Notes under the pieces: model-generated | The model's input: only the letters and a program-made list of their open reading frames with translations | Database searches by the model: none | Told to the model about the DNA's origin: nothing | Position numbers and translations under genes: made by a program | Shown here: one piece after another, positions 1 to 64,000 of the stretch | How positions within the stretch are numbered: the stretch's first letter is position 1 | Layout of the letters: the number at the start of each line of letters is the position of its first letter | Source: a virus | DNA: 64,000 nt | Direction: 5' to 3' (one strand) | IMG/VR virus record: IMGVR_UViG_3300009545_000003 | Location: 1-64,000 of that record

Positions 1-131
1 GGTCCTTCGAGATCCTGGACAGCGTTGTAAAGAAGATTTTGTCCTCTAAGGCATAACTGTGTAGGGTTCTCTCTACACTGCTCGCAGATGTCAAGGTGCG
101 CGTGGAATTTTGATGCGCCTTGAAGGGTCAT
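1..131 (-). CDS. Partial small protein with CxxC motif
   Basis: The reading frame starts at the ATG at 131-129 and is open to the left edge, so only the first 43 residues are visible. The start overlaps the stop of the DnaJ-like gene as ATGA, the coupling used throughout this arm, and AAAGG lies just upstream. The visible part contains H-x-D-I-C-E-Q-C, then L-C-x-R-G. This resembles short zinc-binding phage proteins with a C-x2-C plus a later LC. The function is unknown and the C-terminus lies outside the window. Confidence 0.6.
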   Translation of the reverse strand, partial: MTLQGASKFHAHLDICEQCRENPTQLCLRGQNLLYNAVQDLEG

Positions 132-688
132 AGGCCTTTCCTTTCTCTTTGTGTCTTAGGGCCCGATAACCAACCTTTAGGAATTACAGGATTATGTATC
201 TCAATCTCACCTGTACCGAAACACTTATAGCATGTTTCGTAGAAATGGCCCAATTGAACATTTACATAGCCACGTATGCAGCTTGGACAAAATTGTAAGA
301 ATCCTATTCGTCCTGTTCCATGGCATCTAGAACAAAACTCTGTTCTTGTTCTAGGACGGGTATTGTAACCCCTATGTTGACAAACAGAGCAATCTTTGCC
401 ATTCTTTAGAGGACCTAATCCTAGCCCTAACTCAACTAGAGGAACTCCATCTACTGTCTTATCTAGCCGAATACTCTTAAAAGCATCTACAGTAAAAATA
501 GCGCTATCTTTTTGTAGACGTTGGTACACTTGATCCATTTTCTTGAATTTTTCTTCAGCGTATGGATCATTAGGATTTAGATCAGGGTGCAACTTTCTCG
601 CTGCTACGCGATACGCAGACTTGAGCTGATCTAGTGTTATAGGAGCAGTTAAACCAAATGTATCAAAAAGATCAGTTGCTAGAGTCAT
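128..688 (-). CDS. DnaJ-like protein: J domain plus zinc-binding repeats
   Basis: The protein has 186 residues. Residues about 10-60 form a J-domain-like helix pair with the HPD tripeptide (KLHPDLNPND). Residues about 97-165 hold four CxxC repeats, mostly of CxxCxGxG type (CSVC, CSRCHGTG, CPSC, CYKCFGTG), as in the DnaJ zinc domain. The C-terminal substrate-binding domains of full DnaJ (about 370 aa) are missing. J domains recruit and stimulate Hsp70, so this protein may recruit host DnaK for phage replication or assembly, but that role is inference. It overlaps the upstream SLOG-like gene by ATGA (685-688) and the downstream partial gene by ATGA. Confidence 0.85.
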   Translation of the reverse strand: MTLATDLFDTFGLTAPITLDQLKSAYRVAARKLHPDLNPNDPYAEEKFKKMDQVYQRLQKDSAIFTVDAFKSIRLDKTVDGVPLVELGLGLGPLKNGKDCSVCQHRGYNTRPRTRTEFCSRCHGTGRIGFLQFCPSCIRGYVNVQLGHFYETCYKCFGTGEIEIHNPVIPKGWLSGPKTQRERKGL

Positions 689-1113
689 CTAAAGCTCCCA
701 TCTGGTCGAATGATCCAAACTTTACAGGTTTTCGACCTTGCATATCGAATGGTGGCCCATGTACCTGAACGAAGCACCTCATACGGCTCTTTTGGAGTAG
801 CTATGAGAATACGAGACGCATTCACAATCATGTGATTACGGTTGATGAATTCATCTTCTTTCATAATCTCATGATTGAAGCATACTCCACGTCTCGATCT
901 ATCTTTTGGGTTACCCATGGGATAACCAGGATAGGCTACAATGTGATAGCCGTAGTTAAAGGCTAGTGTGGCAGCCTGTACGTCAGCTCCCACACATAGT
1001 CCGTGTCTGAATTGAGATAGTTCAGACTTGTAATTCTTCAGAAGAGTGATAAGGCTATCCATCTGACTACTGGACATTCCTTGTTGGGTGCCTGTGAAAC
1101 CAATTAGCTCCAT
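685..1113 (-). CDS. SLOG/YspA-like Rossmann-fold protein
   Basis: The protein has 142 residues. The N-terminus GFTGTQQGMS, a central LCVGADVQAA and IVAYPG, and a late LRSGTWATIRYAR match the SLOG (DprA/Smf-like, YspA/YpsA-related) Rossmann fold, whose glycine-rich first loop and later G-A-D and S-G-T-W motifs bind a nucleotide-like ligand. Family members act in nucleotide sensing or processing, and the substrate here cannot be told. It overlaps the downstream J-domain gene by 4 nt and the upstream gene by 10 nt. Confidence 0.7.
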   Translation of the reverse strand: MELIGFTGTQQGMSSSQMDSLITLLKNYKSELSQFRHGLCVGADVQAATLAFNYGYHIVAYPGYPMGNPKDRSRRGVCFNHEIMKEDEFINRNHMIVNASRILIATPKEPYEVLRSGTWATIRYARSKTCKVWIIRPDGSFR

Positions 1114-1406
1114 GGTACCTCGTACTTAGCTGGATTTGCCTTGATCTCATCAATGATGCGATCATAGCATGCGTCATAGGTTTCTCCAGTTTGACGTTGA
1201 CTGGACAATTCGAATCTCTCATAGTGAGTGGAGGCTCGAACATTACCATAATCAGTCCGAGTCTTACAGGCTTTGCACTCAGAAAAAATGAAACTATGAG
1301 GTTCCAACCAGAATTGTAAGTCAGATTCACTGAGATACTTACAACGAACCATCACTACAGTCACAGTGCGTGAGTTCTTGACTTTTACTTTCTGATTGTC
1401 CGTCAT
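1104..1406 (-). CDS. Unknown protein with one CxxC
   Basis: The protein has 100 residues and no family I recognise. It has a single ECKACK motif near the middle (residues about 43-48) and a basic N-terminus rich in K and V. One CxxC alone is weak evidence for zinc. The gene is coupled: its ATG at 1406 overlaps the preceding stop as ATGA, and its own end overlaps the SLOG-like gene by 10 nt. Confidence 0.75.
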   Translation of the reverse strand: MTDNQKVKVKNSRTVTVVMVRCKYLSESDLQFWLEPHSFIFSECKACKTRTDYGNVRASTHYERFELSSQRQTGETYDACYDRIIDEIKANPAKYEVPWS

Positions 1407-1699
1407 GATCTCACCACCTTAAAATCGAGAACTGAAGTCACTATTAAGATTCCAACTCCTGTGTTATAGACGTTGGTTGACCAGCCATCAGGCTCCATAG
1501 TGTTGATGTTTTGAGTAACTCGATCCCATACAGTAACCGAGTTATCGAAATCAGTGTCTTTAAGCCAGAGAACGAAGACATACTTCGTGTCATCGTCAGT
1601 AGAAGGGTGGAGTTCATCTACTCTTTCGATGAGCCCCTGCACTCCGTCTAAAAACTCGAGTTCATCGAGTTCCGTTCGAGTCGACGAAAGTTCCATCAT
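1403..1699 (-). CDS. Unknown acidic early protein
   Basis: The protein has 98 residues, is acidic in the first half (ELDELEFLDG, HPSTDDDTK) and then alternates hydrophobic residues (YVFVLWLKD, VGILIVTSVLDF), which suggests beta strands. No family is recognised. Both ends are ATGA overlaps with neighbours (1403-1406 and 1696-1699), which supports its being a real member of the leftward operon. Confidence 0.75.
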   Translation of the reverse strand: MMELSSTRTELDELEFLDGVQGLIERVDELHPSTDDDTKYVFVLWLKDTDFDNSVTVWDRVTQNINTMEPDGWSTNVYNTGVGILIVTSVLDFKVVRS

Positions 1700-2055
1700 G
1701 ACTTGGTCTCCATGCTCCGAAGCACTTCAGCCTGCTCCCGTTCCAGCCGTCGGCCGATTTGAATGCCCCAATACGTCATGAGAAGGTACGTATGAAACAT
1801 AGCACGATTCTCAGTGACGATGAGATGACCTGGCATGTCTTTCTTCATCATGTCCATGAGCCTCTCGAGACTGCCTGGCAGGCTTTGTTTTACCATATCA
1901 ACTGCAAAGTTAGCAATTAACGTACCAGCCGCCTCGTTCATGATGCTTCGTGCTACCTCAGGAAAGTCATCTCCACCTTGTGCCCCAAAATTGACTTTGG
2001 AGTAGTCAGTTGAGCGTTTTACTTCTTCTTTGAGCATCTCAGCAATGGTCTTCAC
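1696..2055 (-). CDS. Unknown, predicted mostly helical protein
   Basis: The protein has 119 residues and starts with GTG at 2055. That start overlaps the stop of the upstream 50-residue zinc microprotein as GTGA. The sequence is helix-rich (KTIAEMLKEEVKR, LERLMDMMKKDM, IGRRLEREQAEVLRSME). No known family was recognised. It lies in the leftward early operon driven by the promoter near 2463-2492. Confidence 0.75.
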   Translation of the reverse strand: MKTIAEMLKEEVKRSTDYSKVNFGAQGGDDFPEVARSIMNEAAGTLIANFAVDMVKQSLPGSLERLMDMMKKDMPGHLIVTENRAMFHTYLLMTYWGIQIGRRLEREQAEVLRSMETKS

Positions 2056-2204
2056 TTACTGGCCACCCTTCTGCTCTGTTCGAGTTCCTTAGCAAGGGCC
2101 TCGCAGGTTTTGGCGTGATTGAACTTTTGACCAGCATACTGTGGGCGGGTAAGGTTTCCCCGCTTTAACTGCCATCCGCATGTGCACTTATAGCCGTGCT
2201 TCAT
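2052..2204 (-). CDS. C2HC-type zinc microprotein
   Basis: This is a 50-residue gene, shorter than usual length cut-offs. It begins at ATG 2204 with GGAG about 8 nt upstream and ends in a GTGA overlap with the next gene. It reads MKHGYKCTCGW, then about 20 residues, then HAKTC. The arrangement CxCGW-x~20-HxxxC looks like a single zinc finger. The same CxxCGW...H...TC pattern is present in the 58-residue gene at 47442-47618, so the two are probably related. DNA, RNA or protein binding is possible, but no target can be named. Confidence 0.65.
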   Translation of the reverse strand: MKHGYKCTCGWQLKRGNLTRPQYAGQKFNHAKTCEALAKELEQSRRVASK

Positions 2205-2249
2205 TCGTAAGACTCCATTCTTAGGGTTATACTTCGTTTAAAGAAGGGT

Positions 2250-2297
2250 GGTGACTGACTGCTTATGAAGTTCCAGCCTTACAAGCTGCCAGCCACC
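2250..2297 (-). ncRNA. Long hairpin in the early-operon leader
   Basis: On the minus strand GGTGGCTGGC (2297-2288) pairs with GTCAGTCACC (2259-2250) over 10 positions, two of them G-U. After one mismatch GCTT pairs with AAGC, leaving an 18-nt loop. It lies between the promoter at 2463-2492 and the first substantial gene of the leftward operon (2052-2204), so it would be in the 5' leader. There is no U-run after it, so a simple terminator is unlikely. An attenuator, RNA stability element or binding site are options. Confidence 0.45.
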
Positions 2298-2346
2298 GCT
2301 CCCCCCTTAGTTGCTAATTCCTGTTTCATTTTCCTGCATGTGGATA

Positions 2347-2397
2347 TCAACAGCTTCGGCCTTGGTGTTCACCATAGACCCATGGGCCGAAGACCAT
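2347..2397 (-). CDS. Possible 16-codon leader peptide
   Basis: An ATG at 2397-2395 has a textbook AGGAGG at 2408-2403 (5-nt spacing), about 50 nt downstream of the predicted transcription start, yet the frame encodes only 16 residues (MVFGPWVYGEHQGRSC). A second overlapping frame at 2375-2307 gives 22 residues. A perfect ribosome site in front of such a short frame, followed by the hairpin at 2250-2297, suggests a translated leader. It could equally be a decayed gene. Confidence 0.35.
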   Translation of the reverse strand: MVFGPWVYGEHQGRSC

Positions 2398-2462
2398 AGT
2401 AACCTCCTCTCACTGCGACCGTGTTTTGCTCTGGATTGTACTTAATTTCTTATCATATAATT

Positions 2463-2492
2463 ATTATAATATAACTCGATATCGGATGTAAA
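2463..2492 (-). promoter_or_regulatory. Early promoter P1 (CCGATA class)
   Basis: On the minus strand the -35 TTTACA (2492-2487) and -10 TATAAT (2468-2463) are separated by 18 bp, with TCCGATATCGAGTT in the spacer. Two other sites in the window, at 2962-2991 and 58444-58473, have the same -35, -10, spacer length and CCGATA core. It reads leftward into the operon 2204 to 1. Confidence 0.7.
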
Positions 2493-2499
2493 CAACATT

Positions 2500-2631
2500 T
2501 TATCTGCTTGATAAACTATTTTTCTGACGTTTAATAATGTTCATCCAAGCGAACAGATACTGACAGAATTTGCACCAACCTTTATCTCCACAATCAGGAG
2601 TATAAGCTTTGTTACATCCATTACAGATCAT
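2500..2631 (-). CDS. Zinc-ribbon microprotein (43 aa)
   Basis: The ATG at 2631 overlaps the stop of the upstream 104-residue gene as ATGA, and the frame ends with TAA at 2500-2502. Its cysteines are MICNGC near the start and WCKFC about 14 residues later, a compact CxxC-x~14-CxxC zinc-ribbon layout with a basic tail. The stop sits just upstream of promoter P1, so this gene belongs to the P2 transcript. Function unknown. Confidence 0.6.
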   Translation of the reverse strand: MICNGCNKAYTPDCGDKGWCKFCQYLFAWMNIIKRQKNSLSSR

Positions 2632-2942
2632 ATTTTGACGTAACCTTTCTTAATATTTGCATTTCCCTCAGCTTTAGCCTCACGTTCCAGAAATTGAAGA
2701 TCATTTTCAGCTTTACTTTCTCTCTTGCTTCTAGATAAAGCAGCATAGTCAGCTTGGTCGTATTCTCTAGCATTTAATCTAATTACGTTAGCTTCACCCG
2801 TGATAGGATCGACAAACCTATGTACTAGATCAATCTCAGGTAGAGTCTTATTTCCGAAATTTGGTATAAGCTTTACTAGCTCATTCACAACAACTTCGAA
2901 AGTAGTAGACTTGTCCACACGTAGTTTAGCTGATGCTTTCAT
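2628..2942 (-). CDS. Unknown early protein (104 aa)
   Basis: First gene after promoter P2: its ATG at 2942 is about 13 nt from the predicted transcription start, with GGAG 8 nt upstream. The sequence has a beta-like N-terminal half (STTFEVVVNELVKLI, EANVIRLNAREYDQADYAALSRS) and a charged helical tail (SKRESKAENDLQFLEREAKAE). I do not recognise a family. Its position directly behind a strong conserved promoter suggests early, high expression. Confidence 0.8.
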   Translation of the reverse strand: MKASAKLRVDKSTTFEVVVNELVKLIPNFGNKTLPEIDLVHRFVDPITGEANVIRLNAREYDQADYAALSRSKRESKAENDLQFLEREAKAEGNANIKKGYVKI

Positions 2943-2961
2943 ATTTATTCTCCATAATTCT

Positions 2962-2991
2962 ATTATATATTAAACTTGTATCGGTTGTAAA
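2962..2991 (-). promoter_or_regulatory. Early promoter P2 (CCGATA class)
   Basis: The minus-strand -35 TTTACA (2991-2986), an 18-bp spacer containing ACCGATA, and -10 TATAAT (2967-2962) match the architecture of P1 and P3. The leader to the gene at 2942 is very short. The iteron array begins about 50 bp upstream of the -35. Confidence 0.7.
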
Positions 2992-3043
2992 CTACTTTTT
3001 ATCTGCACAGTCAAAATCGGTAATGGTGACACGGGTAACATTT

Positions 3044-3230
3044 TACGTGCCTAGGTACATGCCTGATCAGGTACGTCCCTGAGTGTACATGCCTGAAGGT
3101 ACGTGCCTGAGTGTACATGCCTGAAGGTACGTGCCTGAGTAAGGTACATACCTGAGCGCGCCCGGGTAGGTACGTGCCTGAGGGTACGTGCCTCTGAGCG
3201 TCGTCGTCGTATACTGGCACGTACACGCCT
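3044..3230. repeat. Iteron-like array of GGTACRTGCCTGA
   Basis: About eleven copies of a 12-13 bp unit close to GGTACRTGCCTGA are packed head to tail (units begin near 3044, 3054, 3070, 3085, 3098, 3113, 3126, 3143, 3169, 3183 and 3221). Spacing is mainly 13-15 bp, and a 28-bp pair (3085-3110, 3113-3138) is repeated exactly. Copies with A and G at the variable position alternate. There are no spacers of CRISPR type. The array lies between divergent transcription units with an AT-rich stretch beside it (3240-3360), the usual look of a replication-origin iteron set or multi-site operator. An open frame over it on the minus strand is repeat-driven and not called. Confidence 0.75.
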
Positions 3231-3296
3231 AAGCGCATATACCTAAAGAAAAACGGCATTATTTTTGCATTTAAACTGTGTGAATGTAATTTGTTA

Positions 3297-3369
3297 TCAA
3301 AATGTTACTGTGATAAGCAAGTTTAATCGTATCAATAACTTACAAAACGACAAGGTAACATTATGTTAC
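3297..3369. promoter_or_regulatory. GTAACAT operator cluster
   Basis: TCAAAATGTTACTGTGAT at 3297-3314 is identical over 18 bp to two copies in front of the LuxR-type gene (7275-7292 and 7304-7321). At 3355-3369 is the perfect dyad GTAACAT-T-ATGTTAC. Single GTAACAT half-sites also occur at 3035-3041 and 4040-4046. These sites flank both sides of the divergent control region and are best read as binding sites for one phage regulator. Confidence 0.6.
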
Positions 3370-3740
3370 TTTGGTGTTACCGTGTTCTAAATAATACCGC
3401 GAGTCTTATCCCTGTTGCTTTTTGCAATAAAATACAGTCGAAAATGCCCTATTGTACCTGTACGCGCGCGTAGGTGAAAGGTGATCATTTGAGGATGAGA
3501 TGGATTTGTGCAATACGGCTTCTACGGGTTTTAATCAAACTATGATAAGATGTAAATAGAATGATAGACAGGCCTAGGGGAAACCGGATCTGTTTTCAAG
3601 GAAAAATGGATTTTGGGTTGCCGTCGGACGCACAGCTTTCGGCAAACCAGTTTGACTTCGTTGTGGATTTGAAGTCATCCTTTGAGTGATCCAGCACTAT
3701 AACTGGAGCCCAATCCACACTCCACTCGAGAAGGGTCTTA
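3370..3740. other. Intergenic control region, no convincing gene
   Basis: This AT-rich stretch between the operators and the first rightward gene holds no strong coding frame. One 27-codon frame (ATG at 3606, stop 3687-3689) has AAGGA 3 nt before its start and is only weakly supported. A palindromic run GTACCTGTACGCGCGCG lies near 3454-3470. Rightward promoters for the gene at 3741 must lie here, but I could not pick a clear -35/-10 pair. Confidence 0.5.
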
Positions 3741-4016
3741 ATGGACTGTTGTCTACTTTCACAAGAGGAAGTCGGTCGATTAGAGCACTATAACCTATTG
3801 CCTAATCATGAAGAACATACACACATTCCAGCAGCTGAAGCAATTGCCGGTCTCAAGGATGACTCACTGCTGTTGATCACCAGCCGAACTGGTCGCAACT
3901 ACGTTACACTTCCAAAGTTACACTTTCTTCGTGCACTTCCATCCGGACCATCTCAAATAAAGGTCATCCAACGAGTTGTGAGCAACCACATAAGTGAGCT
4001 TAAGCCCCTGCGCTAG
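3741..4016 (+). CDS. Unknown protein (91 aa), first rightward gene
   Basis: This reads as a soluble protein with a helical N-terminus (LSQEEVGRLEHYNLL) and a central beta-like segment (DSLLLITSRTGRNYVTLPKLHFL). No family recognised. It is the first gene to the right of the iteron/operator region and is separated from the next gene by a 140-bp operator-bearing gap, so it is probably transcribed alone. The start is taken as the first ATG, and the ribosome site (AGAAGGG) is acceptable. Confidence 0.6.
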   Translation: MDCCLLSQEEVGRLEHYNLLPNHEEHTHIPAAEAIAGLKDDSLLLITSRTGRNYVTLPKLHFLRALPSGPSQIKVIQRVVSNHISELKPLR

Positions 4017-4039
4017 CGTATCAATTATTGATCTACGCG

Positions 4040-4094
4040 GTAACATATGGGTATACATCATAAAAATGCAGTGTATACCGCTTATCACAATAAG
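4040..4094. promoter_or_regulatory. Operator half-site plus two inverted repeats
   Basis: The segment before the gene at 4160 contains GTAACAT (4040-4046), an 8-bp inverted repeat GGTATACA (4050-4057) / TGTATACC (4072-4079) separated by 14 nt, and a tight CTTAT-CACA-ATAAG dyad (4081-4094). CGCGGTAAC occurs twice (about 4036 and 4134). No U-run follows, so these look like protein-binding dyads rather than terminators. Confidence 0.45.
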
Positions 4095-4159
4095 TTCACA
4101 AAGTAATCTATTTATAGTTACTTTAATACCTTCGCGGTAACCCCGCAGAGAGGAGCACC

Positions 4160-4522
4160 GTGGCCAACTTTTATCATAAAGATGATCCAGATCTCATCAC
4201 TAAGAAAGTCGGCGCGAAGCTTTTGAGTGAGGGGTACCGTAGCTGGCTAGGACGAATGGTGCCAGAAGACATTAGAGAGCAATTCGGTCTACCTGAAGGT
4301 GCCACATGGGCTGATGCCATTGGCCTTCAAACAGTGAAAAGAGCTCTCGCACTTATCGGTAAAGAGCAAGTTTGTTTTTCCGCAATTACTGAACTCAGAG
4401 AGAGCACGGAAGGTAAGACTCCTGAAAGAGTCATGGTAGCTCAGAACACGGAGTTAATGGCTCTTGCGGCAGCAATTAATCAGCCACCCGCACCTGAGCC
4501 TGGAGAAGAAAATGAGTCATGA
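4160..4522 (+). CDS. Unknown protein; possible terminase small subunit
   Basis: The GTG start at 4160 has GAGGAG 5 nt upstream. The protein has 120 residues. Its middle, with ALALIGKEQVCFSAITELRESTEGKTPERV, resembles the helix and 'E-x-T-E-G-K-P' segment seen in many small terminase subunits and related phage DNA-binding proteins, but no clear N-terminal HTH is visible. It also lies 4.3 kb from the large subunit, with a minus-strand block in between. The terminase role is therefore only a suggestion. The end overlaps the following membrane-protein gene by 11 nt. Confidence 0.5.
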   Translation: MANFYHKDDPDLITKKVGAKLLSEGYRSWLGRMVPEDIREQFGLPEGATWADAIGLQTVKRALALIGKEQVCFSAITELRESTEGKTPERVMVAQNTELMALAAAINQPPAPEPGEENES

Positions 4523-4676
4523 ACTTAGTCAACTAAGCGTCATCATCTCTCTTATCGGTTTTATCATCTACATCTTTACCCATGAAGATCGGCCAAGGTA
4601 CGTCGAGATTGGTAGGTTGATGTTCGCTATCGGTTTGCTAGCCTTTCTGATTCATTACAGCCCGAAGCTGTTTTGA
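4512..4676 (+). CDS. Small two-helix membrane protein
   Basis: The best start is ATG 4512, with GGAG 6 nt upstream, giving 54 residues. An in-frame upstream ATG (4464) has no ribosome site. Two hydrophobic segments are obvious: LSVIISLIGFIIYIF and IGRLMFAIGLLAFLI, joined by a charged loop (THEDRPRYVE). It overlaps the preceding gene by 11 nt. Small two-TM phage proteins include holins and host-membrane modulators, but the location away from the lysis genes argues for an early role. Confidence 0.7.
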   Translation: MSHELSQLSVIISLIGFIIYIFTHEDRPRYVEIGRLMFAIGLLAFLIHYSPKLF

Positions 4677-4847
4677 AAGCGCCGTCAACTGTTCAGCGGA
4701 CTCTTCAAGCCGGGTGCACTGTCTTACAATCGAGGTGCACGAAAGCTCTGGGGTGAAGATAGTGAGAAAGTTAACTGAACGTCGGAGATCATCGAAGTAC
4801 CTAAGAATCTCATCGACACGACATTTATACTCTGAGCGAGTGATCAT
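4638..4847 (-). CDS. Unknown helical protein (69 aa)
   Basis: This is the last gene of a leftward cluster. It is predicted helical with heptad-like spacing (EYKCRVDEILRYFDDLRRSV, RLEESAEQLTALSKQLRAVM), so a small coiled coil is likely. Its 3' end overlaps the convergent membrane-protein gene by 39 nt. Its start overlaps the stop of the upstream zinc-ribbon gene as ATGA. No function assigned. Confidence 0.6.
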   Translation of the reverse strand: MITRSEYKCRVDEILRYFDDLRRSVNFLTIFTPELSCTSIVRQCTRLEESAEQLTALSKQLRAVMNQKG

Positions 4848-4963
4848 TTCTTCGCCGCTTTCTTAAAGCAAGGCGGACAAACATACTTGTTCCGAATGGT
4901 GCGACGAAACGGCTTACCGCAAACGGAACAAGAACCATTTCGGTTGAAGAGTGGTTGATTCAT
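4844..4963 (-). CDS. Zinc-ribbon microprotein (39 aa)
   Basis: The ATG at 4963 and stop at 4844-4846 both form ATGA overlaps with the neighbouring genes, strong evidence for a translated gene. The protein contains CSVCGKPF and, 13 residues on, CPPC, a classic CxxC-x~13-CxxC treble-clef or ribbon knuckle, with a lysine-rich tail. It resembles standalone zinc fingers used by phages to bind host proteins or nucleic acid. Confidence 0.7.
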   Translation of the reverse strand: MNQPLFNRNGSCSVCGKPFRRTIRNKYVCPPCFKKAAKK

Positions 4964-5235
4964 CTGATTCCACACTCCTCATCGGCTAACGTTCTGAGAA
5001 TGAGCTTCAACTGATGACCGACTGCGTCGATCAGCTGTTCTGGACTATTCCCACTGATGACGGTCAAGCTGTCAATTCCTGAAACCGTCCAATGGTTGAA
5101 CTGTAACTCGACTTCAATGCCATCAAAATAGCGGTTGAACCACAGCCAAGGGTTGTTCTCATTCTTAGCTGGCTCTTCGAAGCCAAGAGCAAGAAGCACG
5201 ACTTCCAAACGATTGGTTGGTTTACCGCTGCTCAT
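4960..5235 (-). CDS. Unknown protein (91 aa)
   Basis: A soluble protein with aromatic-rich centre (NPWLWFNRYFDGIEVELQFNHWTVSGI) and a helical C-terminus (SPEQLIDAVGHQLKLILRTL). No family recognised. It overlaps its upstream neighbour by 14 nt and its downstream zinc-ribbon gene by ATGA, so it belongs to the leftward operon. Confidence 0.7.
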   Translation of the reverse strand: MSSGKPTNRLEVVLLALGFEEPAKNENNPWLWFNRYFDGIEVELQFNHWTVSGIDSLTVISGNSPEQLIDAVGHQLKLILRTLADEECGIR

Positions 5236-5455
5236 GTTTCACCTCCAATGAATCGAGCATCTCAGTAACTCGTTCGACGTGAGTTAGTTCTTTTACATAT
5301 GGAGCGCCATAGTACTTAGGCACAGTGAGAGGTGCTTCGACTGGCCTAGGCTTCGGCCAGTTGCTGATGTAAAAGTCGGCTGCTTTATTAACGCCGAACT
5401 CGAGAGCACGACCTAAGAGATAGCCGATCGCGCCGATAACAGCATCGTGGTTCAT
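5222..5455 (-). CDS. Unknown protein (77 aa)
   Basis: The N-terminus (AVIGAIGYLLGRALEFGVNKAADFYI) is amphipathic and weakly hydrophobic; the rest is proline-rich then charged. A peripheral membrane association is possible but not shown. The start overlaps the upstream gene by 4 nt and the end overlaps the downstream gene by 14 nt. Confidence 0.65.
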   Translation of the reverse strand: MNHDAVIGAIGYLLGRALEFGVNKAADFYISNWPKPRPVEAPLTVPKYYGAPYVKELTHVERVTEMLDSLEVKHEQR

Positions 5456-5595
5456 GCCTCACCTCTAGTGAGATGCCAATGAATTACGAGCCAGTCAGCG
5501 AATTCAATTTTATGTCCATGCTGCAGACACCAGGTCGAGAAAAAACCGAAGTTTTGTCGAGCAGCATACGTAAACGATGAACTTAACTGTTTCAT
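5452..5595 (-). CDS. Unknown small protein (47 aa)
   Basis: I place the start at ATG 5595, which has GGAG about 6 nt upstream. The longer frame to 5655 would run back through the terminator hairpin at 5642-5661. The protein is rich in aromatic residues and histidine (FGFFSTWCLQHGHKIEFADWLVIHWHL). No family recognised. Confidence 0.6.
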   Translation of the reverse strand: MKQLSSSFTYAARQNFGFFSTWCLQHGHKIEFADWLVIHWHLTRGEA

Positions 5596-5633
5596 AGATT
5601 CTCCTTTCCTAATGCCTAACCATCGATTAGACA

Positions 5634-5661
5634 TAAGGAAAGGGAGGACTTTCATCCTCCC
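5634..5661 (-). terminator. Terminator after winged-helix gene 1
   Basis: On the minus strand GGGAGGA-TGAAAG-TCCTCCC (5661-5642) is a perfect 7-bp hairpin followed by TTTCCTT. It lies immediately after the stop of the gene at 5668-6051, so it probably ends or attenuates that transcript before the smaller downstream genes. Confidence 0.6.
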
Positions 5662-5667
5662 AACCAG

Positions 5668-6051
5668 TTACGCTGCTACTGTGGATTCAGGCTGCTTGGC
5701 CGGCGCTTCAACTTCGATCGTTGGGTTGACGACCTTTGCGACGCCGAGCTTGCTGAGGTGATGAAGGTGCCACATGCAAGAGAGTTTCACTCCAGCATTA
5801 GCAGTGAGACCCGCAGTCGTCGCGAACTTCGTGATTTCGTCGATTGTGAATTCGCGATTCGGATCCTGTGCAAGAGCAGCGATCACGATCTGACGCTGTT
5901 TGCCACGAGGAGCGATTGCCGGAGCGGCGATCAACTGGTAGCGACGTTCGGCTGGCGGAGTGTTCTTCGTCGTCTTCTCAACGGCGGTTGTGGTTGTCTG
6001 AGCGGCTACGCTCTCATTTGCCTTCACTTCAGTGTTTTTGCTGTTCTTCAT
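5668..6051 (-). CDS. Phage winged-helix-like protein, paralogue 1
   Basis: The protein has 127 residues. After a low-complexity T/A/K-rich N-terminus, residues about 37-110 contain GKQRQIVIAALAQ, an EFTIDEITKF helix and SCMWHLHHLSKLGVAKV. The layout of GKQRQ, a putative HTH and a W-H-L-x-Q/H-L-x-x-L-G-x-V wing is shared with the genes at 6829-7128 and 44768-45196, so the three are paralogues. The fold looks like a winged helix, suggesting DNA binding. The gene has its own promoter (6102-6162) and terminator, pointing to abundant expression. A nucleoid-associated or regulatory role is inference. Confidence 0.7.
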   Translation of the reverse strand: MKNSKNTEVKANESVAAQTTTTAVEKTTKNTPPAERRYQLIAAPAIAPRGKQRQIVIAALAQDPNREFTIDEITKFATTAGLTANAGVKLSCMWHLHHLSKLGVAKVVNPTIEVEAPAKQPESTVAA

Positions 6052-6101
6052 GGTGTTCTCCTTGTGTTTCAGAATAACAAGTAATTTGCTATTCTGATCT
6101 A

Positions 6102-6162
6102 ATTATAAATCAACTTTTCTGAGAAGTACACAACTTAATACGTGTACCTCTCAAATTGTCAA
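6102..6162 (-). promoter_or_regulatory. Promoter region of winged-helix gene 1
   Basis: Two overlapping minus-strand candidates lie here. One is TTGACA (6162-6157), a 16-bp spacer and TATTAA (6140-6135). The other is TGTACT (6130-6125), 17 bp and TATAAT (6107-6102). Both read into the gene starting at 6051. TTGACA is the best -35 match to sigma-70 found in the intergenic regions. Confidence 0.55.
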
Positions 6163-6172
6163 ACTTTGGTAA

Positions 6173-6394
6173 TCAGCCGTTCAACTTGCCCAAGCGTACC
6201 CAGTTAGCGATGCGAGTCAACATCGTCATCTCATCGACGTCGAACTGATATGAGCGGGTTTCAACAAATTCACCAGCTTCAAAAAACTCAACGCTGTAGC
6301 CCTGAGGATCAGGCATGCGTTTGCCGTCACCAAAGCGGTGCATCTCCGTACTCACACGTACGGTGTAGAGTACTTTTCGCAATTCGTTTGCCAT
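6173..6394 (-). CDS. Unknown protein (73 aa)
   Basis: The start at ATG 6394 is preferred: it sits behind AAGGAGAATGAA in a leader module that is duplicated upstream at 6757-6831, whereas the longer frame reads through that module's hairpin. The protein is beta-like and acidic in its second half (YSVEFFEAGEFVETRSYQF, DVDEMTMLTRIANWVRLGKL). No family recognised. Confidence 0.7.
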   Translation of the reverse strand: MANELRKVLYTVRVSTEMHRFGDGKRMPDPQGYSVEFFEAGEFVETRSYQFDVDEMTMLTRIANWVRLGKLNG

Positions 6395-6458
6395 TTCATT
6401 CTCCTTGGCGTAGTGAGCGCCCTCCAGAGTCAAGCGGCTCTGAAGGCCGATCAAGCTA
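6391..6458 (-). promoter_or_regulatory. Duplicated leader module, copy 2 (hairpin plus SD)
   Basis: Read on the minus strand this segment is TAG-CTTGATC, a 9-bp hairpin (CCTTCAGAG ... CTCTGGAGG, 8-nt loop), GCTCACTAC, then AAGGAGAATGAAATGGCA. The same order and the same flanking words occur in copy 1 at 6757-6831 although the stem sequences differ. It separates the tiny membrane gene at 6456-6569 from the gene at 6394. Confidence 0.6.
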
Positions 6459-6569
6459 GGCTCCACCTTTACCAACATAGCGGGGCATGTCTGGCTCCCA
6501 CAGGCTGAAGTGTTGATGGTCAAATACGACGTAGAGGAAGATGCAGATCACTCTCCACAGCATGATCAT
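6456..6569 (-). CDS. Tiny membrane-like protein (37 aa)
   Basis: ATG 6569 overlaps the stop of the previous gene as ATGA and has GGAGG 5 nt upstream; the stop is TAG at 6456-6458, which is also the first codon of leader module copy 2. The N-terminus MIMLWRVICIFLYVVF is a short hydrophobic segment, followed by a polar tail. It is the third of three consecutive short genes that each have a strong ribosome site. Confidence 0.6.
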   Translation of the reverse strand: MIMLWRVICIFLYVVFDHQHFSLWEPDMPRYVGKGGA

Positions 6570-6673
6570 CTGCGCCTCCGTGGCTTGCTACTGAACAGGC
6601 TCACCGCGATGTAGATCACAAAGGGCAGCATCAGCCACCAGATCGATGGGTGCAGCGTGAAGGTAATGCTCAT
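6566..6673 (-). CDS. Tiny membrane protein (35 aa)
   Basis: ATG 6673 overlaps the preceding stop as ATGA, with GGAGG 5 nt before it. The protein has a single hydrophobic stretch (IWWLMLPFVIYIAVSLF) and a basic end (KPRRRR), the positive-inside pattern of a one-pass peptide with the C-terminus in the cytoplasm. Function unknown. Confidence 0.65.
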   Translation of the reverse strand: MSITFTLHPSIWWLMLPFVIYIAVSLFSSKPRRRR

Positions 6674-6762
6674 TTCGTCCTCCGGGGCATGAAGGTGTAG
6701 AGAGCGATTAGGGTAATGGTGCTCAACGTCAGCGGAACTCCAATTGCGATCACGTATGCCAT
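6670..6762 (-). CDS. Tiny membrane protein (30 aa)
   Basis: ATG 6762 follows AAGGAGAATGAA in leader module copy 1. The peptide is almost entirely one transmembrane segment (YVIAIGVPLTLSTITLIALYTFM) ending in PRRTK. It begins a run of three coupled genes of 30-37 codons. Candidates include membrane-targeting host-takeover peptides, but nothing here fixes a function. Confidence 0.65.
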   Translation of the reverse strand: MAYVIAIGVPLTLSTITLIALYTFMPRRTK

Positions 6763-6831
6763 TTCATTCTCCTTGTCGAGCTGTAGTGAGCTCTCTCCAA
6801 AGCCATTCGGCTCTGGAGAGAGATCAAGCTA
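6757..6831 (-). promoter_or_regulatory. Duplicated leader module, copy 1 (hairpin plus SD)
   Basis: On the minus strand this reads TAG-CTTGATC, then a 14-bp hairpin (6822-6791, CTCTCTCCAGAGCC / GGCTTTGGAGAGAG with a 4-nt loop), GCTCACTAC, and AAGGAGAATGAAATGGCA. TAG is the stop codon of winged-helix gene 2. Copy 2 at 6391-6458 keeps the flanking words but has a different stem that still pairs, implying the structure itself is selected. Confidence 0.65.
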
Positions 6832-7128
6832 CTTACTCTCTACGAAGCCGAGCAGCTCGAGCTGGTGGAGGTGCCAGCCGGTGGACTCTGCTACGGTGTA
6901 CTTGCTCTTGTACTTGTCCCCTATGATCTCTGCTACAGCCTCTCTGGAGAGGAACTCCTCTGGCTTGCTGCGGAGGGCGTCGGCTGTTGCTTGACGCTGC
7001 TTGCCCTTGAAGCTGAGTGGGCAGGTGGGAAGGATCTTGTAGCTCTTCAGCTTAGCAGGAACCTTCGTGGTCTTGACGATGGTAGCGGTTACGATGGTAC
7101 CGTCTGCGAGTTGAACTTGAGTGGTCAT
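6829..7128 (-). CDS. Phage winged-helix-like protein, paralogue 2
   Basis: The protein has 99 residues. Residues about 38-95 hold GKQRQATADALRSK, a helix pair EFLSREAVAEII and TGWHLHQLELLGFVE. This matches the paralogues at 5668-6051 and 44768-45196. The N-terminus (VQLADGTIVTATIVKTTKVP) is beta-like and differs from paralogue 1. The gene is first in its leftward transcript, behind the promoter at 7174-7202 and opposite the LuxR-type regulator gene. A DNA-binding role is inferred from the fold pattern only. Confidence 0.7.
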   Translation of the reverse strand: MTTQVQLADGTIVTATIVKTTKVPAKLKSYKILPTCPLSFKGKQRQATADALRSKPEEFLSREAVAEIIGDKYKSKYTVAESTGWHLHQLELLGFVESK

Positions 7129-7173
7129 TTTGTTCTCCTTGAGGTTGAAGTAGCATCAATCAACCATGAATAT

Positions 7174-7202
7174 ATAATACTATATCTTTGGTCGTATGGA
7201 AA
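7174..7202 (-). promoter_or_regulatory. Leftward promoter of winged-helix gene 2
   Basis: The minus-strand -35 TTTCCA (7202-7197) and -10 TATTAT (7179-7174) have a 17-bp spacer. It drives the leftward transcript that starts with the gene at 7128 and includes the three tiny membrane genes. It lies about 75 bp from the regulator operators at 7275-7321. Confidence 0.5.
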
Positions 7203-7274
7203 CCCAAAGTGGGTTAGCCGTCCGCCTGGTTTTCGAATGCCAAAGTATAGTATTTAAAAGTTGTGATAATACCT

Positions 7275-7321
7275 TCAAAATGTTACTGTGATAAACAAAT
7301 TCTTCAAAATGTTACTGTGAT
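7275..7321. promoter_or_regulatory. Two operator copies before the LuxR-type gene
   Basis: TCAAAATGTTACTGTGAT occurs at 7275-7292 and 7304-7321, 29 bp apart, and once more at 3297-3314. The second copy ends 6 nt before the regulator's ATG and occupies the place where a ribosome site would normally be, so regulator binding would directly block its own expression. A related ATGTTAC dyad is at 3355-3369. Confidence 0.65.
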
Positions 7322-7327
7322 GGTCGT

Positions 7328-7534
7328 ATGACAAAACGCGAAGCCCAAATCTCTCGTCACATTCTTCTTGGCTGGCCGTATTCGAGAATAGCTAAAGAAT
7401 TTGAGTTAAATCTTCCAACAGTCAAAAAACACGTCAGTAACATCTACAACAAAGTAGGTTGTTCCACACATGTCGAATTTGTTAGTATGGTTCTCAATAG
7501 TGCTGACTTCTTAAACCAAATCTACGGAGTCTGA
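7328..7534 (+). CDS. Stand-alone LuxR/GerE-type HTH regulator
   Basis: The protein has 68 residues and consists almost only of a LuxR-type (GerE) helix-turn-helix: EAQISRHILLGWPYSRIA, then KEFELNLPTVKKHVSNIYNKVG. The K-x-H-V-x-x-I-Y-x-K-V-G recognition-helix signature is clear. There is no sensing or receiver domain, as in Bacillus GerE. It sits divergent from winged-helix gene 2, with two copies of an 18-bp repeat immediately upstream, so autoregulation is likely. The third repeat copy near 3.3 kb suggests it also controls the divergent early region. No Shine-Dalgarno sequence is evident. Confidence 0.85.
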   Translation: MTKREAQISRHILLGWPYSRIAKEFELNLPTVKKHVSNIYNKVGCSTHVEFVSMVLNSADFLNQIYGV

Positions 7535-7535
7535 A

Positions 7536-7796
7536 ATGGTTCCATCTGGACCTTGCCACTGTGGTAACGTAGCTTTTTACTATGCTGGTGGACAGCTATT
7601 CTGTGAGGAGCATAAGGCTGAAGCTGTTGATATCGTTCGAGCTGAGTATAAGACGACGGTGGCCGGCGAGCAGATGGTGAAGGTTCGACACAGGTTTAGG
7701 TTCAGTGAGGATGAGATAAGTCCGATTAGACTATCTTATTGGGGTGGTAGTCGTGTTCATAATAGGTATATAGACCGGCCCACCTACAATATCTAA
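7536..7796 (+). CDS. Unknown protein with CxC/CxxH zinc motif
   Basis: The protein has 86 residues and directly follows the regulator gene. The N-terminal CHCGNVAFYY ... FCEEH (CxC-x~16-CxxH) looks like a small zinc-binding knuckle. The rest is basic and beta-like (KVRHRFRFSEDEISP). It is probably co-transcribed with the HTH gene, from which it is separated by 1 nt. Function unknown. Confidence 0.7.
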   Translation: MVPSGPCHCGNVAFYYAGGQLFCEEHKAEAVDIVRAEYKTTVAGEQMVKVRHRFRFSEDEISPIRLSYWGGSRVHNRYIDRPTYNI

Positions 7797-7803
7797 ATTT
7801 TTC

Positions 7804-7913
7804 GGGGCCACTGGCTCCTTCTAAGCTGTGACCGGGCATTAGACCTCCTGCTGCGGTCGCGGAGCGCGAGGTGCTGCGCTAAGCCGGGTGGTGCCGCCGA
7901 TCACCGCCCGGCT
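7804..7913 (+). other. GC-rich hairpin cluster upstream of packaging genes
   Basis: This gene-free 110-bp segment is clearly more GC-rich than its surroundings. It contains GGGGCC-ACT-GGCTCC (7804-7818), an ACCTC (7843-7847) / GAGGT (7868-7872) pairing, and a 12-bp stem AGCCGGGTGGTG (7882-7893) / CACCGCCCGGCT (7902-7913) with an 8-nt loop. There is no U-run, so it is not a typical terminator. Possibilities are a structured RNA or a packaging (pac/cos) site, given the terminase 0.9 kb downstream. Confidence 0.5.
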
Positions 7914-7943
7914 CCAATTAATCGGCAACGACTGGAGGAACAA

Positions 7944-8156
7944 GTGGATCACGATCACAATCCACAGCAGGTCGTTATTCATCAAGTTGATCCTGGTCAG
8001 TTTGCTGCTCTCCTTCATCTAGGGTACATGATCCTAGCAGCTATCACGAAAGCGCAGGGAACTGATACAACCAAAATTGTAGAACTAACGAGTAAGCTCA
8101 AAGCATCTGGTGATGCTCTGAAGTCGGTAGTGTCTGCTGCACAAAACCAACAGTGA
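7944..8156 (+). CDS. Small helical phage protein, tandem paralogue A
   Basis: The GTG start at 7944 follows GGAGG at 5-nt spacing. The protein has 70 residues and ends with LTSKLKASGDALKSVVSAAQ. The following gene has LAATLKTSGDALAALVVAN in the same place, so the two look like tandem paralogues. Similar short helical proteins are common just before terminase or head genes in environmental phages. Function unknown; no enzymatic motif. Confidence 0.7.
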   Translation: MDHDHNPQQVVIHQVDPGQFAALLHLGYMILAAITKAQGTDTTKIVELTSKLKASGDALKSVVSAAQNQQ

Positions 8157-8163
8157 GGAAACT

Positions 8164-8373
8164 ATGTCTGCTGAATTTGATGCACTGTCCGCACAGGTTG
8201 CGGAAAATACGAGCGAAGAAGCGTCGGCCGGTCAGCTGATCCAGAACATCGCTGCCCAGCTCGCCAACAACCCCACACCTGAGCAGGTTAAAGCTCTGGC
8301 TGCGACTCTCAAGACTTCCGGTGATGCACTGGCTGCCTTGGTAGTTGCGAACACCCCTGCAGCTCAGGCGTAA
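8164..8373 (+). CDS. Small helical phage protein, tandem paralogue B
   Basis: The protein has 69 residues and is alanine-rich with regular helices (MSAEFDALSAQVAENTSEEASA, LIQNIAAQLANN, VKALAATLKTSGDALAALV). It follows paralogue A after 7 nt and is followed by a strong terminator at 8409-8444. The composition suggests an abundant coiled-coil or virion-associated protein, but there is no direct evidence. Confidence 0.75.
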   Translation: MSAEFDALSAQVAENTSEEASAGQLIQNIAAQLANNPTPEQVKALAATLKTSGDALAALVVANTPAAQA

Positions 8374-8408
8374 TAAGCTCTCGCAACACGAGAGAACCAA
8401 GGCAACCT

Positions 8409-8444
8409 AGGGGAGATTTCGCAAGAAGTCTCCCCTGATTTTTT
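8409..8444 (+). terminator. Rho-independent terminator
   Basis: AGGGGAGA (8409-8416) pairs perfectly with TCTCCCCT (8429-8436) over a 12-nt loop, followed by GATTTTTT. It ends the transcript of the two small helical genes before the packaging module. Confidence 0.85.
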
Positions 8445-8468
8445 AAAAGGTATCCTAATGAAAGGAGG

Positions 8469-8744
8469 ATGAATCACGTGGATCGTGAGCCTAAGATTGG
8501 CGAAGCGGTCATATGGCATGAATCTGATGGAACTCCAGCTAATGCTCTTATCACAGCTGTCTGGGGACCAAAATGTATCAACGTTGTTATCGTTTCTGTA
8601 GACGTTAACAAACAAGATAACTATGGACGTCAGACTGAGCGTCGTACGAGTTGTTCTCATAAGACTCTTACAAACGTTCATGGCTTTTACTGGAGATTTC
8701 CAGAAGAAGAACCTAACCCATATGTCCCACCAACATCGATCTAA
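8469..8744 (+). CDS. Unknown protein upstream of terminase
   Basis: The protein has 91 residues and begins MNHVDREPKIGEAVIWHESDGTPANALITAVWG, typical of a small beta-barrel (SH3-like) protein. An NPYVPPTSI tail suggests a flexible C-terminus. GGAGG lies near 8464. It sits right before the large terminase, where a small terminase is often found, but no HTH is visible, so I do not assign that role. Confidence 0.7.
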   Translation: MNHVDREPKIGEAVIWHESDGTPANALITAVWGPKCINVVIVSVDVNKQDNYGRQTERRTSCSHKTLTNVHGFYWRFPEEEPNPYVPPTSI

Positions 8745-8798
8745 CTAACCTCCGTTGCCTAGGAATCCACGAGAAACCTTAAAAGCAACGGCAAGGAC

Positions 8799-10094
8799 GT
8801 GATTCTTCCTATGCCAGTATTCGCACAGTTCGGGGCAAAAGCTCATAAGTTCGTGTCGCGACACCCGAGTCAGGACAAGAAGTATACGCTTCTTGAGGGG
8901 AGTGTTCGTAGTGGGAAGACCTTTGCAATCGATGCAAAGATTGTACTCCATCTATGCCTCTATAAAGTCAACGGAAAAAGAGTTATTTGTGGAGCAACAA
9001 AACAATCTGTCTACAAGAACATACTCCTTGACTTATTCCAAGTTGTTGGCAAAAAGAACTATGCTTATAACCGAGCTACTGGCGAACTCGAACTCTTCGG
9101 AACTCAATGGTTTGTAATTGGTGCTAAGGATGAAGCTTCTTATAAGCAAATCCTTGGTATGACTATCGCTATCGCGATATGTGATGAGTGGACTGAGTTT
9201 CCACAAAGTTTCACCAAGCAGTTGTTTATGCGTCTTTCTCCTCCAGGATCGAGATTATACGCATCTACCAACCCAGGTACGCCTCAGCATTATCTTTTCA
9301 CCGATGTTATCAACAACGATAACTTTGATAGTGACTTAGAGGTTATTCACTTCACTCTGGATGATAACCCTAATCTGGACCCTGTTTCTAAGAGACAGAT
9401 TATCTCTTCTCAGAAGGGCGTTTACTACCAGAGATATATCCTTGGGCTATGGGTTGTGGCTGAAGGTGCTATCTACAAAGATAGTTGGCATGATAAGTTT
9501 CTTTATGATGACAGTACAAGGCCACCTACGTTGTACGCTTCAGGTGGATTCAGGCAGCACATCATCACCATCGACTATGGCACGCATAACCCTTGCGTCT
9601 TTTTAGAGTATTTCGATGACGGTGAAGTAAGTTGGTTGGATAGAGAGTACTACTGGGATTCTGTTAAGGAAATGAAACAGAAGACTGATAGGGAATATGC
9701 TGACGATCTCGAGAATTTTATTAAGAAGTCACGCCGTGTTGCTCCGTCGCGTCCAATCCTTGTCGTGGACCCCTCAGCAACCTCCTTCAAAGTCGAACTC
9801 ATCCAAAGAGGATTTATCGTTATTGACGCTGACAACGACGTTCTCGACGGAATCCATAGAGTCTCTGAAGTTGAGGCAACCGGAAATCGCAGAGTTCATA
9901 AGGATTGCACCCAGTTCAGACGTGAAAAAGGTCTTTACGCATGGGATGCTAAGGCTGCCGAAGACGGAACAGAAAGACCTCTCAAAGTAAATGACCACGC
10001 TATGGATGCTGATCGGTACGGACTCACGTATCTATATCCTGAGTGGAGAACTCTAAACATTCAGAAAGTAGCAGACATGAGAAAGGCAGCATAA
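8799..10094 (+). CDS. terL: Terminase large subunit
   Basis: The 431-residue packaging motor pumps DNA into the prohead and cuts concatemers. The ATPase domain has Walker A GSVRSGKT (residues 34-41) and Walker B IAICDE (D129, E130), followed by the STNPG coupling motif (156-160). The RNase H-like nuclease domain shows acidic clusters at ITIDYG (D259), LVVDPS (D324) and NDHAMDAD (399-404). The start is GTG 8799 or ATG 8811; AAGGA lies close to the GTG. It is followed 1 nt later by the portal gene, as expected for a packaging operon. Confidence 0.97.
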   Translation: MILPMPVFAQFGAKAHKFVSRHPSQDKKYTLLEGSVRSGKTFAIDAKIVLHLCLYKVNGKRVICGATKQSVYKNILLDLFQVVGKKNYAYNRATGELELFGTQWFVIGAKDEASYKQILGMTIAIAICDEWTEFPQSFTKQLFMRLSPPGSRLYASTNPGTPQHYLFTDVINNDNFDSDLEVIHFTLDDNPNLDPVSKRQIISSQKGVYYQRYILGLWVVAEGAIYKDSWHDKFLYDDSTRPPTLYASGGFRQHIITIDYGTHNPCVFLEYFDDGEVSWLDREYYWDSVKEMKQKTDREYADDLENFIKKSRRVAPSRPILVVDPSATSFKVELIQRGFIVIDADNDVLDGIHRVSEVEATGNRRVHKDCTQFRREKGLYAWDAKAAEDGTERPLKVNDHAMDADRYGLTYLYPEWRTLNIQKVADMRKAA

Positions 10095-10095
10095 G

Positions 10096-11808
10096 ATGCC
10101 AAGAGCTAGTAGGAAGAAGAAGACTGAGACTGTTGATAGTCTAGACGCAGCTCTAGACCTCAATATGCTCAGAAGCCTTCAGCCCGTGATGGCTGATAGC
10201 TATCAAAATGTTCCTGCTAGGATTGGAAATGGTACTCCTAATCTAGTAAACAGTGGAAACTATCCTTTAGTTCGTTTGACTGAGCAGTATCCTTTGATAC
10301 TGAGTCTATACAGAAGCTCATGGATTGTTCGTAAAATTATTGATCAAGTCGCAAATGACGTGTTCAAAGTTTTTCCTGTTCTAGATTTCGATGTTTCTCC
10401 TGAGCAAGTATCTGCTTTTCGCAACATGCTTCTGAAGACTAGAACTATTACCAGACTTCGGTCACTAGCTAAGTGGGGTAGATTGTTTGGTGGCGCTGGC
10501 GCCATCATGGTTTTAGACGGTCATGATGATCTTCGGAAGCCTCTTGACGTAGATGACGTTCAAGTCGGGGCTTACAAAGGCCTCATCGTTCTTGATAGGT
10601 GGTCAGGCATCATTCCGGGACCTGAGATCAATTCTGACATCAATGATCCTGAGTCTTTCGGACTTCCAACTTATTACAACTGCATCATGGATGCGGGTAA
10701 TGTTACGGTTCACCATTCTAGAGTTTTACGATTTACTGGAAGAGAACTTCCTCAATGGGAAGTTCAGGTTGAACTGTACTGGGGCATGTCAGAAGTAGAA
10801 GTAATATTCGATGAGCTGAAGAAGAGAGATTACAGTTCATGGAATATCGTATCATTATTGACGCGCGCCCAGGTAATGGCTTTGTCAGAACCTCAATTAG
10901 CCACCATGATGTCTGGTGCAGGAACATCTAATGATGCGTTTAACATGTTTGTTAACCGTATGGAGATGATTTCTCAGCAACTGAACAACAACGGACTTTT
11001 GATTCTCGGTAAGGACGGAAAGCTCGAAAATAAGAGCTACGGATTTGGTGGAGTTTCTGACGTCTACCGAGAGTTCATGAAGGATCTTGCGGCGGCAACG
11101 GGCATACCCTATGAGGTAATCTTTGGCCGAAACCAGGGTATGGGCGGCGAGATGGGGAACAACGGAGGCGCTTCTCTTCAGTTATACGATAACATGATTG
11201 AAGAGAAAAGAATTTCAGAAGCCAATCCAGTCATAGATAAGTTGCTTCCAGTAATGTGTATGTCTATCTTCGGGAAAGTTCCTGAAGATTTAGTGTATCA
11301 TTGGACTCCAATAAGGGCTCTTACTGAAAAGGAGCGTTATGATCTTGCGAAATCGGCTGTTGAGTCTGTACTCATGGCTTACAACGCTGATCTCCTCACT
11401 AAGAAAGAGGCCCGTACTGAGCTTGCTACTGGCTCTGGTACTCATGGATTGTTTAATCTTCCACAGGAAGCTGTCGCTGCTACACCCGACCTATATGCTT
11501 CAGAGGCTATGCTTGGCGCTCAATTTGATCCTGATGGCAACGATGAAGATACAGTAGGTGGAGTATCAGTGGGTGAAGATCCTCCTGATGGCACTCCTGG
11601 AGCTCGTTCAGGTGAGCAAGTTCCCGTCGAAGCCAAACCTGTTGGAGTTAAAGGTCTAATCTGGCACAAGAGCCGTAGATTGACTGAAGGACCTGGTGGA
11701 GCTGCTTCTAAAGGAAGTGCTGGAACTAACTCATCAAGCACTACTAAATCTCTTCACCAATCCATGCAGCACTCTGTTAAACATGAGACAAAGAAACCAA
11801 AAAGATAG
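10096..11808 (+). CDS. Portal protein (DUF1073 family)
   Basis: The protein has 570 residues. The N-terminal half carries the DUF1073-type portal pattern: YPLILSLYRSSWIVRKIIDQVANDV, then AKWGRLFGGAGAIMVLDG, and later GIPYEVIFGRNQGMGGEMGNNGG, which is highly characteristic. A dodecamer of this protein forms the DNA entry vertex and docks terminase. The C-terminal 90 residues are disordered and G/S-rich (LTEGPGGAASKGSAGTNSSS). It directly follows the terminase and is followed by head-completion genes. Database labels for this family sometimes mention an anti-CBASS enzyme; nothing here supports that. Confidence 0.93.
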   Translation: MPRASRKKKTETVDSLDAALDLNMLRSLQPVMADSYQNVPARIGNGTPNLVNSGNYPLVRLTEQYPLILSLYRSSWIVRKIIDQVANDVFKVFPVLDFDVSPEQVSAFRNMLLKTRTITRLRSLAKWGRLFGGAGAIMVLDGHDDLRKPLDVDDVQVGAYKGLIVLDRWSGIIPGPEINSDINDPESFGLPTYYNCIMDAGNVTVHHSRVLRFTGRELPQWEVQVELYWGMSEVEVIFDELKKRDYSSWNIVSLLTRAQVMALSEPQLATMMSGAGTSNDAFNMFVNRMEMISQQLNNNGLLILGKDGKLENKSYGFGGVSDVYREFMKDLAAATGIPYEVIFGRNQGMGGEMGNNGGASLQLYDNMIEEKRISEANPVIDKLLPVMCMSIFGKVPEDLVYHWTPIRALTEKERYDLAKSAVESVLMAYNADLLTKKEARTELATGSGTHGLFNLPQEAVAATPDLYASEAMLGAQFDPDGNDEDTVGGVSVGEDPPDGTPGARSGEQVPVEAKPVGVKGLIWHKSRRLTEGPGGAASKGSAGTNSSSTTKSLHQSMQHSVKHETKKPKR

Positions 11809-11819
11809 GAGGATAAGGA

Positions 11820-12290
11820 ATGCAGCTTCCAATCGGAACTCCTCCGAAAATTGTCTCAGAGAAGAAAGTAGGACCACTAAACTGTGCTATTGAGTTTCCC
11901 AAAGGAGCTATTAGAAGCGGAAAAACTTGGAAGGGAGAAAGTCCTGCGGACTACGGTTACATTTTTGGATACATTGGTGCTGATGGGGATGAGATAGACT
12001 GCTACATTGGAGACTATCCTGAATCTACGAGAGTCTATGTAGTAAATCAGACCCATCTTCATGCTACTGATGTATTTGACGAGCATAAAGTTATGTTAGG
12101 GTTTCCCTCTAAGGAAGAAGCTTTAACTACTTACATGTCGGGCCATGACAAAAGTAACCAGATTTTCTACAGTATGGTAGACTTGTCTATGCAGGATTTC
12201 ATTAGGTGGCTGAAGCATGGAAACCTTAACCTCCCACTCTCCAAAAACGTCGCCTTTTCTAGTTCCGCGTCGGTTCGAAGCTTCGTTTAG
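11820..12290 (+). CDS. Inorganic-pyrophosphatase-like (InPase) domain protein
   Basis: The protein has 156 residues and shows a conserved acidic set: ADYGYIFGYIGADGDEIDCYIGD, RVYVVNQ and FDEHKVMLGFPSKEEALTTY. This matches the phage InPase-type domain found near head genes and in polyvalent proteins, which is predicted to hydrolyse pyrophosphate or a related phosphoester. The role in the head module is not established. GGAGGATAAGGA precedes the ATG. Its 3' end overlaps the next gene by 74 nt. Confidence 0.75.
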   Translation: MQLPIGTPPKIVSEKKVGPLNCAIEFPKGAIRSGKTWKGESPADYGYIFGYIGADGDEIDCYIGDYPESTRVYVVNQTHLHATDVFDEHKVMLGFPSKEEALTTYMSGHDKSNQIFYSMVDLSMQDFIRWLKHGNLNLPLSKNVAFSSSASVRSFV

Positions 12291-13086
12291 AAAAGCAGTA
12301 GCCACTGTCTTACAGCGAAACCTCAGACAGTGTAAAAGTCACGAAGAAATAGATGATTGGCTAAATGAGTTAGCTTTCGCTGGAAGGGACCCTGATTTCA
12401 AGTTAGAATCACAAAAGATGTCAATGGTTCTAGTAAGAAATATCAATATCCATAACGTCTATGGCTGGCGTGAAGCTGCCCGTAGTACACGCGGAGGGAG
12501 TCGGATTGTACCCTACCTCAATGAAACTAAAAGAGGAACTATAGGTAAGACAATCACTCAACAGATTCATGAAACTACTGAAGCCATTTCTTCTGTTCCT
12601 GAAAGAATTTCACGAAGACTTGCGAGTCAAGCAGCTTATGCGAGATCTCAAGGAGCTACGGAACAAGGGGTGTTCCATATTCTAAGGAGAAGTTTTATAG
12701 CAAACGTCCTTAGAAATATCTCAATGATCTCTAATCAGAATCCTCACCTCATAAATTCTGAGCTAACTGAGGCAAGATCATCTGATCTCAACATAAATTG
12801 CTTCTTCTGGGTTACTTCTCATGATTCTCATGTCAGAGCGTCTCATCGAAAGATGCAGGGAGTGGTAGTATTTTGGAGAGATCTTCCTTCTCCAGAAGCT
12901 TTAATAGGCGCTCCAGCTTCTCTAGGACACTATTCACCTGGTCATTGTCCTGGCTGTCGTTGCAGTCCTGAACCTATTTTTTCTGTGGACGATTTATTCC
13001 ACAATGGCGTAGCTAGAGTTAGAGTTTATCTAAATGAGAGAATAGAAAATCTAACAAAGGCACAATTTCTCGAAATCCTGGATTAA
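12217..13086 (+). CDS. Minor head protein, Mu gpF / SPP1 gp7-like
   Basis: The protein has 289 residues. The C-terminal part has the head-morphogenesis signature: WVTSHDSHVRASHRKMQGVVVFW, then HYSPGHCPGCRCSPEPIF, corresponding to the D-x-R-V-x-H...PG...C-R-C pattern of Mu gpF-like proteins. The upstream helical region (KTITQQIHETTEAISSVPERISRRLASQ) is typical as well. It binds the portal and helps initiate head assembly in related phages. Its start lies inside the preceding gene (74-nt overlap) with only a weak ribosome site, so translation may be coupled. Confidence 0.85.
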   Translation: METLTSHSPKTSPFLVPRRFEASFRKAVATVLQRNLRQCKSHEEIDDWLNELAFAGRDPDFKLESQKMSMVLVRNINIHNVYGWREAARSTRGGSRIVPYLNETKRGTIGKTITQQIHETTEAISSVPERISRRLASQAAYARSQGATEQGVFHILRRSFIANVLRNISMISNQNPHLINSELTEARSSDLNINCFFWVTSHDSHVRASHRKMQGVVVFWRDLPSPEALIGAPASLGHYSPGHCPGCRCSPEPIFSVDDLFHNGVARVRVYLNERIENLTKAQFLEILD

Positions 13087-13096
13087 GGAGTAACAC

Positions 13097-13294
13097 ATGG
13101 ATTTAGGTAATTCAGTTTTCAGTCAATTTCCACACAAAAGCGTTAGCGATTCTAAAATGAATCTTAACGGTGGAAATGGCGGAGGTAACTCGGGTGCCGT
13201 GATAAGCCCCGCTCCTGGTCTGGGAATGTCTGCTTATCAAGACCCTTCAGTTAAGGTTAGCGCACAACTACCCAAGAGACAAGGAGGAAGCTAA
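13097..13294 (+). CDS. Unknown small disordered head-module protein
   Basis: The protein has 65 residues, is rich in G, N, S and P (NGGNGGGNSGAVISPAPGLGMSAYQDPS) and has no predicted fold. AAGGAG precedes the ATG. The stop overlaps the next gene's ATG by 1 nt. It may be a flexible linker or minor capsid peptide; no family recognised. Confidence 0.7.
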   Translation: MDLGNSVFSQFPHKSVSDSKMNLNGGNGGGNSGAVISPAPGLGMSAYQDPSVKVSAQLPKRQGGS

Positions 13295-13503
13295 TGACAC
13301 CAATGAATGGAGGGTACAGTGCTTGTTCCACTGGCCCTGTACGTGATCTGACGCCAGAAGATTCTTCTTCACATCATATCCCTATCACCGACTCTCCGTT
13401 TTCAATGAGTAACTATGGTCCTCCTTATGCTGTAGCTCAGGGTCAAAGTCATATACCTATGCAGTACTCTGGAGGGCCATTCGAGGCAGAAAGGATTAAG
13501 TAA
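13294..13503 (+). CDS. Unknown small disordered head-module protein
   Basis: The protein has 69 residues, is low-complexity and rich in S, P, G and Y (DSSSHHIPITDSPFSMSNYGPPYA). Its ATG follows AAGGAGGAAGCTA, a strong ribosome site. It is translationally joined at both ends (1-nt overlaps) to its neighbours, which supports it being real. No function assigned. Confidence 0.7.
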   Translation: MTPMNGGYSACSTGPVRDLTPEDSSSHHIPITDSPFSMSNYGPPYAVAQGQSHIPMQYSGGPFEAERIK

Positions 13504-14939
13504 TGGCTAAAGAGCAAGTATCTCTTTTCTATGGTCTAATACTTAGTCCGAATATGGAGATGACTCCAGAAGGGTATTTAATCTGTAAGAATGTACCCAT
13601 CTGCCGTAGCGGATACCAAGAATATTTTGGAAGAGAACTTGAAGGGTTTCCTGGCTTTACAGATTCATGGGGACTGGACCCTAATCTAAAATATAAAGTT
13701 CTTAGGCCCAAAGAAGAGGTAGTTCACCCTGACACGATTACTTCATTCGAAGGTAAGACAGTTACAGACACTCATCCTAATACGGAGGGTAATGTCCTAA
13801 TTGTTGATAACGACGAAGAATTCAATTGCGGTCACATACAAAATGTCACACAAGGTCCAGATACTCCTGATGGCAATGTAACGCTGCAGGGAAACCTTGT
13901 CATTAAGAATCCCGAGTTGATCGAAAAGGTCAGACCTACGGGAGACCCGGAAAATGGAATACGTGACGTAAGTTGCGGATACATTCTTCGCCTCAAGAGA
14001 CTTGCTGATGGTTCCATCTCAATGTATCGAATTAGAGGGAATCATGTGGCTGTGGTACCAACTGGCAGGGCCGGAGACCGAATTGCAATTCAGGATGCGG
14101 CCCCGCCCGAAATCAAAACTCAGAAAAGGAGCACTATGAGCCTACGTGATCTGATTCTCGGACGGGGCGTTAAGTCTGCTATTGCTGACGCTTCGGACGA
14201 GGATCTAGCACTGATTGGTCATACTCTTCTAGCTACGGATTCTAAAGGCGAAGAAAAGGATGACAAGGATAAGGGGAAGGTTACAGTAACAGCTGCTGCA
14301 GTAGATGCTGCACATGATGCTACAACGTGCCCAGCCTGTGACGAAGCAAACAAGACGCATCACAAAGGAGCTCACGACGCTCTAGACGCGATGCTTCACG
14401 CTAGCAATGATGCTGATCGCTCAATGCATCGGAAAGCACTTGGAGATATGATTGGTGAAGATTCCACTTCAGCAGCTGATGAGGGCAAAGAAACTCTCGA
14501 AGAGCTGAAAGCTAAAGAAGAGAAAAAGGGCGCAAAGGATGATGGCGCTGCTGATGAGGATGAAGGCGCCATGGACGGAACAGAGCCTGAGCGTATTGAC
14601 AACAAGGGAGCAAGCGTTTTGAAAGCTGCGAATGATTCTATTCTCGGTCACGTCAAGGCAATTCGTCCCCTAGTTGCTAGCTTCCTAACAATTTCCCGGG
14701 AGAAACGGACTGTTGACCAGCAGGCCGCTATCGATAGTTACAATGGCATGGTCAAGAGTCTGAATAACTCTGGTGGTAACGTGTACAAAGTTCTTACCAC
14801 TTCAAGAATTCCGGATGGAATCGGCGCTGTTGATTCTAGGCCGAATGAAATGAAGTCCTGCACCTGTTTTGATGGTGTTTCGTACCGTAAGGGCATGGAG
14901 CGTCATCAGCAGAACTGCGTCGCCAAGGAAGGGAAATAG
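13503..14939 (+). CDS. DUF2213 prohead protease / scaffold protein
   Basis: The protein has 478 residues. Residues about 15-200 match the DUF2213 family: YLICKNVPICRSGYQEYFG, TDTHPNTEGNVL, RDVSCGY and GNHVAVVPTGRAG. In this family they form the prohead maturation protease (conserved His and Ser). The remainder is a charged, helical, alanine-rich region (KGEEKDDKDKGK, EELKAKEEKKGAKDD) typical of a fused scaffolding domain that is removed during maturation. The C-terminus is unusual: CTCFDGVSYRKGMERHQQNC is a possible zinc knuckle. It precedes the decoration and major capsid genes. Confidence 0.85.
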   Translation: MAKEQVSLFYGLILSPNMEMTPEGYLICKNVPICRSGYQEYFGRELEGFPGFTDSWGLDPNLKYKVLRPKEEVVHPDTITSFEGKTVTDTHPNTEGNVLIVDNDEEFNCGHIQNVTQGPDTPDGNVTLQGNLVIKNPELIEKVRPTGDPENGIRDVSCGYILRLKRLADGSISMYRIRGNHVAVVPTGRAGDRIAIQDAAPPEIKTQKRSTMSLRDLILGRGVKSAIADASDEDLALIGHTLLATDSKGEEKDDKDKGKVTVTAAAVDAAHDATTCPACDEANKTHHKGAHDALDAMLHASNDADRSMHRKALGDMIGEDSTSAADEGKETLEELKAKEEKKGAKDDGAADEDEGAMDGTEPERIDNKGASVLKAANDSILGHVKAIRPLVASFLTISREKRTVDQQAAIDSYNGMVKSLNNSGGNVYKVLTTSRIPDGIGAVDSRPNEMKSCTCFDGVSYRKGMERHQQNCVAKEGK

Positions 14940-14945
14940 CAAAAC

Positions 14946-15506
14946 ATGCCAGCATCAGTCATCCCTGTAAAAGGACTGTACCTAGGATTCGTCGGGAGCA
15001 TCAGCAGCGAAGGCTATTCCCTTCGGTCCGAGAGGCAAGTAAAGCCGACAGATACTCTAAGTATCGCGTTCGGTGAAACTGCCGTTCTTAACACGGACAA
15101 CACATATTCCAGTGTTGCTTCGTTTATCGCAGGTTCAGGTACGTTGACTGCCAGTGTTCCTGTAGGAATCGCTGTTAGTAACGTGAATATCAACCCGACG
15201 TACAATGTTCAAGGAACTAATGGGGCACCTACTCCTGGAGGATCTTATCTTCCTGGTCAGCCTTGTGATCTCCTTGTTCAGGGTACTATCAACGTCTATT
15301 GCCCTCACGGCACCCCGACTGCCGGTGGTAACGTTTACATTCGAACTGTTCTTAATGCTTCTGTTTCGAGTGGCGTTGTCGGTGCTCTTGAGGCTTTGGC
15401 TGATGGTAGTAACTCAGTCCTTTACCCCAACTTTAAATGGAAGACTGGTTTCCTGGAAGTAGATGGCACAGCACAGGTTACCATTCTTGCTCGTCAGATC
15501 CCGTAA
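14946..15506 (+). CDS. Capsid decoration / structural cement protein
   Basis: The protein has 186 residues, is beta-rich and contains AFGETAVLNTDNTY and VPVGIAVSNVNI. Its position between the protease/scaffold and the major capsid protein is the standard one for the trimeric cement protein that stabilises DUF2184-type capsids. No membrane or enzyme motif is present. Confidence comes from the composition, length and position. Confidence 0.7.
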   Translation: MPASVIPVKGLYLGFVGSISSEGYSLRSERQVKPTDTLSIAFGETAVLNTDNTYSSVASFIAGSGTLTASVPVGIAVSNVNINPTYNVQGTNGAPTPGGSYLPGQPCDLLVQGTINVYCPHGTPTAGGNVYIRTVLNASVSSGVVGALEALADGSNSVLYPNFKWKTGFLEVDGTAQVTILARQIP

Positions 15507-15533
15507 AGCGGAAGAAAGGTCGATTAGAATACA

Positions 15534-16544
15534 ATGAGTCTAAATCCACGTGAATATGAGCAGAATCTTCAAGCTCTGCGGAGTGGAAAAGTCCTTTCTG
15601 ATGCTGCTGCGGCTGCAACGGGACAGACTTTTCTTATGGCGGAGCTTGCCAAACTAGATCCGGTGGTTCGTCTGCCTTTGGAGAACTACACCTATCTTCG
15701 CGATCTTCCCATTGATCGCGGCGGTGGTTGGATCATGAACCATATCGCCCACAACGTAGATTTTCGCGGGCCGGCTGATAACTCAGCAGGATCTCAGACC
15801 AACGATTCTCGCGTAATCGAATACAACAACAATCAGGACGTCTGGCCCGTGTTTCCGTACCAAGTACGCGTTCGGATTCCGATCGTGGAATCTTTGCGTA
15901 TGGCACAGGTCGGCCGTAGTCCTCAGGACCTCCTGGATAAGGGTGTTCGCGTTGACTACAGCAAGACTCTCGATCGCCGGGCATATGCTGGCTTCGCGGG
16001 AATCTATGGATTGGTAAACAATCCTGCTTCGACTGCAACAGCTCTTCCTGCCACTGGTACTGGTTCTACCATTACCTGGTCAACGAAGACTCCTGTTGCG
16101 ATTCTCGGTGACTTTAACTTCATGGCTCTAACGATTTGGAACGCTTCTGGTAACGCCCCTGGCGCTATGCCTGATCGATTCCTTATTCCGCCAACTCAGT
16201 ACATCATTCTGACTCAGCCAATGGCGCTTGTTGGTGGAACTCAGGGTTATGCTTCAATCGCAGATTACGTCAAGAGGAATTATCTTGGTGCTGCTTTTGG
16301 AATTGAACCTGAATTCTATCCTCTGCCGGCATGGCTCGATGGTCAGGGTCCAAGTACTTCACAGGAAATCATCGCCTACAAGTACGATAAGGATTGCCTG
16401 AGCTTGGGTATTCCTCAGGAGCTCACTCGGTTTGGTGCGCCTCCGTCGATCGTATCTGGATGCTTCGAATTCTTGTACCTGGCGAATATCGGAGTAGTCA
16501 AGATTAACCGGCCTACGACCGTTGGTTTGTTCTACGGCTGCTAA
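15534..16544 (+). CDS. Major capsid protein (DUF2184 family)
   Basis: The protein has 336 residues. It shows the family features RGGGWIMNHIAHNVDF, a DVWPVFPYQVRVRIPIVESLRMAQ segment and the C-terminal QELTRFGAPPSIVSGCFEFLYLANIGVVKINRPTTVGLFYGC. These proteins have an HK97-like fold and build the icosahedral shell. A strong terminator (16564-16603) follows, allowing high separate expression. Codon use is richer in C/G-ending codons than in adjacent genes, as expected for a highly expressed gene. Confidence 0.9.
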   Translation: MSLNPREYEQNLQALRSGKVLSDAAAAATGQTFLMAELAKLDPVVRLPLENYTYLRDLPIDRGGGWIMNHIAHNVDFRGPADNSAGSQTNDSRVIEYNNNQDVWPVFPYQVRVRIPIVESLRMAQVGRSPQDLLDKGVRVDYSKTLDRRAYAGFAGIYGLVNNPASTATALPATGTGSTITWSTKTPVAILGDFNFMALTIWNASGNAPGAMPDRFLIPPTQYIILTQPMALVGGTQGYASIADYVKRNYLGAAFGIEPEFYPLPAWLDGQGPSTSQEIIAYKYDKDCLSLGIPQELTRFGAPPSIVSGCFEFLYLANIGVVKINRPTTVGLFYGC

Positions 16545-16563
16545 CCTTTTCCTGGCAAGGAAC

Positions 16564-16603
16564 ATGCGGGTCTCTACTGGTCTCAGGGGACCCGCATTTT
16601 TTT
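16564..16603 (+). terminator. Rho-independent terminator after capsid gene
   Basis: ATGCGGGTC (16564-16572) pairs with GACCCGCAT (16589-16597), with a 16-nt loop and seven T residues completing the element. It separates the head genes from the connector genes and would limit read-through after the most abundant product. Confidence 0.9.
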
Positions 16604-16615
16604 AAGGAGAGTCAC

Positions 16616-17104
16616 ATGATTATTAGGTCTAGTCGGCATGTTAATCTACACTCAAAGTCTCAAGAAGCTACGAGAGCAGATCATCATGGCCTTCTTCACG
16701 TTCCGGCTAACACTACTGTTAGAGTTCCCAATGATGTTCTCGATCATCCGGGTAACAGAATGCTGTTTGACGATGGAACCATAACTGAATTCGGAAAGAA
16801 ACGCAAAAGACCAACGGATGAGGAAATTCAAGACGCAAGGTCACAATCAGAGCTTAAGGGAGAAGAGCGTCCGATTAAGCCTCTTGAAGATGAAGATCCT
16901 CCCCTTCAGACTTCTTCAACCACCTCTCAGATTCCACAAGCACCAGTCGTTACATCGGCTGATGCTAATCAGCAAGCTAAAGGTACGCCGACTCCGGTTG
17001 CGCAGGAAGTTCCTTCCTTAATTCCTACTGCTGAAGAAGTTTCTGATGAAGAATCAGGTGAACTTGATGAAGAAGTAGAAGTAGAGGAAGAAGGTAAGGA
17101 GTAA
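16616..17104 (+). CDS. Unknown protein with acidic C-terminus
   Basis: The protein has 162 residues. The first 55 residues look folded (HGLLHVPANTTVRVPNDVLDHPGNRMLFDDGTITEFG). The remainder is P/Q/T-rich then extremely acidic (EESGELDEEVEVEEEGKE). Similar small proteins lie between the capsid and DUF4054 genes in related phages; the role is unknown. AAGGAG precedes the ATG. Confidence 0.75.
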   Translation: MIIRSSRHVNLHSKSQEATRADHHGLLHVPANTTVRVPNDVLDHPGNRMLFDDGTITEFGKKRKRPTDEEIQDARSQSELKGEERPIKPLEDEDPPLQTSSTTSQIPQAPVVTSADANQQAKGTPTPVAQEVPSLIPTAEEVSDEESGELDEEVEVEEEGKE

Positions 17105-17106
17105 TC

Positions 17107-17856
17107 ATGGGTAACTATGGGTTTCCAGATATAGCAGGTTTCTATGACATGCTGTACGGCACTGCCGGAGTAGATTTCGGTGGCCTTACTCTGATGTATT
17201 TCGGCGGGGCAGCTGGAATGGTATTCTCTGGAAACCCACAGTACACCCTAACTGATTTTCTGTCTATTTATCCTAAATTCTTTGGCCCGCCTACTGAACT
17301 TACTACAATTGTCATAGTTCTAAATTCTCCAATAGTTTCTGGCTTGACTTCACAGCAACTTGCTGGAATTAAAGTAGGTCAATTAGTAGTAAATCTTAAT
17401 TCCATTCCGAAAGATACTTTGGTTGAGTCCATAAACACAGGCACCGGAACAATTACTCTTACAAATGTAGCTACCGCTAATGATACTTCTCTCACAGTAT
17501 ACAAAGCACCGTGGGCGCCTTTGATTGTGATGATGACTTATCTTCAGCTTGCTTTAGCTTGTGTGATGCAGGCTAGATATAAGCAGATGTGGATCATGCA
17601 GGTAGCTTATTTTGTGGCACATTACATTACTCTCTACCTAAGAACAGAAGCTGGTCCTAATATCACGGCTGCTCAAGTAGCCTCATCTGGATTGACTAAA
17701 GGAATTATCGTCCACAGAGCGGCTGGCGATGTAAGTGCTAGTTCAAAGGTGATTGACGGCTGGGAGAATTGGGGTGCTTGGGGCGAAACTCAGTATGGAG
17801 AATTGTTTATCACAGTAGCTATGTCTACTTGTGCCGGACCTATATGGGTGCCCTAA
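17107..17856 (+). CDS. DUF4054 head-completion protein with inserted beta domain
   Basis: The protein has 249 residues. The family signatures are YPKFFGPP, then LQLALACVMQARYKQMWIMQVAYFVAHYITLYLRT, SGLTKGIIVHRAAGDVSAS and WGAWGETQYG. Related proteins plug or extend the portal at the neck. Residues about 73-138 are an insert not needed for the family core (SPIVSGLT ... GTGTITLTNVATANDTSLTVYK), with the pattern of a small Ig-like beta domain. A similar insert is in the neck gene at 18958. The gene ends at 17856 and the next begins at 17857. Confidence 0.8.
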   Translation: MGNYGFPDIAGFYDMLYGTAGVDFGGLTLMYFGGAAGMVFSGNPQYTLTDFLSIYPKFFGPPTELTTIVIVLNSPIVSGLTSQQLAGIKVGQLVVNLNSIPKDTLVESINTGTGTITLTNVATANDTSLTVYKAPWAPLIVMMTYLQLALACVMQARYKQMWIMQVAYFVAHYITLYLRTEAGPNITAAQVASSGLTKGIIVHRAAGDVSASSKVIDGWENWGAWGETQYGELFITVAMSTCAGPIWVP

Positions 17857-18552
17857 ATGGCTTTCAATTTTAGGAGAGACGATTTAGAGTATTGGCGAGC
17901 TAAGAAACGCGGTAAAGAAGCCGCGGCTGAGCTAGAAAAGTCAAAAACTCCTAAGCGAGAAAAAGTTTCTGTTGAAGTAATTAAGAAGGGAAATGCTCAA
18001 GATTTCTTTATGGGAATCAAGAGAATTGGTTCCTCTATGCTTCTGGTGGGCATTCCAGGAGATACTTCAACAGCAGCCCGTAGGAGAAAAGAAATTCAGA
18101 AGAGGATCGAAAAATTCACTTCTACTAAGAAATCAAGTGTTCTTAAGAAAAAGACACTAGTTAAACTCAAGAAAAGATCTACTCTTGGCAATGCTTACCT
18201 TTTAAGGTTGTTCGAGAAGGGTTCTCCACTAAAACAGCAACCTCCAAGATCTGTTCTGAAGGCTTCTCTTTTTTATCCTCCTACAAAGAAGAAAATTTCT
18301 GAAATGTTGGCGCAGGCCTCTCAGCTTCAGGTAGAAGGAGAGACTACACAGGCTCAGGCAATTCTGAAGAAAGTAGGAATACTTGCCTCACAAGCCGCTA
18401 GGGACTGGTTTGAGAATCCTGCTAATGGATGGCCTGGTAACAGTCCAGCTACTATCAGAATGAAGGGTTTTGATTCTCCTGGTATCTTCACGAACACCAT
18501 GAGAAAAGCTATAACCTACTTGTTAAGAGAAGAGAGAATCCCAGATGAGTGA
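17857..18552 (+). CDS. Neck / virion morphogenesis protein (HK97 gp10-like)
   Basis: The protein has 231 residues. A lysine-rich N-terminal half is followed by LVGIPGD, NAYLLRLFEKGSPLKQQPPRS, ILASQAARDWFENPANGWPGNS and GIFTNTMRKAITYLL. The pattern of VGIP, 'neighbour-loop' RSVLK and a terminal helix that ends in an ability-to-assemble motif is seen in phage tail-completion proteins. It overlaps the next gene by 8 nt. Confidence 0.7.
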   Translation: MAFNFRRDDLEYWRAKKRGKEAAAELEKSKTPKREKVSVEVIKKGNAQDFFMGIKRIGSSMLLVGIPGDTSTAARRRKEIQKRIEKFTSTKKSSVLKKKTLVKLKKRSTLGNAYLLRLFEKGSPLKQQPPRSVLKASLFYPPTKKKISEMLAQASQLQVEGETTQAQAILKKVGILASQAARDWFENPANGWPGNSPATIRMKGFDSPGIFTNTMRKAITYLLREERIPDE

Positions 18553-18958
18553 AGTAGATGATCTAGCTTTTGTAGTAGACGATGGCGTCTTATCTGAAGG
18601 ATACCAGATTTCTCGTTCTACTGGCTCATTTCAACTTGGTGGTTGGGTTACTTCCTCAGTAACTATTCCTGGCTATGGAGTAGTTTCAGTAGCTAGTGAA
18701 GAGGATTTAGACATAATTCCAGAGGCTGACCGAGTAACCGGGGCAATGGTCTTTCACTCTCAGCAGAGAATTTATCTTACTCAATTAGATGATGAGCAAG
18801 GAGATCCAAATGCTGGAGCTTCTGATGGTGTTGATCCTACTCAAAGAGTAAGTGATATTATTCTTTGGGGTTATACTTCTTGGAGAGTTTTACACGTTGG
18901 ACCATACCCGAACCGTAATTTTTGGAAAGCGATCGCAGTCAGATTGGCTGGTAACTAA
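18545..18958 (+). CDS. Head-tail connector protein
   Basis: The protein has 137 residues and is acidic, with beta-like segments (SFQLGGWVTSSVTIPGYGVVSVAS, RIYLTQLDDEQGD, VSDIILWGYTSWRVLHVGPY). WRVLHVGPYPNRNFWKAIAVR is a recurrent ending of proteins encoded between the gp10-like and neck-terminator genes. The assignment rests on position and that motif. The stop overlaps the next ATG by 1 nt. Confidence 0.65.
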   Translation: MSEVDDLAFVVDDGVLSEGYQISRSTGSFQLGGWVTSSVTIPGYGVVSVASEEDLDIIPEADRVTGAMVFHSQQRIYLTQLDDEQGDPNAGASDGVDPTQRVSDIILWGYTSWRVLHVGPYPNRNFWKAIAVRLAGN

Positions 18959-19785
18959 TGCAGAGTATCCAATATCCTGATGGGAACTTATTCACTTCAG
19001 ACGCTCATACTGATAAAGAAGTTGAAACTTTATTTCAGTTTGTGGCTGCTCAATTATTGGGAATTCTAGCATCTCCACTAGTCATAGATGTGACTCTTAC
19101 AAATGGTGTAGACGTTGTTCTTCCTAGTCAACCTGATCTTCCAAATGACACTTGGCTTATTTACCCTGGTCAGTCTGTCTCTGGTACTGGTATTCTACCA
19201 GGAGCTACAGTGGTTTCGGTTGACTCACTAGCGGGGCTAGTAACATTAAGTAATAGTGCTACGCAAAGCGGAGTATCTCAACTGACATTTACTGATTCTC
19301 TAGCTTTTGCTAAAGTAAGAATCGGTTGGCTTAGACAAGGTCAACCAGGTCCTTCTATAGATAAGGACACTGCTTTCATAAGGTGCACTACAGAAGATTC
19401 TCAGTATTCCAGACTTAGAGATAATCAATTTTCTGGGCAGACTGGGACTTTTACGGATGTCTTCACTAGAACTTGGACGAGTCATTGGACTTTCTATGGG
19501 CCTAGTTCTACTGGAAACTGTAAACTGATTCAATCAGGGTTGATTAAGTCAGAATTTGCTACAAAGTATCTAGCAAGCAGTAAACTGTACATCAATCCAT
19601 CAATTGAGGAACCTTCTCGAGGTCCTGAGAAATTCCAAGGTCAGTGGTGGGAAAGACAGGATATGCGGATCGACTTTAATGAGGAAATCACAGAAACACT
19701 TACTGTTGGTACTGTGAAATCTGTTGAAGTTAAGATCTATAACGAAACTGGTCTAGAAACCGACTTTACGGTCACTGCGCCATAA
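18958..19785 (+). CDS. Phage neck terminator protein (LIC_12616-like) with beta insert
   Basis: The protein has 275 residues. DKEVETLFQFVAAQLLG at the start and FAKVRIGWLRQGQPGPSIDKDTAFIRCTTEDSQYSRLRD and WWERQDMRIDFNEEIT later match the LIC_12616-type tail terminator. An extra segment, residues about 38-113 (SPLVIDVTLTNGVDVV ... LAGLVTLSNSATQSGVSQLTF), interrupts the core. It has the same G-x-V-x-S-V...V-T-L-S-N-x-A-T pattern as the insert in the DUF4054 gene. It likely caps the tail tube at the neck. Confidence 0.75.
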   Translation: MQSIQYPDGNLFTSDAHTDKEVETLFQFVAAQLLGILASPLVIDVTLTNGVDVVLPSQPDLPNDTWLIYPGQSVSGTGILPGATVVSVDSLAGLVTLSNSATQSGVSQLTFTDSLAFAKVRIGWLRQGQPGPSIDKDTAFIRCTTEDSQYSRLRDNQFSGQTGTFTDVFTRTWTSHWTFYGPSSTGNCKLIQSGLIKSEFATKYLASSKLYINPSIEEPSRGPEKFQGQWWERQDMRIDFNEEITETLTVGTVKSVEVKIYNETGLETDFTVTAP

Positions 19786-19815
19786 CACAGTTACGACGTA
19801 AGGAGTCACTAAAGT

Positions 19816-21240
19816 ATGTCATCCAATCCGTTACCTCTTAGCATCATTGCGGACGTAACTGTGGTGACCAATTCACCTCAAGTATCCGCACCTACTTTCA
19901 ATAAAGGGCTGGTCGTTGATTCTTCAGCTCATATTCCATCTTCCGAACGGGTTCGAGAGTATCTCCAAGGAAATTGGTCCTCTGAGATGCTAACTGATGG
20001 ATTCACTTTAACAGATCCTGCTTATATAGCAGTTGGCCTTTACTTTGCACAACCTCAGCCTCCAAGAGCCGTTCTAGTCGGTAGATTAGATGCTACTGCT
20101 CTTCAGACCATTGCAATAAATACTCCTGGCACTGGTTGGGCTGTTGGTGATACGTTCTCAATTTCTGGTGGAACTGGCGGTGTAGGTGTTGTTCTAGCGG
20201 CTGCGTCAGGAATCCCATCGTCTATTGGAATAGTTTCTGGTAAGCAAGGAACTGGCTATGCTACTGGTACTGGAGAAACTACGGCCGCAGTAAGTCCATC
20301 TGTTGGAACTGGATTGCTAGTGGATATCTCAGCTATTGGAGAAACTCCTCTTCAGGCTTTTCAGTACTGTAGACTTGCAAATGCTGAGTGGTATCCTGGC
20401 ATGGTGTGTGGAGCTGCTAAGGCTGACCACATTGCAATTGCCGCATGGACTCAGACTCAAGTTGGAACTCTGTACATGGGTGTAACATCTGATGCTGATG
20501 TTCCAACAGGAACTGCCGGCAATGTTCTTTTGCAGATATTTGCCGCCAATTCTAGTAGAACCTGGATGCAGTACGCTACAACTCAGAGTGGCTTGTATCC
20601 TAACCAACCTTATTTCGCTGCTGCTGTTATGGGCAGAGCAATGGGTTCTAATACTCAACTTTCAAATTCTTCTTTCACCATGAAGTTTAATGCTGGACTT
20701 CCTCTGGTGAATGTTTTCGTAGAGCCTCTGACTTCAAGTCAAGTTGGAAAGATTGAAGGTACTACTCCAGGTGAAGGTCCTAACGGTAACCTTTATCTGA
20801 ATTATGCCAACAAGTTCAACATTCTTGAACAGGGAACAATGATGGCAGACCTGGTCTTTATGGACCAGATGGTAGGGCTTGATGTACTAGCTGCTAACAT
20901 TCAATTCAATGTTCTAAATAAGTTGACAACACTTCCCAAAGTTCCTCAAACAGATGCCGGTCAACAGATTCTCGTACAGGCTGTTGAAGATGCTCTGGCT
21001 CAGTCAGCGAATACGGGATTCATTGCCGGCGGAATATGGGAAGGTCAAACCATCGATGTTGGGAGCAGTAAACTAGTTGCTGGTACTGCTCTTCCACTTG
21101 GCTACCTTGTTCTGACTCCTAAATACAGCAGTATGAGTCAGTCAGACATTCAGGCCCGCAAAGCTCCTCCAATCTATGTAGCACTTATCGAGGCTGGGGC
21201 TGTTCACTTCGTCACAATTGAAGTTCTGGTCCAAGCATAG
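19816..21240 (+). CDS. Tail sheath protein (DUF3383 family)
   Basis: The protein has 474 residues. The start PLPLSIIADVTVVTNSPQV, then FNKGLVVDSS, GLYFAQPQPPRAVLVGRLD, and the end ITIEVLVQA after PIYVALIEAGAVHFV match DUF3383 sheath proteins of contractile tails. An insert at residues about 95-177 is glycine-rich beta (PGTGWAVGDTFSISGGTGGVG, GKQGTGYATG), a common surface-decorating domain. The sheath contracts to drive the tube into the cell. It is followed by the tube gene. Confidence 0.9.
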   Translation: MSSNPLPLSIIADVTVVTNSPQVSAPTFNKGLVVDSSAHIPSSERVREYLQGNWSSEMLTDGFTLTDPAYIAVGLYFAQPQPPRAVLVGRLDATALQTIAINTPGTGWAVGDTFSISGGTGGVGVVLAAASGIPSSIGIVSGKQGTGYATGTGETTAAVSPSVGTGLLVDISAIGETPLQAFQYCRLANAEWYPGMVCGAAKADHIAIAAWTQTQVGTLYMGVTSDADVPTGTAGNVLLQIFAANSSRTWMQYATTQSGLYPNQPYFAAAVMGRAMGSNTQLSNSSFTMKFNAGLPLVNVFVEPLTSSQVGKIEGTTPGEGPNGNLYLNYANKFNILEQGTMMADLVFMDQMVGLDVLAANIQFNVLNKLTTLPKVPQTDAGQQILVQAVEDALAQSANTGFIAGGIWEGQTIDVGSSKLVAGTALPLGYLVLTPKYSSMSQSDIQARKAPPIYVALIEAGAVHFVTIEVLVQA

Positions 21241-21252
21241 AAAGGAATATAG

Positions 21253-21693
21253 ATGACAACCTATGCCTTTAAGAGTATTGTGGGAGCGTTTACGGATCCT
21301 GATGCCGGAACATTTCCATTTGAGGGTCAGCAAGGCGTGAAGAACATTACGGTCGACTATAGCATCGACCGTACTGTTCATGATGTTGCCGCAGATGGCA
21401 CTGTCATGGTCAGCTATGTTTCTGGTAGCAATGGATCATTCACGTTTGAGACTCAGCAGAATAGTACCTTACACCAATTCTTAGTAAACTGGGCTAATAT
21501 CAAGTTTACTTTGAGTGAGAATCAAAACGCTCAGAGATTTGCAACTGGAGCCATTAAAGTTGTTGATCTCCTTAGCGGGGCTACTCACATTCTAACTGGT
21601 GTTACTCCTCAGAAAATTCCTGACAAGCCATATGGTCCTTCAGGTGGTTTCGTTACCTGGAAACTTATGGCAGCCAATGTCATAACGATGTAG
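21253..21693 (+). CDS. Tail tube protein (DUF3277 family)
   Basis: The protein has 146 residues with YAFKSIVGAFTDPDAGTFPFEG near the start, then DGTVMVSYVSGSNGSFTFETQQNST and a C-terminal GPSGGFVTWKLMAANVITM. This matches DUF3277 tubes that pair with DUF3383 sheaths. AAGGAATAT precedes the ATG. Position directly after the sheath supports the call. Confidence 0.9.
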   Translation: MTTYAFKSIVGAFTDPDAGTFPFEGQQGVKNITVDYSIDRTVHDVAADGTVMVSYVSGSNGSFTFETQQNSTLHQFLVNWANIKFTLSENQNAQRFATGAIKVVDLLSGATHILTGVTPQKIPDKPYGPSGGFVTWKLMAANVITM

Positions 21694-21709
21694 AACTAGG
21701 AGATCGAAA

Positions 21710-22087
21710 GTGGAAAATCGGCAAACTTCAAGACAGATAACGGTGGGGGAAAGAACTTTCGAGGTTAAGAAGATGGATCCTCGAACAGCATGCTGGCTCT
21801 ATACTACTTTAGCGGCCAGAGCTGACAGCGGAACCATGATGAACGCTCTAGGAAAATTACCTCGAGAAGAATACACAGTGATAGAAAGTGAAGCTTTAAG
21901 ACGAGTCTACTTTTTAGATGATAAAGAGGGAAACACTTTTCCTACTCCTATTATAGGAGCTAGTGGAGTAGTTACCTTACCTCTAGAAGCAGATGAATTA
22001 ATGAAACTTCTAGCAGAATCACTGGCGTTCAGTCTTTCCCCTTTTCTAGTCGGCCCAGAGTCGAATTCACTGAACAACCAGAAGTGA
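21710..22087 (+). CDS. Tail assembly chaperone (short product)
   Basis: The GTG start at 21710 follows AGGAGATCGAAA. The protein has 125 residues with ITVGERTFEVKKMDPRTACWLYTTL, typical of the chaperone that binds the tape measure before tube assembly. Near its end CCCTTTT (22039-22045) sits in the correct zero-frame phase for -1 slippage, and the -1 frame is open into the next gene. This gene and the following one are therefore probably the G and GT halves of a frameshifted pair. Confidence 0.8.
   Translation: MENRQTSRQITVGERTFEVKKMDPRTACWLYTTLAARADSGTMMNALGKLPREEYTVIESEALRRVYFLDDKEGNTFPTPIIGASGVVTLPLEADELMKLLAESLAFSLSPFLVGPESNSLNNQK
22039..22045 (+). other. Candidate -1 ribosomal frameshift site
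   Basis: CCCTTTT fits X-XXY-YYZ, with zero-frame codons TCC-CCT-TTT. After a -1 slip the frame continues TCT-AGT-CGG-CCC and stays open through 22084 to the stop at 22282-22284. Tail chaperone genes of many tailed phages use such a site, which supports the assignment. Confidence 0.65.
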
Positions 22088-22284
22088 ACTGGGAACCGAC
22101 AGAATATCCTACATTGGATCCGTTTCTGATGAGACCGGTTCAAGCGGGATTTTGGAGACTCCACGAAACATTCGACGGAACATACACAATAGATGATCTT
22201 TTTGATATCGTGGAGTTTCTAGACGTTCGACTAGAGAATGAAAACCGGGCTGCAGCCTGGAGAAGGTCGCAGGAACATGGCTGA
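22084..22284 (+). CDS. Tail assembly chaperone, frameshift extension
   Basis: Read alone, this is a 66-residue frame from GTG 22084 that overlaps the previous stop as GTGA. The frame is open upstream to the slippery site, so its main product is more likely a fusion of about 190 residues. The sequence (FDGTYTIDDLFDIVEFLDVRLENENRAAAWRRS) is helical and acidic like GT domains that recruit tape measure. It overlaps the tape-measure start by 8 nt. Confidence 0.65.
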   Translation: MNWEPTEYPTLDPFLMRPVQAGFWRLHETFDGTYTIDDLFDIVEFLDVRLENENRAAAWRRSQEHG

Positions 22285-23911
22285 GAATATCCTTGAAAGT
22301 TATTTTATAAGAGTTGGAGCCTTACCAGACACCGCCTCTTTTCACAAACTTGGATTTGTGCTCAAGGATTCTCAGAAAATCGTAGAAGGTTTCACTCTAG
22401 GCTCTGCATCCGGATTTCTTAAATTTGAAGCAGTAGCTGTTGGTGCATTATCTGCTATTGGCCTAGGCCTCATCGGCTTGGCTGACAAGACAGCTATGAC
22501 AGATCAATCGTACAGGTTACTTGGTCTTCGTATGATGATGACTAAGGAATCTGCCCGTGCTATGCAGGTTTCTCTAGATGAATTAGGAGCTACCATAGAT
22601 GAGGTAGCGTATGACCCCGAGCTTAACAAGAGATTTCAATTTCTGTATGAGCAGAATATTAAGCTCGGAAGAGCCATGGGTGGTAGTTTCGATGAAAACA
22701 TGAAGAGAATCCGAGACTATCGGATGGAAGTAAAGAGATTTACTACTGAGTTTGAATTTCTTCTTGGTGGAACGATTTCTAAACTTTTCGAAAAAGCTGG
22801 CTATAGCAGTGATGATACCCTCAGAAAACTACAGGATCTTAATGAGTGGTTCACTACAAATCTTCCTGGAATTTCTGATGAAGTATCTTCTGATCTTCTT
22901 CCTATCTGGACTGACTTTAAAATAGTTATTTCAGATATAGGAGATATGGCTAAAACAGCTGCGGGAGATTTTCAGTATCTGTTTGGAGCATTAAGTGGAG
23001 ATGACTCAATAACCACTACCGATGTTAGTGCTAAGAGTCTTCTAAGAACTTTAGATGATATCGTCAATCTAGTCACAAAAGTGATCATCTCTTTTGATCT
23101 GATTGGAAAGATTGGTGGTCATGCTTTCATGTCCATAGCCAACAGCGCCATTGCTGCTTTTGATGCTGCTAGTGGAATGGCGACTTTCAATGATCAAAAA
23201 ATCAAAGAATCCAAGCTTTACTTAAATAAAGCTGCTGATGAAGCTGTTTCTACCGCAGCCGATGTTAGAGACTATTTCTCTAGTAAAGGTCACTATGACA
23301 ATTCTGATTTTGCAGCTGTAAATAAGTACAATGATACTCATGGTCCAATTAGATCTGAAGTTCTGTCTAAAGCTCCTATGAATTATTCAGGAGCAGGGAC
23401 TACTAGCATGAGATCTCTTGCGGAAATGGTCTCTAGTAAGACAGGAATTCCATCTAATCTAATTCTAGATCAGTGGGCTCATGAGACTGGTGGTTTTTCT
23501 AGTTCTGTTTTTAAATCGAAGAATAATGCTGCTGGTATTGAAAACAGAGATAAGACATATAAGCAGTATGCTACTCTGGACGAATTTGCTTCTGACTACG
23601 CGAAAATCCTTACCAGCAAGAGGTACAAAGACCAGGGAATTCTAGAAGCTAAAGACATAGACCATTTTGCGGCTGCGCTGAAACGTGGTGGATACTATGA
23701 AGATAGCTACAAGAATTACGCTGCTGGTATGCAGACTTGGGAAGGGAAGATGGGTGGTGGAGATATTATCATCCATAACCAGCAGATAACTATTCCTCCA
23801 GGTACTTCTCCTGCTCAAGGAAGTAAAATGGTTTCTGATGGTTTGATGGAAGTTCTTAGGGGCAGAGACCAACGAACGATGGCTCAAACAGCTGGAGGAG
23901 CTTTTCACTAA
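22277..23911 (+). CDS. Tail tape measure protein with GH73-like domain
   Basis: I choose ATG 22277 (MAENILESY) with AGGA just upstream, giving 544 residues. The N-terminal half is helical with hydrophobic stretches (LKFEAVAVGALSAIGLGLIGL) as in tape measures. Residues about 370-510 hold SNLILDQWAHETGGFSSSVF, NAAGIENRD, YKQYATLDEFASDYAKIL and KRYKDQGI, the layout of glucosaminidase (GH73/FlgJ-like) domains with the catalytic Glu in HETGG. It sets tail length, and the short size implies a short tail. It may also cut peptidoglycan during DNA entry. Confidence 0.85.
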   Translation: MAENILESYFIRVGALPDTASFHKLGFVLKDSQKIVEGFTLGSASGFLKFEAVAVGALSAIGLGLIGLADKTAMTDQSYRLLGLRMMMTKESARAMQVSLDELGATIDEVAYDPELNKRFQFLYEQNIKLGRAMGGSFDENMKRIRDYRMEVKRFTTEFEFLLGGTISKLFEKAGYSSDDTLRKLQDLNEWFTTNLPGISDEVSSDLLPIWTDFKIVISDIGDMAKTAAGDFQYLFGALSGDDSITTTDVSAKSLLRTLDDIVNLVTKVIISFDLIGKIGGHAFMSIANSAIAAFDAASGMATFNDQKIKESKLYLNKAADEAVSTAADVRDYFSSKGHYDNSDFAAVNKYNDTHGPIRSEVLSKAPMNYSGAGTTSMRSLAEMVSSKTGIPSNLILDQWAHETGGFSSSVFKSKNNAAGIENRDKTYKQYATLDEFASDYAKILTSKRYKDQGILEAKDIDHFAAALKRGGYYEDSYKNYAAGMQTWEGKMGGGDIIIHNQQITIPPGTSPAQGSKMVSDGLMEVLRGRDQRTMAQTAGGAFH

Positions 23912-24696
23912 TGTCAAGCGGAATGTTTCTACCTGCAGCTCTTTCATTAGCTGCTTTTACTTCTGAGCAACTGATATTTGGAGCCAGTGAAAATCCTCAA
24001 TTAGACATCGCAGGAGGAATATGGACTCCTCCTCAGTACTCAGAACCAGCTCTAACTATTTTAAGTGTGATTCAACCTCCATTTACAATTAGTGCTAGAC
24101 AAGGTTCTCCAGTTCAAGTTGACTACGTCTTTGACGCTGTTTTTAGATTGACACACGCTAGAAGACTAAGAAAAACTTCTCATCCTGTTCTAACAGGCGC
24201 TAATATATCAGATCACGCTTATATCGAACCTGCTAGGGTGACGTTAGAGATTGGAATGTCAGATGCTATGGCGTCCTATTCTCAAGGAGTTTGGACCGGG
24301 TTTTCTACAAAGAGTATATCTGCTTGGCAGGTAATTAAGAGTCTTCAGATCAGTAAGACTCTTATAACACTAACTACTAGATTAGATACTTACATTAACT
24401 GTCTAGTTCTGGATGCTACGGCGCCAGATGATAACAAAACTAAACATGCTTTAAAGGCATCGATAGTTTTAGAAGAAACACTATCGGCAAGTGTAACTTC
24501 TGTTCAGTCAGTTAGTGCAAGATCTCAGTCCACTGATTCAACTTCCAATGGAGTTATTCAATCTCGAGCTCCAAATTCAGCCCAATTAGAGCAGAATGCT
24601 TTACCCTCTGATCTTTATCCGGGTGTTAAAACTTATCCACAAATTCCAGGATCAGGAGACGTTAGTAGTAATAACTGGAGCAGAACTCTAGACTAG
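23911..24696 (+). CDS. Baseplate protein, Dit-like
   Basis: The protein has 261 residues. The central DYVFDAVFRLTHARRLRKTSHPVLTGANISDHAYIEPARVTLEIGMSD is the signature of Dit-like N-terminal domains in contractile phages, which form the ring joining tube to baseplate. The C-terminal 80 residues are serine-rich and probably disordered. It begins at the last base of the tape-measure stop and is followed by the baseplate-plug-like gene. Confidence 0.75.
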   Translation: MSSGMFLPAALSLAAFTSEQLIFGASENPQLDIAGGIWTPPQYSEPALTILSVIQPPFTISARQGSPVQVDYVFDAVFRLTHARRLRKTSHPVLTGANISDHAYIEPARVTLEIGMSDAMASYSQGVWTGFSTKSISAWQVIKSLQISKTLITLTTRLDTYINCLVLDATAPDDNKTKHALKASIVLEETLSASVTSVQSVSARSQSTDSTSNGVIQSRAPNSAQLEQNALPSDLYPGVKTYPQIPGSGDVSSNNWSRTLD

Positions 24697-24704
24697 GAGA
24701 TAGG

Positions 24705-25130
24705 ATGTCTCTTCAAGTAATTCCTTTGACTATTTCTCCTAATCAGCAGGCTACTGTTCTTTTAACTGTTGATGGAGTATCTTTACAGTTAAACGTAGCT
24801 GTGAAGTATAATCAGATGGCTGGGTACTGGATTTTGAGCATATCTGATGCCAGTGGAAATCTTCTTATAGACTCAGTTCCAATGCTAACAGGAAGTTATC
24901 CAGCTGCTAATATATTAGCTCAACAGGCCTATCTTAAGATAGGAAGCTGGTACATAGTGAATGTGTCTAATCTTTTTCCTAAAACTGGTAGTAACACTGG
25001 ATATGGAGAAGGATTCTATGGTGCTGGTCCTTATGGTGGTGAAGAAGGATTTGGCGGATTAGACTACCCGAATGATACGAATCTAGGAACAGATTTTCAG
25101 CTCTGGGTGGATGACACACCGCTCTTTTAG
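24705..25130 (+). CDS. Baseplate plug-like protein (Pam3 gp18 type)
   Basis: The protein has 141 residues. VDGVSLQLNVAVKYNQMAGYWILSISDASGNLLIDSVPMLTGSYPAANIL is the conserved stretch of the short beta-rich 'baseplate plug' proteins encoded next to the hub. The C-terminal part has GYGEGFYGAGPYGGEEGFGG, a glycine/tyrosine-rich flexible segment. GGAGATAGG precedes the ATG. It is followed by a 124-bp gene-free gap holding a dispersed repeat. Confidence 0.75.
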   Translation: MSLQVIPLTISPNQQATVLLTVDGVSLQLNVAVKYNQMAGYWILSISDASGNLLIDSVPMLTGSYPAANILAQQAYLKIGSWYIVNVSNLFPKTGSNTGYGEGFYGAGPYGGEEGFGGLDYPNDTNLGTDFQLWVDDTPLF

Positions 25131-25136
25131 GTCTAG

Positions 25137-25228
25137 TGTGCAAATACTGGATGATAAATTATACATTACCTGTATGCACAAGTAAACCCTTGGTATCCCT
25201 GGATTTCCCTGGAGTGACCCTGGTATTA
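25137..25228 (+). repeat. Dispersed regulatory repeat, copy A (CCCTGG x4)
   Basis: This 92-bp element is about 80 percent identical to copy B at 51951-52044, including an identical 30-bp run (25194-25223 and 52008-52037). It begins with TGTGCA (25137-25142) facing TGCACA (25175-25180) and continues with four CCCTGG-type boxes spaced 10-11 bp apart (25187, the imperfect CCCTTGG, then 25197, 25207 and 25218), one helical turn each. It fills the only sizeable gap inside the tail operon. Confidence 0.75.
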
Positions 25229-25254
25229 AACAAAATGATCAATTGGGTGATTAA

Positions 25255-26361
25255 ATGTCAACTGCGATAGCATCTTCTAAGATTCCGTTCTTTGGGAGGG
25301 CGTGGTCTTTGACCGTTACTCCCAACACGGGTCCTAGTGCAGGAACTCCTATCGTTATCACGAGTGACACTTTTGAACCTGAGCCACTACGAATGACTTT
25401 CGAGGTAACTCAACTTGCTTTTTCTGCCCTATGGCATGCTGAGATTACTATCTGGAATGCTAACGGTCCTATTTCATCAGGTCCTTCCAAAGGAATAAAT
25501 CTGTATCAAGCAATAATTCAAGAAGGAGATATGGTAACTCTGTCAGCAGGTTACCAGTTTGATTACCCTTATCCTTCTATACCTCCTGTGATATGGAATG
25601 GACCGATATTCTTTACCATCCAAGATAGACCTGACGTTGTTGATCAGAGGCTGATTATTCATTGTCTCTTAAACCGAGCTTTGACTACTCAGAACTTTCT
25701 AAATGCCACATTGCCAGCTAGGTCCACTCAATTTAGCCAAGCTCAGTTCATCGCAGAAAATGCCATTAACAAAATTGGAATCAAACAGTCTCAAATCCAA
25801 TCCGCTTTTTCTGCAGCTAAACCACAACGAGGATCAGGTAACTTACCAAGAGCGAAGACTTATTTTGGAAATCCCCACCACTACCTCAATAGATTAGCGG
25901 AGCAATCTAATTGTCTTTCTTGGTTTGATGCTACCCACTGGAATGTAGATACTATGCAGCAGCCTACAGGACCATTAGTAGGAACCTATGCCCCTGTGAT
26001 TCCTCTGGGTCCTCCACCTCAAACAGCAGGTAAGACGTCTTTTACTCTTATTGGTCAACCTAGACAGACTCAACTTGGTGTTGACTTTAGGATACTCATA
26101 GATCCTTTAGTTCAAGTAGTAGCGCCACTAGTCAAAGTCGGACTGGCCATGCAATATATACGTCAAGCTCCAATTGCTCCTAATCCGAGAGGATCATTTC
26201 CTCCTCTACCTCTAGTAGACCAATACGTCGTTGTTGGAGTCTGTATTAGAGGAGACACTAGAGGTAATGAGTGGTATACGGATATTACTGGAGTAGCACA
26301 GATTCTTACTGCTATTCAACTTCTTGGTCAGAGTGGACAGTCCGACCCGACAGGAAACTAA
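25255..26361 (+). CDS. Baseplate hub protein
   Basis: The protein has 368 residues, is beta-rich and proline-rich, with PEPLRMTFEVTQLAFSALWHAEITIWNANG near the start and a hub-like middle (FFTIQDRPDVVDQRLIIHCLLNRAL). The linear order plug, this protein, spike, wedge, J-like is that of baseplate hubs in DUF3383-type contractile phages. Identification is by order and general pattern rather than a decisive motif. The start lies just after the dispersed repeat. Confidence 0.7.
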   Translation: MSTAIASSKIPFFGRAWSLTVTPNTGPSAGTPIVITSDTFEPEPLRMTFEVTQLAFSALWHAEITIWNANGPISSGPSKGINLYQAIIQEGDMVTLSAGYQFDYPYPSIPPVIWNGPIFFTIQDRPDVVDQRLIIHCLLNRALTTQNFLNATLPARSTQFSQAQFIAENAINKIGIKQSQIQSAFSAAKPQRGSGNLPRAKTYFGNPHHYLNRLAEQSNCLSWFDATHWNVDTMQQPTGPLVGTYAPVIPLGPPPQTAGKTSFTLIGQPRQTQLGVDFRILIDPLVQVVAPLVKVGLAMQYIRQAPIAPNPRGSFPPLPLVDQYVVVGVCIRGDTRGNEWYTDITGVAQILTAIQLLGQSGQSDPTGN

Positions 26362-26363
26362 AA

Positions 26364-27074
26364 ATGCTTTCAATTCAAGAGAGACTAGGTCTATCGACAG
26401 AAGCAATTGAAGGAGCTTTGTGGCAATGGGCTTGTATGCTTCGAACGGCAATACCTGCGTACGTAGTCTCTTTTGATCCTGTGGCTCAAACTGTTACTGT
26501 TCAAATCGCTATCAAAGAAATTGTTCTTAAGCCGCCTCCGTCAACTAGGGCTACTCCTAGTCCAGGAGTAACTCAAAATATTCCAACAGATGAGTCTATA
26601 GACAAATTAGAAGATGTCCCAATTATGATGATGAGAGTTCCTGGATGGTCTCTTACTTTTCCTATAGTCGAAGGAACTGAATGTCTTCTAATTTTCTCTG
26701 ATATGTGTATAGACGGGTGGTGGCAAAATGGAGGTTTACAGCCTCAAGCTGATCGTCGTCGCCATGATCTTTCTGATGCGATGGCTTTATTTGGCCCCTG
26801 GTCTCAGCCTAACAATATTCCTAACTATTCAACATCTTCTGTCCAGCTTAGGTCAGATGATCTTACTGTGGTGGTCGATCTCAGTCCTTCTAAGATTTCT
26901 ATCACTGCTCCTGCAATTGATCTTGTTTCAACCGGAGATATAGACATTCATGGTAAGAAAGTAACTATCACTAGTGATGATGACAACACCACTATTGACG
27001 GTAAAGTCTTCTTACTACATACCCACTCAGGAGTAGCAACGGGTGGAAGTGATTCAGGACCGGTGACACCATAA
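26364..27074 (+). CDS. Baseplate spike protein (gp138-like)
   Basis: I take ATG 26364 (AGGAA upstream), giving 236 residues; a longer frame would overlap the hub gene. Residues about 30-140 look like the OB-fold N-terminal spike domain (AYVVSFDPVAQTVTVQIAIKEIVL, VEGTECLLIFSDMCIDGWWQNGG). A beta-helical C-terminus (ITAPAIDLVSTGDIDIHGKKVTITSDDDN) ends LLHTHSGVATGGSDSGPVTP, where H-x-H is the usual iron-binding tip. It is the membrane-piercing needle. Confidence 0.85.
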   Translation: MLSIQERLGLSTEAIEGALWQWACMLRTAIPAYVVSFDPVAQTVTVQIAIKEIVLKPPPSTRATPSPGVTQNIPTDESIDKLEDVPIMMMRVPGWSLTFPIVEGTECLLIFSDMCIDGWWQNGGLQPQADRRRHDLSDAMALFGPWSQPNNIPNYSTSSVQLRSDDLTVVVDLSPSKISITAPAIDLVSTGDIDIHGKKVTITSDDDNTTIDGKVFLLHTHSGVATGGSDSGPVTP

Positions 27075-27472
27075 TGGCAACTATCACAGTTAGGGCTTTA
27101 GACCCTGTCACGTGGGAACCACTTCAAGGAAATGGTCAAGATAGCTTTATATCTGATCTTCAGGCTGTAACTCAGATAATAGCTACTCGACTTAAACTAT
27201 TTCAAGGTGAGTGGTTTCTAGATCTTTTAGATGGTTTACCTCTTTTTAACAGAATCCTCGGGTCTTCTGGTAGTGTAGTTAACCTTAAAGTCGTGGTGAA
27301 TCTGATTTCGCAAAGAGTTAAGTTGTCACCATTCGTTACTTTAGTCACCAATGTAAAGGCTAGCTACCAAAACAGAAGTTTTAAATTCTCAGCGGAAGCT
27401 GTTACTCCTTTTGGTACTGTCTACATTGTTAGTTCACCTGGCTCATCAGCCTCTCTCACAGTTTCTAATTAG
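27074..27472 (+). CDS. Baseplate wedge protein, gp25-like
   Basis: The protein has 132 residues. DLQAVTQIIATRLKLFQGEWFLDLLDGLPLFNRILG is the conserved stretch of gp25/W-like wedge subunits that attach the sheath to the baseplate. The ATG shares one base with the spike stop codon. It is followed by the J-like gene, the usual partner. Confidence 0.85.
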   Translation: MATITVRALDPVTWEPLQGNGQDSFISDLQAVTQIIATRLKLFQGEWFLDLLDGLPLFNRILGSSGSVVNLKVVVNLISQRVKLSPFVTLVTNVKASYQNRSFKFSAEAVTPFGTVYIVSSPGSSASLTVSN

Positions 27473-27480
27473 AGGGTTAA

Positions 27481-28680
27481 ATGGCATACTTCGCACCGAA
27501 GGTAACAGCTGCTGGTCTGTCAGTACCTGTGTTTAGTGACGTCCAGCAAGTTTTGATAGATGCCTATCGTGCTTGCTATGGAGCCACTACGTATCTAGGA
27601 AATGATTCTGCTGATTATCAGTGGATTACTGCTCTGACTCTTAAGATCAACGACAATATGGGGCTATGTCAATTAGCCTATAATCAGAGATCTCCATTAA
27701 CAGCCATCGGATCGGGTTTGGACAGTATCATTAAGTTGAATGGAATAGCTAGAAAAACTCCTTCTTTTTCTACGGCTATTTTAGTTCTGTCTGGAATCCC
27801 AGGAACTACGGTACTTAACGCTTTAGTAGCTGATGTTAATGGAATTCTGTGGTCTCTTCCAGAAACCGTTACTATTGGACTCAGTGGCACCGTTGGAGCT
27901 ATCGGAACTGCACAACAAAGTGGAGCTATAAGTGCGGCTCCTAATACGATTAAGTTCCCTGTCGGTGGATTCACAGGTGGATGGACAGGAGTAACTAATC
28001 CAACAGACGCTATTCCAGGAAATATTCCAGAAGCAGATTCTCAACTAAGATCTAGGCAGGCTATTTCGGTAGCATTGCCTTCATTGACTAGATTGGCTGG
28101 CACTATAGGAGATCTTCTTCAGGTCCCTGGCGTTACGAGAATCAATGTAATTGAGAATCAAACTAATGTCACTGACGTGTTTGGAAACACAGGACACTCA
28201 ATTACTTGTGTAGTTGAAGGTGGAACTGATCTTGCTGTAGCTACCTCTATATATAACAACAAAGGTATTGGCTGCAATACAGATGCGGCTACTGCTACGG
28301 CGATGCTGACCGTAAATGTTACTGATCCTAATTCAGGTAACATTACGCCAATAAGTTTCATCAGACCAAGTTATGTCGCTATCTACATAAGTCTTTCAGT
28401 TCATGGACTTACTTCAGCCTTTAATTCTGCGATGCAAGATGACATCGTAAGCGCTCTTTCAACCTATTTGAATGGCCTTAAAATTGGAGAAGCTGTTATC
28501 TTCAATGCTCTTATGGCTGTTGCAATGTCTGTGAATAAGAGTCTTTTAGCTCCAGATTATAAGGTCACAGTTATGACTACTGGAGTAGCTCCTAGTCCAG
28601 TAGGAACAACTGATATTGTTCTTAACTTCTGGGAAGTAGCTCAAGGAATCCCAGCTAACGTAATCATTACGGTGGTGTAG
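27481..28680 (+). CDS. Baseplate J-like protein
   Basis: The protein has 399 residues. FSDVQQVLIDAYRACYGATTYLGNDSADYQWITALTLK, LDSIIKLNGIARK, PEADSQLRSRQAISVALP and the C-terminal FLNGLKIGE / FWEVAQG set match Mu gp47 / P2 J wedge proteins. It forms the baseplate periphery with the following DUF2612 protein. The ATG at 27481 follows AGGGTTAA. Confidence 0.88.
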   Translation: MAYFAPKVTAAGLSVPVFSDVQQVLIDAYRACYGATTYLGNDSADYQWITALTLKINDNMGLCQLAYNQRSPLTAIGSGLDSIIKLNGIARKTPSFSTAILVLSGIPGTTVLNALVADVNGILWSLPETVTIGLSGTVGAIGTAQQSGAISAAPNTIKFPVGGFTGGWTGVTNPTDAIPGNIPEADSQLRSRQAISVALPSLTRLAGTIGDLLQVPGVTRINVIENQTNVTDVFGNTGHSITCVVEGGTDLAVATSIYNNKGIGCNTDAATATAMLTVNVTDPNSGNITPISFIRPSYVAIYISLSVHGLTSAFNSAMQDDIVSALSTYLNGLKIGEAVIFNALMAVAMSVNKSLLAPDYKVTVMTTGVAPSPVGTTDIVLNFWEVAQGIPANVIITVV

Positions 28681-28681
28681 T

Positions 28682-29266
28682 GTGAGTACAACACCAGTTC
28701 AAATTCTTCCTGTGAGCTATTACTTAGATTTACTTACTTCTGAGTATAGTTCTGCTGATGTTTTTAAACAGTGGCTTCAAACACCGCTGAACATCTTGAA
28801 TGATATTTCTAACTGCCTAGTAGACATCGAAGGCGCTTTTGATCTTGATGTAGCTGTCGGTGTTCAATTAGATGTTTTAGGCCAGATAGTCGGTGTCTCT
28901 AGAGTAGTTCCATTTCAGCCTAGCTTTAGTATTAGTCCTATTCTAGATGACGTTACATATAGACTTCTGATCAGAGCTACCATAGCAAATAATCAATGGG
29001 ATGGAAAAATCGGAAGTCTCTATCCTCTTTGGTCCCAACTATTTGCTGGCGGTTACATCATCATTCAAGACAATCAGAACATGAGCGCTAACATTATTCT
29101 CACAGGAACTTTTACTTCAATAATTCAAGACTTGATCACAAATGACATGATTGTTCCTAGGCCTGAAGGAGTCAAGTATAATTACTTCGTTGGCGGCCTT
29201 CCGTTCTTCGGATTCGACAGAGACGATGCGTTCGTCGCCGGTTGGGATACTGGCAAGTGGAGCTAA
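28682..29266 (+). CDS. Baseplate wedge protein (DUF2612 type)
   Basis: The GTG start at 28682 comes 1 nt after the J-like stop. The protein has 194 residues with FDLDVAVGVQLDVLGQIVGVSR, ILDDVTYRLLIRATIANNQWDG and FFGFDRDDAFVAGWDTGKW, which match DUF2612 proteins that take the place of P2 gpI. It links the wedge to the tail fibres encoded next. Confidence 0.85.
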   Translation: MSTTPVQILPVSYYLDLLTSEYSSADVFKQWLQTPLNILNDISNCLVDIEGAFDLDVAVGVQLDVLGQIVGVSRVVPFQPSFSISPILDDVTYRLLIRATIANNQWDGKIGSLYPLWSQLFAGGYIIIQDNQNMSANIILTGTFTSIIQDLITNDMIVPRPEGVKYNYFVGGLPFFGFDRDDAFVAGWDTGKWS

Positions 29267-29269
29267 GAG

Positions 29270-30289
29270 ATGCCTGGAACTAATAATTTTCTACAGTGGA
29301 ATCCTTCTCAGACTAATCAGGAGAATGACGCTGCTTACTTGGCCGACGCTCAAAGAGTTGGTGGAGCTCCGACAGGAAACGTATTTCCTTCTTTAACTGG
29401 AAATAAGTTGTTCTACCAAGTAAGTACTTTTGTAGCGGCTTTTGCTCAGATGATGGCTACAAAAAACTATAACATGCAAGATGGGAATTTGTCTACTTTG
29501 GCAAGTATTTTATCTGCTGTTCTAACTAATAATGATCTCAGGGCTGAGATACAATTTGTAACATGGTCTTCGACTGTTAATCTGGATTGTTCTAAGTACA
29601 ATGGTTTCGAAATTCCTTTAAATGGAAACACTGTACTTAACATATCTGGTTTTGTTCCAGGACAATTTATTAGATTTATTTTTGCCCAAGACGCTACTGG
29701 AGGAAGAACTGTTACTTTCCCAGGTACTTGGTCTGGATCTTGGCAACCTGATCCTACTCCTAATTCTATAAGTGACTATACAGTAGAAGTAGATGCTTCA
29801 GGAACTTCATTCTTTCCAATGTCTCCTGTGGTAAGTGACATTGGTATTATTAGTACCCCTATTAATCAAAGAGGCACTCCAGCTGCCGCTAGGTTTCCTA
29901 CTGTTTCTGTAGGAGATAATAGTACCTCAGCAGCTACAACCGCATGGGTAAGAGCCTTTCTAAGTAGTCTAGGAATTGCTTTTAGTTTAGGATCTACTTC
30001 TGGCTATATTAAATTTGGATCTCTGTTCGGAAATGCAATTCTTCAGTACGTAACAGGATCTTCTCAAAGTGTCTCTCCCGGTCCTTTTACAGTTAACTTC
30101 GCAATTCCATTTCCAACGAGTTGTTTGTCCGCTAATGTAGGAACATTGTCATCTTCAACAGATGATACTAAGATGCCAATCTTTACTCTCATTTCTAAGA
30201 GTACTACTGGCGTTTCAGTTGCTATGCAGAGAGTTCCTGATCATGGTTATGATCCAGCTAGTCCAGTAGTCTGGGCTTTAGGTAACTAA
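29270..30289 (+). CDS. Tail fibre protein with gp53-like C-terminal domain
   Basis: The protein has 339 residues. An N-terminal attachment region (FLQWNPSQTNQENDAAYLADAQRVGGAPTG) is followed by a beta-rich middle and a C-terminal domain YIKFGSLFGNAILQYVTGSSQSV ... VNFAIPFPTSCLSANVG, the signature of the gp53-like tail fibre C-terminus. It is probably trimeric and contacts the cell surface. It follows the wedge gene by 3 nt and precedes a much larger fibre gene. Confidence 0.82.
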   Translation: MPGTNNFLQWNPSQTNQENDAAYLADAQRVGGAPTGNVFPSLTGNKLFYQVSTFVAAFAQMMATKNYNMQDGNLSTLASILSAVLTNNDLRAEIQFVTWSSTVNLDCSKYNGFEIPLNGNTVLNISGFVPGQFIRFIFAQDATGGRTVTFPGTWSGSWQPDPTPNSISDYTVEVDASGTSFFPMSPVVSDIGIISTPINQRGTPAAARFPTVSVGDNSTSAATTAWVRAFLSSLGIAFSLGSTSGYIKFGSLFGNAILQYVTGSSQSVSPGPFTVNFAIPFPTSCLSANVGTLSSSTDDTKMPIFTLISKSTTGVSVAMQRVPDHGYDPASPVVWALGN

Positions 30290-30300
30290 GGAGAAATCGC

Positions 30301-33300
30301 TTGAAAAAGATAAGTTTGCTGCTTCTACTCATGTTTACAATTTCCCTTAGTGCTCAGACAATTACTACTCCAAATGTAGGTTTAGAACTACCGGCTGCTG
30401 GGTCAACTAATTGGAATCTACCTCTTAACTACAACTTTAATCTTCTTGATCAGTTACTTGGTGGGTTAAAGACTTCTGGACTTAAGTTAGCGTATCAGCC
30501 TATTTTGTCTCTAGGTTCACCTAGTGCTATCTGCAACGCTAACAATAAAGGTCAGATGGACTTTGACACTACTACATCTCCTTGGACTCAGTATGCTTGT
30601 GATGGCATTAGTTCTTGGCATGCAGTTGGCGGTAGTGGTGGGGGAGGTGGAGGAGCTACTTTTCCAACCTTACCTGGTATTGTTTGGAATACCACAACTC
30701 TAGCCTCCAGGAACGCCGTTTTTGGTGATATAGTTGGGTTATGGGGTAGTTGCACTGGATACCTTAAATCTGATGGAACATGTTCTATTCCATCACCTGG
30801 TACATCAGGCACAGTAACACCTGACAGTAAGTACAACCGCGGAAACGGAATGTACTTAGTTGGTGATTCTACCTCTATCGGTGGTGTTATTACTCTTTCA
30901 GGAGCCCCTGTTAATGGCACTGGAAGTTTTGACTGTCCTGGCCCGGCGAACGCAAACTGGGGTCAAACATCTCTTCGTCTTGACGTCACTCCTTATCAAT
31001 ATTTTAATTGTGACAAGACAACTTCGACTTGGAAAGAAGGAACACCTCTCAACTCTACGGTCGAAATGATCTTTGCAAATTTCAATCAGCAAAGCACACA
31101 ACCGTTGAGCACGGGTGACTATCCGTACCCTGGCACTCGCTACTCAAATAGCGGCGGCATTCCTAACTCTGGTAATGCTGCTTGTCTAGATGTGTATAAC
31201 ACGCAACTCTATGCGTGGGAAGACCCTGCTGATAATCGTCAGAACACCTACTTTCTTAACTGCGGAATTGGCGACTGGCTTAACTGGGCTCACTCGATTG
31301 GATGGGGGACGATTGCCGATGGGCCTTCAACCATTGTCGGCACAATCAGAGCGGCTGTATCTTATGCTGGCACGCCTCGATCTGGCCGCATTCCTGCGCA
31401 ATCTACATCATCGGTAACGACGTCAGGTACGTGGACAAATTTTGATCCTACCAATTCGTCAACGACTGTGAGCGGAACATGGGCAAGCGGTGCTGCGTCT
31501 GGCTCGATTACCACACCGGGCAGCATAGCGCATTACTGGCGCGTGTCGGACACCACAAACCCAAACTCGATACCGTCTGGAACATACGTCACTGTCATCA
31601 CAGGCAGCGCGGTTACATTGTCAGCGTCTACAACGGCTGCTATCACTGGCGACACGTTGCTATTCTGGAACCCGTCTATCGCGCCGTTTCGTGCAGGCTA
31701 CGCCAAGTGCGGCACGTCTGGCGCCGTGATGGAGTTCACTACTATGCCTGCATCGGGTGCACTCGACTTTACGTACCTTATAGACGGCACACCGGGCACG
31801 GCAACAGCCAATATATCTATTGATGGTGTGGCGGCTGGATCAGTTAGTAGCGGTGACGGCGGCGCGTTCAGCACCGTGCACTATGCGCAGGCATGGTGGG
31901 CTAAGAGGTTCCTGCTAGTTGGTACCGCTCAGCACAAGTTTGACGTGACTGTTACATCGGGTTCATTCTGTCCAATCGAAGTGACTACCCCTAAGCCGAT
32001 CGGTTGGGATGGTATGTCGCAACCCAAAGTTGTGCAAAGTATTATGCCGCCTGCGGGTGATGGGTACAACGGTCTCGACAACTTAATATCTGAAGCACAA
32101 GTTTCTATCATTAACGAACTGAAAGGTGACGGATACAACATTAGTGCGGCTGATCTCTGGGGCGGGTGGCCTGAGTCAAAAGGTAATCTCACACCGGGCT
32201 TTGGTTTTCCGTTCTGCGTACACCATGCGTGCGTTTACAAGAACGGCATCGATGGTGTGTATGAGTCGTCGCCGCACTTCAACGTTGCTGGCAACACACT
32301 CAACGCATACACGAATCTGCAAGCAGCAGATCGTATACCTAACCCTGCGCCAAACTTGCTGCCGGGCACGTCTGGCTTGCTCACTGTAGACAAGACACAG
32401 AGCGCGGCGATTACAGATGTTGATGCAACAAAGGTCGATGTACTCACAAATTCAAATACACATTCTACGGGACCGCAAAATGTTCTCACTGGTGGGTACC
32501 TTAAAGTTGGTGAGAGGTATTATGCCGTGGGCAATCCAAACTCAAACATCATCACTAACAGTGGTACGTTCACTGGTGGTTCTGCGGCCATATCTGTAAC
32601 GGCAGGGCGTTCACTTATCGTCATCATGGACAACGCCTCTGTCGCCACTCTGTCTGGTGGTGAAGCAACCATCAACAAAACACTCGGCACAGGTGGAGGA
32701 TTCACAGTCTCTGGTACAGCAATCAAGAACGTGGTGGGCGGTACCGAGACGCTTACAATTTCACCAGCGGCAAGCACTACAACTTGGATTGAGTTCTCGA
32801 ATCTAAACCAGACGACACCGTTCGAAGCTTCGACAGCGTTTGGCGTACTGCCTCAGTTCATAATTTTTCAGAAGCAGACTGAGAACATGCTGATCACAGC
32901 ACCGGGAGATTTACTGATCAGCTTCAGTACACAAGGTTGCACCAATTTGAGCAACGCAACATCGACTCCACCGTGGACCGCACCAGACGGTATGACCACG
33001 TTTGTGCCTAGCGCTGGCAGTCTCACCGGTATGCGTGTGTGGACCGGAGTAACACCCCCACTGGGCTCAGTGAACTATACGCTTACACCGGGCCGTCATT
33101 GTACGTCCATCGATAACGGTGACAGGTACTACGGACTATTTGCGGTGCGCCCCTCATTCGCAGCTAATCAGAGTGCACACGTAACTGAGTGGGTCGATGA
33201 AAACGGCGTGCTTCAATCATGGGTAGATCGCGCTGGAGCACCGGGCGGAAATCTTGCGGCTGGTGGTACTCCAACAGCTTCACAGATCTCAGGAGCACAA

Positions 33301-34926
33301 TACGCTGCGTCTACAAATACAGCCGATGCCTACTCAGTAACTTTGTCACCAACTATTGCTACTTATGCTGATGGCTTAACCGTGCGGTTTCTCCCATCTG
33401 CAAGTAATACCACGACCACACCCACCATAAACGTCAATGGCATTGGTGCTAGCACCGTAACTCTCATGAGTGGCAGTGCCGTTGCCGCTGGTGATCTATC
33501 AACATCCGCAGTTGCCTCTGTAGTGAGAAAAGGAACTACTTGGCAGTTGCAAAATCCTCAGGTCAGTAGTGGCGGTGGTGGGTCTGGAACAGCCGTAAAT
33601 CACAACGGTGGCTCGACTGAAGCAACGCTCAATATTAGTGGTATGGATGTGCAGGTTTGCTCAGACTCCAGCGGCAGCGGAACGGCTCAGTCTTGCAACA
33701 CTTCGAACGTATACACTTTGGCGTCGGGTAATTGCTTCGTATACAAGACGACGACAACGAACAGCGGCACAGGTCTCACGATCAACCCGAACGGGTCTGG
33801 TGCAAAGCCCGTGGCGGTACCGGGGTCGTCTGGTTGGACTACCACTCTTACAGCGTCGTTGATTCCAACAGGAAAGCCGTTGCTGACTTGTTATGACGGC
33901 ACCAATTTGAACATTCAGCAAACTGGTGTCACCACCGCGTCAACGGCAGGCACCGTTCCTTTCGGTACAGATACTAGTGGATCAACCACTACTTATGTCA
34001 TACCTTCCACTTCTCCCACGGTAACTTCGTTGACGAGTGGGCTCACCATTCTGGCAAGATTTGGGGGCAGAAACACTAGCTCTACTCCAACTCTTAATTT
34101 GAATGGTCTTGGTGCGAAAACGATTGTTAAGGGATCTGGTTCTAATACCAGACCGCTCGCTGGTGCCGATATCAACACCGGCACCACGTATCTTCTTTCT
34201 TACGATGCAGGCAGCACGACGTGGCTGCTGATGAACCCGAACACTGCCTCCCTCATTTACAACGACATCACGAACAGTTCGTTCCTTAGTGCTGGAGTGA
34301 GTACGGTATGCGGCTCGACCACGATCTTCAGTCCGTCTGCGAGTTGCTTCAATCAAGACGATGTGTCCGGTGTATTCGCACTCGGTAACGCTGGCGGCGG
34401 TCTCAATGTCGTGCATGGATATCAGGCTATGCGCAACAGTAACGGCTCCGCGCTTCAAACCGTAGCGTATGGTGCTTTTGCGGGCCTCAACAACAACTCC
34501 AATAACTCTGGTTACTTTGGAATCTCGGCTGGCTCTAACTCTGTTACGCAGTCGAACCAGTGGATGTGGGGCAATGGTGTAACGGACAACTGCTCAAATT
34601 GTCAGGATTTCGGCAACTCGGCGATCACGATTACCAAGATGGCAGGAACTGATGCGAAGCCGACTCAAACGGCGATTGCTTCTGCTACGACGATTGCCCC
34701 AACTTCGCCCGTCTTCCATGTGACCGGCACGGCGACAGTTAGCACGATCACGCCACCAACCGGGTGCACCGCAGCCGGTTGGTCCTGCAAGATCATGATC
34801 ATTCCCGATGGCGCATTCCTTACCGCGACAGGCGGGAACATAGCGTTAGCTACGACCGCCGTCGTGAATCGAGTGTTGGAGATGATCTATGATCCCGGAA
34901 CAAGCCTTTGGTACCCGAGTTACTAG
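30301..34926 (+). CDS. Giant mosaic receptor-binding/fibre protein with signal-peptide-like start
   Basis: The protein has 1541 residues and starts with TTG after AAGGAG. Residues 1-19 look like a Sec signal peptide (KKISLLLLLMFTISLSAQ), which is odd for a virion protein. Next is a base-attachment-like motif (ELPAAGSTNWNLPLNYNFNLLDQLL). The region about 160-680 contains GDSTSIG, a carbohydrate-binding-like stretch and SSPHFNVAGN, weakly recalling SGNH hydrolases. Two fibre repeats (about 1005-1090 and 1230-1310, both with L-N-x-N-G-x-G-A) follow, and a repeat-rich tip (GYQAMRNSN, GAFAGLN) closes. Base composition switches several times along the gene, suggesting recombination. Confidence 0.8.
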   Translation: MKKISLLLLLMFTISLSAQTITTPNVGLELPAAGSTNWNLPLNYNFNLLDQLLGGLKTSGLKLAYQPILSLGSPSAICNANNKGQMDFDTTTSPWTQYACDGISSWHAVGGSGGGGGGATFPTLPGIVWNTTTLASRNAVFGDIVGLWGSCTGYLKSDGTCSIPSPGTSGTVTPDSKYNRGNGMYLVGDSTSIGGVITLSGAPVNGTGSFDCPGPANANWGQTSLRLDVTPYQYFNCDKTTSTWKEGTPLNSTVEMIFANFNQQSTQPLSTGDYPYPGTRYSNSGGIPNSGNAACLDVYNTQLYAWEDPADNRQNTYFLNCGIGDWLNWAHSIGWGTIADGPSTIVGTIRAAVSYAGTPRSGRIPAQSTSSVTTSGTWTNFDPTNSSTTVSGTWASGAASGSITTPGSIAHYWRVSDTTNPNSIPSGTYVTVITGSAVTLSASTTAAITGDTLLFWNPSIAPFRAGYAKCGTSGAVMEFTTMPASGALDFTYLIDGTPGTATANISIDGVAAGSVSSGDGGAFSTVHYAQAWWAKRFLLVGTAQHKFDVTVTSGSFCPIEVTTPKPIGWDGMSQPKVVQSIMPPAGDGYNGLDNLISEAQVSIINELKGDGYNISAADLWGGWPESKGNLTPGFGFPFCVHHACVYKNGIDGVYESSPHFNVAGNTLNAYTNLQAADRIPNPAPNLLPGTSGLLTVDKTQSAAITDVDATKVDVLTNSNTHSTGPQNVLTGGYLKVGERYYAVGNPNSNIITNSGTFTGGSAAISVTAGRSLIVIMDNASVATLSGGEATINKTLGTGGGFTVSGTAIKNVVGGTETLTISPAASTTTWIEFSNLNQTTPFEASTAFGVLPQFIIFQKQTENMLITAPGDLLISFSTQGCTNLSNATSTPPWTAPDGMTTFVPSAGSLTGMRVWTGVTPPLGSVNYTLTPGRHCTSIDNGDRYYGLFAVRPSFAANQSAHVTEWVDENGVLQSWVDRAGAPGGNLAAGGTPTASQISGAQYAASTNTADAYSVTLSPTIATYADGLTVRFLPSASNTTTTPTINVNGIGASTVTLMSGSAVAAGDLSTSAVASVVRKGTTWQLQNPQVSSGGGGSGTAVNHNGGSTEATLNISGMDVQVCSDSSGSGTAQSCNTSNVYTLASGNCFVYKTTTTNSGTGLTINPNGSGAKPVAVPGSSGWTTTLTASLIPTGKPLLTCYDGTNLNIQQTGVTTASTAGTVPFGTDTSGSTTTYVIPSTSPTVTSLTSGLTILARFGGRNTSSTPTLNLNGLGAKTIVKGSGSNTRPLAGADINTGTTYLLSYDAGSTTWLLMNPNTASLIYNDITNSSFLSAGVSTVCGSTTIFSPSASCFNQDDVSGVFALGNAGGGLNVVHGYQAMRNSNGSALQTVAYGAFAGLNNNSNNSGYFGISAGSNSVTQSNQWMWGNGVTDNCSNCQDFGNSAITITKMAGTDAKPTQTAIASATTIAPTSPVFHVTGTATVSTITPPTGCTAAGWSCKIMIIPDGAFLTATGGNIALATTAVVNRVLEMIYDPGTSLWYPSY

Positions 34927-34957
34927 TATGGATTACTTATTTGAGGAGAAAAACTAG

Positions 34958-35497
34958 ATGCCTCATAGAGATGATATGGATGGATGTTCTGAGCTAGAGG
35001 TTCTCCGAGAAGATTTAAGTGAAAAACATCTTCAGAATAGAAAGGACATACACTCTCTCAAAAATACCACCCAAGCTCTCATTCTTAAGCAACATGAACT
35101 GGAGTTGAAATTGAATCCATTGATTGGTGATGGTCTTAAAATCGGTCTGATAGAAAAATTATCAGATCAGATATCGGGCCTTGCCAAAGATGTCCAACGG
35201 ATAGTCCTGTTAAGAGCCAAAGAAGAAGGAGAAGAGAAAGGACAAGAGGCGGAGAAGCGAAAAACTAGCAGAGTAACTGATAAGCTCATAGCCTTTGTTG
35301 GATTACTTTTAGTATTGGCTCAGGTTTATCTCATGGTAAAGGACTCTAGAAGGCAAGACTCGATAGATACTCTAACCACAATCATTCAGCAACAGAACAA
35401 GTCAATCAATCAGATCAAAACTCAAGGTACTGAAAATCAGATTCAAAACTATGAGAATCAAGGTGAGAATCAGCGCAGAAAGGATCATCAGAATTGA
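34958..35497 (+). CDS. Coiled-coil protein with one transmembrane helix
   Basis: The protein has 179 residues. A long charged coiled coil (residues about 12-100) leads to one hydrophobic helix (LIAFVGLLLVLAQVYLMV, about 112-129). A glutamine/asparagine-rich tail (IIQQQNKSINQIKTQGTENQIQN) follows. The gene overlaps the endolysin start. Spanin-like or holin-regulating roles fit the layout, but this topology also suits other membrane-anchored tail-end proteins, so the function is open. Confidence 0.65.
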   Translation: MPHRDDMDGCSELEVLREDLSEKHLQNRKDIHSLKNTTQALILKQHELELKLNPLIGDGLKIGLIEKLSDQISGLAKDVQRIVLLRAKEEGEEKGQEAEKRKTSRVTDKLIAFVGLLLVLAQVYLMVKDSRRQDSIDTLTTIIQQQNKSINQIKTQGTENQIQNYENQGENQRRKDHQN

Positions 35498-35985
35498 ATT
35501 CCTTTAGCACAGTAGACGTTATAGCCGCATGTCATGAATTTTCTCCTCAATTAAAAGTAGTATCTTCCCTGGACTCTTTTAAAGTTATGTTGGCTATAGC
35601 TGCTGTGGAATCTGGAGGCGCCGATCCTAAATTCGCTGGACACGATTGTGGACCTAGATTCGAACCAGTCTACTACGTAAATGGCTACTGGTATAACAAA
35701 AGTCCTAAAGTACAGGAGGCCGTAGCCAAGTTTGATAGACATGGAGCCTCAAGTTTTGGTCCATGGCAGATGATGTTCTTTAACTTTTCTCCTACCAGAA
35801 CTCCTGATGAGTTACTTACTAATCTGGAATCCTGTGCTCAGGATTTTGTAGCCTGGTTTAATGGCTATGTATCACATCAACGTCCAATCTCTTTGGATGA
35901 AATCGGCGAAATATGGAATGCAGGTCATAAGACTTCAGATATTCCATATACGACGAAACTCACAAAAGCGTATAATTTAATCTGA
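35494..35985 (+). CDS. Endolysin, lysozyme-like/transglycosylase fold
   Basis: The protein has 163 residues and starts with TTG 35494 within the previous stop (TTGA). VMLAIAAVESGGADPKF gives the likely catalytic Glu, FEPVYYVNG and SSFGPWQMMFFNFSP follow, and the C-terminal EIWNAGHKTSDIPYTTKLTKAY has the N-A-G-H...PY pattern of transglycosylase/lysozyme-like hydrolases. It should cut glycan strands at the end of infection. There is no signal peptide, so it needs a holin, which may be at 36440. Confidence 0.8.
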   Translation: MNSFSTVDVIAACHEFSPQLKVVSSLDSFKVMLAIAAVESGGADPKFAGHDCGPRFEPVYYVNGYWYNKSPKVQEAVAKFDRHGASSFGPWQMMFFNFSPTRTPDELLTNLESCAQDFVAWFNGYVSHQRPISLDEIGEIWNAGHKTSDIPYTTKLTKAYNLI

Positions 35986-35995
35986 AAGAGGTCTT

Positions 35996-36415
35996 ATGAG
36001 GAAAATTCTTGCCGTAGTTCTTTTAGCGGTAGCTTCACTTGCTGTTCAAGCACAGGCTACGCAAACAGCATCACTGAAATGGACTGAGCCAACAACTACT
36101 ATTCCAGTTGGATTTCGTGTCTATCAGATTGCTCTAACTTCTACTCAAGCATCTTGCCCTGTATTTTCACAAACTACATGGAAACTTGCTCAGGATAGTA
36201 TTCCTGCTACGCAACCAAATTGGGTAGTTCCTAATCTTCTTACTGGTACTACTTACTGCTTTGCTGTGACGGCCTATAACACCTTTGGAACGGGTACTGG
36301 TGGAGGAGGAGAATCTGGCCCATCAAATCTTCTAATGTTGCCGGACCCTACATCAGGAGGAGGCACGGCAGGCACGCCACCTTCTCCAACAACATTAAAC
36401 GGAACACGTCAATAA
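35996..36415 (+). CDS. Exported fibronectin-III-like protein
   Basis: The protein has 139 residues. RKILAVVLLAVASLAVQAQ is a clear signal peptide with cleavage expected after AQA. The mature part has ASLKWTEPTTTIPVGFRVYQI and TYCFAVTAYNTFG, the two strands that mark an Fn3 domain, and then a G/P-rich tail. A phage-encoded exported Fn3 protein between the endolysin and holin-like genes is unusual. It could bind the cell wall or block superinfection, both inference. Confidence 0.75.
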   Translation: MRKILAVVLLAVASLAVQAQATQTASLKWTEPTTTIPVGFRVYQIALTSTQASCPVFSQTTWKLAQDSIPATQPNWVVPNLLTGTTYCFAVTAYNTFGTGTGGGGESGPSNLLMLPDPTSGGGTAGTPPSPTTLNGTRQ

Positions 36416-36439
36416 TGCTAGCGGGGGTAAGGAGATAGA

Positions 36440-36769
36440 ATGGGAGTATTTTTTGAGAAGGCAATAGTAAACTGGAAGTCAACTGTTCAAGGCATCCTAA
36501 CAGCACTTCTCGGGACGACAGGTCCACTCTCGGCTTTTCTAGCTGCTCTTCAAGCTATTAAGCAAGCCGCCAATCAGGGAGCAGCTGACTATCGACTTGC
36601 TATTTGGGGTGCGGGACTTACTTGTCTTGCTGCTACTCTAAAGGTGTGGCTCGGTTTGATTTCAAATGACGCGAAGCCTTCGGCGACTTCATCTGTCACT
36701 ATTGAATCTACCTCACCGATTGTTGTACCACCTGTCGCAGTTGAAACGCCGACGGAGAAAAAACAATGA
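36440..36769 (+). CDS. Holin-like membrane protein
   Basis: The protein has 109 residues. It has two hydrophobic stretches, GILTALLGTTGPLSAFLAALQAI and AIWGAGLTCLAATLKVWLGLIS, separated by a polar turn, and a P/T/V-rich, K-ended C-terminal tail. This is the usual size and shape of a class II holin, and it sits in the lysis region with AAGGAGATAG as ribosome site. It overlaps the lipoprotein gene by ATGA. Confidence 0.7.
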   Translation: MGVFFEKAIVNWKSTVQGILTALLGTTGPLSAFLAALQAIKQAANQGAADYRLAIWGAGLTCLAATLKVWLGLISNDAKPSATSSVTIESTSPIVVPPVAVETPTEKKQ

Positions 36770-37233
36770 AGAAATTTTTCTTTCTAGTACCTTTCGTACT
36801 CCTGCTTGCAGGTTGTCCGTCTGGCACTAATCAGCAGAAAGCAGCTAATGTCGCTAAAAACGTTGCAACATTTGTGAAGCAAGCACAGAACACCGAAATC
36901 ATGGTCTTTAATTCAGGACAATCTTGCTTGGTAAGTAATCCTGATGGTAAGGGCTGCATCGTCATTACCCAAGAAGAGCATGTATTTCTTGAGCAGCAGT
37001 TCAAGGCTATCTTTACGCTAGACAACACATTGGATTCATGTATCAGAACATCAACTACTACTGCTGGAATTGTTCAGTGTGCTGATACTGCAGTGAATAC
37101 AGTGGATGATTTGAATTCGCAGGGAGTACTCCAACTCAAATCAGATAAAGCACGATCCACATTCACATCAGTAATCAGTGCGGTGAAACTCGGTATTCAG
37201 AGTATCTCAACAATTCTGGGAGGTGGTCAGTGA
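36766..37233 (+). CDS. Lipoprotein in lysis region
   Basis: The protein has 155 residues. KKFFFLVPFVLLLAGCPSG is a lipoprotein signal with lipobox LAGC (Cys at 17). The mature part is helical and soluble with several cysteines. A lipoprotein beside holin and endolysin fits an outer-membrane spanin subunit, but it is longer than most o-spanins and no obvious i-spanin overlaps it, so a superinfection-exclusion lipoprotein is equally possible. Confidence 0.7.
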   Translation: MKKFFFLVPFVLLLAGCPSGTNQQKAANVAKNVATFVKQAQNTEIMVFNSGQSCLVSNPDGKGCIVITQEEHVFLEQQFKAIFTLDNTLDSCIRTSTTTAGIVQCADTAVNTVDDLNSQGVLQLKSDKARSTFTSVISAVKLGIQSISTILGGGQ

Positions 37234-37433
37234 ATCCAGCCACAGGTCTTTTGATTGCTCAACAACTGTTGACTTATCTACCACAGGCAATTGCGTCTTA
37301 CAACGTTTTGAGGGCTGAACTTAAGGATGCTACTTTGCCTCCTGCAGAAGAACTTTTAGCAAAGGCGGACGCTATTAACAATGCTGGAATCGCTGATGCG
37401 GATGTTGAGATCAATAAGTATAAGAAGCCTTAA
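37230..37433 (+). CDS. Unknown small protein, last rightward gene
   Basis: The GTG start at 37230 overlaps the lipoprotein stop as GTGA. The protein has 67 residues and is predicted helical (GLLIAQQLLTYLPQAIASYNVLRAEL, ALPPAEELLAKADAINNAG-like). Its first helix is moderately hydrophobic. It ends the rightward operon about 70 bp before the terminator. No function assigned. Confidence 0.65.
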   Translation: MNPATGLLIAQQLLTYLPQAIASYNVLRAELKDATLPPAEELLAKADAINNAGIADADVEINKYKKP

Positions 37434-37454
37434 GGCGGGAATCTTCCTGCTAAG

Positions 37455-37504
37455 AGTACGTGTATAGCACCATTATACTATATTCTCCTTGTTAGACACG
37501 TACT
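37455..37504. repeat. Inverted repeat between convergent operons
   Basis: AGTACGTGT (37455-37463) and ACACGTACT (37496-37504) are perfect 9-bp inverted repeats separated by 32 nt. The loop contains CATTATACTATATTCTCCTTG, almost identical to CATTATCCTATATTCTCCTTG at 45194-45214 (the ribosome-site region of winged-helix gene 3). On the minus strand that loop gives only a 7-codon frame. It may be a remnant of a promoter or leader. Confidence 0.5.
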
Positions 37505-37505
37505 A

Positions 37506-37546
37506 CGCCCTGCATCTCTTCGGAGGTGCAGGGCGTTCTTGTGTTT
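37506..37546. terminator. Bidirectional terminator
   Basis: CGCCCTGCA (37506-37514) pairs with TGCAGGGCG (37527-37535), with an inner CTC-TTCG-GAG stem. TTCTTGTGTTT follows on the plus strand. It lies exactly between the end of the rightward structural operon and the end of the leftward replication operon, so it should stop transcription from both sides. Confidence 0.8.
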
Positions 37547-38029
37547 CTACGCATTTTCAAGGGCCACCTTAATCTCCAGAGCAGTCGGCTGATCTGGGTA
37601 GTGAAGAATACCTTCAATATCAGGAGCCGCGAAATCAGGTCCCTTTGGAGTTTTTGTCCCATATTTCTGACCCGGTTCCACAGGGGCCACCGTCTTTGTC
37701 ATGTTAGACAGATGGACTTCTTTAAAGATTCTATCTGCTGGAATACCGTATGATACGTCAGTTCCCACAAGAACATAAACAGAATCAGCTATTCCATCTG
37801 CTATCTCAGAAATGTTTTCTAGACTTGGATCAAAATCTCCAATATCAATTTGTACTGGAAATCCCATGGCCATCAGTGTCTCTCTGACTTCTTCAACTAT
37901 CAAAGAAACACGCAAACGTTTTACTTCAATCGGAATATCTAGTGTCGGTGTTTCGCTTACAAGATGCCCATACTTATTATGGAAATCTTTAAGCATCTGC
38001 TCCTGACTGTTCAATTTTAAGGCGATCAT
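37547..38029 (-). CDS. MazG/PRA-PH-like nucleotide pyrophosphohydrolase
   Basis: The protein has 160 residues. MLKDFHNKYGHLVSETPT, VSLIVEEVRETLMAM (the EExxE metal ligands) and EIADGIADSVYVLVGTDVSYGI (E-x-x-D) are the helix motifs of all-alpha NTP pyrophosphatases. These convert an NTP to NMP and pyrophosphate. T4 uses an enzyme of this superfamily (gp56, dCTPase/dUTPase) to remove dCTP and feed dCMP to its hydroxymethylase. Such a role is attractive here given the gp42-like gene at 42492, but substrate is inference. It is the last gene of the leftward operon and overlaps the nuclease gene by 41 nt. Confidence 0.8.
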   Translation of the reverse strand: MIALKLNSQEQMLKDFHNKYGHLVSETPTLDIPIEVKRLRVSLIVEEVRETLMAMGFPVQIDIGDFDPSLENISEIADGIADSVYVLVGTDVSYGIPADRIFKEVHLSNMTKTVAPVEPGQKYGTKTPKGPDFAAPDIEGILHYPDQPTALEIKVALENA

Positions 38030-38495
38030 ACAGTTCCTTTCGTTTCTCCAGTCTGATTCGGTTAAAGGTTTCTACGCCATGCCCGTCTACGAGATAAGGG
38101 CCCTTGGGTAGCCAGATTAAAGGATTGTCATTACGTTTTCTATTGTATAACGCTAGTAAATCCAGGGGTATCAAGGCGGTTGTGCAAGCAACTGGATGAT
38201 ATATAATATATAAAACGGTTGCACACCGGGCCAGGCGTTTACAAACTTCGTACTGGCGCAGATCATTTACAGCATCCCAGGGCTGGCAAGACGGAACACC
38301 GTCATGAATCTGTATAGCGTCTTTTGCTTCATTAATCTTTATTTCAAAGAACGTCACTACCCCTGAAAATGCATGGTATGAATCAGGTAAACCAAGAGTA
38401 GTGCGGTCACTGCTTTTGATCACAGTGCCGCCTATCTCTTGTTTCACTCTATTAGAGAACGTCGCATTGAAGTAGTTCTCTCTCACTCTAACCAC
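37989..38495 (-). CDS. PD-(D/E)XK family nuclease-like protein
   Basis: The protein has 168 residues and starts GTG 38495. GLPDSYHAFSGVVTFFEIKI gives the G-x-P-D ... F-E-I-K order of PD-(D/E)XK and VRR-NUC nucleases, with an upstream RVKQEIGG helix. Later, AVNDLRQYEVCKRLA fits the conserved Q-x-x-x-C/L helix. Such enzymes resolve Holliday junctions, trim DNA or degrade host DNA. Its overlap with the MazG-like gene suggests coordinated expression. The specificity cannot be read from sequence. Confidence 0.65.
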   Translation of the reverse strand: MVRVRENYFNATFSNRVKQEIGGTVIKSSDRTTLGLPDSYHAFSGVVTFFEIKINEAKDAIQIHDGVPSCQPWDAVNDLRQYEVCKRLARCATVLYIIYHPVACTTALIPLDLLALYNRKRNDNPLIWLPKGPYLVDGHGVETFNRIRLEKRKELYDRLKIEQSGADA

Positions 38496-38629
38496 CTTTT
38501 ACTGCATCTAGAGCACATCCATCCATTTTCAATCTTATCCCACTCTGTCCAACAGTGAACAAAGAAACACCAGGCATAAGAACAAAGTGTTAAGATTCCT
38601 TCGAGTAGAATTACAATAGCGTACTTCAC
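38483..38629 (-). CDS. Membrane-anchored zinc-knuckle microprotein (48 aa)
   Basis: The GTG start at 38629 overlaps the stop of the glycosyltransferase-like gene as GTGA. The protein begins with a hydrophobic helix (KYAIVILLEGILTLCSYAWCFFVH) and ends with MCSRCSKRWLE, a CxxC knuckle. The stop overlaps the next gene's start region by 13 nt. A combination of one membrane helix and one zinc knuckle is unusual; function unknown. Confidence 0.6.
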   Translation of the reverse strand: MKYAIVILLEGILTLCSYAWCFFVHCWTEWDKIENGWMCSRCSKRWLE

Positions 38630-39624
38630 TTTTTCATCAACCTTTCCAACGTTTCCATGGCCTGCTCTTTCGTACTTAAATTTGTGTTGAGCCAGTCACG
38701 CTGACCTTCAACTCGACGAGTATATTCTGGGAGTCCGTATTCTTGCTCAAACTGTTGCGGATTTCCTCGAAAAGATTCTCCCATAGTGGCCGCGTCGGCT
38801 GGATCAGAGTACACAGGACTTTCTGCCCATACCGCATTAAGATAGCGCGTTCTCCACCAACCAGATCCTGCGCTTGGGTATCCTGCTGAAAGAATCCCAA
38901 AGCAGTCAGCGAAAAGCTGGACAGTTTGATCTTCTGTAAGTTGTGCTCCAAGATTCTTGTTTCCAACATATTCCACGGGGAAACTAAATCGTTGTCTATT
39001 GATCCAAGAAGAGTGATTGGATAAAGCAGCCATAACCCATTTTCTTTGTTTTTCATGAGGCTCAGGCACTGTGACTGAAGGGTACTTGAGCCAATGGCTT
39101 GGGTCAACTGTATGGAGATGTGCATGTATGTTCTCCCTCATCAAAAAATCGTGATCTCCCCAAGGAAACATGGGGGCTAGTACAGGTGCATTGTTTCCTG
39201 CGTTGTCTATCCTAGACAGAAGATCAATAGACTTTCGTGTGTCTTCGAGAACATTTTCTTTATATGGGAAATTCTTATAGCTTAGGTAATCTCCCCATCT
39301 TCCCAAAGCATACTTAGCAGACTTACCGAAATTACAGAAACTCCAATCATCTGCAAACCAACAGAATCTACTACCCATGATATTGGCTACGTAGTGAGTC
39401 TCAGGAACCTTACCGGCAGTTATTGAATTCAGAGGAGCTAGGCCTAGAAATGCATAGTCATAGACATACTCTATGTTCTCACCTATGTCTATAGCTATCC
39501 TATGAACCTCATGACCCATTTCCTTCAGAATTTCTTCTAGGAGATATACGAAAGTTACGTAATCTCTACGGATTCTCGTAGAACCGAACATGCGATTCGT
39601 GTACCCTGTGATGAGTATCTTCAT
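38626..39624 (-). CDS. Glycosyltransferase-like protein (GT-B pattern)
   Basis: The protein has 332 residues. The N-terminus MKILITGYTNRMFGSTR is a Rossmann-type first strand. EEILKEMGHEVHRIAIDIG, and a C-terminal FADCFGILSAGYPSAGSGWWRTRYLNAVWAESPVYSDPADA (nucleotide-sugar-site-like E/G-x-x-G pattern), match GT-B-type phage proteins. In phages with hydroxymethylated bases such enzymes put sugars on DNA, so it is a candidate DNA glucosyltransferase; glycosylation of another target remains possible. It is coupled to neighbours on both sides. Confidence 0.55.
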   Translation of the reverse strand: MKILITGYTNRMFGSTRIRRDYVTFVYLLEEILKEMGHEVHRIAIDIGENIEYVYDYAFLGLAPLNSITAGKVPETHYVANIMGSRFCWFADDWSFCNFGKSAKYALGRWGDYLSYKNFPYKENVLEDTRKSIDLLSRIDNAGNNAPVLAPMFPWGDHDFLMRENIHAHLHTVDPSHWLKYPSVTVPEPHEKQRKWVMAALSNHSSWINRQRFSFPVEYVGNKNLGAQLTEDQTVQLFADCFGILSAGYPSAGSGWWRTRYLNAVWAESPVYSDPADAATMGESFRGNPQQFEQEYGLPEYTRRVEGQRDWLNTNLSTKEQAMETLERLMKK

Positions 39625-39830
39625 TTTAAGTCCTTAAGCTCCTCTCCACACTCTTTGCACCACCAACCATCTGCTGGTGTGTAGCCTTTAATTCTGTGTC
39701 TACAAGTATCAGGATTATTGACATATCCTGCTTTTCTAAACACATGATCAGGATGCCAGGTCCTGAATTCTGGAAGAGGTATTCCTGGCGCTAGTATCTC
39801 AGGTCCAGTGTTCTTTGGAAGTTCCTTCAC
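39621..39830 (-). CDS. Zinc-binding protein (69 aa)
   Basis: The ATG at 39830 overlaps the previous stop and the stop overlaps the next start (both 4 nt). The C-terminal half carries DTCRHRIKGYTPADGWWCKECGEEL, a C-x-H ... C-x-x-C zinc-ribbon pattern. The N-terminus is proline-rich. It may be an adaptor for the replication genes around it; function unknown. Confidence 0.7.
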   Translation of the reverse strand: MKELPKNTGPEILAPGIPLPEFRTWHPDHVFRKAGYVNNPDTCRHRIKGYTPADGWWCKECGEELKDLK

Positions 39831-40186
39831 TTTACCTCTCCATTTGTGAGACAGTCTAGTTTACCTATGGTCTGAAGCAGAATTAACCCGTGGTTAGAAA
39901 TCGTAGAAAACCCCTCAAATCTCATAGCTAACCCTGCAGAGATTAAACTATCTCTACCATACTTACTGGAGATAAAACCATCCCATTTGATACCTGAACG
40001 AAACTGAAGAAGAACTTCTTTTTCAGCTCCTGACATTTCATTCCAAATGTCTTCTGCTTCTTTTTTCGTTAAAGCTTCCCATTTTACATTGTCAAGAAAC
40101 ATCGATTTCTCCTTCTGAATTCCATGAATTGTTATACTCCCATCATCGTTCAGACTTGCGTATTCTGTTCTCAATTTATCTGTCAT
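39827..40186 (-). CDS. Unknown protein next to DNA polymerase
   Basis: I take ATG 40186, which overlaps the polymerase stop as ATGA, giving 119 residues (the longer frame reads back into the polymerase). The sequence has YASLNDDGSITIHGIQKE and a helix-rich middle (ALTKKEAEDIWNEMSGAEKEVLLQF). The last part (DSLISAGLAMRFEGFSTISNHGLILLQTIG) resembles a winged-helix C-terminal half. No confident assignment. Confidence 0.7.
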   Translation of the reverse strand: MTDKLRTEYASLNDDGSITIHGIQKEKSMFLDNVKWEALTKKEAEDIWNEMSGAEKEVLLQFRSGIKWDGFISSKYGRDSLISAGLAMRFEGFSTISNHGLILLQTIGKLDCLTNGEVK

Positions 40187-42075
40187 TCTGTACATTCTTT
40201 CCAATTTTTCCCTGTAGCAACGTCCCACAAGAGTGGAACCCGACAACTGATCCTTTCATCTGGGGCTTCAAGCAGTTCTTTGAAATCTTTGACTCTCTCC
40301 GGATTACGTATGTCACCGTCGAGTTCATCGTGAACTGTAGCTCTAAGTAGGATTGTAAGAAATCTACGGTTTCTAAATGTCTCCAGAAGCTTGACTTTGA
40401 GTGTGTCAGCGGCGGTACCCTGAATGATAGCGTTAAGGGCCGTATGGAGACGTTGGCCATCTGGGTATCTTCTTCGTCTACCCATTCGCGTACGCACATA
40501 CTTTCTATTTTTAGCGACCGACATTGCTTCTTTAGAAAGATTTCTAGCTTCTGGAAAACGTTCATCATACTGATCCGCAATCTCGAATGCTTTGTGCATT
40601 CGGCAGGTAGAGGTGTGCTTTTTTCTATCCCACTGGGTATCTACGGGGCATCCACAATTACAGTGCAGTCCAAGCTTTCTGGCAAGCTTTGGTATTCCCA
40701 TGGTATAGAGTTTACCGAAATTGTTATGCTTAGCGTCCTTTCTTTTCTGACCGAGGAGGTTGGCAACGAGTTGATGAAAGTCCATGGTAGGATCAAGGTT
40801 GTACTCACGGATAAGTCTTTCGCTCTTAGAGTAATGGGCGAACCACCTAAATTCAATTTGGCTTGCGTCTGCAGCAACATACAAAGCTCCGTCTTCTGGA
40901 ATGAAGAGTTCACGGACAATCCATGCCGCGATCTCTGCTTCCTCTAACTGATTTTCGACCTTCATTACCTGCTGAATGTTACAACCTCTTTGATCACGTC
41001 CTCCAGAGGAAGCGTAACGTCCAGTTACTGTGCCGTACTCATCGCCACGAAGTTGATGAAGAGTGTATCGTAGAATGTTCTTAAAGTCTAAGAGTCTACG
41101 ATACTTCTTCAGATATTTCGAATTCAGTGAATGAAGCTTACGTGCCGCTATACAGGCTCGAACTACAGGATGATCAACCTGAGAGATGTACTCTTCGCCA
41201 AAAGTAACTTCGCCGCCAAGTTCTTCTTCAAATCTTGGATATTCAATACTAAGCATATCAAAGACTTTTCGAAGATCTTTCGGAGAGTTTGGGTTAACCC
41301 TTAATCCTGTAGCCCTCCAGATAGACAATATAGCTTCTTGATGAGCTAACTCAACCTCTTTGATCCAGCGATCTAGTTTAGCTACATCTATCCTAGCTCC
41401 CGTTGCCTCCATCGAAGCCGTACAGAAAATCAACTGATCTTCTAAATCACAGACGGCATTTAAGCCTTGAGAATCGATTTCGGGTTGCTGCCCAAGATCT
41501 AGTTCTAAATGTAGTTTAGCGTCATTCTCAGCATATGGACCAATCTCAGCTGCTGAACAATCAAAGATGTCTGTGGGTCGTACCCCTGAATCTACTTTCC
41601 CCTTTCCAAGAATATCTTGGGAAAGTTCTTCTAAGTTGTATCTCCTTCGATTTTCGTCTAGTAACGCGGCCTTAAACGCGGGATCGTGTAACTTGCAATC
41701 AAGTTCTTCAAAGTCCACTCCCCAACGCGTAATGGCTTGATAATCTCCCTTAGCATTGAGTATAGAGAGATGTCTTCCTCGCAATTCATTTTTCGACCAA
41801 CGACGAACGACGTTCTCATCTAGATTTCCTCCGCCTCGGTGACCCACTGGGAAATAATAAGTTTTCTTATCAGGAGTACAGATAGAAATTCCAGCTATTT
41901 GTGAATCAACTGCATTGTGTGTTATTGTTTTGTACTCAGAATCAAATCCAAAATGAAGATCCATCGGATAACTAGAAAAAGAAGGTAGTTCGACAGGAGC
42001 TTTCCACCCTGTATCTGGATGGTGACCTGAGAACAAGTTCCCTACCATACCGGGTTTTGGCTTAATCCCTGCCAT
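40183..42075 (-). CDS. DNA polymerase, family A, with zinc-like insert
   Basis: The protein has 630 residues. The 3'-5' exonuclease motifs are GFDSEYK (D45, E47), NAKGD (N107, D111) and YAENDA (Y181, D185), so proofreading should be active. The polymerase motifs are A, AADASQIEFR (D403); B, RKDAKHNNFGKLYTMG (R445, K449, F453, Y457); and C, VHDEL (H582, D583, E584). Between motif B and the next helix are C472, C474, C476 and C491 with H494, an insert that looks like a zinc knuckle and is not usual in the Pol I fingers. It replicates the phage genome together with the primase and helicases encoded nearby. Confidence 0.95.
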   Translation of the reverse strand: MAGIKPKPGMVGNLFSGHHPDTGWKAPVELPSFSSYPMDLHFGFDSEYKTITHNAVDSQIAGISICTPDKKTYYFPVGHRGGGNLDENVVRRWSKNELRGRHLSILNAKGDYQAITRWGVDFEELDCKLHDPAFKAALLDENRRRYNLEELSQDILGKGKVDSGVRPTDIFDCSAAEIGPYAENDAKLHLELDLGQQPEIDSQGLNAVCDLEDQLIFCTASMEATGARIDVAKLDRWIKEVELAHQEAILSIWRATGLRVNPNSPKDLRKVFDMLSIEYPRFEEELGGEVTFGEEYISQVDHPVVRACIAARKLHSLNSKYLKKYRRLLDFKNILRYTLHQLRGDEYGTVTGRYASSGGRDQRGCNIQQVMKVENQLEEAEIAAWIVRELFIPEDGALYVAADASQIEFRWFAHYSKSERLIREYNLDPTMDFHQLVANLLGQKRKDAKHNNFGKLYTMGIPKLARKLGLHCNCGCPVDTQWDRKKHTSTCRMHKAFEIADQYDERFPEARNLSKEAMSVAKNRKYVRTRMGRRRRYPDGQRLHTALNAIIQGTAADTLKVKLLETFRNRRFLTILLRATVHDELDGDIRNPERVKDFKELLEAPDERISCRVPLLWDVATGKNWKECTE

Positions 42076-42511
42076 ATACTATTCCATCTACCTCAATCAC
42101 GATCCCAGCTAGTAGAAGAACATCCAGTCCGCGTTCGTCAGCATACGACTGCTTAGCGAAAATAGTTTTGATCTTCGTATTAGCAATCATCTTAGCACAG
42201 ACAAAACACGGAACACAAGTACAGTACATCGTATGAGCTAATTCAGGTCGAAGACATTGAAGTAACGCATTTTGCTCAGCATGAACTGCCATACAGTTTG
42301 ACGTATCTCCGGGCTTATCTCCAGCACCCCGACAAGGGTGATCAGTGCAATGATCAAAATCGCTCGGAGGACCATTGTATCCTGTGGCGAGAATATGTCC
42401 TTCTTCATCTGTGATAATCGCTCCTACTGCTCTTCTAACGCATGTACTTCTAGAAGCAACCTGATCTAGAATGTTAAAGAAGTAAAGTACCTTACTTATC
42501 CGCAAGGACAT
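42062..42511 (-). CDS. Deoxycytidylate (dCMP) deaminase
   Basis: The protein has 149 residues. It has the zinc catalytic pair: VHAEQNALLQC (His, Glu) and CVPCFVCAKMI (Cys-x-x-Cys), plus ATGYNGPPSDFDHC and SNCMAVHAE, the nucleotide-site signature of dCMP deaminases. The enzyme turns dCMP into dUMP, a precursor for thymidylate. It is encoded between the polymerase and the thymidylate-synthase-fold gene and overlaps both (14 and 20 nt). Confidence 0.92.
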   Translation of the reverse strand: MSLRISKVLYFFNILDQVASRSTCVRRAVGAIITDEEGHILATGYNGPPSDFDHCTDHPCRGAGDKPGDTSNCMAVHAEQNALLQCLRPELAHTMYCTCVPCFVCAKMIANTKIKTIFAKQSYADERGLDVLLLAGIVIEVDGIVYGRD

Positions 42512-43361
42512 GAAGCACCTCCAATGCTTGCTGTTTTGGCTTGGCTAGAATCTGAGCATAGTAAATCCATGGCTCGGGACCTTCCTTAAACATTTTGTCT
42601 GGAATGTCTAGCATGTTCTCAAAATCTTTATGAGTGATGGCTAGATACTTCTCATAAGCAAAATCAGGAGAACTTTGAGTACTTAGTTTCTTATCTGCAA
42701 TAACTTCTAAAGCTGATTTCCAGTCTTTCTCATACAAGTGACTAGAGCCTAAATTGAATGTTACGGAACCTACGATACAGCCAGTACGAAGACCTATCCA
42801 ATTCGTAATTTGACTGAACGTGTAAAAATCGTATGGAAGACCAAGCCAAGCATCTGAACTTCTCATATTAACTATTGCATGAAGTCTATGTCCAACATCA
42901 TTCTTACGTATAAGCCACTGCACAGAAATAGTGCAGGGAATATCTTTTGAATCAGAAGGACTAGGTGTCCAGATCGTAGCTACTGCTTGTCTCGAATCAG
43001 GTTTTCTGAGTGTCTCCACTATGTATGGAATTTGAGGCATAAGTCTCGGTCCATACGCACCTGATAAGATGTGCCCATCATCTGAAAAAGTTCTCATGAT
43101 ACTGTTGTATTTCGCTATAGTGTCAACACCGTTTAAACCGGCCATGATCCAAATCCATTCAGCTACCATGAATTTGTAGTTCAAATCTCTAACAGGAGAT
43201 ATGATAATGTTCTCAAGACCCCATTTAACTTCAACAGAAACGTTAAGGATTTCCCTTGTCTTCTGATCTCTAGGTGAATACTCTTTACCTTCATCCAATA
43301 GAGTTTTAAGCAAAGTAACCCAAGCCTTCGTGATACTGAGTTCACTGATCAATTTCGCCAC
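42492..43361 (-). CDS. Thymidylate-synthase-fold enzyme, dCMP-hydroxymethylase-like
   Basis: The protein has 289 residues. Fold markers are E68 (AEWIWIMAG), R124 (DSRQAV), the catalytic C143 (IPCTISVQWL) and SSHLY (205-210). The residue that in thymidylate synthases is Asn (GLPFN) is Asp here: GLPYDFY, D178. T4 dCMP hydroxymethylase gp42 also has Asp (NMRSNDVVFGFRNDY) and reads CTNTVQYLIR before it, close to CTISVQWLIR here. The Asn-to-Asp change switches uracil to cytosine recognition, so the substrate is probably dCMP. The presence of ThyX at 49923 makes a dTMP role unnecessary. It could make 5-hydroxymethyl- or 5-methyl-dCMP. Confidence 0.8.
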   Translation of the reverse strand: MAKLISELSITKAWVTLLKTLLDEGKEYSPRDQKTREILNVSVEVKWGLENIIISPVRDLNYKFMVAEWIWIMAGLNGVDTIAKYNSIMRTFSDDGHILSGAYGPRLMPQIPYIVETLRKPDSRQAVATIWTPSPSDSKDIPCTISVQWLIRKNDVGHRLHAIVNMRSSDAWLGLPYDFYTFSQITNWIGLRTGCIVGSVTFNLGSSHLYEKDWKSALEVIADKKLSTQSSPDFAYEKYLAITHKDFENMLDIPDKMFKEGPEPWIYYAQILAKPKQQALEVLHVLADK

Positions 43362-44283
43362 GTAGTACCTCCTTGATGATGTTCGCCATATATTCTGGGT
43401 TACTTCCTTTGAATCGTTTCATGTAGGACGGATGAGCTATCTTATGAGTCTTGAACCTACAACCCTTAGGAAGCTTACATGTTCCTATAAGTTGATCGAA
43501 CCATGATTTAGCCGGCCCTCCCATTAAGAACATGTGTTTCATCTCAGGAAAACTCCAAATGATTTCTTCTAGAGAATGAATTATGTCTCCATGAGGACCA
43601 AAGGCGTTTGAGAATGCTATGTCTTCTTCAGCTAGTTTTACCATCGAAATAGCCGTGTTGATATAGCCACTAGATCCATTCAAAGCAAAAAATGGAATAT
43701 CAATAGAGGCGTGGTTAGGCTGATCTCCAATGAATACGTACTTAGCTGCAGGAGAACCTATAGCTCCATTTGGAAGATATCGGTAAGTTTGATTCACATG
43801 AAATAGAACGTATTCCACATGATGCTTCGTGTAGTCGAAGATCTTCCAATTCATCACATGATCTAGTTCCCAGTACTTGTCACATATCCTGTGAAACTTG
43901 TCCCAGCCGTACCTTTCAAAATCCGCTGTGTTTAGTCTGAAGTTATCATCTAAAACTTTCTGTTTCGGCATACACAGAAACTGGAAGATGGGCCGACTAG
44001 ACGCTAGTCTTTTGAATAGCTTCAAACCTTCCCAACCACCTATGGCGTCATAGTTTCTATGAATAGGGCCATACACTGCTTCTCCAGCGAACAACCTATC
44101 ATGAACTATGTTTCTTGAATTTAGCAGAGAAAGATTCAGAATCTGTAGATAGTGTTCAACAACGTTTGCGCCTTTTGGCGGAGGTCCTTCATGGCGATAT
44201 TCCCAACCAAGTGCCTGGAGTTTTTCAGCAAGAGTAGTTTTCCCGCTACCGTCAGGTCCTTCTAGAACTATAACCTTAGCCAT
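43342..44283 (-). CDS. Fused P-loop nucleotide kinase and UDG-like domain
   Basis: I take ATG 44283 (GGAGG upstream, then AAAAGA), giving 313 residues. The N-terminus has GPDGSGKTT (residues 9-17), a P-loop with the thymidylate/deoxynucleotide-kinase flavour, and HDRLFAGEAVYG (lid-like). The second half resembles family 4/5 uracil-DNA glycosylases: FIGDQPN (motif A, 184-190), IPFFALNGSSGY, FSNAF (226) and HPSYMKRF (motif B, 284-291). A kinase acting on hydroxymethyl-dNMP would parallel T4 gp1. The glycosylase-like domain could act on modified DNA or serve as the transferase seen in thymine-hypermodifying phages. It overlaps its neighbours at both ends. Confidence 0.75.
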   Translation of the reverse strand: MAKVIVLEGPDGSGKTTLAEKLQALGWEYRHEGPPPKGANVVEHYLQILNLSLLNSRNIVHDRLFAGEAVYGPIHRNYDAIGGWEGLKLFKRLASSRPIFQFLCMPKQKVLDDNFRLNTADFERYGWDKFHRICDKYWELDHVMNWKIFDYTKHHVEYVLFHVNQTYRYLPNGAIGSPAAKYVFIGDQPNHASIDIPFFALNGSSGYINTAISMVKLAEEDIAFSNAFGPHGDIIHSLEEIIWSFPEMKHMFLMGGPAKSWFDQLIGTCKLPKGCRFKTHKIAHPSYMKRFKGSNPEYMANIIKEVLRGEIDQ

Positions 44284-44617
44284 TCTTTTCCTCCGGAAGA
44301 GCCCACAAAGAAATGAACTGACAAACATTACAATAGACGTGAAGATGCTGTTCTGTCACGCCAGCACAGTTACAGATGTGAGTATGCTCTCCTAGAGGGG
44401 TTTTGCATTTTACTTCTGGGGGCTGATTTCCTTCACAGTATTGCGAACTGAATTTTCTTCTTTTCTTAAGAGAAAAGAAGTTATCCATAGCAAAGCATTT
44501 AGGACATTCAATGAATGCTATTCTGTTCGCAGTATAAGGACCATATGCTGTTTTAATTGATGGAAACTTGCGGACGGCCATGCTAGGAAGAAGCGCGTCG
44601 AACGAATCATTATCCAT
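44276..44617 (-). CDS. Cysteine-rich zinc-binding protein
   Basis: The start at ATG 44617 (AGGA upstream) is preferred over GTG 44638. The protein has 113 residues and contains ECPKC, QYC, VKCKTPLGEHTHICNCAG and YCNVC, at least four cysteine pairs or singles suited to two zinc sites. It overlaps the kinase gene by 8 nt, suggesting a functional link with the nucleotide cluster. No family recognised. Confidence 0.7.
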   Translation of the reverse strand: MDNDSFDALLPSMAVRKFPSIKTAYGPYTANRIAFIECPKCFAMDNFFSLKKRRKFSSQYCEGNQPPEVKCKTPLGEHTHICNCAGVTEQHLHVYCNVCQFISLWALPEEKNG

Positions 44618-44638
44618 AGATCCTCGTGTAAAGTTCAC

Positions 44639-44767
44639 ACCAGAGGTTGATCGTAATCGATCAGCTGAGATGTTTGGTTTAAAGGGGTACGGGGTGAGGA
44701 GCCTTTCGACTCAACCCACCCCGCAGACTAGCACACAGTAAGGAGAACTCAAACTGTGTACTAGAAG
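44639..44767 (-). other. Structured non-coding gap with hairpins
   Basis: Read leftward this gap after winged-helix gene 3 holds an ACACAGT (44733-44739) / ACTGTGT (44753-44759) hairpin just past its stop. A GC-rich hairpin CGGGGTG / CACCCCG (44690-44723) is followed by CCCCTTT, and a perfect TGATCG-ATTA-CGATCA dyad lies at 44648-44663. The middle one may be a terminator, although its U-run is poor. No gene is present. Confidence 0.5.
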
Positions 44768-45196
44768 TTAAGCAGCTGCAACAACTGAGGAAGCAGGAAC
44801 TTCGGTAGCTGCTGGAGCCGGCGTAACATGCTCATCGACAATCTTGAGCGTCTTCATCTGCTTGAGGTGCCACTCTGTAGAAGCCTCAACCGGATGCTTC
44901 GACTGAAGACCTTCAACATTCTTTGCGATCTCAGCTACGCTGAAGAATTTGTCTTCACCCTGTGCAGCAGCGAGTTTCTGCATTGACTTCACAACCGCTG
45001 CGCGTTGTCCAGAAAACTTGCTCACGTCAACACCTTGCAGAAGACGATAGCTCGCAGAACCCTTAGCCACGCGGGGCTTCTTTTCTTTCGCAGGAGCATC
45101 TACCGAAGTAGTTGCTGTCTGAGCTGCCTTCGGCGCTTCTGCCGCTACCTTGTCGCCAGTCTTCTGCTTGCCCTTGACTTCAGTCTCGTTTGCCAT
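44768..45196 (-). CDS. Phage winged-helix-like protein, paralogue 3
   Basis: The protein has 142 residues with a low-complexity A/K/T N-terminus and tail. The centre, KGSASYRLLQGV, SGQRAAVVKSMQKL, KFFSVAEIAKNVE, and TEWHLKQMKTLKIVDE, aligns with the paralogues at 5668-6051 and 6829-7128, including the G-x-Q-R box and W-H-L-x-Q wing. GGAG lies about 11 nt upstream of the ATG, farther than usual. It is coupled by position to the gene at 45218, which ends in a similar wing-like segment. Confidence 0.7.
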   Translation of the reverse strand: MANETEVKGKQKTGDKVAAEAPKAAQTATTSVDAPAKEKKPRVAKGSASYRLLQGVDVSKFSGQRAAVVKSMQKLAAAQGEDKFFSVAEIAKNVEGLQSKHPVEASTEWHLKQMKTLKIVDEHVTPAPAATEVPASSVVAAA

Positions 45197-45217
45197 TATC
45201 CTATATTCTCCTTGGCT

Positions 45218-45841
45218 CTAGGCCACTATTTCCAGCACGCCTTCAGCGGCTAGTCTATGCACAAAGTAGGTCACTGTCCTACTTATTTTGCACTTTGTCT
45301 TTAACCTTCCAGTAGCTAATTCAGTGATCTTGTAGATACTAGAAGGTCCGACTTCTTTGAAAATTTCCACTATAGTACGAGGCCGACCTTTGATGTGTTG
45401 AATGTCCACATCTTTCTTAAGAGCATACTCACGATTAGTTTTATCGAGTCTGAGTGAAGTTTCGATGCAATCATCCCAAGCACTTTGATCAAGGGACTTT
45501 ATGAATCGGTAAGCTTCTTCCTCAGAAATTTCATCTAACTCGGAAATTACTCTTGCGACTGTGTTAAGTGGAAATGGTTTGTTTGTTCGGATGAACAGAT
45601 TAATCCTATCTTTGAAACTTTGACGAAACCTTTCGAAATTAAAGCTTGTCTTAGTTTCATTTAAAGGCCATAGTCTGTCTCCTGCCGATTTAACGAATTC
45701 ATACTCTGTGAGTACTAACTCCGTTAATAAGACTGGATGAATTAGAAGGGCTTTTCTATACTTAGTTTCGAAGCAGATCCATACACCGAATCCAGTGAAT
45801 GGAGCTTTCTCGTTGTAAGTAGTAACCTCGCGAATTTCCAT
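45218..45841 (-). CDS. Unknown protein with C-terminal winged-helix-like segment
   Basis: The protein has 207 residues. The N-terminal 100 residues are beta/alpha without known motif (GFGVWICFETKYRKALLIHPVLL). The C-terminus GRPRTIVEIFKEVGPSSIYKITELATG ... TVTYFVHRLAAEGVLEIV looks like a winged helix, comparable to the W-H-L-x-x-L-G-x-V wing of the three small paralogues. It is the first gene behind the promoter at 45883-45912. DNA-binding regulator is a reasonable guess. Confidence 0.65.
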   Translation of the reverse strand: MEIREVTTYNEKAPFTGFGVWICFETKYRKALLIHPVLLTELVLTEYEFVKSAGDRLWPLNETKTSFNFERFRQSFKDRINLFIRTNKPFPLNTVARVISELDEISEEEAYRFIKSLDQSAWDDCIETSLRLDKTNREYALKKDVDIQHIKGRPRTIVEIFKEVGPSSIYKITELATGRLKTKCKISRTVTYFVHRLAAEGVLEIVA

Positions 45842-45882
45842 GCCGATGGAAAGCCTTTCGAATTATTCAATCTTGATTTAAT

Positions 45883-45912
45883 TGTATACCATCTTTTACA
45901 AAGAAGATACAA
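45883..45912 (-). promoter_or_regulatory. Leftward promoter candidate
   Basis: The minus-strand TTGTAT (45912-45907), an 18-bp spacer and TATACA (45888-45883) lie about 45 bp before the gene at 45841. The region 45842-45963 is the only noticeable gap in the leftward operon between 38 and 51 kb, which supports a promoter here. Confidence 0.45.
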
Positions 45913-45963
45913 CCAAATCGTAACTAGATGCAAATCATTAGTAACCAGAGTTTCGATTACTTC

Positions 45964-47445
45964 TCAAAATCGATAACTAAAGGCACCGTTTGGTAACAAC
46001 AAAAACACTCTTTCCTTCGCACGGGTCATGGCGACATACCAAATTCTGTGCTCATCGTCAGGATGTTTAGTCATGTTATTGAACACTGATCGACTCATGT
46101 CAGGATCAATAATGACTGTATGAGCTTCTCTTCCCTTAGATTGGTGGATTGACATGAGCTCTACTTTAGGCAAGGCGCATCTCAAAACTCCAGCATGCCT
46201 GATAAGATCTGGTAGAGATTCTCTACCCGGGATAGTTGGTAGAGCAAAGTACCAATTGTGGTAGTCTGGCCGTGAGATGAAAACATCCTCAATAGTTAAT
46301 GAAAGTTTCTGCTTAATCATGTCTCTTGCAGAAGGCCTAATAAAATCGTCAGACATGAAACGAAATAGAGTTTTCAGTCTATCTGAGCTTTCCTCTTTTT
46401 TCTTAAAGAGGTTATACCACGCAAAAAGAGCTACTCGAGTTTCTTTGCTATTGACAGGACTTCCCTTTCCTATATAAGGAATTCTTTCTCTTTTAAGGAT
46501 GCTAGCAAGATCTGCTCCTCTGTAGTGGTTCCTAAAGAGTATGTAGGTTTTCTCACTAAGATCTGTTGTGGTGATGTAGCCAGCGTTGCGTACTGAGCCA
46601 ACAGATTCTGTCGGAGCATATTCTTTTTGAAGCCTCTTCGAGATTCTGTCGGTAATTTTTCTAGCAGCATAGTGAACTGATCGAGACACCCTATGAGATT
46701 GATTAAGAACTTCAACTGAATCTGATCTAAAGTCTTGGAATACGGAACTATCCGCACCTGCCCAGTTAAAGATCGCTTGGTCGTCATCCCCCGCAACATA
46801 CCATGTACCTGCTTTCTGACCTAGAATGTTTACTACTTCCCATTGAAGTTTAGATAGATCCTGAGCTTCATCAATAAAAAGAACGTCGATGTCGAGAGGC
46901 TTTCCATACTCCACATATCTAGATAGGAGATCGGTGTAATCCAGAATTCCTTCAGCAGTTTTCCAGGCCCTATAGGCTTTCGTGAACCACACCGCGTATT
47001 TAAAGTCAATATCATCAGGAGCATTTTCTAAAGCCTCTTGCAGCATTATTTTACGGTGTCGTCCATGATGATTAATTTGAAGAAGAACATCATCTTTTGT
47101 AGCTGGTTCTAGTCCTCTCTCATATTCTTCTATCCATGGATCCAAATCTGAGCCAGTTAACTTAACTCCAAGTTTCTTTCCAAAAATTCTTATATTCTCA
47201 GGCCTAACTATTTGATCACGGCCTATTCCTAGTTGATGATAGCAAATAGAATGAATAGTCTTACAGTAAGGAAACTCTTTTTCTGTTTTCCCTGTTCTAT
47301 GTAGTGCTTCTAATCTAGCGGCTCTAGTGAAAGTTAGAAACGCAATTCTTTCTGCTGGTATTCCACTGTCAAGTTCTCTTTCGAGATACTCTAGCAGTCT
47401 CGTCGTCTTTCCCGTGCCTGGAGGCCCTAATAATTTGTGTTTCAT
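45964..47445 (-). CDS. UvrD/PcrA-like superfamily 1 DNA helicase
   Basis: The protein has 493 residues. Walker A GPPGTGKTT (7-15), motif Ia FLTFTRAARLEA, Walker B LFIDEAQDLSKLQW, motif III VAGDDDQAIFNWAGA, motif IV-type NQSHRVSRSV, motif V SIHQSKGREAHTVIID and motif VI YVAMTRAKERVFLL are all present. It is shorter than bacterial UvrD (about 720 aa), having reduced accessory subdomains. It unwinds DNA in replication, recombination or repair. It is coupled by ATGA to the zinc microprotein gene upstream. Confidence 0.93.
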   Translation of the reverse strand: MKHKLLGPPGTGKTTRLLEYLERELDSGIPAERIAFLTFTRAARLEALHRTGKTEKEFPYCKTIHSICYHQLGIGRDQIVRPENIRIFGKKLGVKLTGSDLDPWIEEYERGLEPATKDDVLLQINHHGRHRKIMLQEALENAPDDIDFKYAVWFTKAYRAWKTAEGILDYTDLLSRYVEYGKPLDIDVLFIDEAQDLSKLQWEVVNILGQKAGTWYVAGDDDQAIFNWAGADSSVFQDFRSDSVEVLNQSHRVSRSVHYAARKITDRISKRLQKEYAPTESVGSVRNAGYITTTDLSEKTYILFRNHYRGADLASILKRERIPYIGKGSPVNSKETRVALFAWYNLFKKKEESSDRLKTLFRFMSDDFIRPSARDMIKQKLSLTIEDVFISRPDYHNWYFALPTIPGRESLPDLIRHAGVLRCALPKVELMSIHQSKGREAHTVIIDPDMSRSVFNNMTKHPDDEHRIWYVAMTRAKERVFLLLPNGAFSYRF

Positions 47446-47618
47446 TCTACTTTGAATCCTAACATTCTTAAGTACTGTTTCAAGTGGTGTTGTACTTCTT
47501 CACAAGTCAGTCTTGAATTGTGTCTTCCTAGAAATCTGTCTGCATCAGTGACTGGCTTACTTTGCCACCCGCACTTAGGACAAGGGTCTCCTTCATGATC
47601 AGAATTCGAAGAGTTCAT
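47442..47618 (-). CDS. Zinc-finger microprotein (58 aa)
   Basis: The ATG at 47618 lies inside the end of the upstream gene (20-nt overlap). The stop overlaps the helicase start as ATGA. GDPCPKCGW ... GRHNSRLTC is a CxxCGW-x~19-HxxxxxC pattern like that of the 50-residue gene at 2052-2204. The C-terminal half is a basic helix. It may be a small helicase partner, from position only. Confidence 0.65.
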   Translation of the reverse strand: MNSSNSDHEGDPCPKCGWQSKPVTDADRFLGRHNSRLTCEEVQHHLKQYLRMLGFKVE

Positions 47619-48048
47619 ACTGCTTTTCCTCTACTTTTCTCTGCTCTGATTTCAGAGTAGGTATTCCATGTCCCCATTGATCTTCAACAAACATCACATT
47701 CTCAGGAGTAAATGGTTCATTCATCATTCGGCTCTTAGAGAATCTTGTCTTACCTTCTTCGTGAATTGGACTATCACATTCAAATTCTGCGTGAATCAAA
47801 GTGCAGATAACAAGTGCAGATACCCAAGGGCCTGTCATTTGTATCAAAGGAGCGGGTAATCCTAGTCTGCACTTAGTATCCACAGCTATTTCGAAGAGAA
47901 CAGAGCTATCAACAACGCCCACAGAGCCAGACTCAATGACATCTCGAATATCAGATGCGAGTGATTTAACTCTGTCATCTGAACGAAGAGCATTCCACTC
48001 TTCCTGAGCAATATTTGGATTATATCTTGCATGAGGATCCCACCACAT
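47599..48048 (-). CDS. Unknown protein (149 aa)
   Basis: A soluble protein with WDPHARYNPNIAQEEWNAL at the start and MMNEPFTPENVMFVEDQWGHG later. No catalytic motif is obvious. It is followed by the zinc microprotein and helicase genes and preceded by the MazG-like gene after 1 nt. Confidence 0.7.
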   Translation of the reverse strand: MWWDPHARYNPNIAQEEWNALRSDDRVKSLASDIRDVIESGSVGVVDSSVLFEIAVDTKCRLGLPAPLIQMTGPWVSALVICTLIHAEFECDSPIHEEGKTRFSKSRMMNEPFTPENVMFVEDQWGHGIPTLKSEQRKVEEKQYELFEF

Positions 48049-48049
48049 T

Positions 48050-48403
48050 TCACTCTCCTATTTGCGCTGAAATCTTACTCTTTTGCTTCTCACGAATCTT
48101 ATCAATATTTCGCCAGACTCTTTCTATTTCTATTTCATAAGCTTTCGCAATATCTATATCAATCGCGGTGCATAAGGCTGCTAGAGTAATTACTACTCCT
48201 CCTACTTCTTGCGGAGCCTCTCCAGTTGACCTACTATAGACGTACTCAACCATCTTCAGTACGTCTTCTTTTGTAAGAAATATCTGGGCTAACTCAATAG
48301 ATTCTTCAGTGAATCTAAGAGCTCTTTCTTTTACGTTTTGTGTTCTTTCTTTTCCATGGCAGGTAAGACACCACCAGTGAACTACTTGCTGAAATGAAAT
48401 CAT
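48050..48403 (-). CDS. MazG-like nucleotide pyrophosphohydrolase 2
   Basis: The start at ATG 48403 overlaps the previous stop as ATGA and has GGAGG upstream, giving 117 residues. ERALRFTEESIELAQIF (EExxE), the central VEYVYSRSTGEAPQEVGGVVITLAALC and a terminal helix WRNIDKIREKQKS are typical of this widespread phage NTP-PPase group. A second such enzyme besides the one at 37547 suggests separate substrates. It lies next to the 2-deoxyribosyltransferase-like gene. Confidence 0.85.
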   Translation of the reverse strand: MISFQQVVHWWCLTCHGKERTQNVKERALRFTEESIELAQIFLTKEDVLKMVEYVYSRSTGEAPQEVGGVVITLAALCTAIDIDIAKAYEIEIERVWRNIDKIREKQKSKISAQIGE

Positions 48404-48798
48404 CGATTTGGATCCTCCAGCCAACGTACTGATTTGTAGTTAGCAATTGCGTAGTCAATTTCAGATTTTGTAGATGAACCTACATAACCATCAACGTTAA
48501 TAACCAAGATTTCATCGGCAAGATCAATCTTACGTTTGTGAAGTTCATCGAGTTGAATTTTTTCTTCTTCAGTAATCCCGACTATTTCGCCATGTTCTCT
48601 CTTTGCCCAGTCCAACTCATTAGCACTGTGAGCAAAGAATCCGACTGAAAGAACAATATTTCCTTTCATTGTTTCTTCGAAATTAGATTGCATGTACTGC
48701 TTATAGAATCTTGTTGAGCCACATAAGCAGACAATCTTGGGCCTAGGACCCTTACCTTTGAAACGGGTTACGTGTAAAAATGGTTGGTCTTTATTCAT
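48400..48798 (-). CDS. Nucleoside 2-deoxyribosyltransferase-like protein
   Basis: The protein has 132 residues. PKIVCLCGSTRF, a central HGEIVGITEEEKIQLDELHKRKIDLADEILVINVDGYVG, and SSTKSEIDYAIANYKSVRWL are characteristic of the SLOG/DRTase-like family that binds nucleosides or nucleotides. Such enzymes swap or hydrolyse deoxyribosyl bonds. It is coupled to the MazG-like gene, suggesting a joint task in nucleotide salvage or in cleaning the pool of unwanted nucleotides. Confidence 0.8.
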   Translation of the reverse strand: MNKDQPFLHVTRFKGKGPRPKIVCLCGSTRFYKQYMQSNFEETMKGNIVLSVGFFAHSANELDWAKREHGEIVGITEEEKIQLDELHKRKIDLADEILVINVDGYVGSSTKSEIDYAIANYKSVRWLEDPNR

Positions 48799-49081
48799 CT
48801 TTCCTCCTGTTTTTCCACCAAAACTTTAAATATTGAATTAAAGTTTTTGGCTGCTTAATTTCCATGTAATCACGATAGTAAACTGTTTCCCATTCATCAC
48901 TAGGAAACTGTAGACAAATTCCCAGTGGAAGATGTCTAAGCGCAGTTTCGACAAGCATTTTATTAGTTCGAGGATTTCTTCCATATGGAGTCACTCTCAC
49001 GCCATATGGAAGAGATTCAAAATCTACAATGACCATCGGATCTATTTGGAGTAGTAACTCTTTAAATTCTCCTTCAGTCAT
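48791..49081 (-). CDS. Unknown protein (96 aa)
   Basis: The protein has 96 residues with VIVDFESLPYGVRVTPYGRN and aromatic-basic C-terminal helix (IQYLKFWWKNRRKDE). GGAGGAAAG precedes the ATG. It overlaps both neighbours by 4-8 nt. No family recognised. Confidence 0.7.
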   Translation of the reverse strand: MTEGEFKELLLQIDPMVIVDFESLPYGVRVTPYGRNPRTNKMLVETALRHLPLGICLQFPSDEWETVYYRDYMEIKQPKTLIQYLKFWWKNRRKDE

Positions 49082-49263
49082 CTTTCCTCCTGTTCCTTAT
49101 ACTCATGTCTTAACTTCTCAATTTCTTCTTTAGATCTCATCCCTTCATTGTGGATGGCACCTGTAGTGAAGTGAACTTTACAATCTAAACAAAAGAACCT
49201 ACAGTAGTTAGTGTCAGGTCCTGATACTTCAACACTACTGTGATTAGGATGAGGTCCCCACAT
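49078..49263 (-). CDS. Small zinc-finger-like protein (61 aa)
   Basis: GGAGGAAAG precedes the ATG at 49263. YCRFFCLDCKVHF has a C-x3-C-x2-C arrangement, preceded by HPNHSS, followed by a charged helix (RSKEEIEKLRHEYKEQEE). It overlaps the methyltransferase gene by 20 nt. Function unknown. Confidence 0.65.
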   Translation of the reverse strand: MWGPHPNHSSVEVSGPDTNYCRFFCLDCKVHFTTGAIHNEGMRSKEEIEKLRHEYKEQEER

Positions 49264-49915
49264 CTTTCCTCCATTTTGCTATGGTTGTCCAATTCTTTTC
49301 TCCTATACGAGGAGTGTTAAGAAGTCTAAATCCCATGTATTCGAAAGTGTTGAGCATCCTCGCAGCCAGGTCTCTGTGCCCTCGCTTTGTTAAGTGAAGT
49401 TCCATGACAACGTATCTTACGTCTTTGTTCAGTTGATCCCAAGGTAAATCATACTCAGCTCCTTCTATATCACACTTGACTATAGTAGGACGAAGTTCCT
49501 TGAGAATACTTCGTAGTCCGATGCCTACTACCACCTGCTCTGATCTACCACGAGTAGGTATCGTGCTATGAAGAGCATTATTCGTTTTGTCATTGACATA
49601 AATCTTAATGTCTTTACCTTCAAGTTCATCGGGAACTACCGCCCTGTAAAACGCACCAAATTTAAAGTGAGTAGCATTGAGTTCCAAAATTCGGTAATTT
49701 GATGCTTCAGCCTCAAATGACCACAGTAGTGTACCAGGTCTTTCAAGTAAGGCACGAGAACCAAAACAGCCAATGTGCCCGCCGAGATCCAGGACCCTAT
49801 CAGTAGCATCCAACCCAAGAGGAAAATAACTCTTCGTTTCGTTAAGTATCCACTCATCAAAAGTTCCTTTCCTGTAAGTGATACCTAACTCAGGATGTTG
49901 AATAAGTTCTGTCAT
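49244..49915 (-). CDS. FkbM-family methyltransferase
   Basis: The protein has 223 residues. VLDLGGHIGCFG is the S-adenosylmethionine-binding GxGxG loop, FEAEASNYRILELN the acidic ribose loop and PTIVKCDIEGAEYDLPW the FkbM signature (D-x-E-G-x-E). These enzymes O-methylate sugars or similar hydroxyl groups. It lies beside a glycosyltransferase and ThyX, so methylation of a glycosylated base or a surface glycan are both possible. Confidence 0.85.
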   Translation of the reverse strand: MTELIQHPELGITYRKGTFDEWILNETKSYFPLGLDATDRVLDLGGHIGCFGSRALLERPGTLLWSFEAEASNYRILELNATHFKFGAFYRAVVPDELEGKDIKIYVNDKTNNALHSTIPTRGRSEQVVVGIGLRSILKELRPTIVKCDIEGAEYDLPWDQLNKDVRYVVMELHLTKRGHRDLAARMLNTFEYMGFRLLNTPRIGEKNWTTIAKWRKDVGTSS

Positions 49916-49922
49916 ATCATCC

Positions 49923-50714
49923 TCAGATCTTCGAATTTAAGAATGTGTACTTTTCAATTCCGTCAACTATCTCGACTCTCATATCTTGATAAAGATTCGG
50001 ATAGCATGTTTGCTGTTCTCGCGCTACTTCACCAAAGACAATTCTAATTTCTTCCTCAGCTACACTGTCTGTTCTTTGTTCTATAGCCCAACGCATAGAA
50101 CGATGGTTTCCTGTGAATCCTATCATAGTAGCTAAGCCTATGGGAGCCAGCCTACGCATTGCACTTGTGAGTTTCTTCTTAGTTCCAAAATCTTTAATTT
50201 CGTCAAGACTCAATAACTGAGTTAACTGTAGTTGAATTCCTTCAAGTGTCTCAAAGGTTGATTTGAAGATGGCCATGATCTCATCTTTTTTCTCATGTTC
50301 TTCAAATACTCTTGGAAAATATCCCTTAAGAGCGTCTAATCTTACATACCTTAAACTTTCTTGTGAGAAGCTATTTCCAATTCTATTCCTAACTAACTCA
50401 TGCGTAAACACTCTAGACACATCTAGAAAGATGTAACTATCATAAGCATGTTCTATAACAGATCCGTGTCTAGTTTTAAGAATGTTATCTACATAAAGAG
50501 AATTTCCTTCACGAATTTTTAGAACATTCTTATTCATTCCAGGTTGAAAAGAACGGTAACAACCACGTCCCATTACTTCGATAAGTTTTTCTGCATCTGT
50601 TGGAGCGTCAGTTATCCAATCAGGAATACCTAACGCATCAAAGTAGCCTTGTATGCCAGATTCTATGATCTTTGTCTGGGCTACATGGAAAACTTGAGGT
50701 CTCACAATCTTCAT
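49923..50714 (-). CDS. thyX: Flavin-dependent thymidylate synthase ThyX
   Basis: The start at ATG 50714 overlaps the previous stop as ATGA, with GGAG 5 nt upstream, giving 263 residues. VFTHELVRNRIGNSFSQESLRYV is the ThyX motif (usual RHR is RNR here). TRHGSVIEHA and CPNL-like YPNLYQDM segments agree. It makes dTMP from dUMP with flavin and methylenetetrahydrofolate. With ThyX present, the thymidylate-synthase-fold enzyme at 42492 is free for another substrate. Confidence 0.92.
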   Translation of the reverse strand: MKIVRPQVFHVAQTKIIESGIQGYFDALGIPDWITDAPTDAEKLIEVMGRGCYRSFQPGMNKNVLKIREGNSLYVDNILKTRHGSVIEHAYDSYIFLDVSRVFTHELVRNRIGNSFSQESLRYVRLDALKGYFPRVFEEHEKKDEIMAIFKSTFETLEGIQLQLTQLLSLDEIKDFGTKKKLTSAMRRLAPIGLATMIGFTGNHRSMRWAIEQRTDSVAEEEIRIVFGEVAREQQTCYPNLYQDMRVEIVDGIEKYTFLNSKI

Positions 50715-51349
50715 ACTATCTCCAGTGTCTTTCGAAATGCTTCTGGCAAGACTTTGAAAGGAACTATTGGCCAAAACACTTCATGATAGTTTCTAACAGC
50801 GTTTTCACTATGCATTGTGCAGACCATATGTTCTTCCGCCGATTGAGCTGATGTGCTTCCTGAGTTGATGAACTTACAATCTTCAGCTAGATACACACTC
50901 TCATCAAAAGGATTCTTAAGAGCATATTCTCGCCGATACATTATTGAAGCTCCCCAGATACTGCCACGATAGTGTGAAGCAACTTTCCTAACACTATCCC
51001 ACCAGTAAACTTTGTTGTATCCTACAATGTCTCCACCAAATCTAGAAAACATGTCTAGCTGATCAGATATCCTGTTAGGACCACTCCAATCATCGTCATC
51101 AAAATGACAGATGAACTCTCCGCTAGCTATCTTAGCTGCATAGTTTCTTTTCTCAGCTAAGTTTCTGAAATTGCCTCTAGTGTACCTACAACGTGGAAGA
51201 CCGCCTAAGAGATCTATATTGCGAGATTCACTCTCAATAACGATCAGCTCTAGATTACTATAGGTTTGATTCCTATAGCAATCTAGAGCTCGCTTAAAGA
51301 GATCTCTTCTATTTATTGTAGGAATCGTAACTGTTACTAGAGGAGTCAT
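50711..51349 (-). CDS. Glycosyltransferase family 2
   Basis: The protein has 212 residues. VTVTIPTINRRDLFKRALDCYRNQTYSNLELIVIES is the GT-A N-terminus and FICHFDDDDWSGPNRI carries the DxD metal/nucleotide-sugar motif. GSIWGASIMYRRE is the acceptor region. It transfers a sugar from a nucleotide donor. It is coupled to ThyX (ATGA) and to the DUF3310 gene (ATGA). A DNA-base or protein/glycan acceptor cannot be told from sequence. Confidence 0.87.
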   Translation of the reverse strand: MTPLVTVTIPTINRRDLFKRALDCYRNQTYSNLELIVIESESRNIDLLGGLPRCRYTRGNFRNLAEKRNYAAKIASGEFICHFDDDDWSGPNRISDQLDMFSRFGGDIVGYNKVYWWDSVRKVASHYRGSIWGASIMYRREYALKNPFDESVYLAEDCKFINSGSTSAQSAEEHMVCTMHSENAVRNYHEVFWPIVPFKVLPEAFRKTLEIV

Positions 51350-51660
51350 AGTCCAGGATTTCTTTCCATGAAGCTTACAAGGTAATTCTGATAGAATTGA
51401 CCTTTCTTATAATTCTCAAGTTCAATTCCCTTTTCCTTGGCACGGTCATTGTACTTGTAAACATTCCCCTTTAAGAATCCGATAAATTCTTGAGGAGTCA
51501 TTCGATTCTCAAGTACTTTAATCGTTTCATAGACAGTGTCTCCACCATAATGAGATGGATGATTAATGGTTTCACTGGATTGTAACGGAACTTCCGTCAT
51601 TACTTTCGTCAGTTTCTCCAATACTGGCGTCTTCTTTCTTGAGCCCTTGGATTCTTTCAT
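51346..51660 (-). CDS. DUF3310-family protein (T7 gp1.7-like)
   Basis: The protein has 104 residues. INHPSHYGGDTVYETIKVLE, then EFIGFLKGNVYKYNDRAKEKG, is the DUF3310 signature found in T7 gp1.7, which has nucleotide kinase activity on dTMP and dGMP. Its place among nucleotide genes supports a nucleotide role. It shares 89 nt with the start-side gene at 51572-51925. Confidence 0.8.
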   Translation of the reverse strand: MKESKGSRKKTPVLEKLTKVMTEVPLQSSETINHPSHYGGDTVYETIKVLENRMTPQEFIGFLKGNVYKYNDRAKEKGIELENYKKGQFYQNYLVSFMERNPGL

Positions 51661-51925
51661 TCTCTTTTTCCTCTTTTCTTTTCGTTAAAAACGCATGCAC
51701 TTCATCAAGAAGCTGTGTGTCTCCTAAGGTAGTGTTAAACACAAACTCACACTTAGGTAGGAGTTCTGGGGGTAGAGCGGGTGTGAATTGGAATATCGAT
51801 CTATCCCCACTAAACAGCCACTCTAACGCTCGTGATGCATGATCTCTAGCACTGAGACCTTGCTTTTTTGCTTCTTCTCTTAGATTGTCAAGAGACTTAC
51901 GGGTTAAGTCAATGTGGATCGCCAC
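51572..51925 (-). CDS. Unknown protein with charged helices
   Basis: The start is GTG 51925 with AAGGAGAAAA before it. The protein has 117 residues: an N-terminal strand-helix (IHIDLTRKSLDNLREEAKKQGLSARDHASRALEWLF) recalling ribbon-helix-helix or helix-hairpin proteins, and a charged helical C-terminus. The dispersed repeat copy B lies just upstream (51951-52044), so it may regulate this gene. Confidence 0.65.
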   Translation of the reverse strand: MAIHIDLTRKSLDNLREEAKKQGLSARDHASRALEWLFSGDRSIFQFTPALPPELLPKCEFVFNTTLGDTQLLDEVHAFLTKRKEEKENERIQGLKKEDASIGETDESNDGSSVTIQ

Positions 51926-51950
51926 TTTTCTCCTTTTTCCTTGGTTAATT

Positions 51951-52044
51951 TGTGCAAATCCTGGATGATAAAATATACACCAGCATATTGCACAAATGAC
52001 CCTGGGTTATCCCTGGATTTCCCTGGAGTGACCCTGGGTGATTA
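51951..52044 (+). repeat. Dispersed regulatory repeat, copy B (CCCTGG x4)
   Basis: This is the second copy of the element at 25137-25228. ATTTGTGCAA (51948-51957) and TTGCACAAAT (51988-51997) form a perfect 10-bp inverted repeat. CCCTGG boxes begin at 52000, 52011, 52021 and 52032, spaced 10-11 bp. It overlaps the last codons of the gene at 52007-52222 and faces the start of the gene at 51925, here on the opposite side of transcription to copy A. Confidence 0.75.
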
Positions 52045-52222
52045 CCTTAGGCATATTTAATGCCCAGGCAATTTGACTCATAATCTCTTCAGAGAGCAAT
52101 TTCTCATCCACTATAAAACTCTTTCCACCTGCCATAACAGCATCAAGAATCTTACAGTAGTTTTCTGCTGAAAGTTTAGCCCGAAGGATATTCATTTGAG
52201 TTTTTGTGAAGGTTGCAGGCAT
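52007..52222 (-). CDS. Unknown protein (71 aa)
   Basis: The protein has 71 residues and is helical (FTKTQMNILRAKLSAENYCKILDAVM, KLLSEEIMSQIAWALNMPKV). Its last 13 residues (ITQGHSREIQG and neighbours) are encoded within the CCCTGG repeat, so the C-terminus may be there by chance. The start at 52222 overlaps the primase stop by 1 nt. Function unknown. Confidence 0.65.
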   Translation of the reverse strand: MPATFTKTQMNILRAKLSAENYCKILDAVMAGGKSFIVDEKLLSEEIMSQIAWALNMPKVITQGHSREIQG

Positions 52223-53712
52223 TAGATTTCTGGCTCCTCCTTCTCAAATTCTGCTTCAGAATAATCTTCAGTCTGCCGATTAACCTGAGCAGACGGTATT
52301 GACCAAGCTCGGATTACCTTGCCTTTGATCTTGATCAAAGTGTATGCGCAGTTTCTCCGATGTAACACTGAGAAAAGTTCATGGTTGCTAATAATCGTTT
52401 TCTGAGACGTAAGATATCTTTGAAGAAAATCGACCTGAAATAGAACTTGATCTTTTTCAATGATCGGCAATCCTCGAAGTAAGTCATCTCTTCCTTTCGA
52501 CCTATCACTTAAAGCCAGGTAGTCATCAATCTTATTAATCGTTGAACCGAATTGTGAAGCATCATCTGGAGCCTCTATATCAGATTTTTGAGATAATAGA
52601 TTCTTTACTTTCTGCTCCCATTGAGGTTGCTTAACCGGTCTAATCACTAAGTCCATGATTTCAAAACATCTTTTTCTTAGCTTTTCAAACGTTCTGAATT
52701 CATCTGATGACAATGATAAGTCTTTTCCATTCACCTCCAAAATATAGGTTGGTGGGTCACTTAAGATCTTCCGAAGATTTCCCACCGTAATTTCATCGAA
52801 GTTACTCTCATCTTCCCACGGTTTGTGTCCAACTCCAAACGGCAACTGGAGACATTGTTTCCGATCACAATGAGAGCATAATGGTTCTTCATCGCACTTG
52901 TACTGGTACTGTCTTGCATTGAGACTTTTAATAAGCGCCTCGACTTCACGAGATCCAAGAGGAGGCGAAACATAATTCTGGTTATGATACCGAAGCTTGT
53001 CTTCCCAACCATTTGGTGAAGACTTCCGGTAGAATACTCCGTAACTAAACAGTCCGACATTTCTAGTACCCTGGGGAAGCCCTTCCTCTGTAAGAGTCTT
53101 TAAGCATGGCGGCATCTGATCAATCTGTATGAGTCCACTGTTCTGAGAAGAATCGATCTTCTCCTTTCCTGTGTAGTACTGGACTCGGGCAAGAAACTCT
53201 TCAAATTCTACTGAGCCTGTCTCGAAGACGGCGTATCGCACTGTATTCTGTGCGTTGAAATACGGAAGATTGAGCCAGTTGCCAACATTCTGTGTAGTAC
53301 TCTTAAGTTGCTTGGGAAAAATTTCGGTTTTGTTCGGGAATCCTAAGAGACCCGCCCACTTCTTTAGCAGTGATTGTACCGTAGAACTCGGCTGAGCTTC
53401 CTTAAAGAAAACATAAAGGTGAGCTCCACCACTCTTAGAACGGCACACGGTTAGTGGTAGATTCCTTGCCGCTACACGAGAATACAATTCTCGATGATCT
53501 ACTGTGTCTATGTCGACATCGATTGCTCCCCAAAAGCACTTTCCCTCTGAATCAACAGGTACAATACCTAGGCCTTGATCTCCAATTAGATGTTTTCTGT
53601 AATCTTCCTCAGAAACTGGAGTTAAAACGGTAGCCATGTTCCCTGTGGTTCGTTCAAAAGTGCCATGTGCCAGCGCAGAACCACGAAATAGATTCGCAAA
53701 CTTATCTAGCAT
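52222..53712 (-). CDS. Archaeo-eukaryotic-type primase (AEP)
   Basis: The protein has 496 residues. GAIDVDIDTVD (D-x-D catalytic acids), SKSGGAHLYVFF (S-x-x-G-x-H), TEIFPKQ and NVGNWLNLPYFN are the AEP primase motifs also seen in TOTE-type systems. A cysteine set (CDEEPLCSHCDRKQC) about residue 275 looks like a zinc module. The C-terminal part is helical with a wing-like end (LFSVLHRRNCAYTLIKIKGKVIRAWSI). It makes primers for the family A polymerase encoded nearby. Confidence 0.88.
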   Translation of the reverse strand: MLDKFANLFRGSALAHGTFERTTGNMATVLTPVSEEDYRKHLIGDQGLGIVPVDSEGKCFWGAIDVDIDTVDHRELYSRVAARNLPLTVCRSKSGGAHLYVFFKEAQPSSTVQSLLKKWAGLLGFPNKTEIFPKQLKSTTQNVGNWLNLPYFNAQNTVRYAVFETGSVEFEEFLARVQYYTGKEKIDSSQNSGLIQIDQMPPCLKTLTEEGLPQGTRNVGLFSYGVFYRKSSPNGWEDKLRYHNQNYVSPPLGSREVEALIKSLNARQYQYKCDEEPLCSHCDRKQCLQLPFGVGHKPWEDESNFDEITVGNLRKILSDPPTYILEVNGKDLSLSSDEFRTFEKLRKRCFEIMDLVIRPVKQPQWEQKVKNLLSQKSDIEAPDDASQFGSTINKIDDYLALSDRSKGRDDLLRGLPIIEKDQVLFQVDFLQRYLTSQKTIISNHELFSVLHRRNCAYTLIKIKGKVIRAWSIPSAQVNRQTEDYSEAEFEKEEPEI

Positions 53713-53745
53713 GGCAGTTTCCCTTTTGACGAATTTTAAGAAGTT

Positions 53746-53770
53746 GGCCGATTGCTCATAACAACCGGCC
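53746..53770 (-). terminator. Hairpin after the SSB-like gene
   Basis: On the minus strand GGCCGGTTG (53770-53762) and CAATCGGCC (53754-53746) pair over 9 bp with a 7-nt loop, followed by AACTTCTTAAAATT. It lies between the end of the gene at 53779 and the primase start. The U-run is weak, so read-through is likely. Confidence 0.5.
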
Positions 53771-53778
53771 TTCTGCCA

Positions 53779-54585
53779 TTAAAGTTCTGACGCCGGAGCA
53801 TCATCCGTCGGGAAATCTGTATCAGCTGCTTCTCCTGTGGTATCGACCTTGATGTTCATTGCACGAAGAGCAGAGAAATTCTGCTCCATTTGCTTGAACA
53901 AATCTTGATCGACAAAACCGGCTGGCACGAGTTTCTTTTCGTACCATTCATTGTTTCCGTCTCTCATTGTGACGACCTGAATCTTATACTTCTTCGCATA
54001 CATCGGAAGTCTAGTCAGTCTCACATTAGCAAGGAACTGTTTTGAAAGACGAAGTCCAGTTGATTTGTAGCTCGTAGCGATAGGCATCGGATCTGAAGTC
54101 AAAGTGAAGCACATCAGATTGTGATACATCGTGCAGAGCGGTGGATTACTTGTATCCTCTGCCACTGTTGATCCATTACCCCAGGCACTGTACTGACATG
54201 AAGCACAGCCTACTGGACAAATGCTTCCGCCATCAATACCATTCGCTGACATACACTCAACACCGCCACCTTCATCAATCGGAAAATACTTAATCCGATT
54301 ACGGAAGAAAAACAGAGGAACTAATTCAAGTGTTTCTCCGTAGATCTCCTGGGTAACGCTATTGAATAACTGTCCTTCAGCGAGACCTTCAATGTACGCT
54401 TTGTCATTCTTTCTCTTTTGCGGAGAAAGTGCCTGGCAAAGTCCTAAACGAGGTAGGAGTATATCAGAATTCTCAACATCTTCCATACCCTTCTGATGTC
54501 CGACCTCACTTCGCATCCATTCAGGAACTTCTGAATTGTTTGCGAGCGCCGAGTTTTTTGTTTGAGTGATTTCTGTTTTACTCAT
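53779..54585 (-). CDS. Cysteine-containing replication-associated protein, possibly SSB-like
   Basis: The protein has 268 residues. ENSDILLPRLGLCQALSPQ, EGQLFNSVTQEIYGETLELVPLFFFRNRIKYFP, then CPVGCASCQYSAWG ... LCTMYHN hold a conserved cysteine cluster likely to bind zinc. TSYKSTGLRLSKQFLANV and a C-terminal acidic tail (DTDFPTDDAPASEL) follow. An acidic tail and position beside primase and the small helical gene suggest a single-stranded-DNA-binding or recombination mediator role, by analogy only. Confidence 0.6.
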   Translation of the reverse strand: MSKTEITQTKNSALANNSEVPEWMRSEVGHQKGMEDVENSDILLPRLGLCQALSPQKRKNDKAYIEGLAEGQLFNSVTQEIYGETLELVPLFFFRNRIKYFPIDEGGGVECMSANGIDGGSICPVGCASCQYSAWGNGSTVAEDTSNPPLCTMYHNLMCFTLTSDPMPIATSYKSTGLRLSKQFLANVRLTRLPMYAKKYKIQVVTMRDGNNEWYEKKLVPAGFVDQDLFKQMEQNFSALRAMNIKVDTTGEAADTDFPTDDAPASEL

Positions 54586-55093
54586 CTAGGTTGCTTGCCC
54601 CTCTCACGGTTATGCTCTGTTTGAAATACGTGTTAATTCCTGGTGGAACATCCTCACTGTTAGTGAGTTTCTGCTTCACCATGGAACTCATCGTCTGGTA
54701 GTTGACAGTAAATAGATCCTCAAGACCGTTCTCCTTGATCCATTTGTAGAATGATTCTCTGTCAGCTACTGAGCAGTAGACGTCATCCTTGATCGTAAGT
54801 GAAACGCCACCGTCCAACTTGACGGAATTCATCGATTCACCTTCAAGGAAGTCTACTAAGATTTGATTCATCGCTTCTATGGTTAAGTTTTCTTCCTTAA
54901 CCTTAGATTCATATTCTGCTTTTCGAATCTTAGCATGAACAAGAACATCGCCAAAATGCTTCGCGTTTAGAGGAATCTCTTGTTCTCTTAAGAGAGTCTT
55001 AATTCTTTCCTTTTCAGCGCTGACCCTCTGTTGGTACTCTGGCTCCCCAGAGAACTTGGTTATCTGATCCTTCAGATGTGAGTACTTTCCCAT
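54578..55093 (-). CDS. Conserved-looking phage protein near replication genes
   Basis: I take ATG 55093 (AGGAG 6 nt upstream), giving 171 residues. The N-terminal half is helical (IKTLLREQEIPLNAKHFGDVLVHAKIRKAEYESKVKEE). The C-terminal half, KLDGGVSLTIKDDVYCSVADRESFYKWIKENGLEDLFTVNYQTMSSMVKQKL, is reminiscent of proteins paired with the cysteine-cluster gene downstream in related phages. It overlaps that gene by 8 nt. Function unknown. Confidence 0.7.
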   Translation of the reverse strand: MGKYSHLKDQITKFSGEPEYQQRVSAEKERIKTLLREQEIPLNAKHFGDVLVHAKIRKAEYESKVKEENLTIEAMNQILVDFLEGESMNSVKLDGGVSLTIKDDVYCSVADRESFYKWIKENGLEDLFTVNYQTMSSMVKQKLTNSEDVPPGINTYFKQSITVRGASNLDE

Positions 55094-55358
55094 TAGTTTC
55101 TCCTGGTCCAAACACTGTTGGAACAAAAATGTTTTGTCTTAGTGGTATTGTTCTGTTCTTAAGTTTGTCTTCTTCCTCCCATTTATTAAGGAGTTTTTGT
55201 CCCTTTTCTCTCCACTCGAGTAGTTCTTCTAGAAAAGCTAAAGTTCTACCAGAAGACTTTACTACGTCTTGTGGAACTTTTGATCCTTTTTGCATTCTGT
55301 GAAGAACGCTCCATGACTCAATTTCACTCTTCAAAAGAGCGTTTGGATCTGTTGCCAT
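55014..55358 (-). CDS. Unknown protein (114 aa)
   Basis: The protein has 114 residues with charged helices (WSVLHRMQKGSKVPQDVVKSSGRTLAFLEELLEWREKGQKLLNKWEEEDKL). The C-terminal 25 residues overlap the start of the next gene by 80 nt, a large overlap that may mean a shorter product. No family recognised. Confidence 0.65.
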   Translation of the reverse strand: MATDPNALLKSEIESWSVLHRMQKGSKVPQDVVKSSGRTLAFLEELLEWREKGQKLLNKWEEEDKLKNRTIPLRQNIFVPTVFGPGETNGKVLTSEGSDNQVLWGARVPTEGQR

Positions 55359-55361
55359 GTT

Positions 55362-55631
55362 TCATCCTTTGTCTTTAGGGCACTTAAAATCATCAAGTAC
55401 CCTAATCGGTTTTCGATACTTTGTTATTTCTCCACAGTTACATTCTACAGTACCAATCCGACCCTTGTATACTCCACGAAGTATTGGAGTAGAAGTAACT
55501 GCATAATGAGATTTTTTCTTTTCTGCTTGCCTTCTCGTTTTCAATTCTGTTAAAAGTGTAAGTTTTTCTCGAGCATTATGAATCATTATGTCGAGAATTT
55601 GATCTGATCCGCCGAAATCAGAATGGCACAT
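55362..55631 (-). CDS. Zinc-ribbon protein (89 aa)
   Basis: The protein has 89 residues. A helical, basic first half (AREKLTLLTELKTRRQAEKKK) is followed by a beta and zinc segment: GTVECNCGEITKYRKPIRVLDDFKCPK, with C-x-C and a later C. It overlaps the helicase gene by 14 nt at its start, suggesting it may be a helicase partner. Function unknown. Confidence 0.65.
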   Translation of the reverse strand: MCHSDFGGSDQILDIMIHNAREKLTLLTELKTRRQAEKKKSHYAVTSTPILRGVYKGRIGTVECNCGEITKYRKPIRVLDDFKCPKDKG

Positions 55632-57126
55632 CGTTTTCCTCCTGCATTATTTCTGCTACCCAGCGTGAAGTTGTCCACTCTGCGAGTTTTTCATGATTAC
55701 GAAGAGCTTTCAAAATTATACCGCTTGCTGTTCGTTCTCTGTTTGGTCCGACAACAACATAGTCTTGGAATAGAGCTTGGAATCGTTGACCTGGGCGATG
55801 TACTCTATCTTCACTCTGGGCTCTAGTTAGTAGAGAGTGATCGTTGGATAGATAGTCGACGTTGGAACACTTAGTGAAGTTATGACCAAACCTTCCGGCC
55901 TGTGGCTGACCAATAAGGAGAGCCGGGCCTTCTGGATCTGGTGAATCTGGACGAAAGAGAGAAATAGCGTCTGACCTAACAGTTTTAGACTGTCCTCCTT
56001 GTAGCACACGAACTTCAAGTCCTTCGAACCTCTCTTTGGCCATTCTTTCAAGACGAGCAATTTCTGGTCTAAACCTACACCATGTAATAAGTCTGAATCC
56101 AGGGTCTTGTTCAATCCTGAATTCAAGATAGTCCAAGAACGAAGTCGTAAGTTCACATCCAACTTCCACAACTTGAGGTTCATCACTTTCTTCATCTTTC
56201 ACACCACCTAAGAATCCTGAACAAATCTGCGCCAGTCTAAGTGACTTGACTGGCGCAGTAGTTACGACAGATACTTCATCTGTATTATTAAGATAAGCTA
56301 CGAATTCGTCCCTCATCGAGCAGTAAATTTCCCATGTCTTAGATGACAACTTTACTTCACGAAGGGGCGCTTTCATTTTAGGAAGAATATCTAGACACTG
56401 AGATTTTAGTCTACGCAACACCCACGGCTTTATCTTAGCTTGTATTTCTTCTATATAGTAAAATCCAATGATCTGCTTATTCATGTAACCACCCATTTTA
56501 GCGTGGTGGTTTCGGAAAGCATAGTAGTTTTTGAAACCTAATATAGCAGGATCTAAGAAAGCGAACTGAGAATATAGACCAAGAATTGAGTTACCTACTG
56601 GTGTGCCATTCATGATAGTTCGTCGAGATGCTTTAGGTCTAATCATCATGACGCCCTTAGTCTGAGCCGCTTTGAAATTGGATATGGTAGATGATTCATC
56701 TACTACAGCCCAAAACTTTCTACCAGCTAGCATTGCTAGGAGATTTCTAACGTGAGCAATATTTCTCAAAAGCTCTACGGATACTACAACCCACAGTAAA
56801 CCCTTTGACTTGTCTGGCAGCCTAACACTACGACTAGTAAACTCGTGAATAATGCCAGGAACGAAACTATGCTCAATAATCTGAGAAAATGTTGGGTGAA
56901 TCCACACGTCTTTAACTTGTGCTGGACAAATGATAAGAACACAATCTATCTCCTTATGCTCATATAAGAAACACGCAGTATCAATAACTTGCTTTGTCTT
57001 GCCGGCTCCCATTTCATCAAGAAGGCCAAACGCCGCATTATTGTACAGAGCTTGAACACCATCAAATTGGTGATCAAAAGGTACATATCGGCACTTAGAC
57101 CAGTCAAAAGACCGCACGTCTTGCAT
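55618..57126 (-). CDS. SNF2-family DNA translocase/helicase
   Basis: The protein has 502 residues. GLLDEMGAGKTKQVIDTACFL (Walker A) and WAVVDESSTISNFKAA (Walker B; DESS replaces the usual DEAH) lie in domain 1, with RRTIMNGTPVGNS as motif III. Domain 2 has LITWCRFRPEIARLERMA, LLIGQPQAGRFGHNFTKCS and SEDRVHRPGQRFQAL, the SNF2 motif VI. Related phage proteins move along DNA to clear bound proteins or remodel forks. It has a roughly 240-nt structured non-coding region just upstream. Confidence 0.9.
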   Translation of the reverse strand: MQDVRSFDWSKCRYVPFDHQFDGVQALYNNAAFGLLDEMGAGKTKQVIDTACFLYEHKEIDCVLIICPAQVKDVWIHPTFSQIIEHSFVPGIIHEFTSRSVRLPDKSKGLLWVVVSVELLRNIAHVRNLLAMLAGRKFWAVVDESSTISNFKAAQTKGVMMIRPKASRRTIMNGTPVGNSILGLYSQFAFLDPAILGFKNYYAFRNHHAKMGGYMNKQIIGFYYIEEIQAKIKPWVLRRLKSQCLDILPKMKAPLREVKLSSKTWEIYCSMRDEFVAYLNNTDEVSVVTTAPVKSLRLAQICSGFLGGVKDEESDEPQVVEVGCELTTSFLDYLEFRIEQDPGFRLITWCRFRPEIARLERMAKERFEGLEVRVLQGGQSKTVRSDAISLFRPDSPDPEGPALLIGQPQAGRFGHNFTKCSNVDYLSNDHSLLTRAQSEDRVHRPGQRFQALFQDYVVVGPNRERTASGIILKALRNHEKLAEWTTSRWVAEIMQEENDVPF

Positions 57127-57139
57127 AACCCGTTTTTCC

Positions 57140-57390
57140 CTTCAGATATTAGGTAACTTATTCACGGCTCCTAAACATACACTCGGCATGGTGTTCCCGA
57201 TTACGGAGTATCTTTCCGGGTCGGTTGAGTGTACAAACTACATCCAGTCTTATGGCCAATCTTTCGCTCTCAGACTAGTAGAGCCGTGAATAAGGTACCC
57301 GACTGGTTTGGCTCCGCAAAGTAACCGCCAAGTAAAATCTCTGCGCCGTACCTTCCAGTCTTATCTTTACGGTGTTACCCTTATCGGGTA
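57140..57390 (-). ncRNA. Large structured non-coding region
   Basis: On the minus strand GGTACCTTATTCACGGCTC (57299-57281) pairs with GAGCCGTGAATAAGTTACC (57170-57152) at 18 of 19 positions, enclosing 110 nt. That loop has its own nested pairing (TACACTC / GAGTGTA around an inner CCCG / CGGG). To the 5' side are TACCC-GATAA-GGGTA, an ACCGTA / TACGG pair and CGCAGAG / CTTTGCG, plus two copies of CCAGTCTTAT (57244-57253, 57355-57364 on plus) that can both pair with GACTGG at 57301-57306. The region lacks any coding frame and its first hairpin overlaps the stop codon of the gene at 57381. A regulatory leader, ribozyme-like or large phage RNA are possibilities. Confidence 0.6.
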
Positions 57391-57689
57391 ATTTCTTCAT
57401 CTTCTTCATCTGGATCTTCAGGACCAGAAAATCTTGCCCGAAGAATTACCTTACACTTTTCTTCAGAAAATCTATAAGGATTCTCATAGATTTCTGCTAG
57501 AAGCTCAGATTCCCCATCATAACTTACTCGAACCAATAGAAACTGACAATCAGGTTCTACAGGAACAACCATAAGTTTGTCTTCGAACCCCAGGCCTTCT
57601 TCATACTCCGGCACCAAATCTTCTGGTAATCCAAGAGCAACATCAAAAGGACTGGCGTCAACTCGAATGAGCAGCGCCGTCGATGCCAT
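57381..57689 (-). CDS. Unknown acidic protein (102 aa)
   Basis: The protein has 102 residues. GGAG precedes the ATG at 57689. Beta-like segments (LLIRVDASPFDVALGL, KLMVVPVEPDCQFLLVRVSYDG) end in an acidic tail (PEDPDEEDEEITR). Its stop codon sits in the first hairpin of the downstream structured region. No family recognised. Confidence 0.75.
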   Translation of the reverse strand: MASTALLIRVDASPFDVALGLPEDLVPEYEEGLGFEDKLMVVPVEPDCQFLLVRVSYDGESELLAEIYENPYRFSEEKCKVILRARFSGPEDPDEEDEEITR

Positions 57690-58176
57690 TTTTCTCCTCT
57701 AGAGAATTTATGAATCCGTTGAGAGTGGGCCAATAATAGGGGGCCGATATATCTATCGTCTCGTCTTTCCAGAACTGGCCGTAGTGTTGCGGGAATTTTC
57801 TTACAAGATTACATCTGTGAGAATAGTGGAACTCCTCGCAACCTAACCAGGCTGGAGGTTCTTGTGAATCTGTATCGTAGCTGGGAACTACTATAGAATT
57901 AATGTAACCTCTTGAGCACCACTCACCTATCGCACACGCTATATATAATTTGAGCCATTCTTCATGACCCGACCACATCTGTACGGCAGGGTGTCTACGC
58001 CAGTGAGAAAAAGTTCGATCGAAAGGAACTAACGTGCCTAGACTCTGAGGGAGATACGGTTTGTTCTCCAAGATCTCTAGAATCTGGCCTGCTTCTACCC
58101 GTTGTTTTCCGAGTCTTCTAAGATCTAGAAACTCCATCGATTTTACAAATGAAGTTACAGGTAGAAAGGTTTGCAT
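57658..58176 (-). CDS. Pyrimidine dimer DNA glycosylase-like (MSMEG_6728/DenV type)
   Basis: The protein has 172 residues. MQTFLPVTSFVKSMEFLDLRRLGKQRVEAGQILEILENK, then FSHWRRHPAVQMWSGHEEWLKLYIACAIGEWCSRGY, match the pyrimidine-dimer excision family whose members recognise UV-damaged DNA. Key residues (the R-L-G-K-Q-R box, H-P-A-V-x-M-W) are present. It may repair damaged phage DNA, although some members are annotated without biochemical proof. It overlaps the following gene by 32 nt. Confidence 0.82.
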   Translation of the reverse strand: MQTFLPVTSFVKSMEFLDLRRLGKQRVEAGQILEILENKPYLPQSLGTLVPFDRTFSHWRRHPAVQMWSGHEEWLKLYIACAIGEWCSRGYINSIVVPSYDTDSQEPPAWLGCEEFHYSHRCNLVRKFPQHYGQFWKDETIDISAPYYWPTLNGFINSLEEKNGIDGAAHSS

Positions 58177-58177
58177 G

Positions 58178-58384
58178 TTAAGCTGCCATCTCCTCAGGCC
58201 AGATTACTTCGATTGATTCCCCAACAGCACTTGCAATTGCTTTCATCGTTTTAAGAGTGACATTTTTTCCTTGTTTAGCATTCCAGAGCGTCATCCTAGT
58301 CAAACCAGTAGTTTCACAGATTTGATCATCGGAAATTCCTTTCTGCTCCATTAATTCGGCAATTCTATTTGCGTGCACTGACAT
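58178..58384 (-). CDS. XRE-family HTH regulator
   Basis: The protein has 68 residues, a single Cro/C1-type helix-turn-helix: ANRIAELMEQKGISDDQICETTGLTRMTLWNAKQGKNVTLKTMKAIASAVG. Its gene comes first after promoter P3 (58444-58473). It probably controls the leftward early transcript or itself. GGAGAAGAAG lies upstream of the ATG. Confidence 0.88.
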   Translation of the reverse strand: MSVHANRIAELMEQKGISDDQICETTGLTRMTLWNAKQGKNVTLKTMKAIASAVGESIEVIWPEEMAA

Positions 58385-58443
58385 AATACTTCTTCTCCTA
58401 TGGTTGGCAGAATCGTTTGTTATATGATTTACTCTATAGTATT

Positions 58444-58473
58444 ATTATATAACAACTTAATATCGGATGTAAA
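58444..58473 (-). promoter_or_regulatory. Early promoter P3 (CCGATA class)
   Basis: The minus-strand TTTACA (58473-58468), an 18-bp spacer with TCCGATATTAAGTT, and TATAAT (58449-58444) match P1 and P2. It reads into the HTH gene and on to the pyrimidine-dimer, acidic-protein and SNF2 genes. The spacer CCGATA core is the best evidence that the three are regulated alike. Confidence 0.7.
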
Positions 58474-58492
58474 ATACTTTTTAAACTTTGTT

Positions 58493-58945
58493 TCATCGCT
58501 TATTTAGGTGTACAAGTGTTAAGAAGTCTTCCCATTGTTTAGATTCACCGTCTAATTCATAATGATCATAGTGCTGTCCACAAAGTCTTTCAAAACCTCC
58601 TTGTGACTGTATCGAGTAAATTAAAGAAGTACCCCAAGGAAATTTCCATTCATGAGTTCCTGCATTTAGTAGACCATTGAGTTTAAGAAAGATATCGAAA
58701 TGTTCCATCTCAAAATCTCTCTTACTTTTCTCTGAGGCAAAAACATAAAGAATTCTAGAATTTGGAGTTAAAAGATTCTTGAAGAACTGACGTTCTTGCT
58801 CAATTTTAGAAATCAGACTCCGTCTCAGTCCAGAAGACTGTGTCAATCTGAATTTCGGGTTCTTTGGGTTCTTCACCGCCTCCACGAACTGAGAATAGAA
58901 GCTTGATGAGGTAACAGAGTCCTTGTTCGTATTCTTCGCTGTCAT
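58493..58945 (-). CDS. Unknown protein, start uncertain
   Basis: The longest frame is 150 residues from 58945, but its first 47 residues overlap the previous gene in another frame, and there is no ATG or GTG between there and residue 81. The product probably starts near 58806 with a rare start codon or overlaps fully. The confident part has FAFASEKSKRDFEMEHFDIFLKLNGLLN-like sequence, aromatic and charged, no known family. Confidence 0.5.
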   Translation of the reverse strand: MTAKNTNKDSVTSSSFYSQFVEAVKNPKNPKFRLTQSSGLRRSLISKIEQERQFFKNLLTPNSRILYVFASEKSKRDFEMEHFDIFLKLNGLLNAGTHEWKFPWGTSLIYSIQSQGGFERLCGQHYDHYELDGESKQWEDFLTLVHLNKR

Positions 58946-59102
58946 AGTTTCCTATCCATTCTGAGGTTATTCGTAGCTCACCGTTATAGCCACGTAATTC
59001 GTAGTATCTACGCCATGAAAGAGCATGAACTAGCGTAGGTAAAGGCGACGAATTAAGAGGAACGTTAAAAGAGTCTACTACGTTGTATTCCCGTCTCTCC
59101 AC
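58806..59102 (-). CDS. Unknown protein (98 aa)
   Basis: The protein has 98 residues with LRITSEWIGNYDSEEYEQGLCYLIKLLFSV followed by an acidic tail (GGGEEPKEPEIQIDT). It overlaps the gene at 59065 by 38 nt and the frame at 58493 by up to 140 nt. No family recognised. Confidence 0.6.
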   Translation of the reverse strand: MERREYNVVDSFNVPLNSSPLPTLVHALSWRRYYELRGYNGELRITSEWIGNYDSEEYEQGLCYLIKLLFSVRGGGEEPKEPEIQIDTVFWTETESDF

Positions 59103-59415
59103 GTAATATCCTCACGATCTGATCTTCATGCATGCAGATGTTTCCTAGCCTGTTTAAAACGTCACTGGCCTGCATTCTAGCTTCATCTACCCAAACATAT
59201 CCCATCATGCCATCTTCTTTGAGGTGATCTGAAGCATGCCATAGAAAGTACATAGCGTCATTCGTAGTTTCAGGCCAATAATCCCAATGAAACTCCTCCG
59301 GATTAGGTTCTGTAACCCAGCCATAACTGAACCGGTCACAGATTTCAATCGCGCAGTCTAGAACAGGATCATCAACAGACCACCGTCTATACAATACAAG
59401 AGCAGTACAACTCAT
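59065..59415 (-). CDS. Unknown protein (116 aa)
   Basis: The protein has 116 residues, rich in tryptophan and acidic residues (EEFHWDYWPETTNDAMYFLWHASDHLKEDG). The ATG at 59415 overlaps the upstream lipoprotein-like stop as ATGA. No motif recognised. Confidence 0.65.
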   Translation of the reverse strand: MSCTALVLYRRWSVDDPVLDCAIEICDRFSYGWVTEPNPEEFHWDYWPETTNDAMYFLWHASDHLKEDGMMGYVWVDEARMQASDVLNRLGNICMHEDQIVRILRGETGIQRSRLF

Positions 59416-59678
59416 TTGATCCTCTCATAGTTGCATTCACGCTCTATCGAACTAACAGCTGTTGACATGGAGGTGTACGGCCTTGGATCTCTGTAAGGAT
59501 CTGCAATGAATATTTTCTCATCAAGTTGAATCAGTTCTCCGCAGATTTTACCATTAACTTTTAAGACCCAAGTGCTGTCCTTAGAGTTAAACCATCCTGT
59601 TGCCAACTTGTTCATTTCGGTAAGACAACCTGCAAGATAGGCAACGCCTATCAGCATGGTTACTAGAACGTATTTCAT
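59412..59678 (-). CDS. Putative lipoprotein / membrane protein
   Basis: The protein has 88 residues. MKYVLVTMLIGVAYLAGC is a short signal-like segment with lipobox LAGC (Cys at residue 18). The mature part contains WVLKVNGKICGELIQLDEKIF and RECNYERIK. Phage lipoproteins often block superinfection at the cell surface; that role is not shown here. It is coupled to its neighbours by ATGA overlaps. Confidence 0.65.
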   Translation of the reverse strand: MKYVLVTMLIGVAYLAGCLTEMNKLATGWFNSKDSTWVLKVNGKICGELIQLDEKIFIADPYRDPRPYTSMSTAVSSIERECNYERIK

Positions 59679-59860
59679 GAACGTTTTCCATCCTGTTCTA
59701 TCAGAATACTTTCAAAAGCTGTTGCTGGAAATGAATGCCAACCGCATTCAGATTGAAAGTGCATTACTCCAGTCTTACGATTGTGAGTCAACTTATAAAT
59801 CTCACCATCATATCGGCTACACGGACCGTCATGTTCTTTTAGTCTCAATCTCATCCACAT
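59675..59860 (-). CDS. Unknown protein (61 aa)
   Basis: The protein has 61 residues and a pattern of C at 14 and 39 with HFQSECGWHSF. The first ATG (59860) lies inside the previous gene (32-nt overlap); an internal ATG at 59854 is equally possible. No family recognised. Confidence 0.55.
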   Translation of the reverse strand: MWMRLRLKEHDGPCSRYDGEIYKLTHNRKTGVMHFQSECGWHSFPATAFESILIEQDGKRS

Positions 59861-60395
59861 CGAGTGCTCCTTCTCTGGGCTGCGCCTCTCGGGATCGAGC
59901 AGCTATTCCCGTCATTGCACTAGCACCGTTTTTCCATGCCTGTATGTCTTGCTTGAGCGCGGCATTCTCGCCCTGTAATCGGCAGTTCACTTGTTGCAGA
60001 TGGCTCAGATCATGAATGTGCGTAGCATTCGCTACTTCCAAATCGTGAATTTTGATCAGCGAGTTGCCATATGCGGAGCACAGTTCTTTTCCTTTGCGCT
60101 CGAAGTCGTCTCTCTCGGTGCGCAATTGCTCAATGTAAGATTCGGGAGCATAAACCTGTTTCTGTAGCTCACTGATCTGCTGGGCCTGGAGGGCTGAGTA
60201 TTCTTCAATCCACGTCGCTACATCAGCGACATCTAGATTACGTGAAGACGTGAAACCCTTTTTCCATAACCATTTCTTAATGTTCTCATGAATGTCTTCT
60301 CCTATTTTTCCTTGGCATACATGCGTATCAGTTATGCAGTTATAGGCTTTACCACATTGGCTGCAAACTACTGGTCCACCTATAGTTTGTTCCAT
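59829..60395 (-). CDS. Zinc-finger plus coiled-coil protein
   Basis: The protein has 188 residues. The N-terminal VVCSQCGKAYNCITDTHVC is a CxxC-x~13-C zinc site. Residues about 65-150 form a long coiled coil (SALQAQQISELQKQVYAPESYIEQLRTERDDFERKGKEL). Its codons are more GC-rich than those of neighbours, suggesting recent acquisition. Function unknown. Confidence 0.65.
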   Translation of the reverse strand: MEQTIGGPVVCSQCGKAYNCITDTHVCQGKIGEDIHENIKKWLWKKGFTSSRNLDVADVATWIEEYSALQAQQISELQKQVYAPESYIEQLRTERDDFERKGKELCSAYGNSLIKIHDLEVANATHIHDLSHLQQVNCRLQGENAALKQDIQAWKNGASAMTGIAARSREAQPREGALDVDEIETKRT

Positions 60396-60396
60396 T

Positions 60397-60855
60397 TTAC
60401 CCTCCAGTCACTTGCTGATCTTCTTCAACCTTAATCTGTAATCTACGCTGCAGAGCATTCGCTTCCTCAATATTCTTATTGAGTATAGCAAGTTGAAGGG
60501 CAATTTCTCCATGAAACACGATCTTTGCTCTTAGAGTCATGTCTTTGAGATTAGTCGTGAACATATCGATGGTCTGCTGAATTTCTCCTGGCGACATTAA
60601 GTGCATTCCTTTCTGTTCCATATACTTTCCGTTAGTCAAGACGTACATCGTAGTTTGATCGCTTTCGAATCCACTTCCAACAATCTTGTGACAACCAATG
60701 CAGAGATAGTGCCAGCTTCCTCGTATTCCGAAAGATGTGTGTTGACTGAGTGCCGTATCAAAGATGATTTTAGGGCTCTTTTGGGAGCAGCTTTCACACC
60801 TTTGGCTTCTGATCGGATTCATCTGGCTCAGCCCTCGTTGGTAGTAACATACCAT
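60397..60855 (-). CDS. Unknown protein with CxxC pairs
   Basis: The longest frame is 152 residues. The start may instead be ATG 60822 (MNPIRSQRC) because the region before it overlaps the previous gene. SQRCESCSQKS and YLCIGCHKIVG give two CxxC pairs. The rest is helical (LQLAILNKNIEEANALQRRLQIKVEE). Function unknown. Confidence 0.6.
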   Translation of the reverse strand: MVCYYQRGLSQMNPIRSQRCESCSQKSPKIIFDTALSQHTSFGIRGSWHYLCIGCHKIVGSGFESDQTTMYVLTNGKYMEQKGMHLMSPGEIQQTIDMFTTNLKDMTLRAKIVFHGEIALQLAILNKNIEEANALQRRLQIKVEEDQQVTGG

Positions 60856-60973
60856 TACTATTGCGACAGTATACGTTTCCTGAAGGTTTATGAAAATAGA
60901 ACTCAGTCTTAGTCTGCTTGGATAGGTCTGGAGATCTTACGATCTCCAGACTACAATGCTTACAGCGTATCAC
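60794..60973 (-). CDS. Zinc-ribbon microprotein (59 aa)
   Basis: The GTG start at 60973 overlaps the previous stop as GTGA. IRCKHCSLEIV gives a CxxC and VYCRN a later cysteine. The central part contains SKQTKTEFYFHKPSGN. It overlaps the next gene by up to 62 nt. Supported mainly by the coupling overlap and the ribosome site GGAGGACGC. Confidence 0.55.
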   Translation of the reverse strand: MIRCKHCSLEIVRSPDLSKQTKTEFYFHKPSGNVYCRNSNGMLLPTRAEPDESDQKPKV

Positions 60974-61197
60974 GCGTCCTCCGAAAAACTTCTTTCTGGC
61001 ATTGAAAAAGCGTGTGGAATCCCACAGATATTCGTAAGGTGCTTCTGGTAGTTTTGCATTCGACGGGCTATTTTGTTAGCCCAAATTTGTGCAGTGGTTT
61101 GGTCTTGAAAGCCGTTGTGTAAAACCCGGTCTTTCTCGATCGTTATGTCAACATAGAAGGGCTCACTTTCTGTTCTCTGTGCTATTATTACAGGCAC
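60970..61197 (-). CDS. Unknown protein (75 aa)
   Basis: I prefer GTG 61197 over TTG 61269 because the GTG has GGGGAG 4-5 nt upstream and removes a 61-nt overlap with the previous gene. The product is 75 residues (PVIIAQRTESEPFYVDITIEKDRVLHNGFQDQTTAQIWANKIARRMQ and so on), a beta-alpha sequence with no known family. Confidence 0.6.
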   Translation of the reverse strand: MPVIIAQRTESEPFYVDITIEKDRVLHNGFQDQTTAQIWANKIARRMQNYQKHLTNICGIPHAFSMPERSFSEDA

Positions 61198-61208
61198 TTT
61201 TCTCCCCT

Positions 61209-61388
61209 TTACTTCAGTTTGAGATACCCGCTTACTCCTTCCTTTTCTATAATATCTGGTCCTAGCCAACTCTCGAGAGACTCTATGGCTTTCTTTAACG
61301 CTCTCTTGTGTCCTTCAGAGCCCAGATTCTTGAAACGATATTTATCTAGTACGTGATCTCCTAGAGTAACTAGGATATAGTAAATCAC
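61209..61388 (-). CDS. Unknown small protein (59 aa)
   Basis: The GTG start at 61388 overlaps the previous stop as GTGA. The protein contains ILVTLGDHVLDKYRFKNLGSEGHKRALKKAIESLESWL, an amphipathic helical layout. TAA at 61209 is 11 nt before the next ribosome site. Support comes from coupling and spacing. Confidence 0.6.
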   Translation of the reverse strand: MIYYILVTLGDHVLDKYRFKNLGSEGHKRALKKAIESLESWLGPDIIEKEGVSGYLKLK

Positions 61389-61843
61389 TTAGGTTCCTCT
61401 ATCCATGTAAATACTTTAAATGCACCTATAGCTCCTAGATTCTCCTCAATTTCAAAAGAACTGCCGATTTGTTTTTCCATCCACTCTAGGATGTGGGGAA
61501 GTTGGTAAGAAATCTCATTTAATGAGCCGCCGCCTGTGTTGAATCTGGCGCGGTATCTCTTCTCGCCATCTCTATCAGGCTCAACAGCTAGCCAACCGTG
61601 ATACTTCTTCGGAAGTTCTGGCTGTGAGTGTTCTGGCTGTGAGTATTCTCTCACGGCGTTTATTTCGTCCAGTAATTCCTGGATAGGTCCTAATACCCAA
61701 CCGCGGCCATCACACTCAGAACAGATTTCCTGTGACCCGTCATCTTCGATAAGAGTCGTGTGCTTTGCTCCACCACACGACTGACACTCAAGCCTAAAGT
61801 CTTCAGGCACCGTTTCCCAGTTCACTTCTTGGTCAAGGATCAT
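61385..61843 (-). CDS. DnaJ-type zinc-repeat protein
   Basis: The protein has 152 residues. ECQSCGGAKHT and ICSECDGRGWV are two CxxCxG repeats like those in DnaJ zinc domains. A direct repeat (SQPEHSQPEL) follows, encoded by a duplicated TTCTGGCTGTGAGT tract near 61619-61650. The C-terminal half is mixed alpha/beta (RARFNTGGGSLNEISYQLPHILEWMEKQI). Function unknown. Confidence 0.65.
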   Translation of the reverse strand: MILDQEVNWETVPEDFRLECQSCGGAKHTTLIEDDGSQEICSECDGRGWVLGPIQELLDEINAVREYSQPEHSQPELPKKYHGWLAVEPDRDGEKRYRARFNTGGGSLNEISYQLPHILEWMEKQIGSSFEIEENLGAIGAFKVFTWIEEPK

Positions 61844-62043
61844 GCTGACCTCCTATAAGTGCCAGCCGTTTGAACATCAATTCTGTGCTGAACTCTAACT
61901 AGCTCAGATTTAGAGAGTTTATCGGTAATTTCGAGTAAATCACCTGGGAGGCAAATTCTCTTAATCGAGTTATCTTCACTTGTATAAACGTACAAGTGGC
62001 ATCTTACTCCAGAATCATTTTTGACGTAGACACTATGCTTCAT
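61840..62043 (-). CDS. Unknown protein (67 aa)
   Basis: The protein has 67 residues, beta-like in the first half (KHSVYVKNDSGVRCHLYVYTSEDNSIKRI) and helical after. The ATG at 62043 overlaps the previous gene by 11 nt and the stop overlaps the next gene by ATGA. No family recognised. Confidence 0.6.
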   Translation of the reverse strand: MKHSVYVKNDSGVRCHLYVYTSEDNSIKRICLPGDLLEITDKLSKSELVRVQHRIDVQTAGTYRRSA

Positions 62044-62281
62044 GTGATTTCACCTGCCTTAGGTATTCTGTTTCTGATAATCCAGTTACCCAGCGTCCTC
62101 CACGATTGTATACGTTATGAGCTGCGCAGGCTCCACACATTAAGTAGCCTCGTCTGTCTTTTTCATGGTATACTATTGTCTCAGCTATTCTTCCACAAGG
62201 AATATAGCTATTTATAGACAGTGTGCTTGCTTCTTGGCAGAGTGATCCTTCAGGAAGTTTTATGAGAGGAATATCACTCAT
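62033..62281 (-). CDS. Zinc-binding protein (82 aa)
   Basis: The ATG at 62281 overlaps the previous stop as ATGA. SLCQ, YIPCGRIAETIVYH and YLMCGACAAHNV provide a CxxC and nearby C and H residues for zinc. Function unknown. Confidence 0.65.
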   Translation of the reverse strand: MSDIPLIKLPEGSLCQEASTLSINSYIPCGRIAETIVYHEKDRRGYLMCGACAAHNVYNRGGRWVTGLSETEYLRQVKSHEA

Positions 62282-62436
62282 TCTCCACCTCCTGCTCTCT
62301 TTTCCTTACGAAGCCGATCTTTCTCCATCTGAGCCCAACGAGTTTTCTTTGTTGGGTTGTTACGTTTCGTGTGCTTCTTGCACGCGTATCTATTTCCTAG
62401 TCTACGTCGTGCGGCCTTACCTGTGGCGTTCGCCAT
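62278..62436 (-). CDS. Very basic small protein (52 aa)
   Basis: The start is ATG 62436, with GGAG 8 nt upstream; the stop overlaps the next ATG. The protein is strongly basic (KAARRRLGNRYACKKHTKRNNPTKKTRW, RLRKEKR), so DNA or RNA binding is probable. It lies in a stretch with no longer frame and would be missed by length filters. Confidence 0.65.
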   Translation of the reverse strand: MANATGKAARRRLGNRYACKKHTKRNNPTKKTRWAQMEKDRLRKEKRAGGGE

Positions 62437-62471
62437 CCTTCGCTCTCCGATTACGACTACTCCGTCGTCGG

Positions 62472-62645
62472 TTAAGTGTTCTTTACAATTCGCTCTGTGA
62501 AATCAGGAACAAGAGCAATCACATCATCGAGAAATTTTTGACCCTCAGCAACAGTAGGCTTACCGTGACTAATATTGTTGATAGATCGGTTGATGAGTTG
62601 AAATCCCACTACTAAAAGATTCTTGAGTTTTTCTTCTTCAGTCAT
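62472..62645 (-). CDS. Unknown helical protein (57 aa)
   Basis: The ATG at 62645 is preceded by GGGAGTAAATGGGACT-type leader with GGGAG, and the frame ends with TAA at 62472. MTEEEKLKNLLVVGFQLINRSINN and KFLDDVIALVPDFTERIVK are amphipathic helices. No family recognised. Next gene starts 36 nt later. Confidence 0.6.
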   Translation of the reverse strand: MTEEEKLKNLLVVGFQLINRSINNISHGKPTVAEGQKFLDDVIALVPDFTERIVKNT

Positions 62646-62653
62646 AGTCCCAT

Positions 62654-62899
62654 TTACTCCCTACTGTTGATATCTGTTAGATAGTCTTGAAGGCCGCTAA
62701 TTCTTTGACCTTCAAACTTGTGTTCAAAATGAATTGGGTAACCAGAGCCAGAAGGAAAAACAGTGATAGATTCTCCTGGTCTTCCTTTGTTAACAAATCG
62801 GTTTATTTTCTCTCCGAAGTGTTCTTCAGGCTCCCACCCATGCGCGGCCAGAATTTTGACCGCGCGCGAGTTGATGACAGAAAGCTTAAGACTCATCAT
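62654..62899 (-). CDS. Unknown protein (81 aa)
   Basis: The protein has 81 residues, beginning MMSLKLSVINSRAVKILAAHGWEPEEHFG, with beta-like segments later (SITVFPSGSGYPIHFEHKF). The start overlaps the previous gene by 14 nt. Function unknown. Confidence 0.6.
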   Translation of the reverse strand: MMSLKLSVINSRAVKILAAHGWEPEEHFGEKINRFVNKGRPGESITVFPSGSGYPIHFEHKFEGQRISGLQDYLTDINSRE

Positions 62900-63065
62900 C
62901 TTCCTCCAGAGTAAAGGCTACGTCACTTTTGAAGATTGAGCCATTTTCTTCAAGCATTTCACAGTCAGACTCATCCAGAGAAAAGATTTCTTTGGTTTCA
63001 TCATTCCAAAGATACGTTTCCTCAAGATTTGAATTCGGCCTTTCGACTATCAAAAGCTTAGCCAT
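62886..63065 (-). CDS. Acidic small protein (59 aa)
   Basis: The ATG at 63065 overlaps the previous gene by 8 nt and the frame ends TAA at 62886-62888. The protein is acidic throughout (NDETKEIFSLDESDCEMLEE, TLEEDDES), with a KLLIVERP start. Such acidic phage proteins sometimes mimic DNA or bind polymerase; no evidence either way. Confidence 0.6.
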   Translation of the reverse strand: MAKLLIVERPNSNLEETYLWNDETKEIFSLDESDCEMLEENGSIFKSDVAFTLEEDDES

Positions 63066-63216
63066 TAGACCTCTTTTCTTTGAGTGGTCTTCCAGGTTTC
63101 CCGAGAAGAGTGTTGGCGGCCTTACGGAAGATAGAGGCCTGCATCTTAATTCTCATAGCCTCTGCATCTAGTTTGGAGGCTTCCTTCATGATTTTCGTGG
63201 CAAGGTTACTTTTCAT
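63058..63216 (-). CDS. Basic small protein with AT-hook-like tail (52 aa)
   Basis: The ATG at 63216 has GGAG 5-6 nt upstream. A helical N-terminus (NLATKIMKEASKLDAEAMRIKMQASIFRK) is followed by GKPGRPLKEKR, where G-R-P within basic residues recalls an AT-hook. The pairing of a basic gene with an acidic one next to it (62886-63065) is notable. Function unknown. Confidence 0.6.
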   Translation of the reverse strand: MKSNLATKIMKEASKLDAEAMRIKMQASIFRKAANTLLGKPGRPLKEKRSNG

Positions 63217-63349
63217 TGTTTCTCCTTAAAAATTATGGCGGCGTCTGCAGTTTGTGCGTCTGCATCTTCAGCATCTTTTCTAGCCGGTTGTACACCCTGC
63301 ACTAGCGATTACTGCTGTTCTCACCTTTGACACTAAGGCCACCGCCAGC

Positions 63350-63541
63350 TCAAACTGAAATAGATTTCGAGTCATCATTCCAACCCATCACTTTGTCATC
63401 ATTTTCTCTAATGGCAGTAGTCAGTTCATTCAACCTATTCTCTACTTCTTTAGAGACTTTCTCTGCTCTAGCAAGAGCTAGTACTTCCATTGCCATTATA
63501 AGCAAATCCCCAGTAGAAACCATTTCTTTGTTAACAGGCAT
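63350..63541 (-). CDS. Unknown helical protein (63 aa)
   Basis: The protein has 63 residues and is helical (GDLLIMAMEVLALARAEKVSKEVENRLNELTTAIREND). The start overlaps the previous gene by 11 nt. The gap 63217-63349 to its left has no convincing frame. Confidence 0.55.
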   Translation of the reverse strand: MPVNKEMVSTGDLLIMAMEVLALARAEKVSKEVENRLNELTTAIRENDDKVMGWNDDSKSISV

Positions 63542-63806
63542 TTTTCTTCTCCTCTTTTCGATGAATTCGTTTCATCCACCATTCTGAAATCCAGTGCATT
63601 CTTAGACTAAAGACTCGTCGCATCCAGATCAATTCTTCGCCTTTGTACTCTCCGTACACTATGACGAAAAGATCTATACACTTAAATCTGTGTGTGCCGT
63701 TGCAAAGGCAAGAGTTCATGGAATAGCGCCACGTTACTCTCTCATCGAGAATCTCAGAGAATAATTCCTGCGTCATTTGAAAGTCAGACACTATTCTACC
63801 TCCCAT
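63531..63806 (-). CDS. Unknown protein (91 aa)
   Basis: The protein has 91 residues with SCLCNGTHRFKC (possible metal site), VIVYGEYKGEELIWMRRVFSL and a basic tail (WWMKRIHRKEEKK). It overlaps both neighbours by 11-16 nt. No family recognised. Confidence 0.6.
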   Translation of the reverse strand: MGGRIVSDFQMTQELFSEILDERVTWRYSMNSCLCNGTHRFKCIDLFVIVYGEYKGEELIWMRRVFSLRMHWISEWWMKRIHRKEEKKNAC

Positions 63807-64000
63807 GGCTGGAGCTCACGAATATTGTTGCTGATCTCCTCAGCATAGACTCCAGTCTCATCTATTCGTGTTATTCGGTAAGAAATCGAACCAGTGCCTG
63901 GAGCGGCAGCATGGTGAACTACTGTATCTCCAATTTTATTAAGTTTAACTGCTCTAATATAACAATCGTATGGTTCTTCTACACCTTCACCTGTGAACAC
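63791..64000 (-). CDS. Partial protein at right edge
   Basis: The frame runs to the last base of the window. A GTG lies exactly at the edge (64000-63998), so the true N-terminus may be outside. The visible 69 residues contain KIGDTVVHHAAAPGTGSISYRITRIDETGVYAEEI, resembling a small beta-barrel protein. No function assigned. Confidence 0.5.
   Translation of the reverse strand: MFTGEGVEEPYDCYIRAVKLNKIGDTVVHHAAAPGTGSISYRITRIDETGVYAEEISNNIRELQPWEVE

Follow-up and report, generated by a model that had tools for sequence, protein, structure and literature searches.

The closest described counterparts of the protein studied here are stand-alone proteins of the GerE type, exemplified by GerE itself (74-residue chain 1fse, which we take to be the whole GerE protein from Bacillus subtilis), in which a single GerE helix-turn-helix domain occurs with neither a receiver nor a ligand domain. 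The same domain forms the C-terminus of NarL/FixJ-type response regulators such as VraR, NarL and FixJ. Clusters of short sites in a non-coding stretch flanking divergent gene blocks are, for their part, a feature of lambda-type multi-site operator/origin regions. LuxR-family proteins encoded on phages are described for the Aeromonas phages ARM81ld and Apop where, according to the accessible portions of the two reports, they possess an acyl-homoserine-lactone domain at the N-terminus and work together with XRE at a smORF promoter (PMC6456758, PMC10432266), and where XRE, a factor other than LuxR, activates the xre-luxR operon (PMC10432266). The accessible portions of the literature on phages and GTAACAT/ATGTTAC, or on LuxR-family activators of late phage genes, gave no description of the element reported below.

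The window, as we call the whole stretch of DNA analysed here, comprises the first 64,000 nucleotides of the 69,567-base IMG/VR virus record IMGVR_UViG_3300009545_000003, and the phages of this group are unclassified tailed phages. Its LuxR-type protein resembles GerE in being a single GerE helix-turn-helix domain (profile match E 1.4e-5); unlike GerE, it is phage-encoded, has 68 residues and is encoded before small phage genes, terL and the portal gene. In contrast to VraR, NarL and FixJ it has no receiver domain and no phosphorylation input, and whereas it shares with ARM81ld and Apop the presence of a LuxR-family protein on a phage, it consists of the DNA-binding domain only. The cluster of short sites in the window resembles lambda-type regions in its place in a non-coding stretch flanking divergent blocks, but differs from them in its word, its variable spacing and the lack of a recognised repressor or initiator.

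A stand-alone LuxR-type gene and its neighbours

An earlier note on this DNA had described a small stand-alone LuxR-type regulator whose gene is not preceded by a Shine-Dalgarno sequence, and both points hold. The 68-aa protein matches PF00196 with 32.9 bits against a curated cut-off of 23.5, over profile positions 4-57 of 57 and from residue 2 onwards, and thus contains the whole GerE/LuxR DNA-binding domain; a Pfam profile search found no second domain above its cut-off. No Shine-Dalgarno sequence is visible upstream of the ATG at 7328. Solved relatives of the protein are VraR, GerE and NarL. We rejected its assignment as a LuxR-type quorum-sensing receptor, for it has no N-terminal autoinducer-binding domain, and as a NarL/FixJ response regulator, for it has no N-terminal receiver domain.

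The gene is the first of the rightward late-gene strand and diverges from the leftward gene F2 (Table 1); on the same strand follow a terL-like gene (8799-10094, from tblastn to annotated terminases) and the portal gene (10096-11808, PF06381). A search of 7500-9200, the region ahead of and into the terL-like gene, yielded no sigma-70-like promoter, and the terminator-like hairpin within it (8408-8444) is absent from the relative L004. Relatives with a LuxR protein include L004 (part of the 67.8-kb record G001), L005 and L006, with 63%, 63% and 48% identity to that of the window, respectively, all three genes lying upstream of terL; L045 encodes a more distant GerE protein, also upstream of its terL. 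The earlier note considers LuxR-type proteins that lack a sensor domain uncommon in phages; among 21 records of this group, GerE matches were found in 5 at E 0.01 and in 4 above the cut-off. L006 has a tandem pair of GerE-type genes before terL (L006:136-606; two GerE matches in G017). Window positions 1-25000 have no near DNA relatives among deposited phages, and scans of genome contigs with F0 and LuxR alignments yielded no host or prophage relatives.

Three neighbouring genes recur below. F0 gave no convincing family or fold match and no usable PDB match. F1 is a probable small terminase subunit, as judged from its position and from the DUF5681 match of a relative, DUF5681 being presumably a mark of such proteins. 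F2 has a paralogue at 5668-6051 and, by alignment, probably another at 44768-45196; the former was modelled as three helices followed by two strands, a winged-helix-like order. Comparison of the modelled structure with the PDB gave nothing at E<=0.001, and F2 thus counts as no more than a candidate DNA binder.

Between the terS-like gene and terL, the window has a leftward block (4638-7128). Since the two genes stand close together in L035, L041 and L033, the block looks inserted, and its arrival would have divided what had been a single rightward unit. A 79-kb contig (G007, comprising L025 and L027) has an F0/terL set near each end, the two sets being different, and represents either two phages joined or a duplication.

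Table 1. Positions of the sites, genes and signals discussed (window coordinates)
Feature	Position	Strand	Comment
Leftward promoter-like TTTACA-18-TATAAT	2962..2991	-	11/12, also in L004; regional promoter-like match counts at chance level
ATGTTAC core site	3035..3041	-	left edge of cluster; two such sites here in L004
Iteron-like block	3055..3240	+	12-nt GTACRTGCCTGA repeats, mostly 14 nt apart, between ATGTTAC sites
Third 18-mer	3297..3314	+	within cluster of putative control region; counterparts ATGTTACTGTATG in L004, ATGTTACGTTTG in luxR-less L008
Dyad GTAACATTATGTTAC (3355-3369, perfect, 15 bp) and TGTTAC at 3375	3355..3380	.	kept in L004
F0, conserved 91-aa protein	3741..4016	+	downstream of cluster; 15 homologues aligned
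ATGTTAC core site	4040..4046	-	between 91-aa gene and terS-like gene; kept in L004
F1, probable small terminase subunit	4160..4522	+	position; one DUF5681 match in a relative
F2, winged-helix-like small protein	6829..7128	-	divergent from luxR; candidate binder
Extended -10-like TGTGATAAT	7262..7270	+	matching element before both L004 copies
18-mer, upstream copy	7275..7292	+	positional match L004:7088, before extra 63-aa ORF missing from window
18-mer, copy adjoining luxR	7304..7321	+	positional match L004:7296-7313, there overlapping ATG
luxR-type gene	7328..7534	+	68 aa, GerE HTH alone, no sensor domain
Terminator-like hairpin and T run	8408..8437	+	strong, z -4.68; between luxR group of small genes and terL

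The 18-mer and the predicted luxR promoter

The earlier note had reported an 18-mer twice within 6-53 nt before luxR and once at 3297-3314, with GTAACAT at 3035 and 4040 and a perfect dyad at 3355-3369, and we recovered every one of these sites. The 18-mer TCAAAATGTTACTGTGAT is exact in its three copies, all on the + strand (3 copies where 0.06 would be expected, counting matches with up to 3 mismatches), and a search of the complete 69,567-base record gave no further copy. The luxR ATG lies 53 nt after the start of the first luxR-side copy and 6 nt after the end of the second, and an additional GTAACAT stands inside luxR at 7437. GTAACAT occurs 18 times in the window as compared to 6.9 expected; three intergenic stretches, 1,140 bp in all, contain 8 of the 45 occurrences of TGTTAC, where 0.62 are expected (P ~3e-7, the stretches having been picked after the sites were seen).

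On the luxR side the element is shared with relatives. The luxR start codon carries a copy in L004 (18/18) and L005 (17/18), and in both a second copy (17/18) precedes an extra ORF for a 63-aa Cys/His-rich protein. The two copies before the window luxR are only 29 bp apart; since the window agrees at 7275 with what lies upstream of the first L004 copy and at 7304 with what lies downstream of the second, this tandem is best read, and most simply, as the product of a deletion that would have removed the small gene separating the copies in L004 and L005. The full 18-mer (up to 3 mismatches) is confined to the luxR-bearing window, L004 and L005, apart from one 3-mismatch match without the core in L086. 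Sequence identity alone is no argument here, because exact runs of at least 18 are not rare in coding DNA (11 in ~2.7 kb of the two phages compared). The argument for the luxR-side element lies in its conservation while the remaining intergenic DNA hardly aligns, together with the restriction of the 19-mer CTTYAAAATGTTACTGTGA, in the viral contig collection, to only two contigs, both luxR-bearing relatives with two copies each, one of them on the luxR start.

A sigma-70 extended -10-like sequence (TGn followed by at least 5/6 of TATAAT) stands at a matching offset just upstream of w7275, L004:7088 and L004:7296, and likewise before both L005 copies; it is absent before w7304, w3297 and L004:3536. 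Such strings number 12 in total on the + strand of the 64 kb window. The predicted transcription start would fall at ~7277, inside the 18-mer, and because the extended -10 keeps its offset before three independent luxR-side copies, the 18-mer would cover the +1 position.

Two other readings of the upstream DNA were discarded. A word common to luxR promoters was not found, since the upstream regions of the window, L004, L006 and L045 luxR genes have no 6-mer in common and share 5-mers at chance level. An RNA leader structure is likewise rejected, with 7275-7335 folding no better than shuffles (z -0.50) and core sites present on both strands; Rfam gave no match near the gathering score.

ATGTTAC clusters with and without luxR

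Relatives were sought by the conserved 91-aa gene F0, and in 23 sequences the clustering of TGTTAC in 350-bp spans was compared with that in dinucleotide shuffles (200 or 1000 per sequence). The observed clustering was never reached by shuffles in 10 of the 23 (G000, G001, L005, G002, G011, L033, part of G015, L041, L035 and L127). L127 (0/1000) was left out since its sites recur as tandem-repeat units, leaving nine clusters; L128 (20/1000) was set aside with it as a like match, L029 (reached by 54/1000) was left out as marginal, and L034 was counted together with L035, being the same stretch. For eleven sequences from ten records, including the luxR-bearing fragments L045 and L006, the available portion showed no significant cluster. 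The control word CATTGT (the reversed word) reached a maximum of 3 in any of the 23 sequences.

The kept clusters divide into three with luxR (G000, G001, L005) and six in independent records in which no GerE match was found (G002, G011, L033 in G014, G015, L041 in G005, and L035 in G003); the LuxR profile likewise gave no match in G002 or G011. In the six, the core ATGTTAC occurs at 5-8 sites per 350 bp of a non-coding control region. Five of them are fragments of 6-36 kb, in which luxR could lie elsewhere, and only G011 (71,382 bases) is near full length. The core consensus is [A/G]ATGTTAC[C/A], in both orientations and with variable spacing (74 core sites in the matrix, with L005 left out and L127 included). 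F0 and F1 are present in 9 of the 9 regions compared; in L033 and G015 the cluster lies ~4.0-4.6 kb upstream of F0 rather than directly before it. In the window, the cluster occupies a long non-coding stretch between leftward genes and the rightward F0/terS unit. L004 and the luxR-less L008 both keep the surroundings of the 3297 site; in L008 its counterpart has neither the TCA nor the TGTGAT flank.

These distributions bear on the suggestion of the earlier note that the repeats form an operator family belonging to the regulator. That part stands which concerns the conserved repeats on the luxR promoter and the long form restricted to luxR-bearing phages; the wider GTAACAT/ATGTTAC family, however, occurs in six luxR-less records, and is thus not a site family found only with the regulator gene, as would be expected of an operator autoregulated by LuxR.

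Candidate readers of the sites

The reading that we prefer, with a probability of about 0.5, is that the ATGTTAC cluster is a group-wide, conserved multi-site control region bound by a putative factor other than LuxR, encoded by phage or host, and that luxR-bearing phages carry promoter-operator cassettes sharing its core before luxR. In the luxR branch, TCAAAATGTTACTGTGAT and the preceding extended -10 at the luxR start point would form a 33-bp cassette, and by occupying +1 the putative factor would repress luxR and its downstream genes, or set the time of their expression. Because relatives without luxR also carry the cluster of the core, the sites more probably act on luxR than belong to it, and LuxR as the sole owner of the GTAACAT family was rejected as the leading reading. 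The confinement of the full 18-mer to luxR-bearing phages is a counterpoint to this explanation, as it is what would be expected if LuxR reads the flanks. Further points against it are the fragmentary state of five of the six luxR-less records, the eleven sequences with no significant cluster, the distance between cluster and F0 in L033 and G015, the missing extended -10 before w7304, w3297 and L004:3536, and the lack of a clear fold match for the candidate binder F2. It is doubtful, at a further remove, that a single protein governs both the ATGTTAC region (possibly a replication origin) and the portable 33-bp cassette before luxR and its neighbour, which would couple late transcription to replication or packaging.

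The same restriction of the full 18-mer to the window, L004 and L005 keeps LuxR autoregulation through the long form the main rival, albeit a tentative one. Binding of the GerE protein to the full 18-mer (ATGTTAC core with TCA...TGTGAT flanks) at the luxR start and at 3297 would make it its own repressor and tie its operon to the control region; the GerE domain is a DNA-binding fold, the size of the site suits a GerE dimer, and in the window, L004 and L005 the long form stands on the luxR start. Against it stand a core family that is independent of luxR, the absence of a common 6-mer from the four luxR upstream regions, and L006, whose luxR has the same TVK+H stretch (presumably the recognition helix) and no such site in the visible 135 nt upstream. 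An unlikely alternative is that the cluster is a replication origin or packaging site, its ATGTTAC sites and iterons binding an initiator or the small terminase subunit and the luxR-side copies coupling late transcription to that protein. The iteron-like block, found between sites in the window and in diverged version in L004, and the nearby terS-like gene are consistent with it; the other relatives inspected showed no iterons, and no initiator gene was recognised. The detrended cumulative GC-skew minimum falls at 3018 in G000 and at 33688 in G001, within ~50 bp or less of the nearest cluster site, but at 5175 in G011, ~5 kb from the cluster, so that the region may be an origin; skew also follows gene direction. 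Very improbable, finally, is that the repeats are only promoter pieces, with TGTTAC read by RNA polymerase as an extended -10 (TGnTAnnnT) and no dedicated binder: TGTTACAAT in L034/L035 and TGTTACTAT in G002 fit such an element, but the T expected at the hexamer end is present in only 32 of the 74 core sites, the sites face either way and also form a perfect dyad, and a separate -10 already stands shortly before w7275 and before each luxR-side copy of L004.

If the sites are indeed a group-wide control region with luxR among its targets, a phage regulator gene may be drawn into an existing network of sites by acquiring a complete promoter-operator unit, and not by evolving a private operator family. 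The search for the binder is sharpened by nine related records that share this short core and include natural versions both with and without luxR, and the candidate winged-helix-like family F2 is present throughout these nine.

A small hairpin (TCCAG...CTGGA) at 3685-3715 lies in the leader of F0, and in the alignment its last stem pair varies in a compensatory manner, with CTCCGT/ACGGAG in L004 and CTCCAA/TTGGAG in L023.

Follow-up and report, generated by a model that had tools for sequence, protein, structure and literature searches.

Repeated dyads dispersed through phage genomes are already known, and the available portions of published accounts describe several systems close to the element analysed here. 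In Cluster O mycobacteriophages a 17-bp dyad recurs through the genome, as the dyad does here, at intergenic and some coding sites that are mostly not linked to promoters, and is not found in the host genomes checked (PMC4351075). It numbers more than 30 copies and, as far as that account goes, lacks a phased box array, whereas the present element has about 3-6 copies per genome, a 46-bp dyad and boxes on one side. Cluster A stoperators are likewise dispersed, lie mainly off promoters, show an orientation bias and carry a motif that drifts with the phage, but in the available part of their description they are 13-14 bp long with no dyad, are bound by a monomer without cooperativity, occur in 20-30 copies and belong to temperate phages with a known repressor (PMC6550527). 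An asymmetric 13-14 bp site of the stoperator type is not what we find; the element is a 46-bp dyad joined to an array. SPBRE of SP-beta, bound by MrpR, was also an intergenic phage repeat found in silico before its binder and differs, in the excerpted account, as a motif of 15 bp that a prophage carries in its promoter regions (PMC10516654). Centromere arrays bound by ribbon-helix-helix (RHH) proteins, and dispersed sop sites, share direct repeats bound side by side and indicate that scattered centromere sites are possible, but according to the available text they require a motor protein (PMC5016525), and none is recognised among the 103 proteins here. SAS/ESAS of Cluster K combine imperfect inverted repeats with a second motif at gene starts and are shared by different subclusters through conservation; in the available section of their report they differ as 17-bp repeats with a variable spacer, tied to start codons (PMC3203893). 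The dyad here keeps almost always to 46 bp and is joined to a helical array. T4-type PeSL cassettes can be added to these analogues. No published description of this element was found in the literature searched, which mostly left subscription journals outside its coverage, and its architecture appears to be new.

The window, the whole 64,000-nucleotide stretch of DNA analysed, is part of a 69,567-base virus record (G000). A preliminary description had reported an element duplicated 27 kb apart, the two copies about 80 percent identical. Copies A and B are real and align with 84% identity over 87 bases (BLAST), but the term duplication does not hold, as the record carries four copies, with A, B and C in the window and D beyond it (Table 1). 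The 30-bp identical run claimed for A and B lies at 25194-25223 and 52008-52037, and a search for it with up to 3 mismatches returns only these 2 matches (0 in 100 shuffles). Both copies also contain the TGTGCA dyad, which as TGTGCA...TGCACA measures 46 bp with its outer bases, and the four CCCTGG-type boxes at 10-11 bp steps. That description did not include copies C and D, and it also missed that the dyad has a fixed length of 46 bp and that the element is spread through a phage group. CCCTGG by itself shows no enrichment across the window (19 matches versus 17.5 expected); only its phased clustering stands out, not its frequency.

Table 1 Copies of the element and neighbouring genes (window coordinates unless marked)
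Feature	Position	Strand	Details
Copy A, whole element	25136-25223	+	
Copy A, 46-bp dyad	25136..25181	+	GTGTGCAA...TGCACAA
Copy A, four phased boxes	25187..25223	+	CCCTTGG then 3 x CCCTGG; steps 10, 10, 11; starts 25187 (CCCTTGG variant), 25197, 25207, 25218
Copy B, whole element	51950-52037	+	
Copy B, 46-bp dyad	51950..51995	+	TTGTGCAA...TTGCACAA; 16/16 arm positions
Copy B, four CCCTGG boxes	52000..52037	+	steps 11, 10, 11; starts 52000, 52011, 52021, 52032
Copy C, whole element	about 38151-38226	-	fewer boxes; intragenic
Copy C, 47-bp dyad	38180..38226	-	within coding gene 37989-38495
Copy C, weak box region	38151..38177	-	CCTTGATACCCCTGG; about 2 boxes, left of dyad
Copy D, element	record 66323-66412		outside window; dyad part 66367-66412
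Pam3_gp18-like plug gene	24705..25130	+	upstream of copy A
Baseplate hub gene (phrog_196)	25255..26361	+	downstream of copy A
71-aa ORF	52007..52222	-	last residues encoded by copy B boxes, which overlap its 3' end
117-aa ribbon-helix-helix-like protein gene	51572..51925	-	start 25 bp from copy B dyad

Across relatives the element spans about 90 bases, with a 46-bp dyad followed on one side only by about four CCnGG-type boxes. The dyad consensus is TRTGCAA-n30-TTGCAYA, with an arm at each end and an AT-rich centre. Its length is 46 bp in 21 of the 29 dyads that score at least 12/16 arm positions, arm positions 4-7 are almost invariant (55 distinct half sites), and in several relatives the inner half sites are CCTGGATGA-like. 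The boxes, CC-n(1,2)-GG, lie at about +4, +15, +25 and +36 past the dyad, and the CC/GG period peaks at 10.5-10.75 bp (z 18.7; 0/300 dinucleotide shuffles) in 38 non-redundant elements, some of which were found by a profile that itself used boxes. Because of this use of boxes, the test was repeated, with both flanks taken in and no side chosen, on 15 sites picked out solely by the exact dyad; z was 12.6 at a period of 10.5 and 13.4 at 11 (0/200 shuffles). These values strongly support the earlier claim that the boxes lie on one DNA face. The upstream flank of oriented elements does not support a periodic array (z 0.5 at 10.5). The 38-element set, the upstream-flank test and the position counts below exclude matches with E>1e-3, dyad lengths other than 43/45/46/47 and sequences >85% identical. 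Helix-phased direct repeats, as in RHH centromeres of the parC/parS type, are thus a feature of this element, and the dyad is kept without clear boxes at a few sites in G012.

The element is confined to one phage group in every collection searched. An exact dyad pattern finds 12 sites in 8/20 records (reversed control, 0), and a profile built from the found copies matches 27/46 group records, leaving 19/46 without the element. The 57 raw profile hits at E<=0.1 include duplicate contigs and two spurious matches (one at a repeat end in G001 and one in G019); the other G019 match is weak, so that this genome has a weak element only. Applied to 1.25 Mb from 115 other phage loci, the same profile gives a best match of E 0.85, and a scan by primase alignment, which gave mainly distant phages, served as a negative control. 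A fixed-gap pattern matches 8 IMG/VR contigs, each placed in this group through its hub, polymerase or helicase genes or as an already known group contig, and has 0 matches in GTDB bacterial and archaeal genome contigs. As in Cluster O, the same dyad therefore stands at several places of one phage group and in none of the bacterial genome contigs. G001 has four copies, like G000, and is probably a complete circularly permuted genome because it has a 123-base end repeat. An exact 27-mer has no match in IMG/VR because the boxes drift, and BLASTN found no real match in GenBank phages, whether for the element or for its region, and none in plasmids for the element. An initial loose dyad pattern returned 42 viral stretches; most came from a single unrelated coding family or arose by chance, and all but those of the phage group were discarded. 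The unrelated family (L188, L189, L191, L194 and others to L228) fits the loose pattern only fortuitously and can mislead searches of this type. In G013 and G016 the pyrophosphatase gene may hold a fifth copy, though a weak one; the same gene in G000 shows none. The 79-kb G012 record has two pyrophosphatase-like genes, at 8798-9172 and 74634-75008, through duplication or assembly.

The phage is myovirus-like, with Pam3/XM1-type structural genes, and encodes a family A DNA polymerase, an AEP-type primase, SNF2 and UvrD helicases and thymidylate synthase. GC skew tracks the coding strand and yielded no origin, and alignment of the hub protein to genome contigs gave 0 matches and so linked no host. 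At window 128-688 (minus strand) there is a DnaJ-domain protein without a relative in nine compared genomes. The preliminary description correctly placed copy A in the late operon, where it occupies the 124-bp plug/hub gap, and copy B beside a gene of opposite direction, between the 71-aa ORF 52007-52222 and the leftward gene 51572-51925. A reading frame similar to 52007-52222 meets the element in G001, G011 and G005 too. Record 66699-66956 (L004:6699-6956), outside the window, encodes a small protein to which we assigned by eye the one Phd/YefM antitoxin match found in the scanned set. The small gene 37989-38495 (minus strand) is kept in all near-complete relatives, and its VLYAIYYP-like conserved region is overwritten by copy C in G000 and G001.

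Relatives reuse the same junctions, namely plug/hub, downstream of primase, sheath/tube, late/early and the D region, even where identity between hub or sheath proteins is no more than 56-69%, and close relatives carry the element at the same loci as our record. The plug/hub copy is missing in G013, G019, L180 and L183, and because the stop and start codons there almost abut, the comparison indicates that the element comes or goes as one unit. Automatic calling of the 38 elements places 21 between two same-strand genes, reading dyad-to-boxes with transcription. Five are tandem against transcription (three of the copy B class and two box-less), five are called divergent, four convergent and three inside coding sequence. 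On inspection, four of the five 'divergent' elements belong to the copy B class and adjoin opposite ORFs that are spurious, and no real gene contains copy D of G000. Of all sites the copy B class is kept most widely, and it opposes transcription throughout.

Copy C provides a clean case of intragenic selection at the level of sequence, lying over conserved residues with synonymous codons protected. The residues that it encodes in G000 and G001, which carry it, differ in relatives of the gene. Among codons with an unchanged residue between these two genomes, 2/24 differ inside the copy and 47/107 outside (Fisher p 0.0009), which argues for constraint at copy C on the DNA (or RNA) rather than on the protein. 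Together with the distribution, the shared junctions and the box period, this synonymous protection argues that the element is real, selected at the DNA level and restricted to this phage group.

Constraint of this kind could also act on a transcript, with the dyad forming a hairpin for processing, stability or attenuation, a reading that we consider improbable. In the 46-bp dyads, inner arms are complementary at 170/330 positions against a mean of 137 with right arms re-dealt (1/5000), and in-register pairing beats every slide of 1-4 bases; this covariation is compatible with a hairpin or cruciform and equally with a symmetric protein site. Two sites form near-perfect 19-20 bp hairpins, and elements often begin a few bases after a stop codon, as an RNA element might. 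Against this, the two strands have similar folding scores (mean z -2.9 and -2.7), the boxes scarcely fold (about -1), G-U strand bias is absent beyond composition (579/5000), and the opposite strand is transcribed at copy B. Phasing of boxes at 10.5 bp has no obvious RNA reason, and the helical array favours duplex DNA over RNA. In favour of a protein-binding array, inner arms of 46-bp dyads, with duplicate contigs left out, are more similar within a genome than under shuffled labels (20/5000 reach the value), as would be expected with a genome-specific protein or sequence exchange. Concerted evolution of the boxes is mostly unsupported, with orthologous A and B boxes at 0.93 and 0.96 versus 0.83 for A against B within G000; the exceptions that hint at it are a single shared substitution and the inner arms.

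Three further readings concern DNA. Architectural or centromere-like arrays are unlikely but are the main rival; they would nucleate complexes for looping, condensing or positioning phage DNA, either the genome or the products of its replication. Phased direct repeats beside an RHH-like gene resemble RHH-bound centromeres, as far as the available text describes them (PMC5016525), copy B is oriented with the genome and not with transcription, and spacing is wide in G000 (13.0, 13.8, 14.4 and 28.4 kb; P 0.015) and similarly in G001 (P 0.022), two genomes that are not independent. However, even 13-14 kb spacing fails as a general rule in G012, where gaps are near 4 kb, no Pfam family of the motors ParA, ParM or TubZ is recognised among the 103 proteins, and the RHH-like gene is limited to four genomes. 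A small mobile or recombination site, such as a MITE-like cassette or a resolvase or integrase-type site, has little probability; it would explain why the plug/hub junction is occupied in some phages and empty in others, and would account for the two almost identical dyads in L227, but the 103 proteins include no Pfam family of integrase, resolvase or transposase and no recognised recombinase, no target duplication is seen by eye, and the element is syntenic across deep divergence, not scattered anew. That the element is a promoter, or the promoter operator of a downstream gene, is very improbable: the dyad centre is AT-rich and copy B stands directly upstream of 51572-51925, but 4/38 elements occupy convergent junctions with no gene to serve, orientation is inconsistent and no constant -35/-10 pair is seen by eye.

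Several phage proteins come into consideration as putative binders of the element. The 51572-51925 product shows a strand-helix-helix pattern at its N terminus (mean pLDDT 59), and its nearest solved relatives include RHH proteins such as CopG (profile E 0.39); Foldseek places it against RHH with E 2.5, top rank going to an unrelated chain, and a Pfam scan of it finds no RHH family. Because the gene occurs only in G000, G001, G011 and G005 among element-bearing genomes, its product is unlikely to be a general binder of the element; it is a lead only, as a candidate binder in its own subgroup. Of the HTH proteins named for gel shifts in the preliminary description, the GerE-type one at 7328 has relatives in G001, alone among nine compared genomes, and also in L006 and L007, and the HTH protein 58178-58384 is present in all near-complete genomes, including G019 with its weak element only.

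From comparative sequence evidence, the element is probably a selected, DNA-level protein-binding array. In the model that we favour, a phage (less likely host) DNA-binding protein would recognise the dyad through outer TRTGCAA arms and inner CCTGGAT-like half sites and would then extend cooperatively over CCnGG boxes at helical-turn steps on a single DNA face. By analogy with Cluster A stoperators, the complex may slow or block transcription across gene junctions, and at copy B it may in addition control the adjoining gene. Consistent with this, the 21/38 elements oriented with transcription show a bias of the kind reported in the available account of stoperators (PMC6550527). Several observations count against it: the copy B class opposes transcription, 19/46 records lack the element, G019 has a weak one only, and a few G012 dyads have no clear boxes. 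In addition, stoperators are known from temperate phages, whereas here no lysis-lysogeny repressor, integrase or ParA/ParB is recognised among the 103 proteins by Pfam, with PHROG lists also consulted, the first of which gave the best 25 of 41 families. Given a protein-binding array, we rate a stoperator-like role at a little under even odds, and the whole explanation, a dispersed cooperative array on double-stranded DNA acting stoperator-like at gene junctions, is about evenly balanced between right and wrong. Among functions, stoperator-like regulation is our first choice and genome architecture the second.

The element is non-coding and conserved in an uncultured phage group, and its copies and the relatives available are numerous enough for a search for its binder. 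It is doubtful, though conceivable, that the copies are centromere-like nucleoprotein arrays of a lytic phage group, few, widely spaced and kept even when written over a protein-coding gene, which would organise the genome in replication, intracellular segregation or packaging. If the arrays do organise the genome and not transcription, this would be unusual for a lytic phage.
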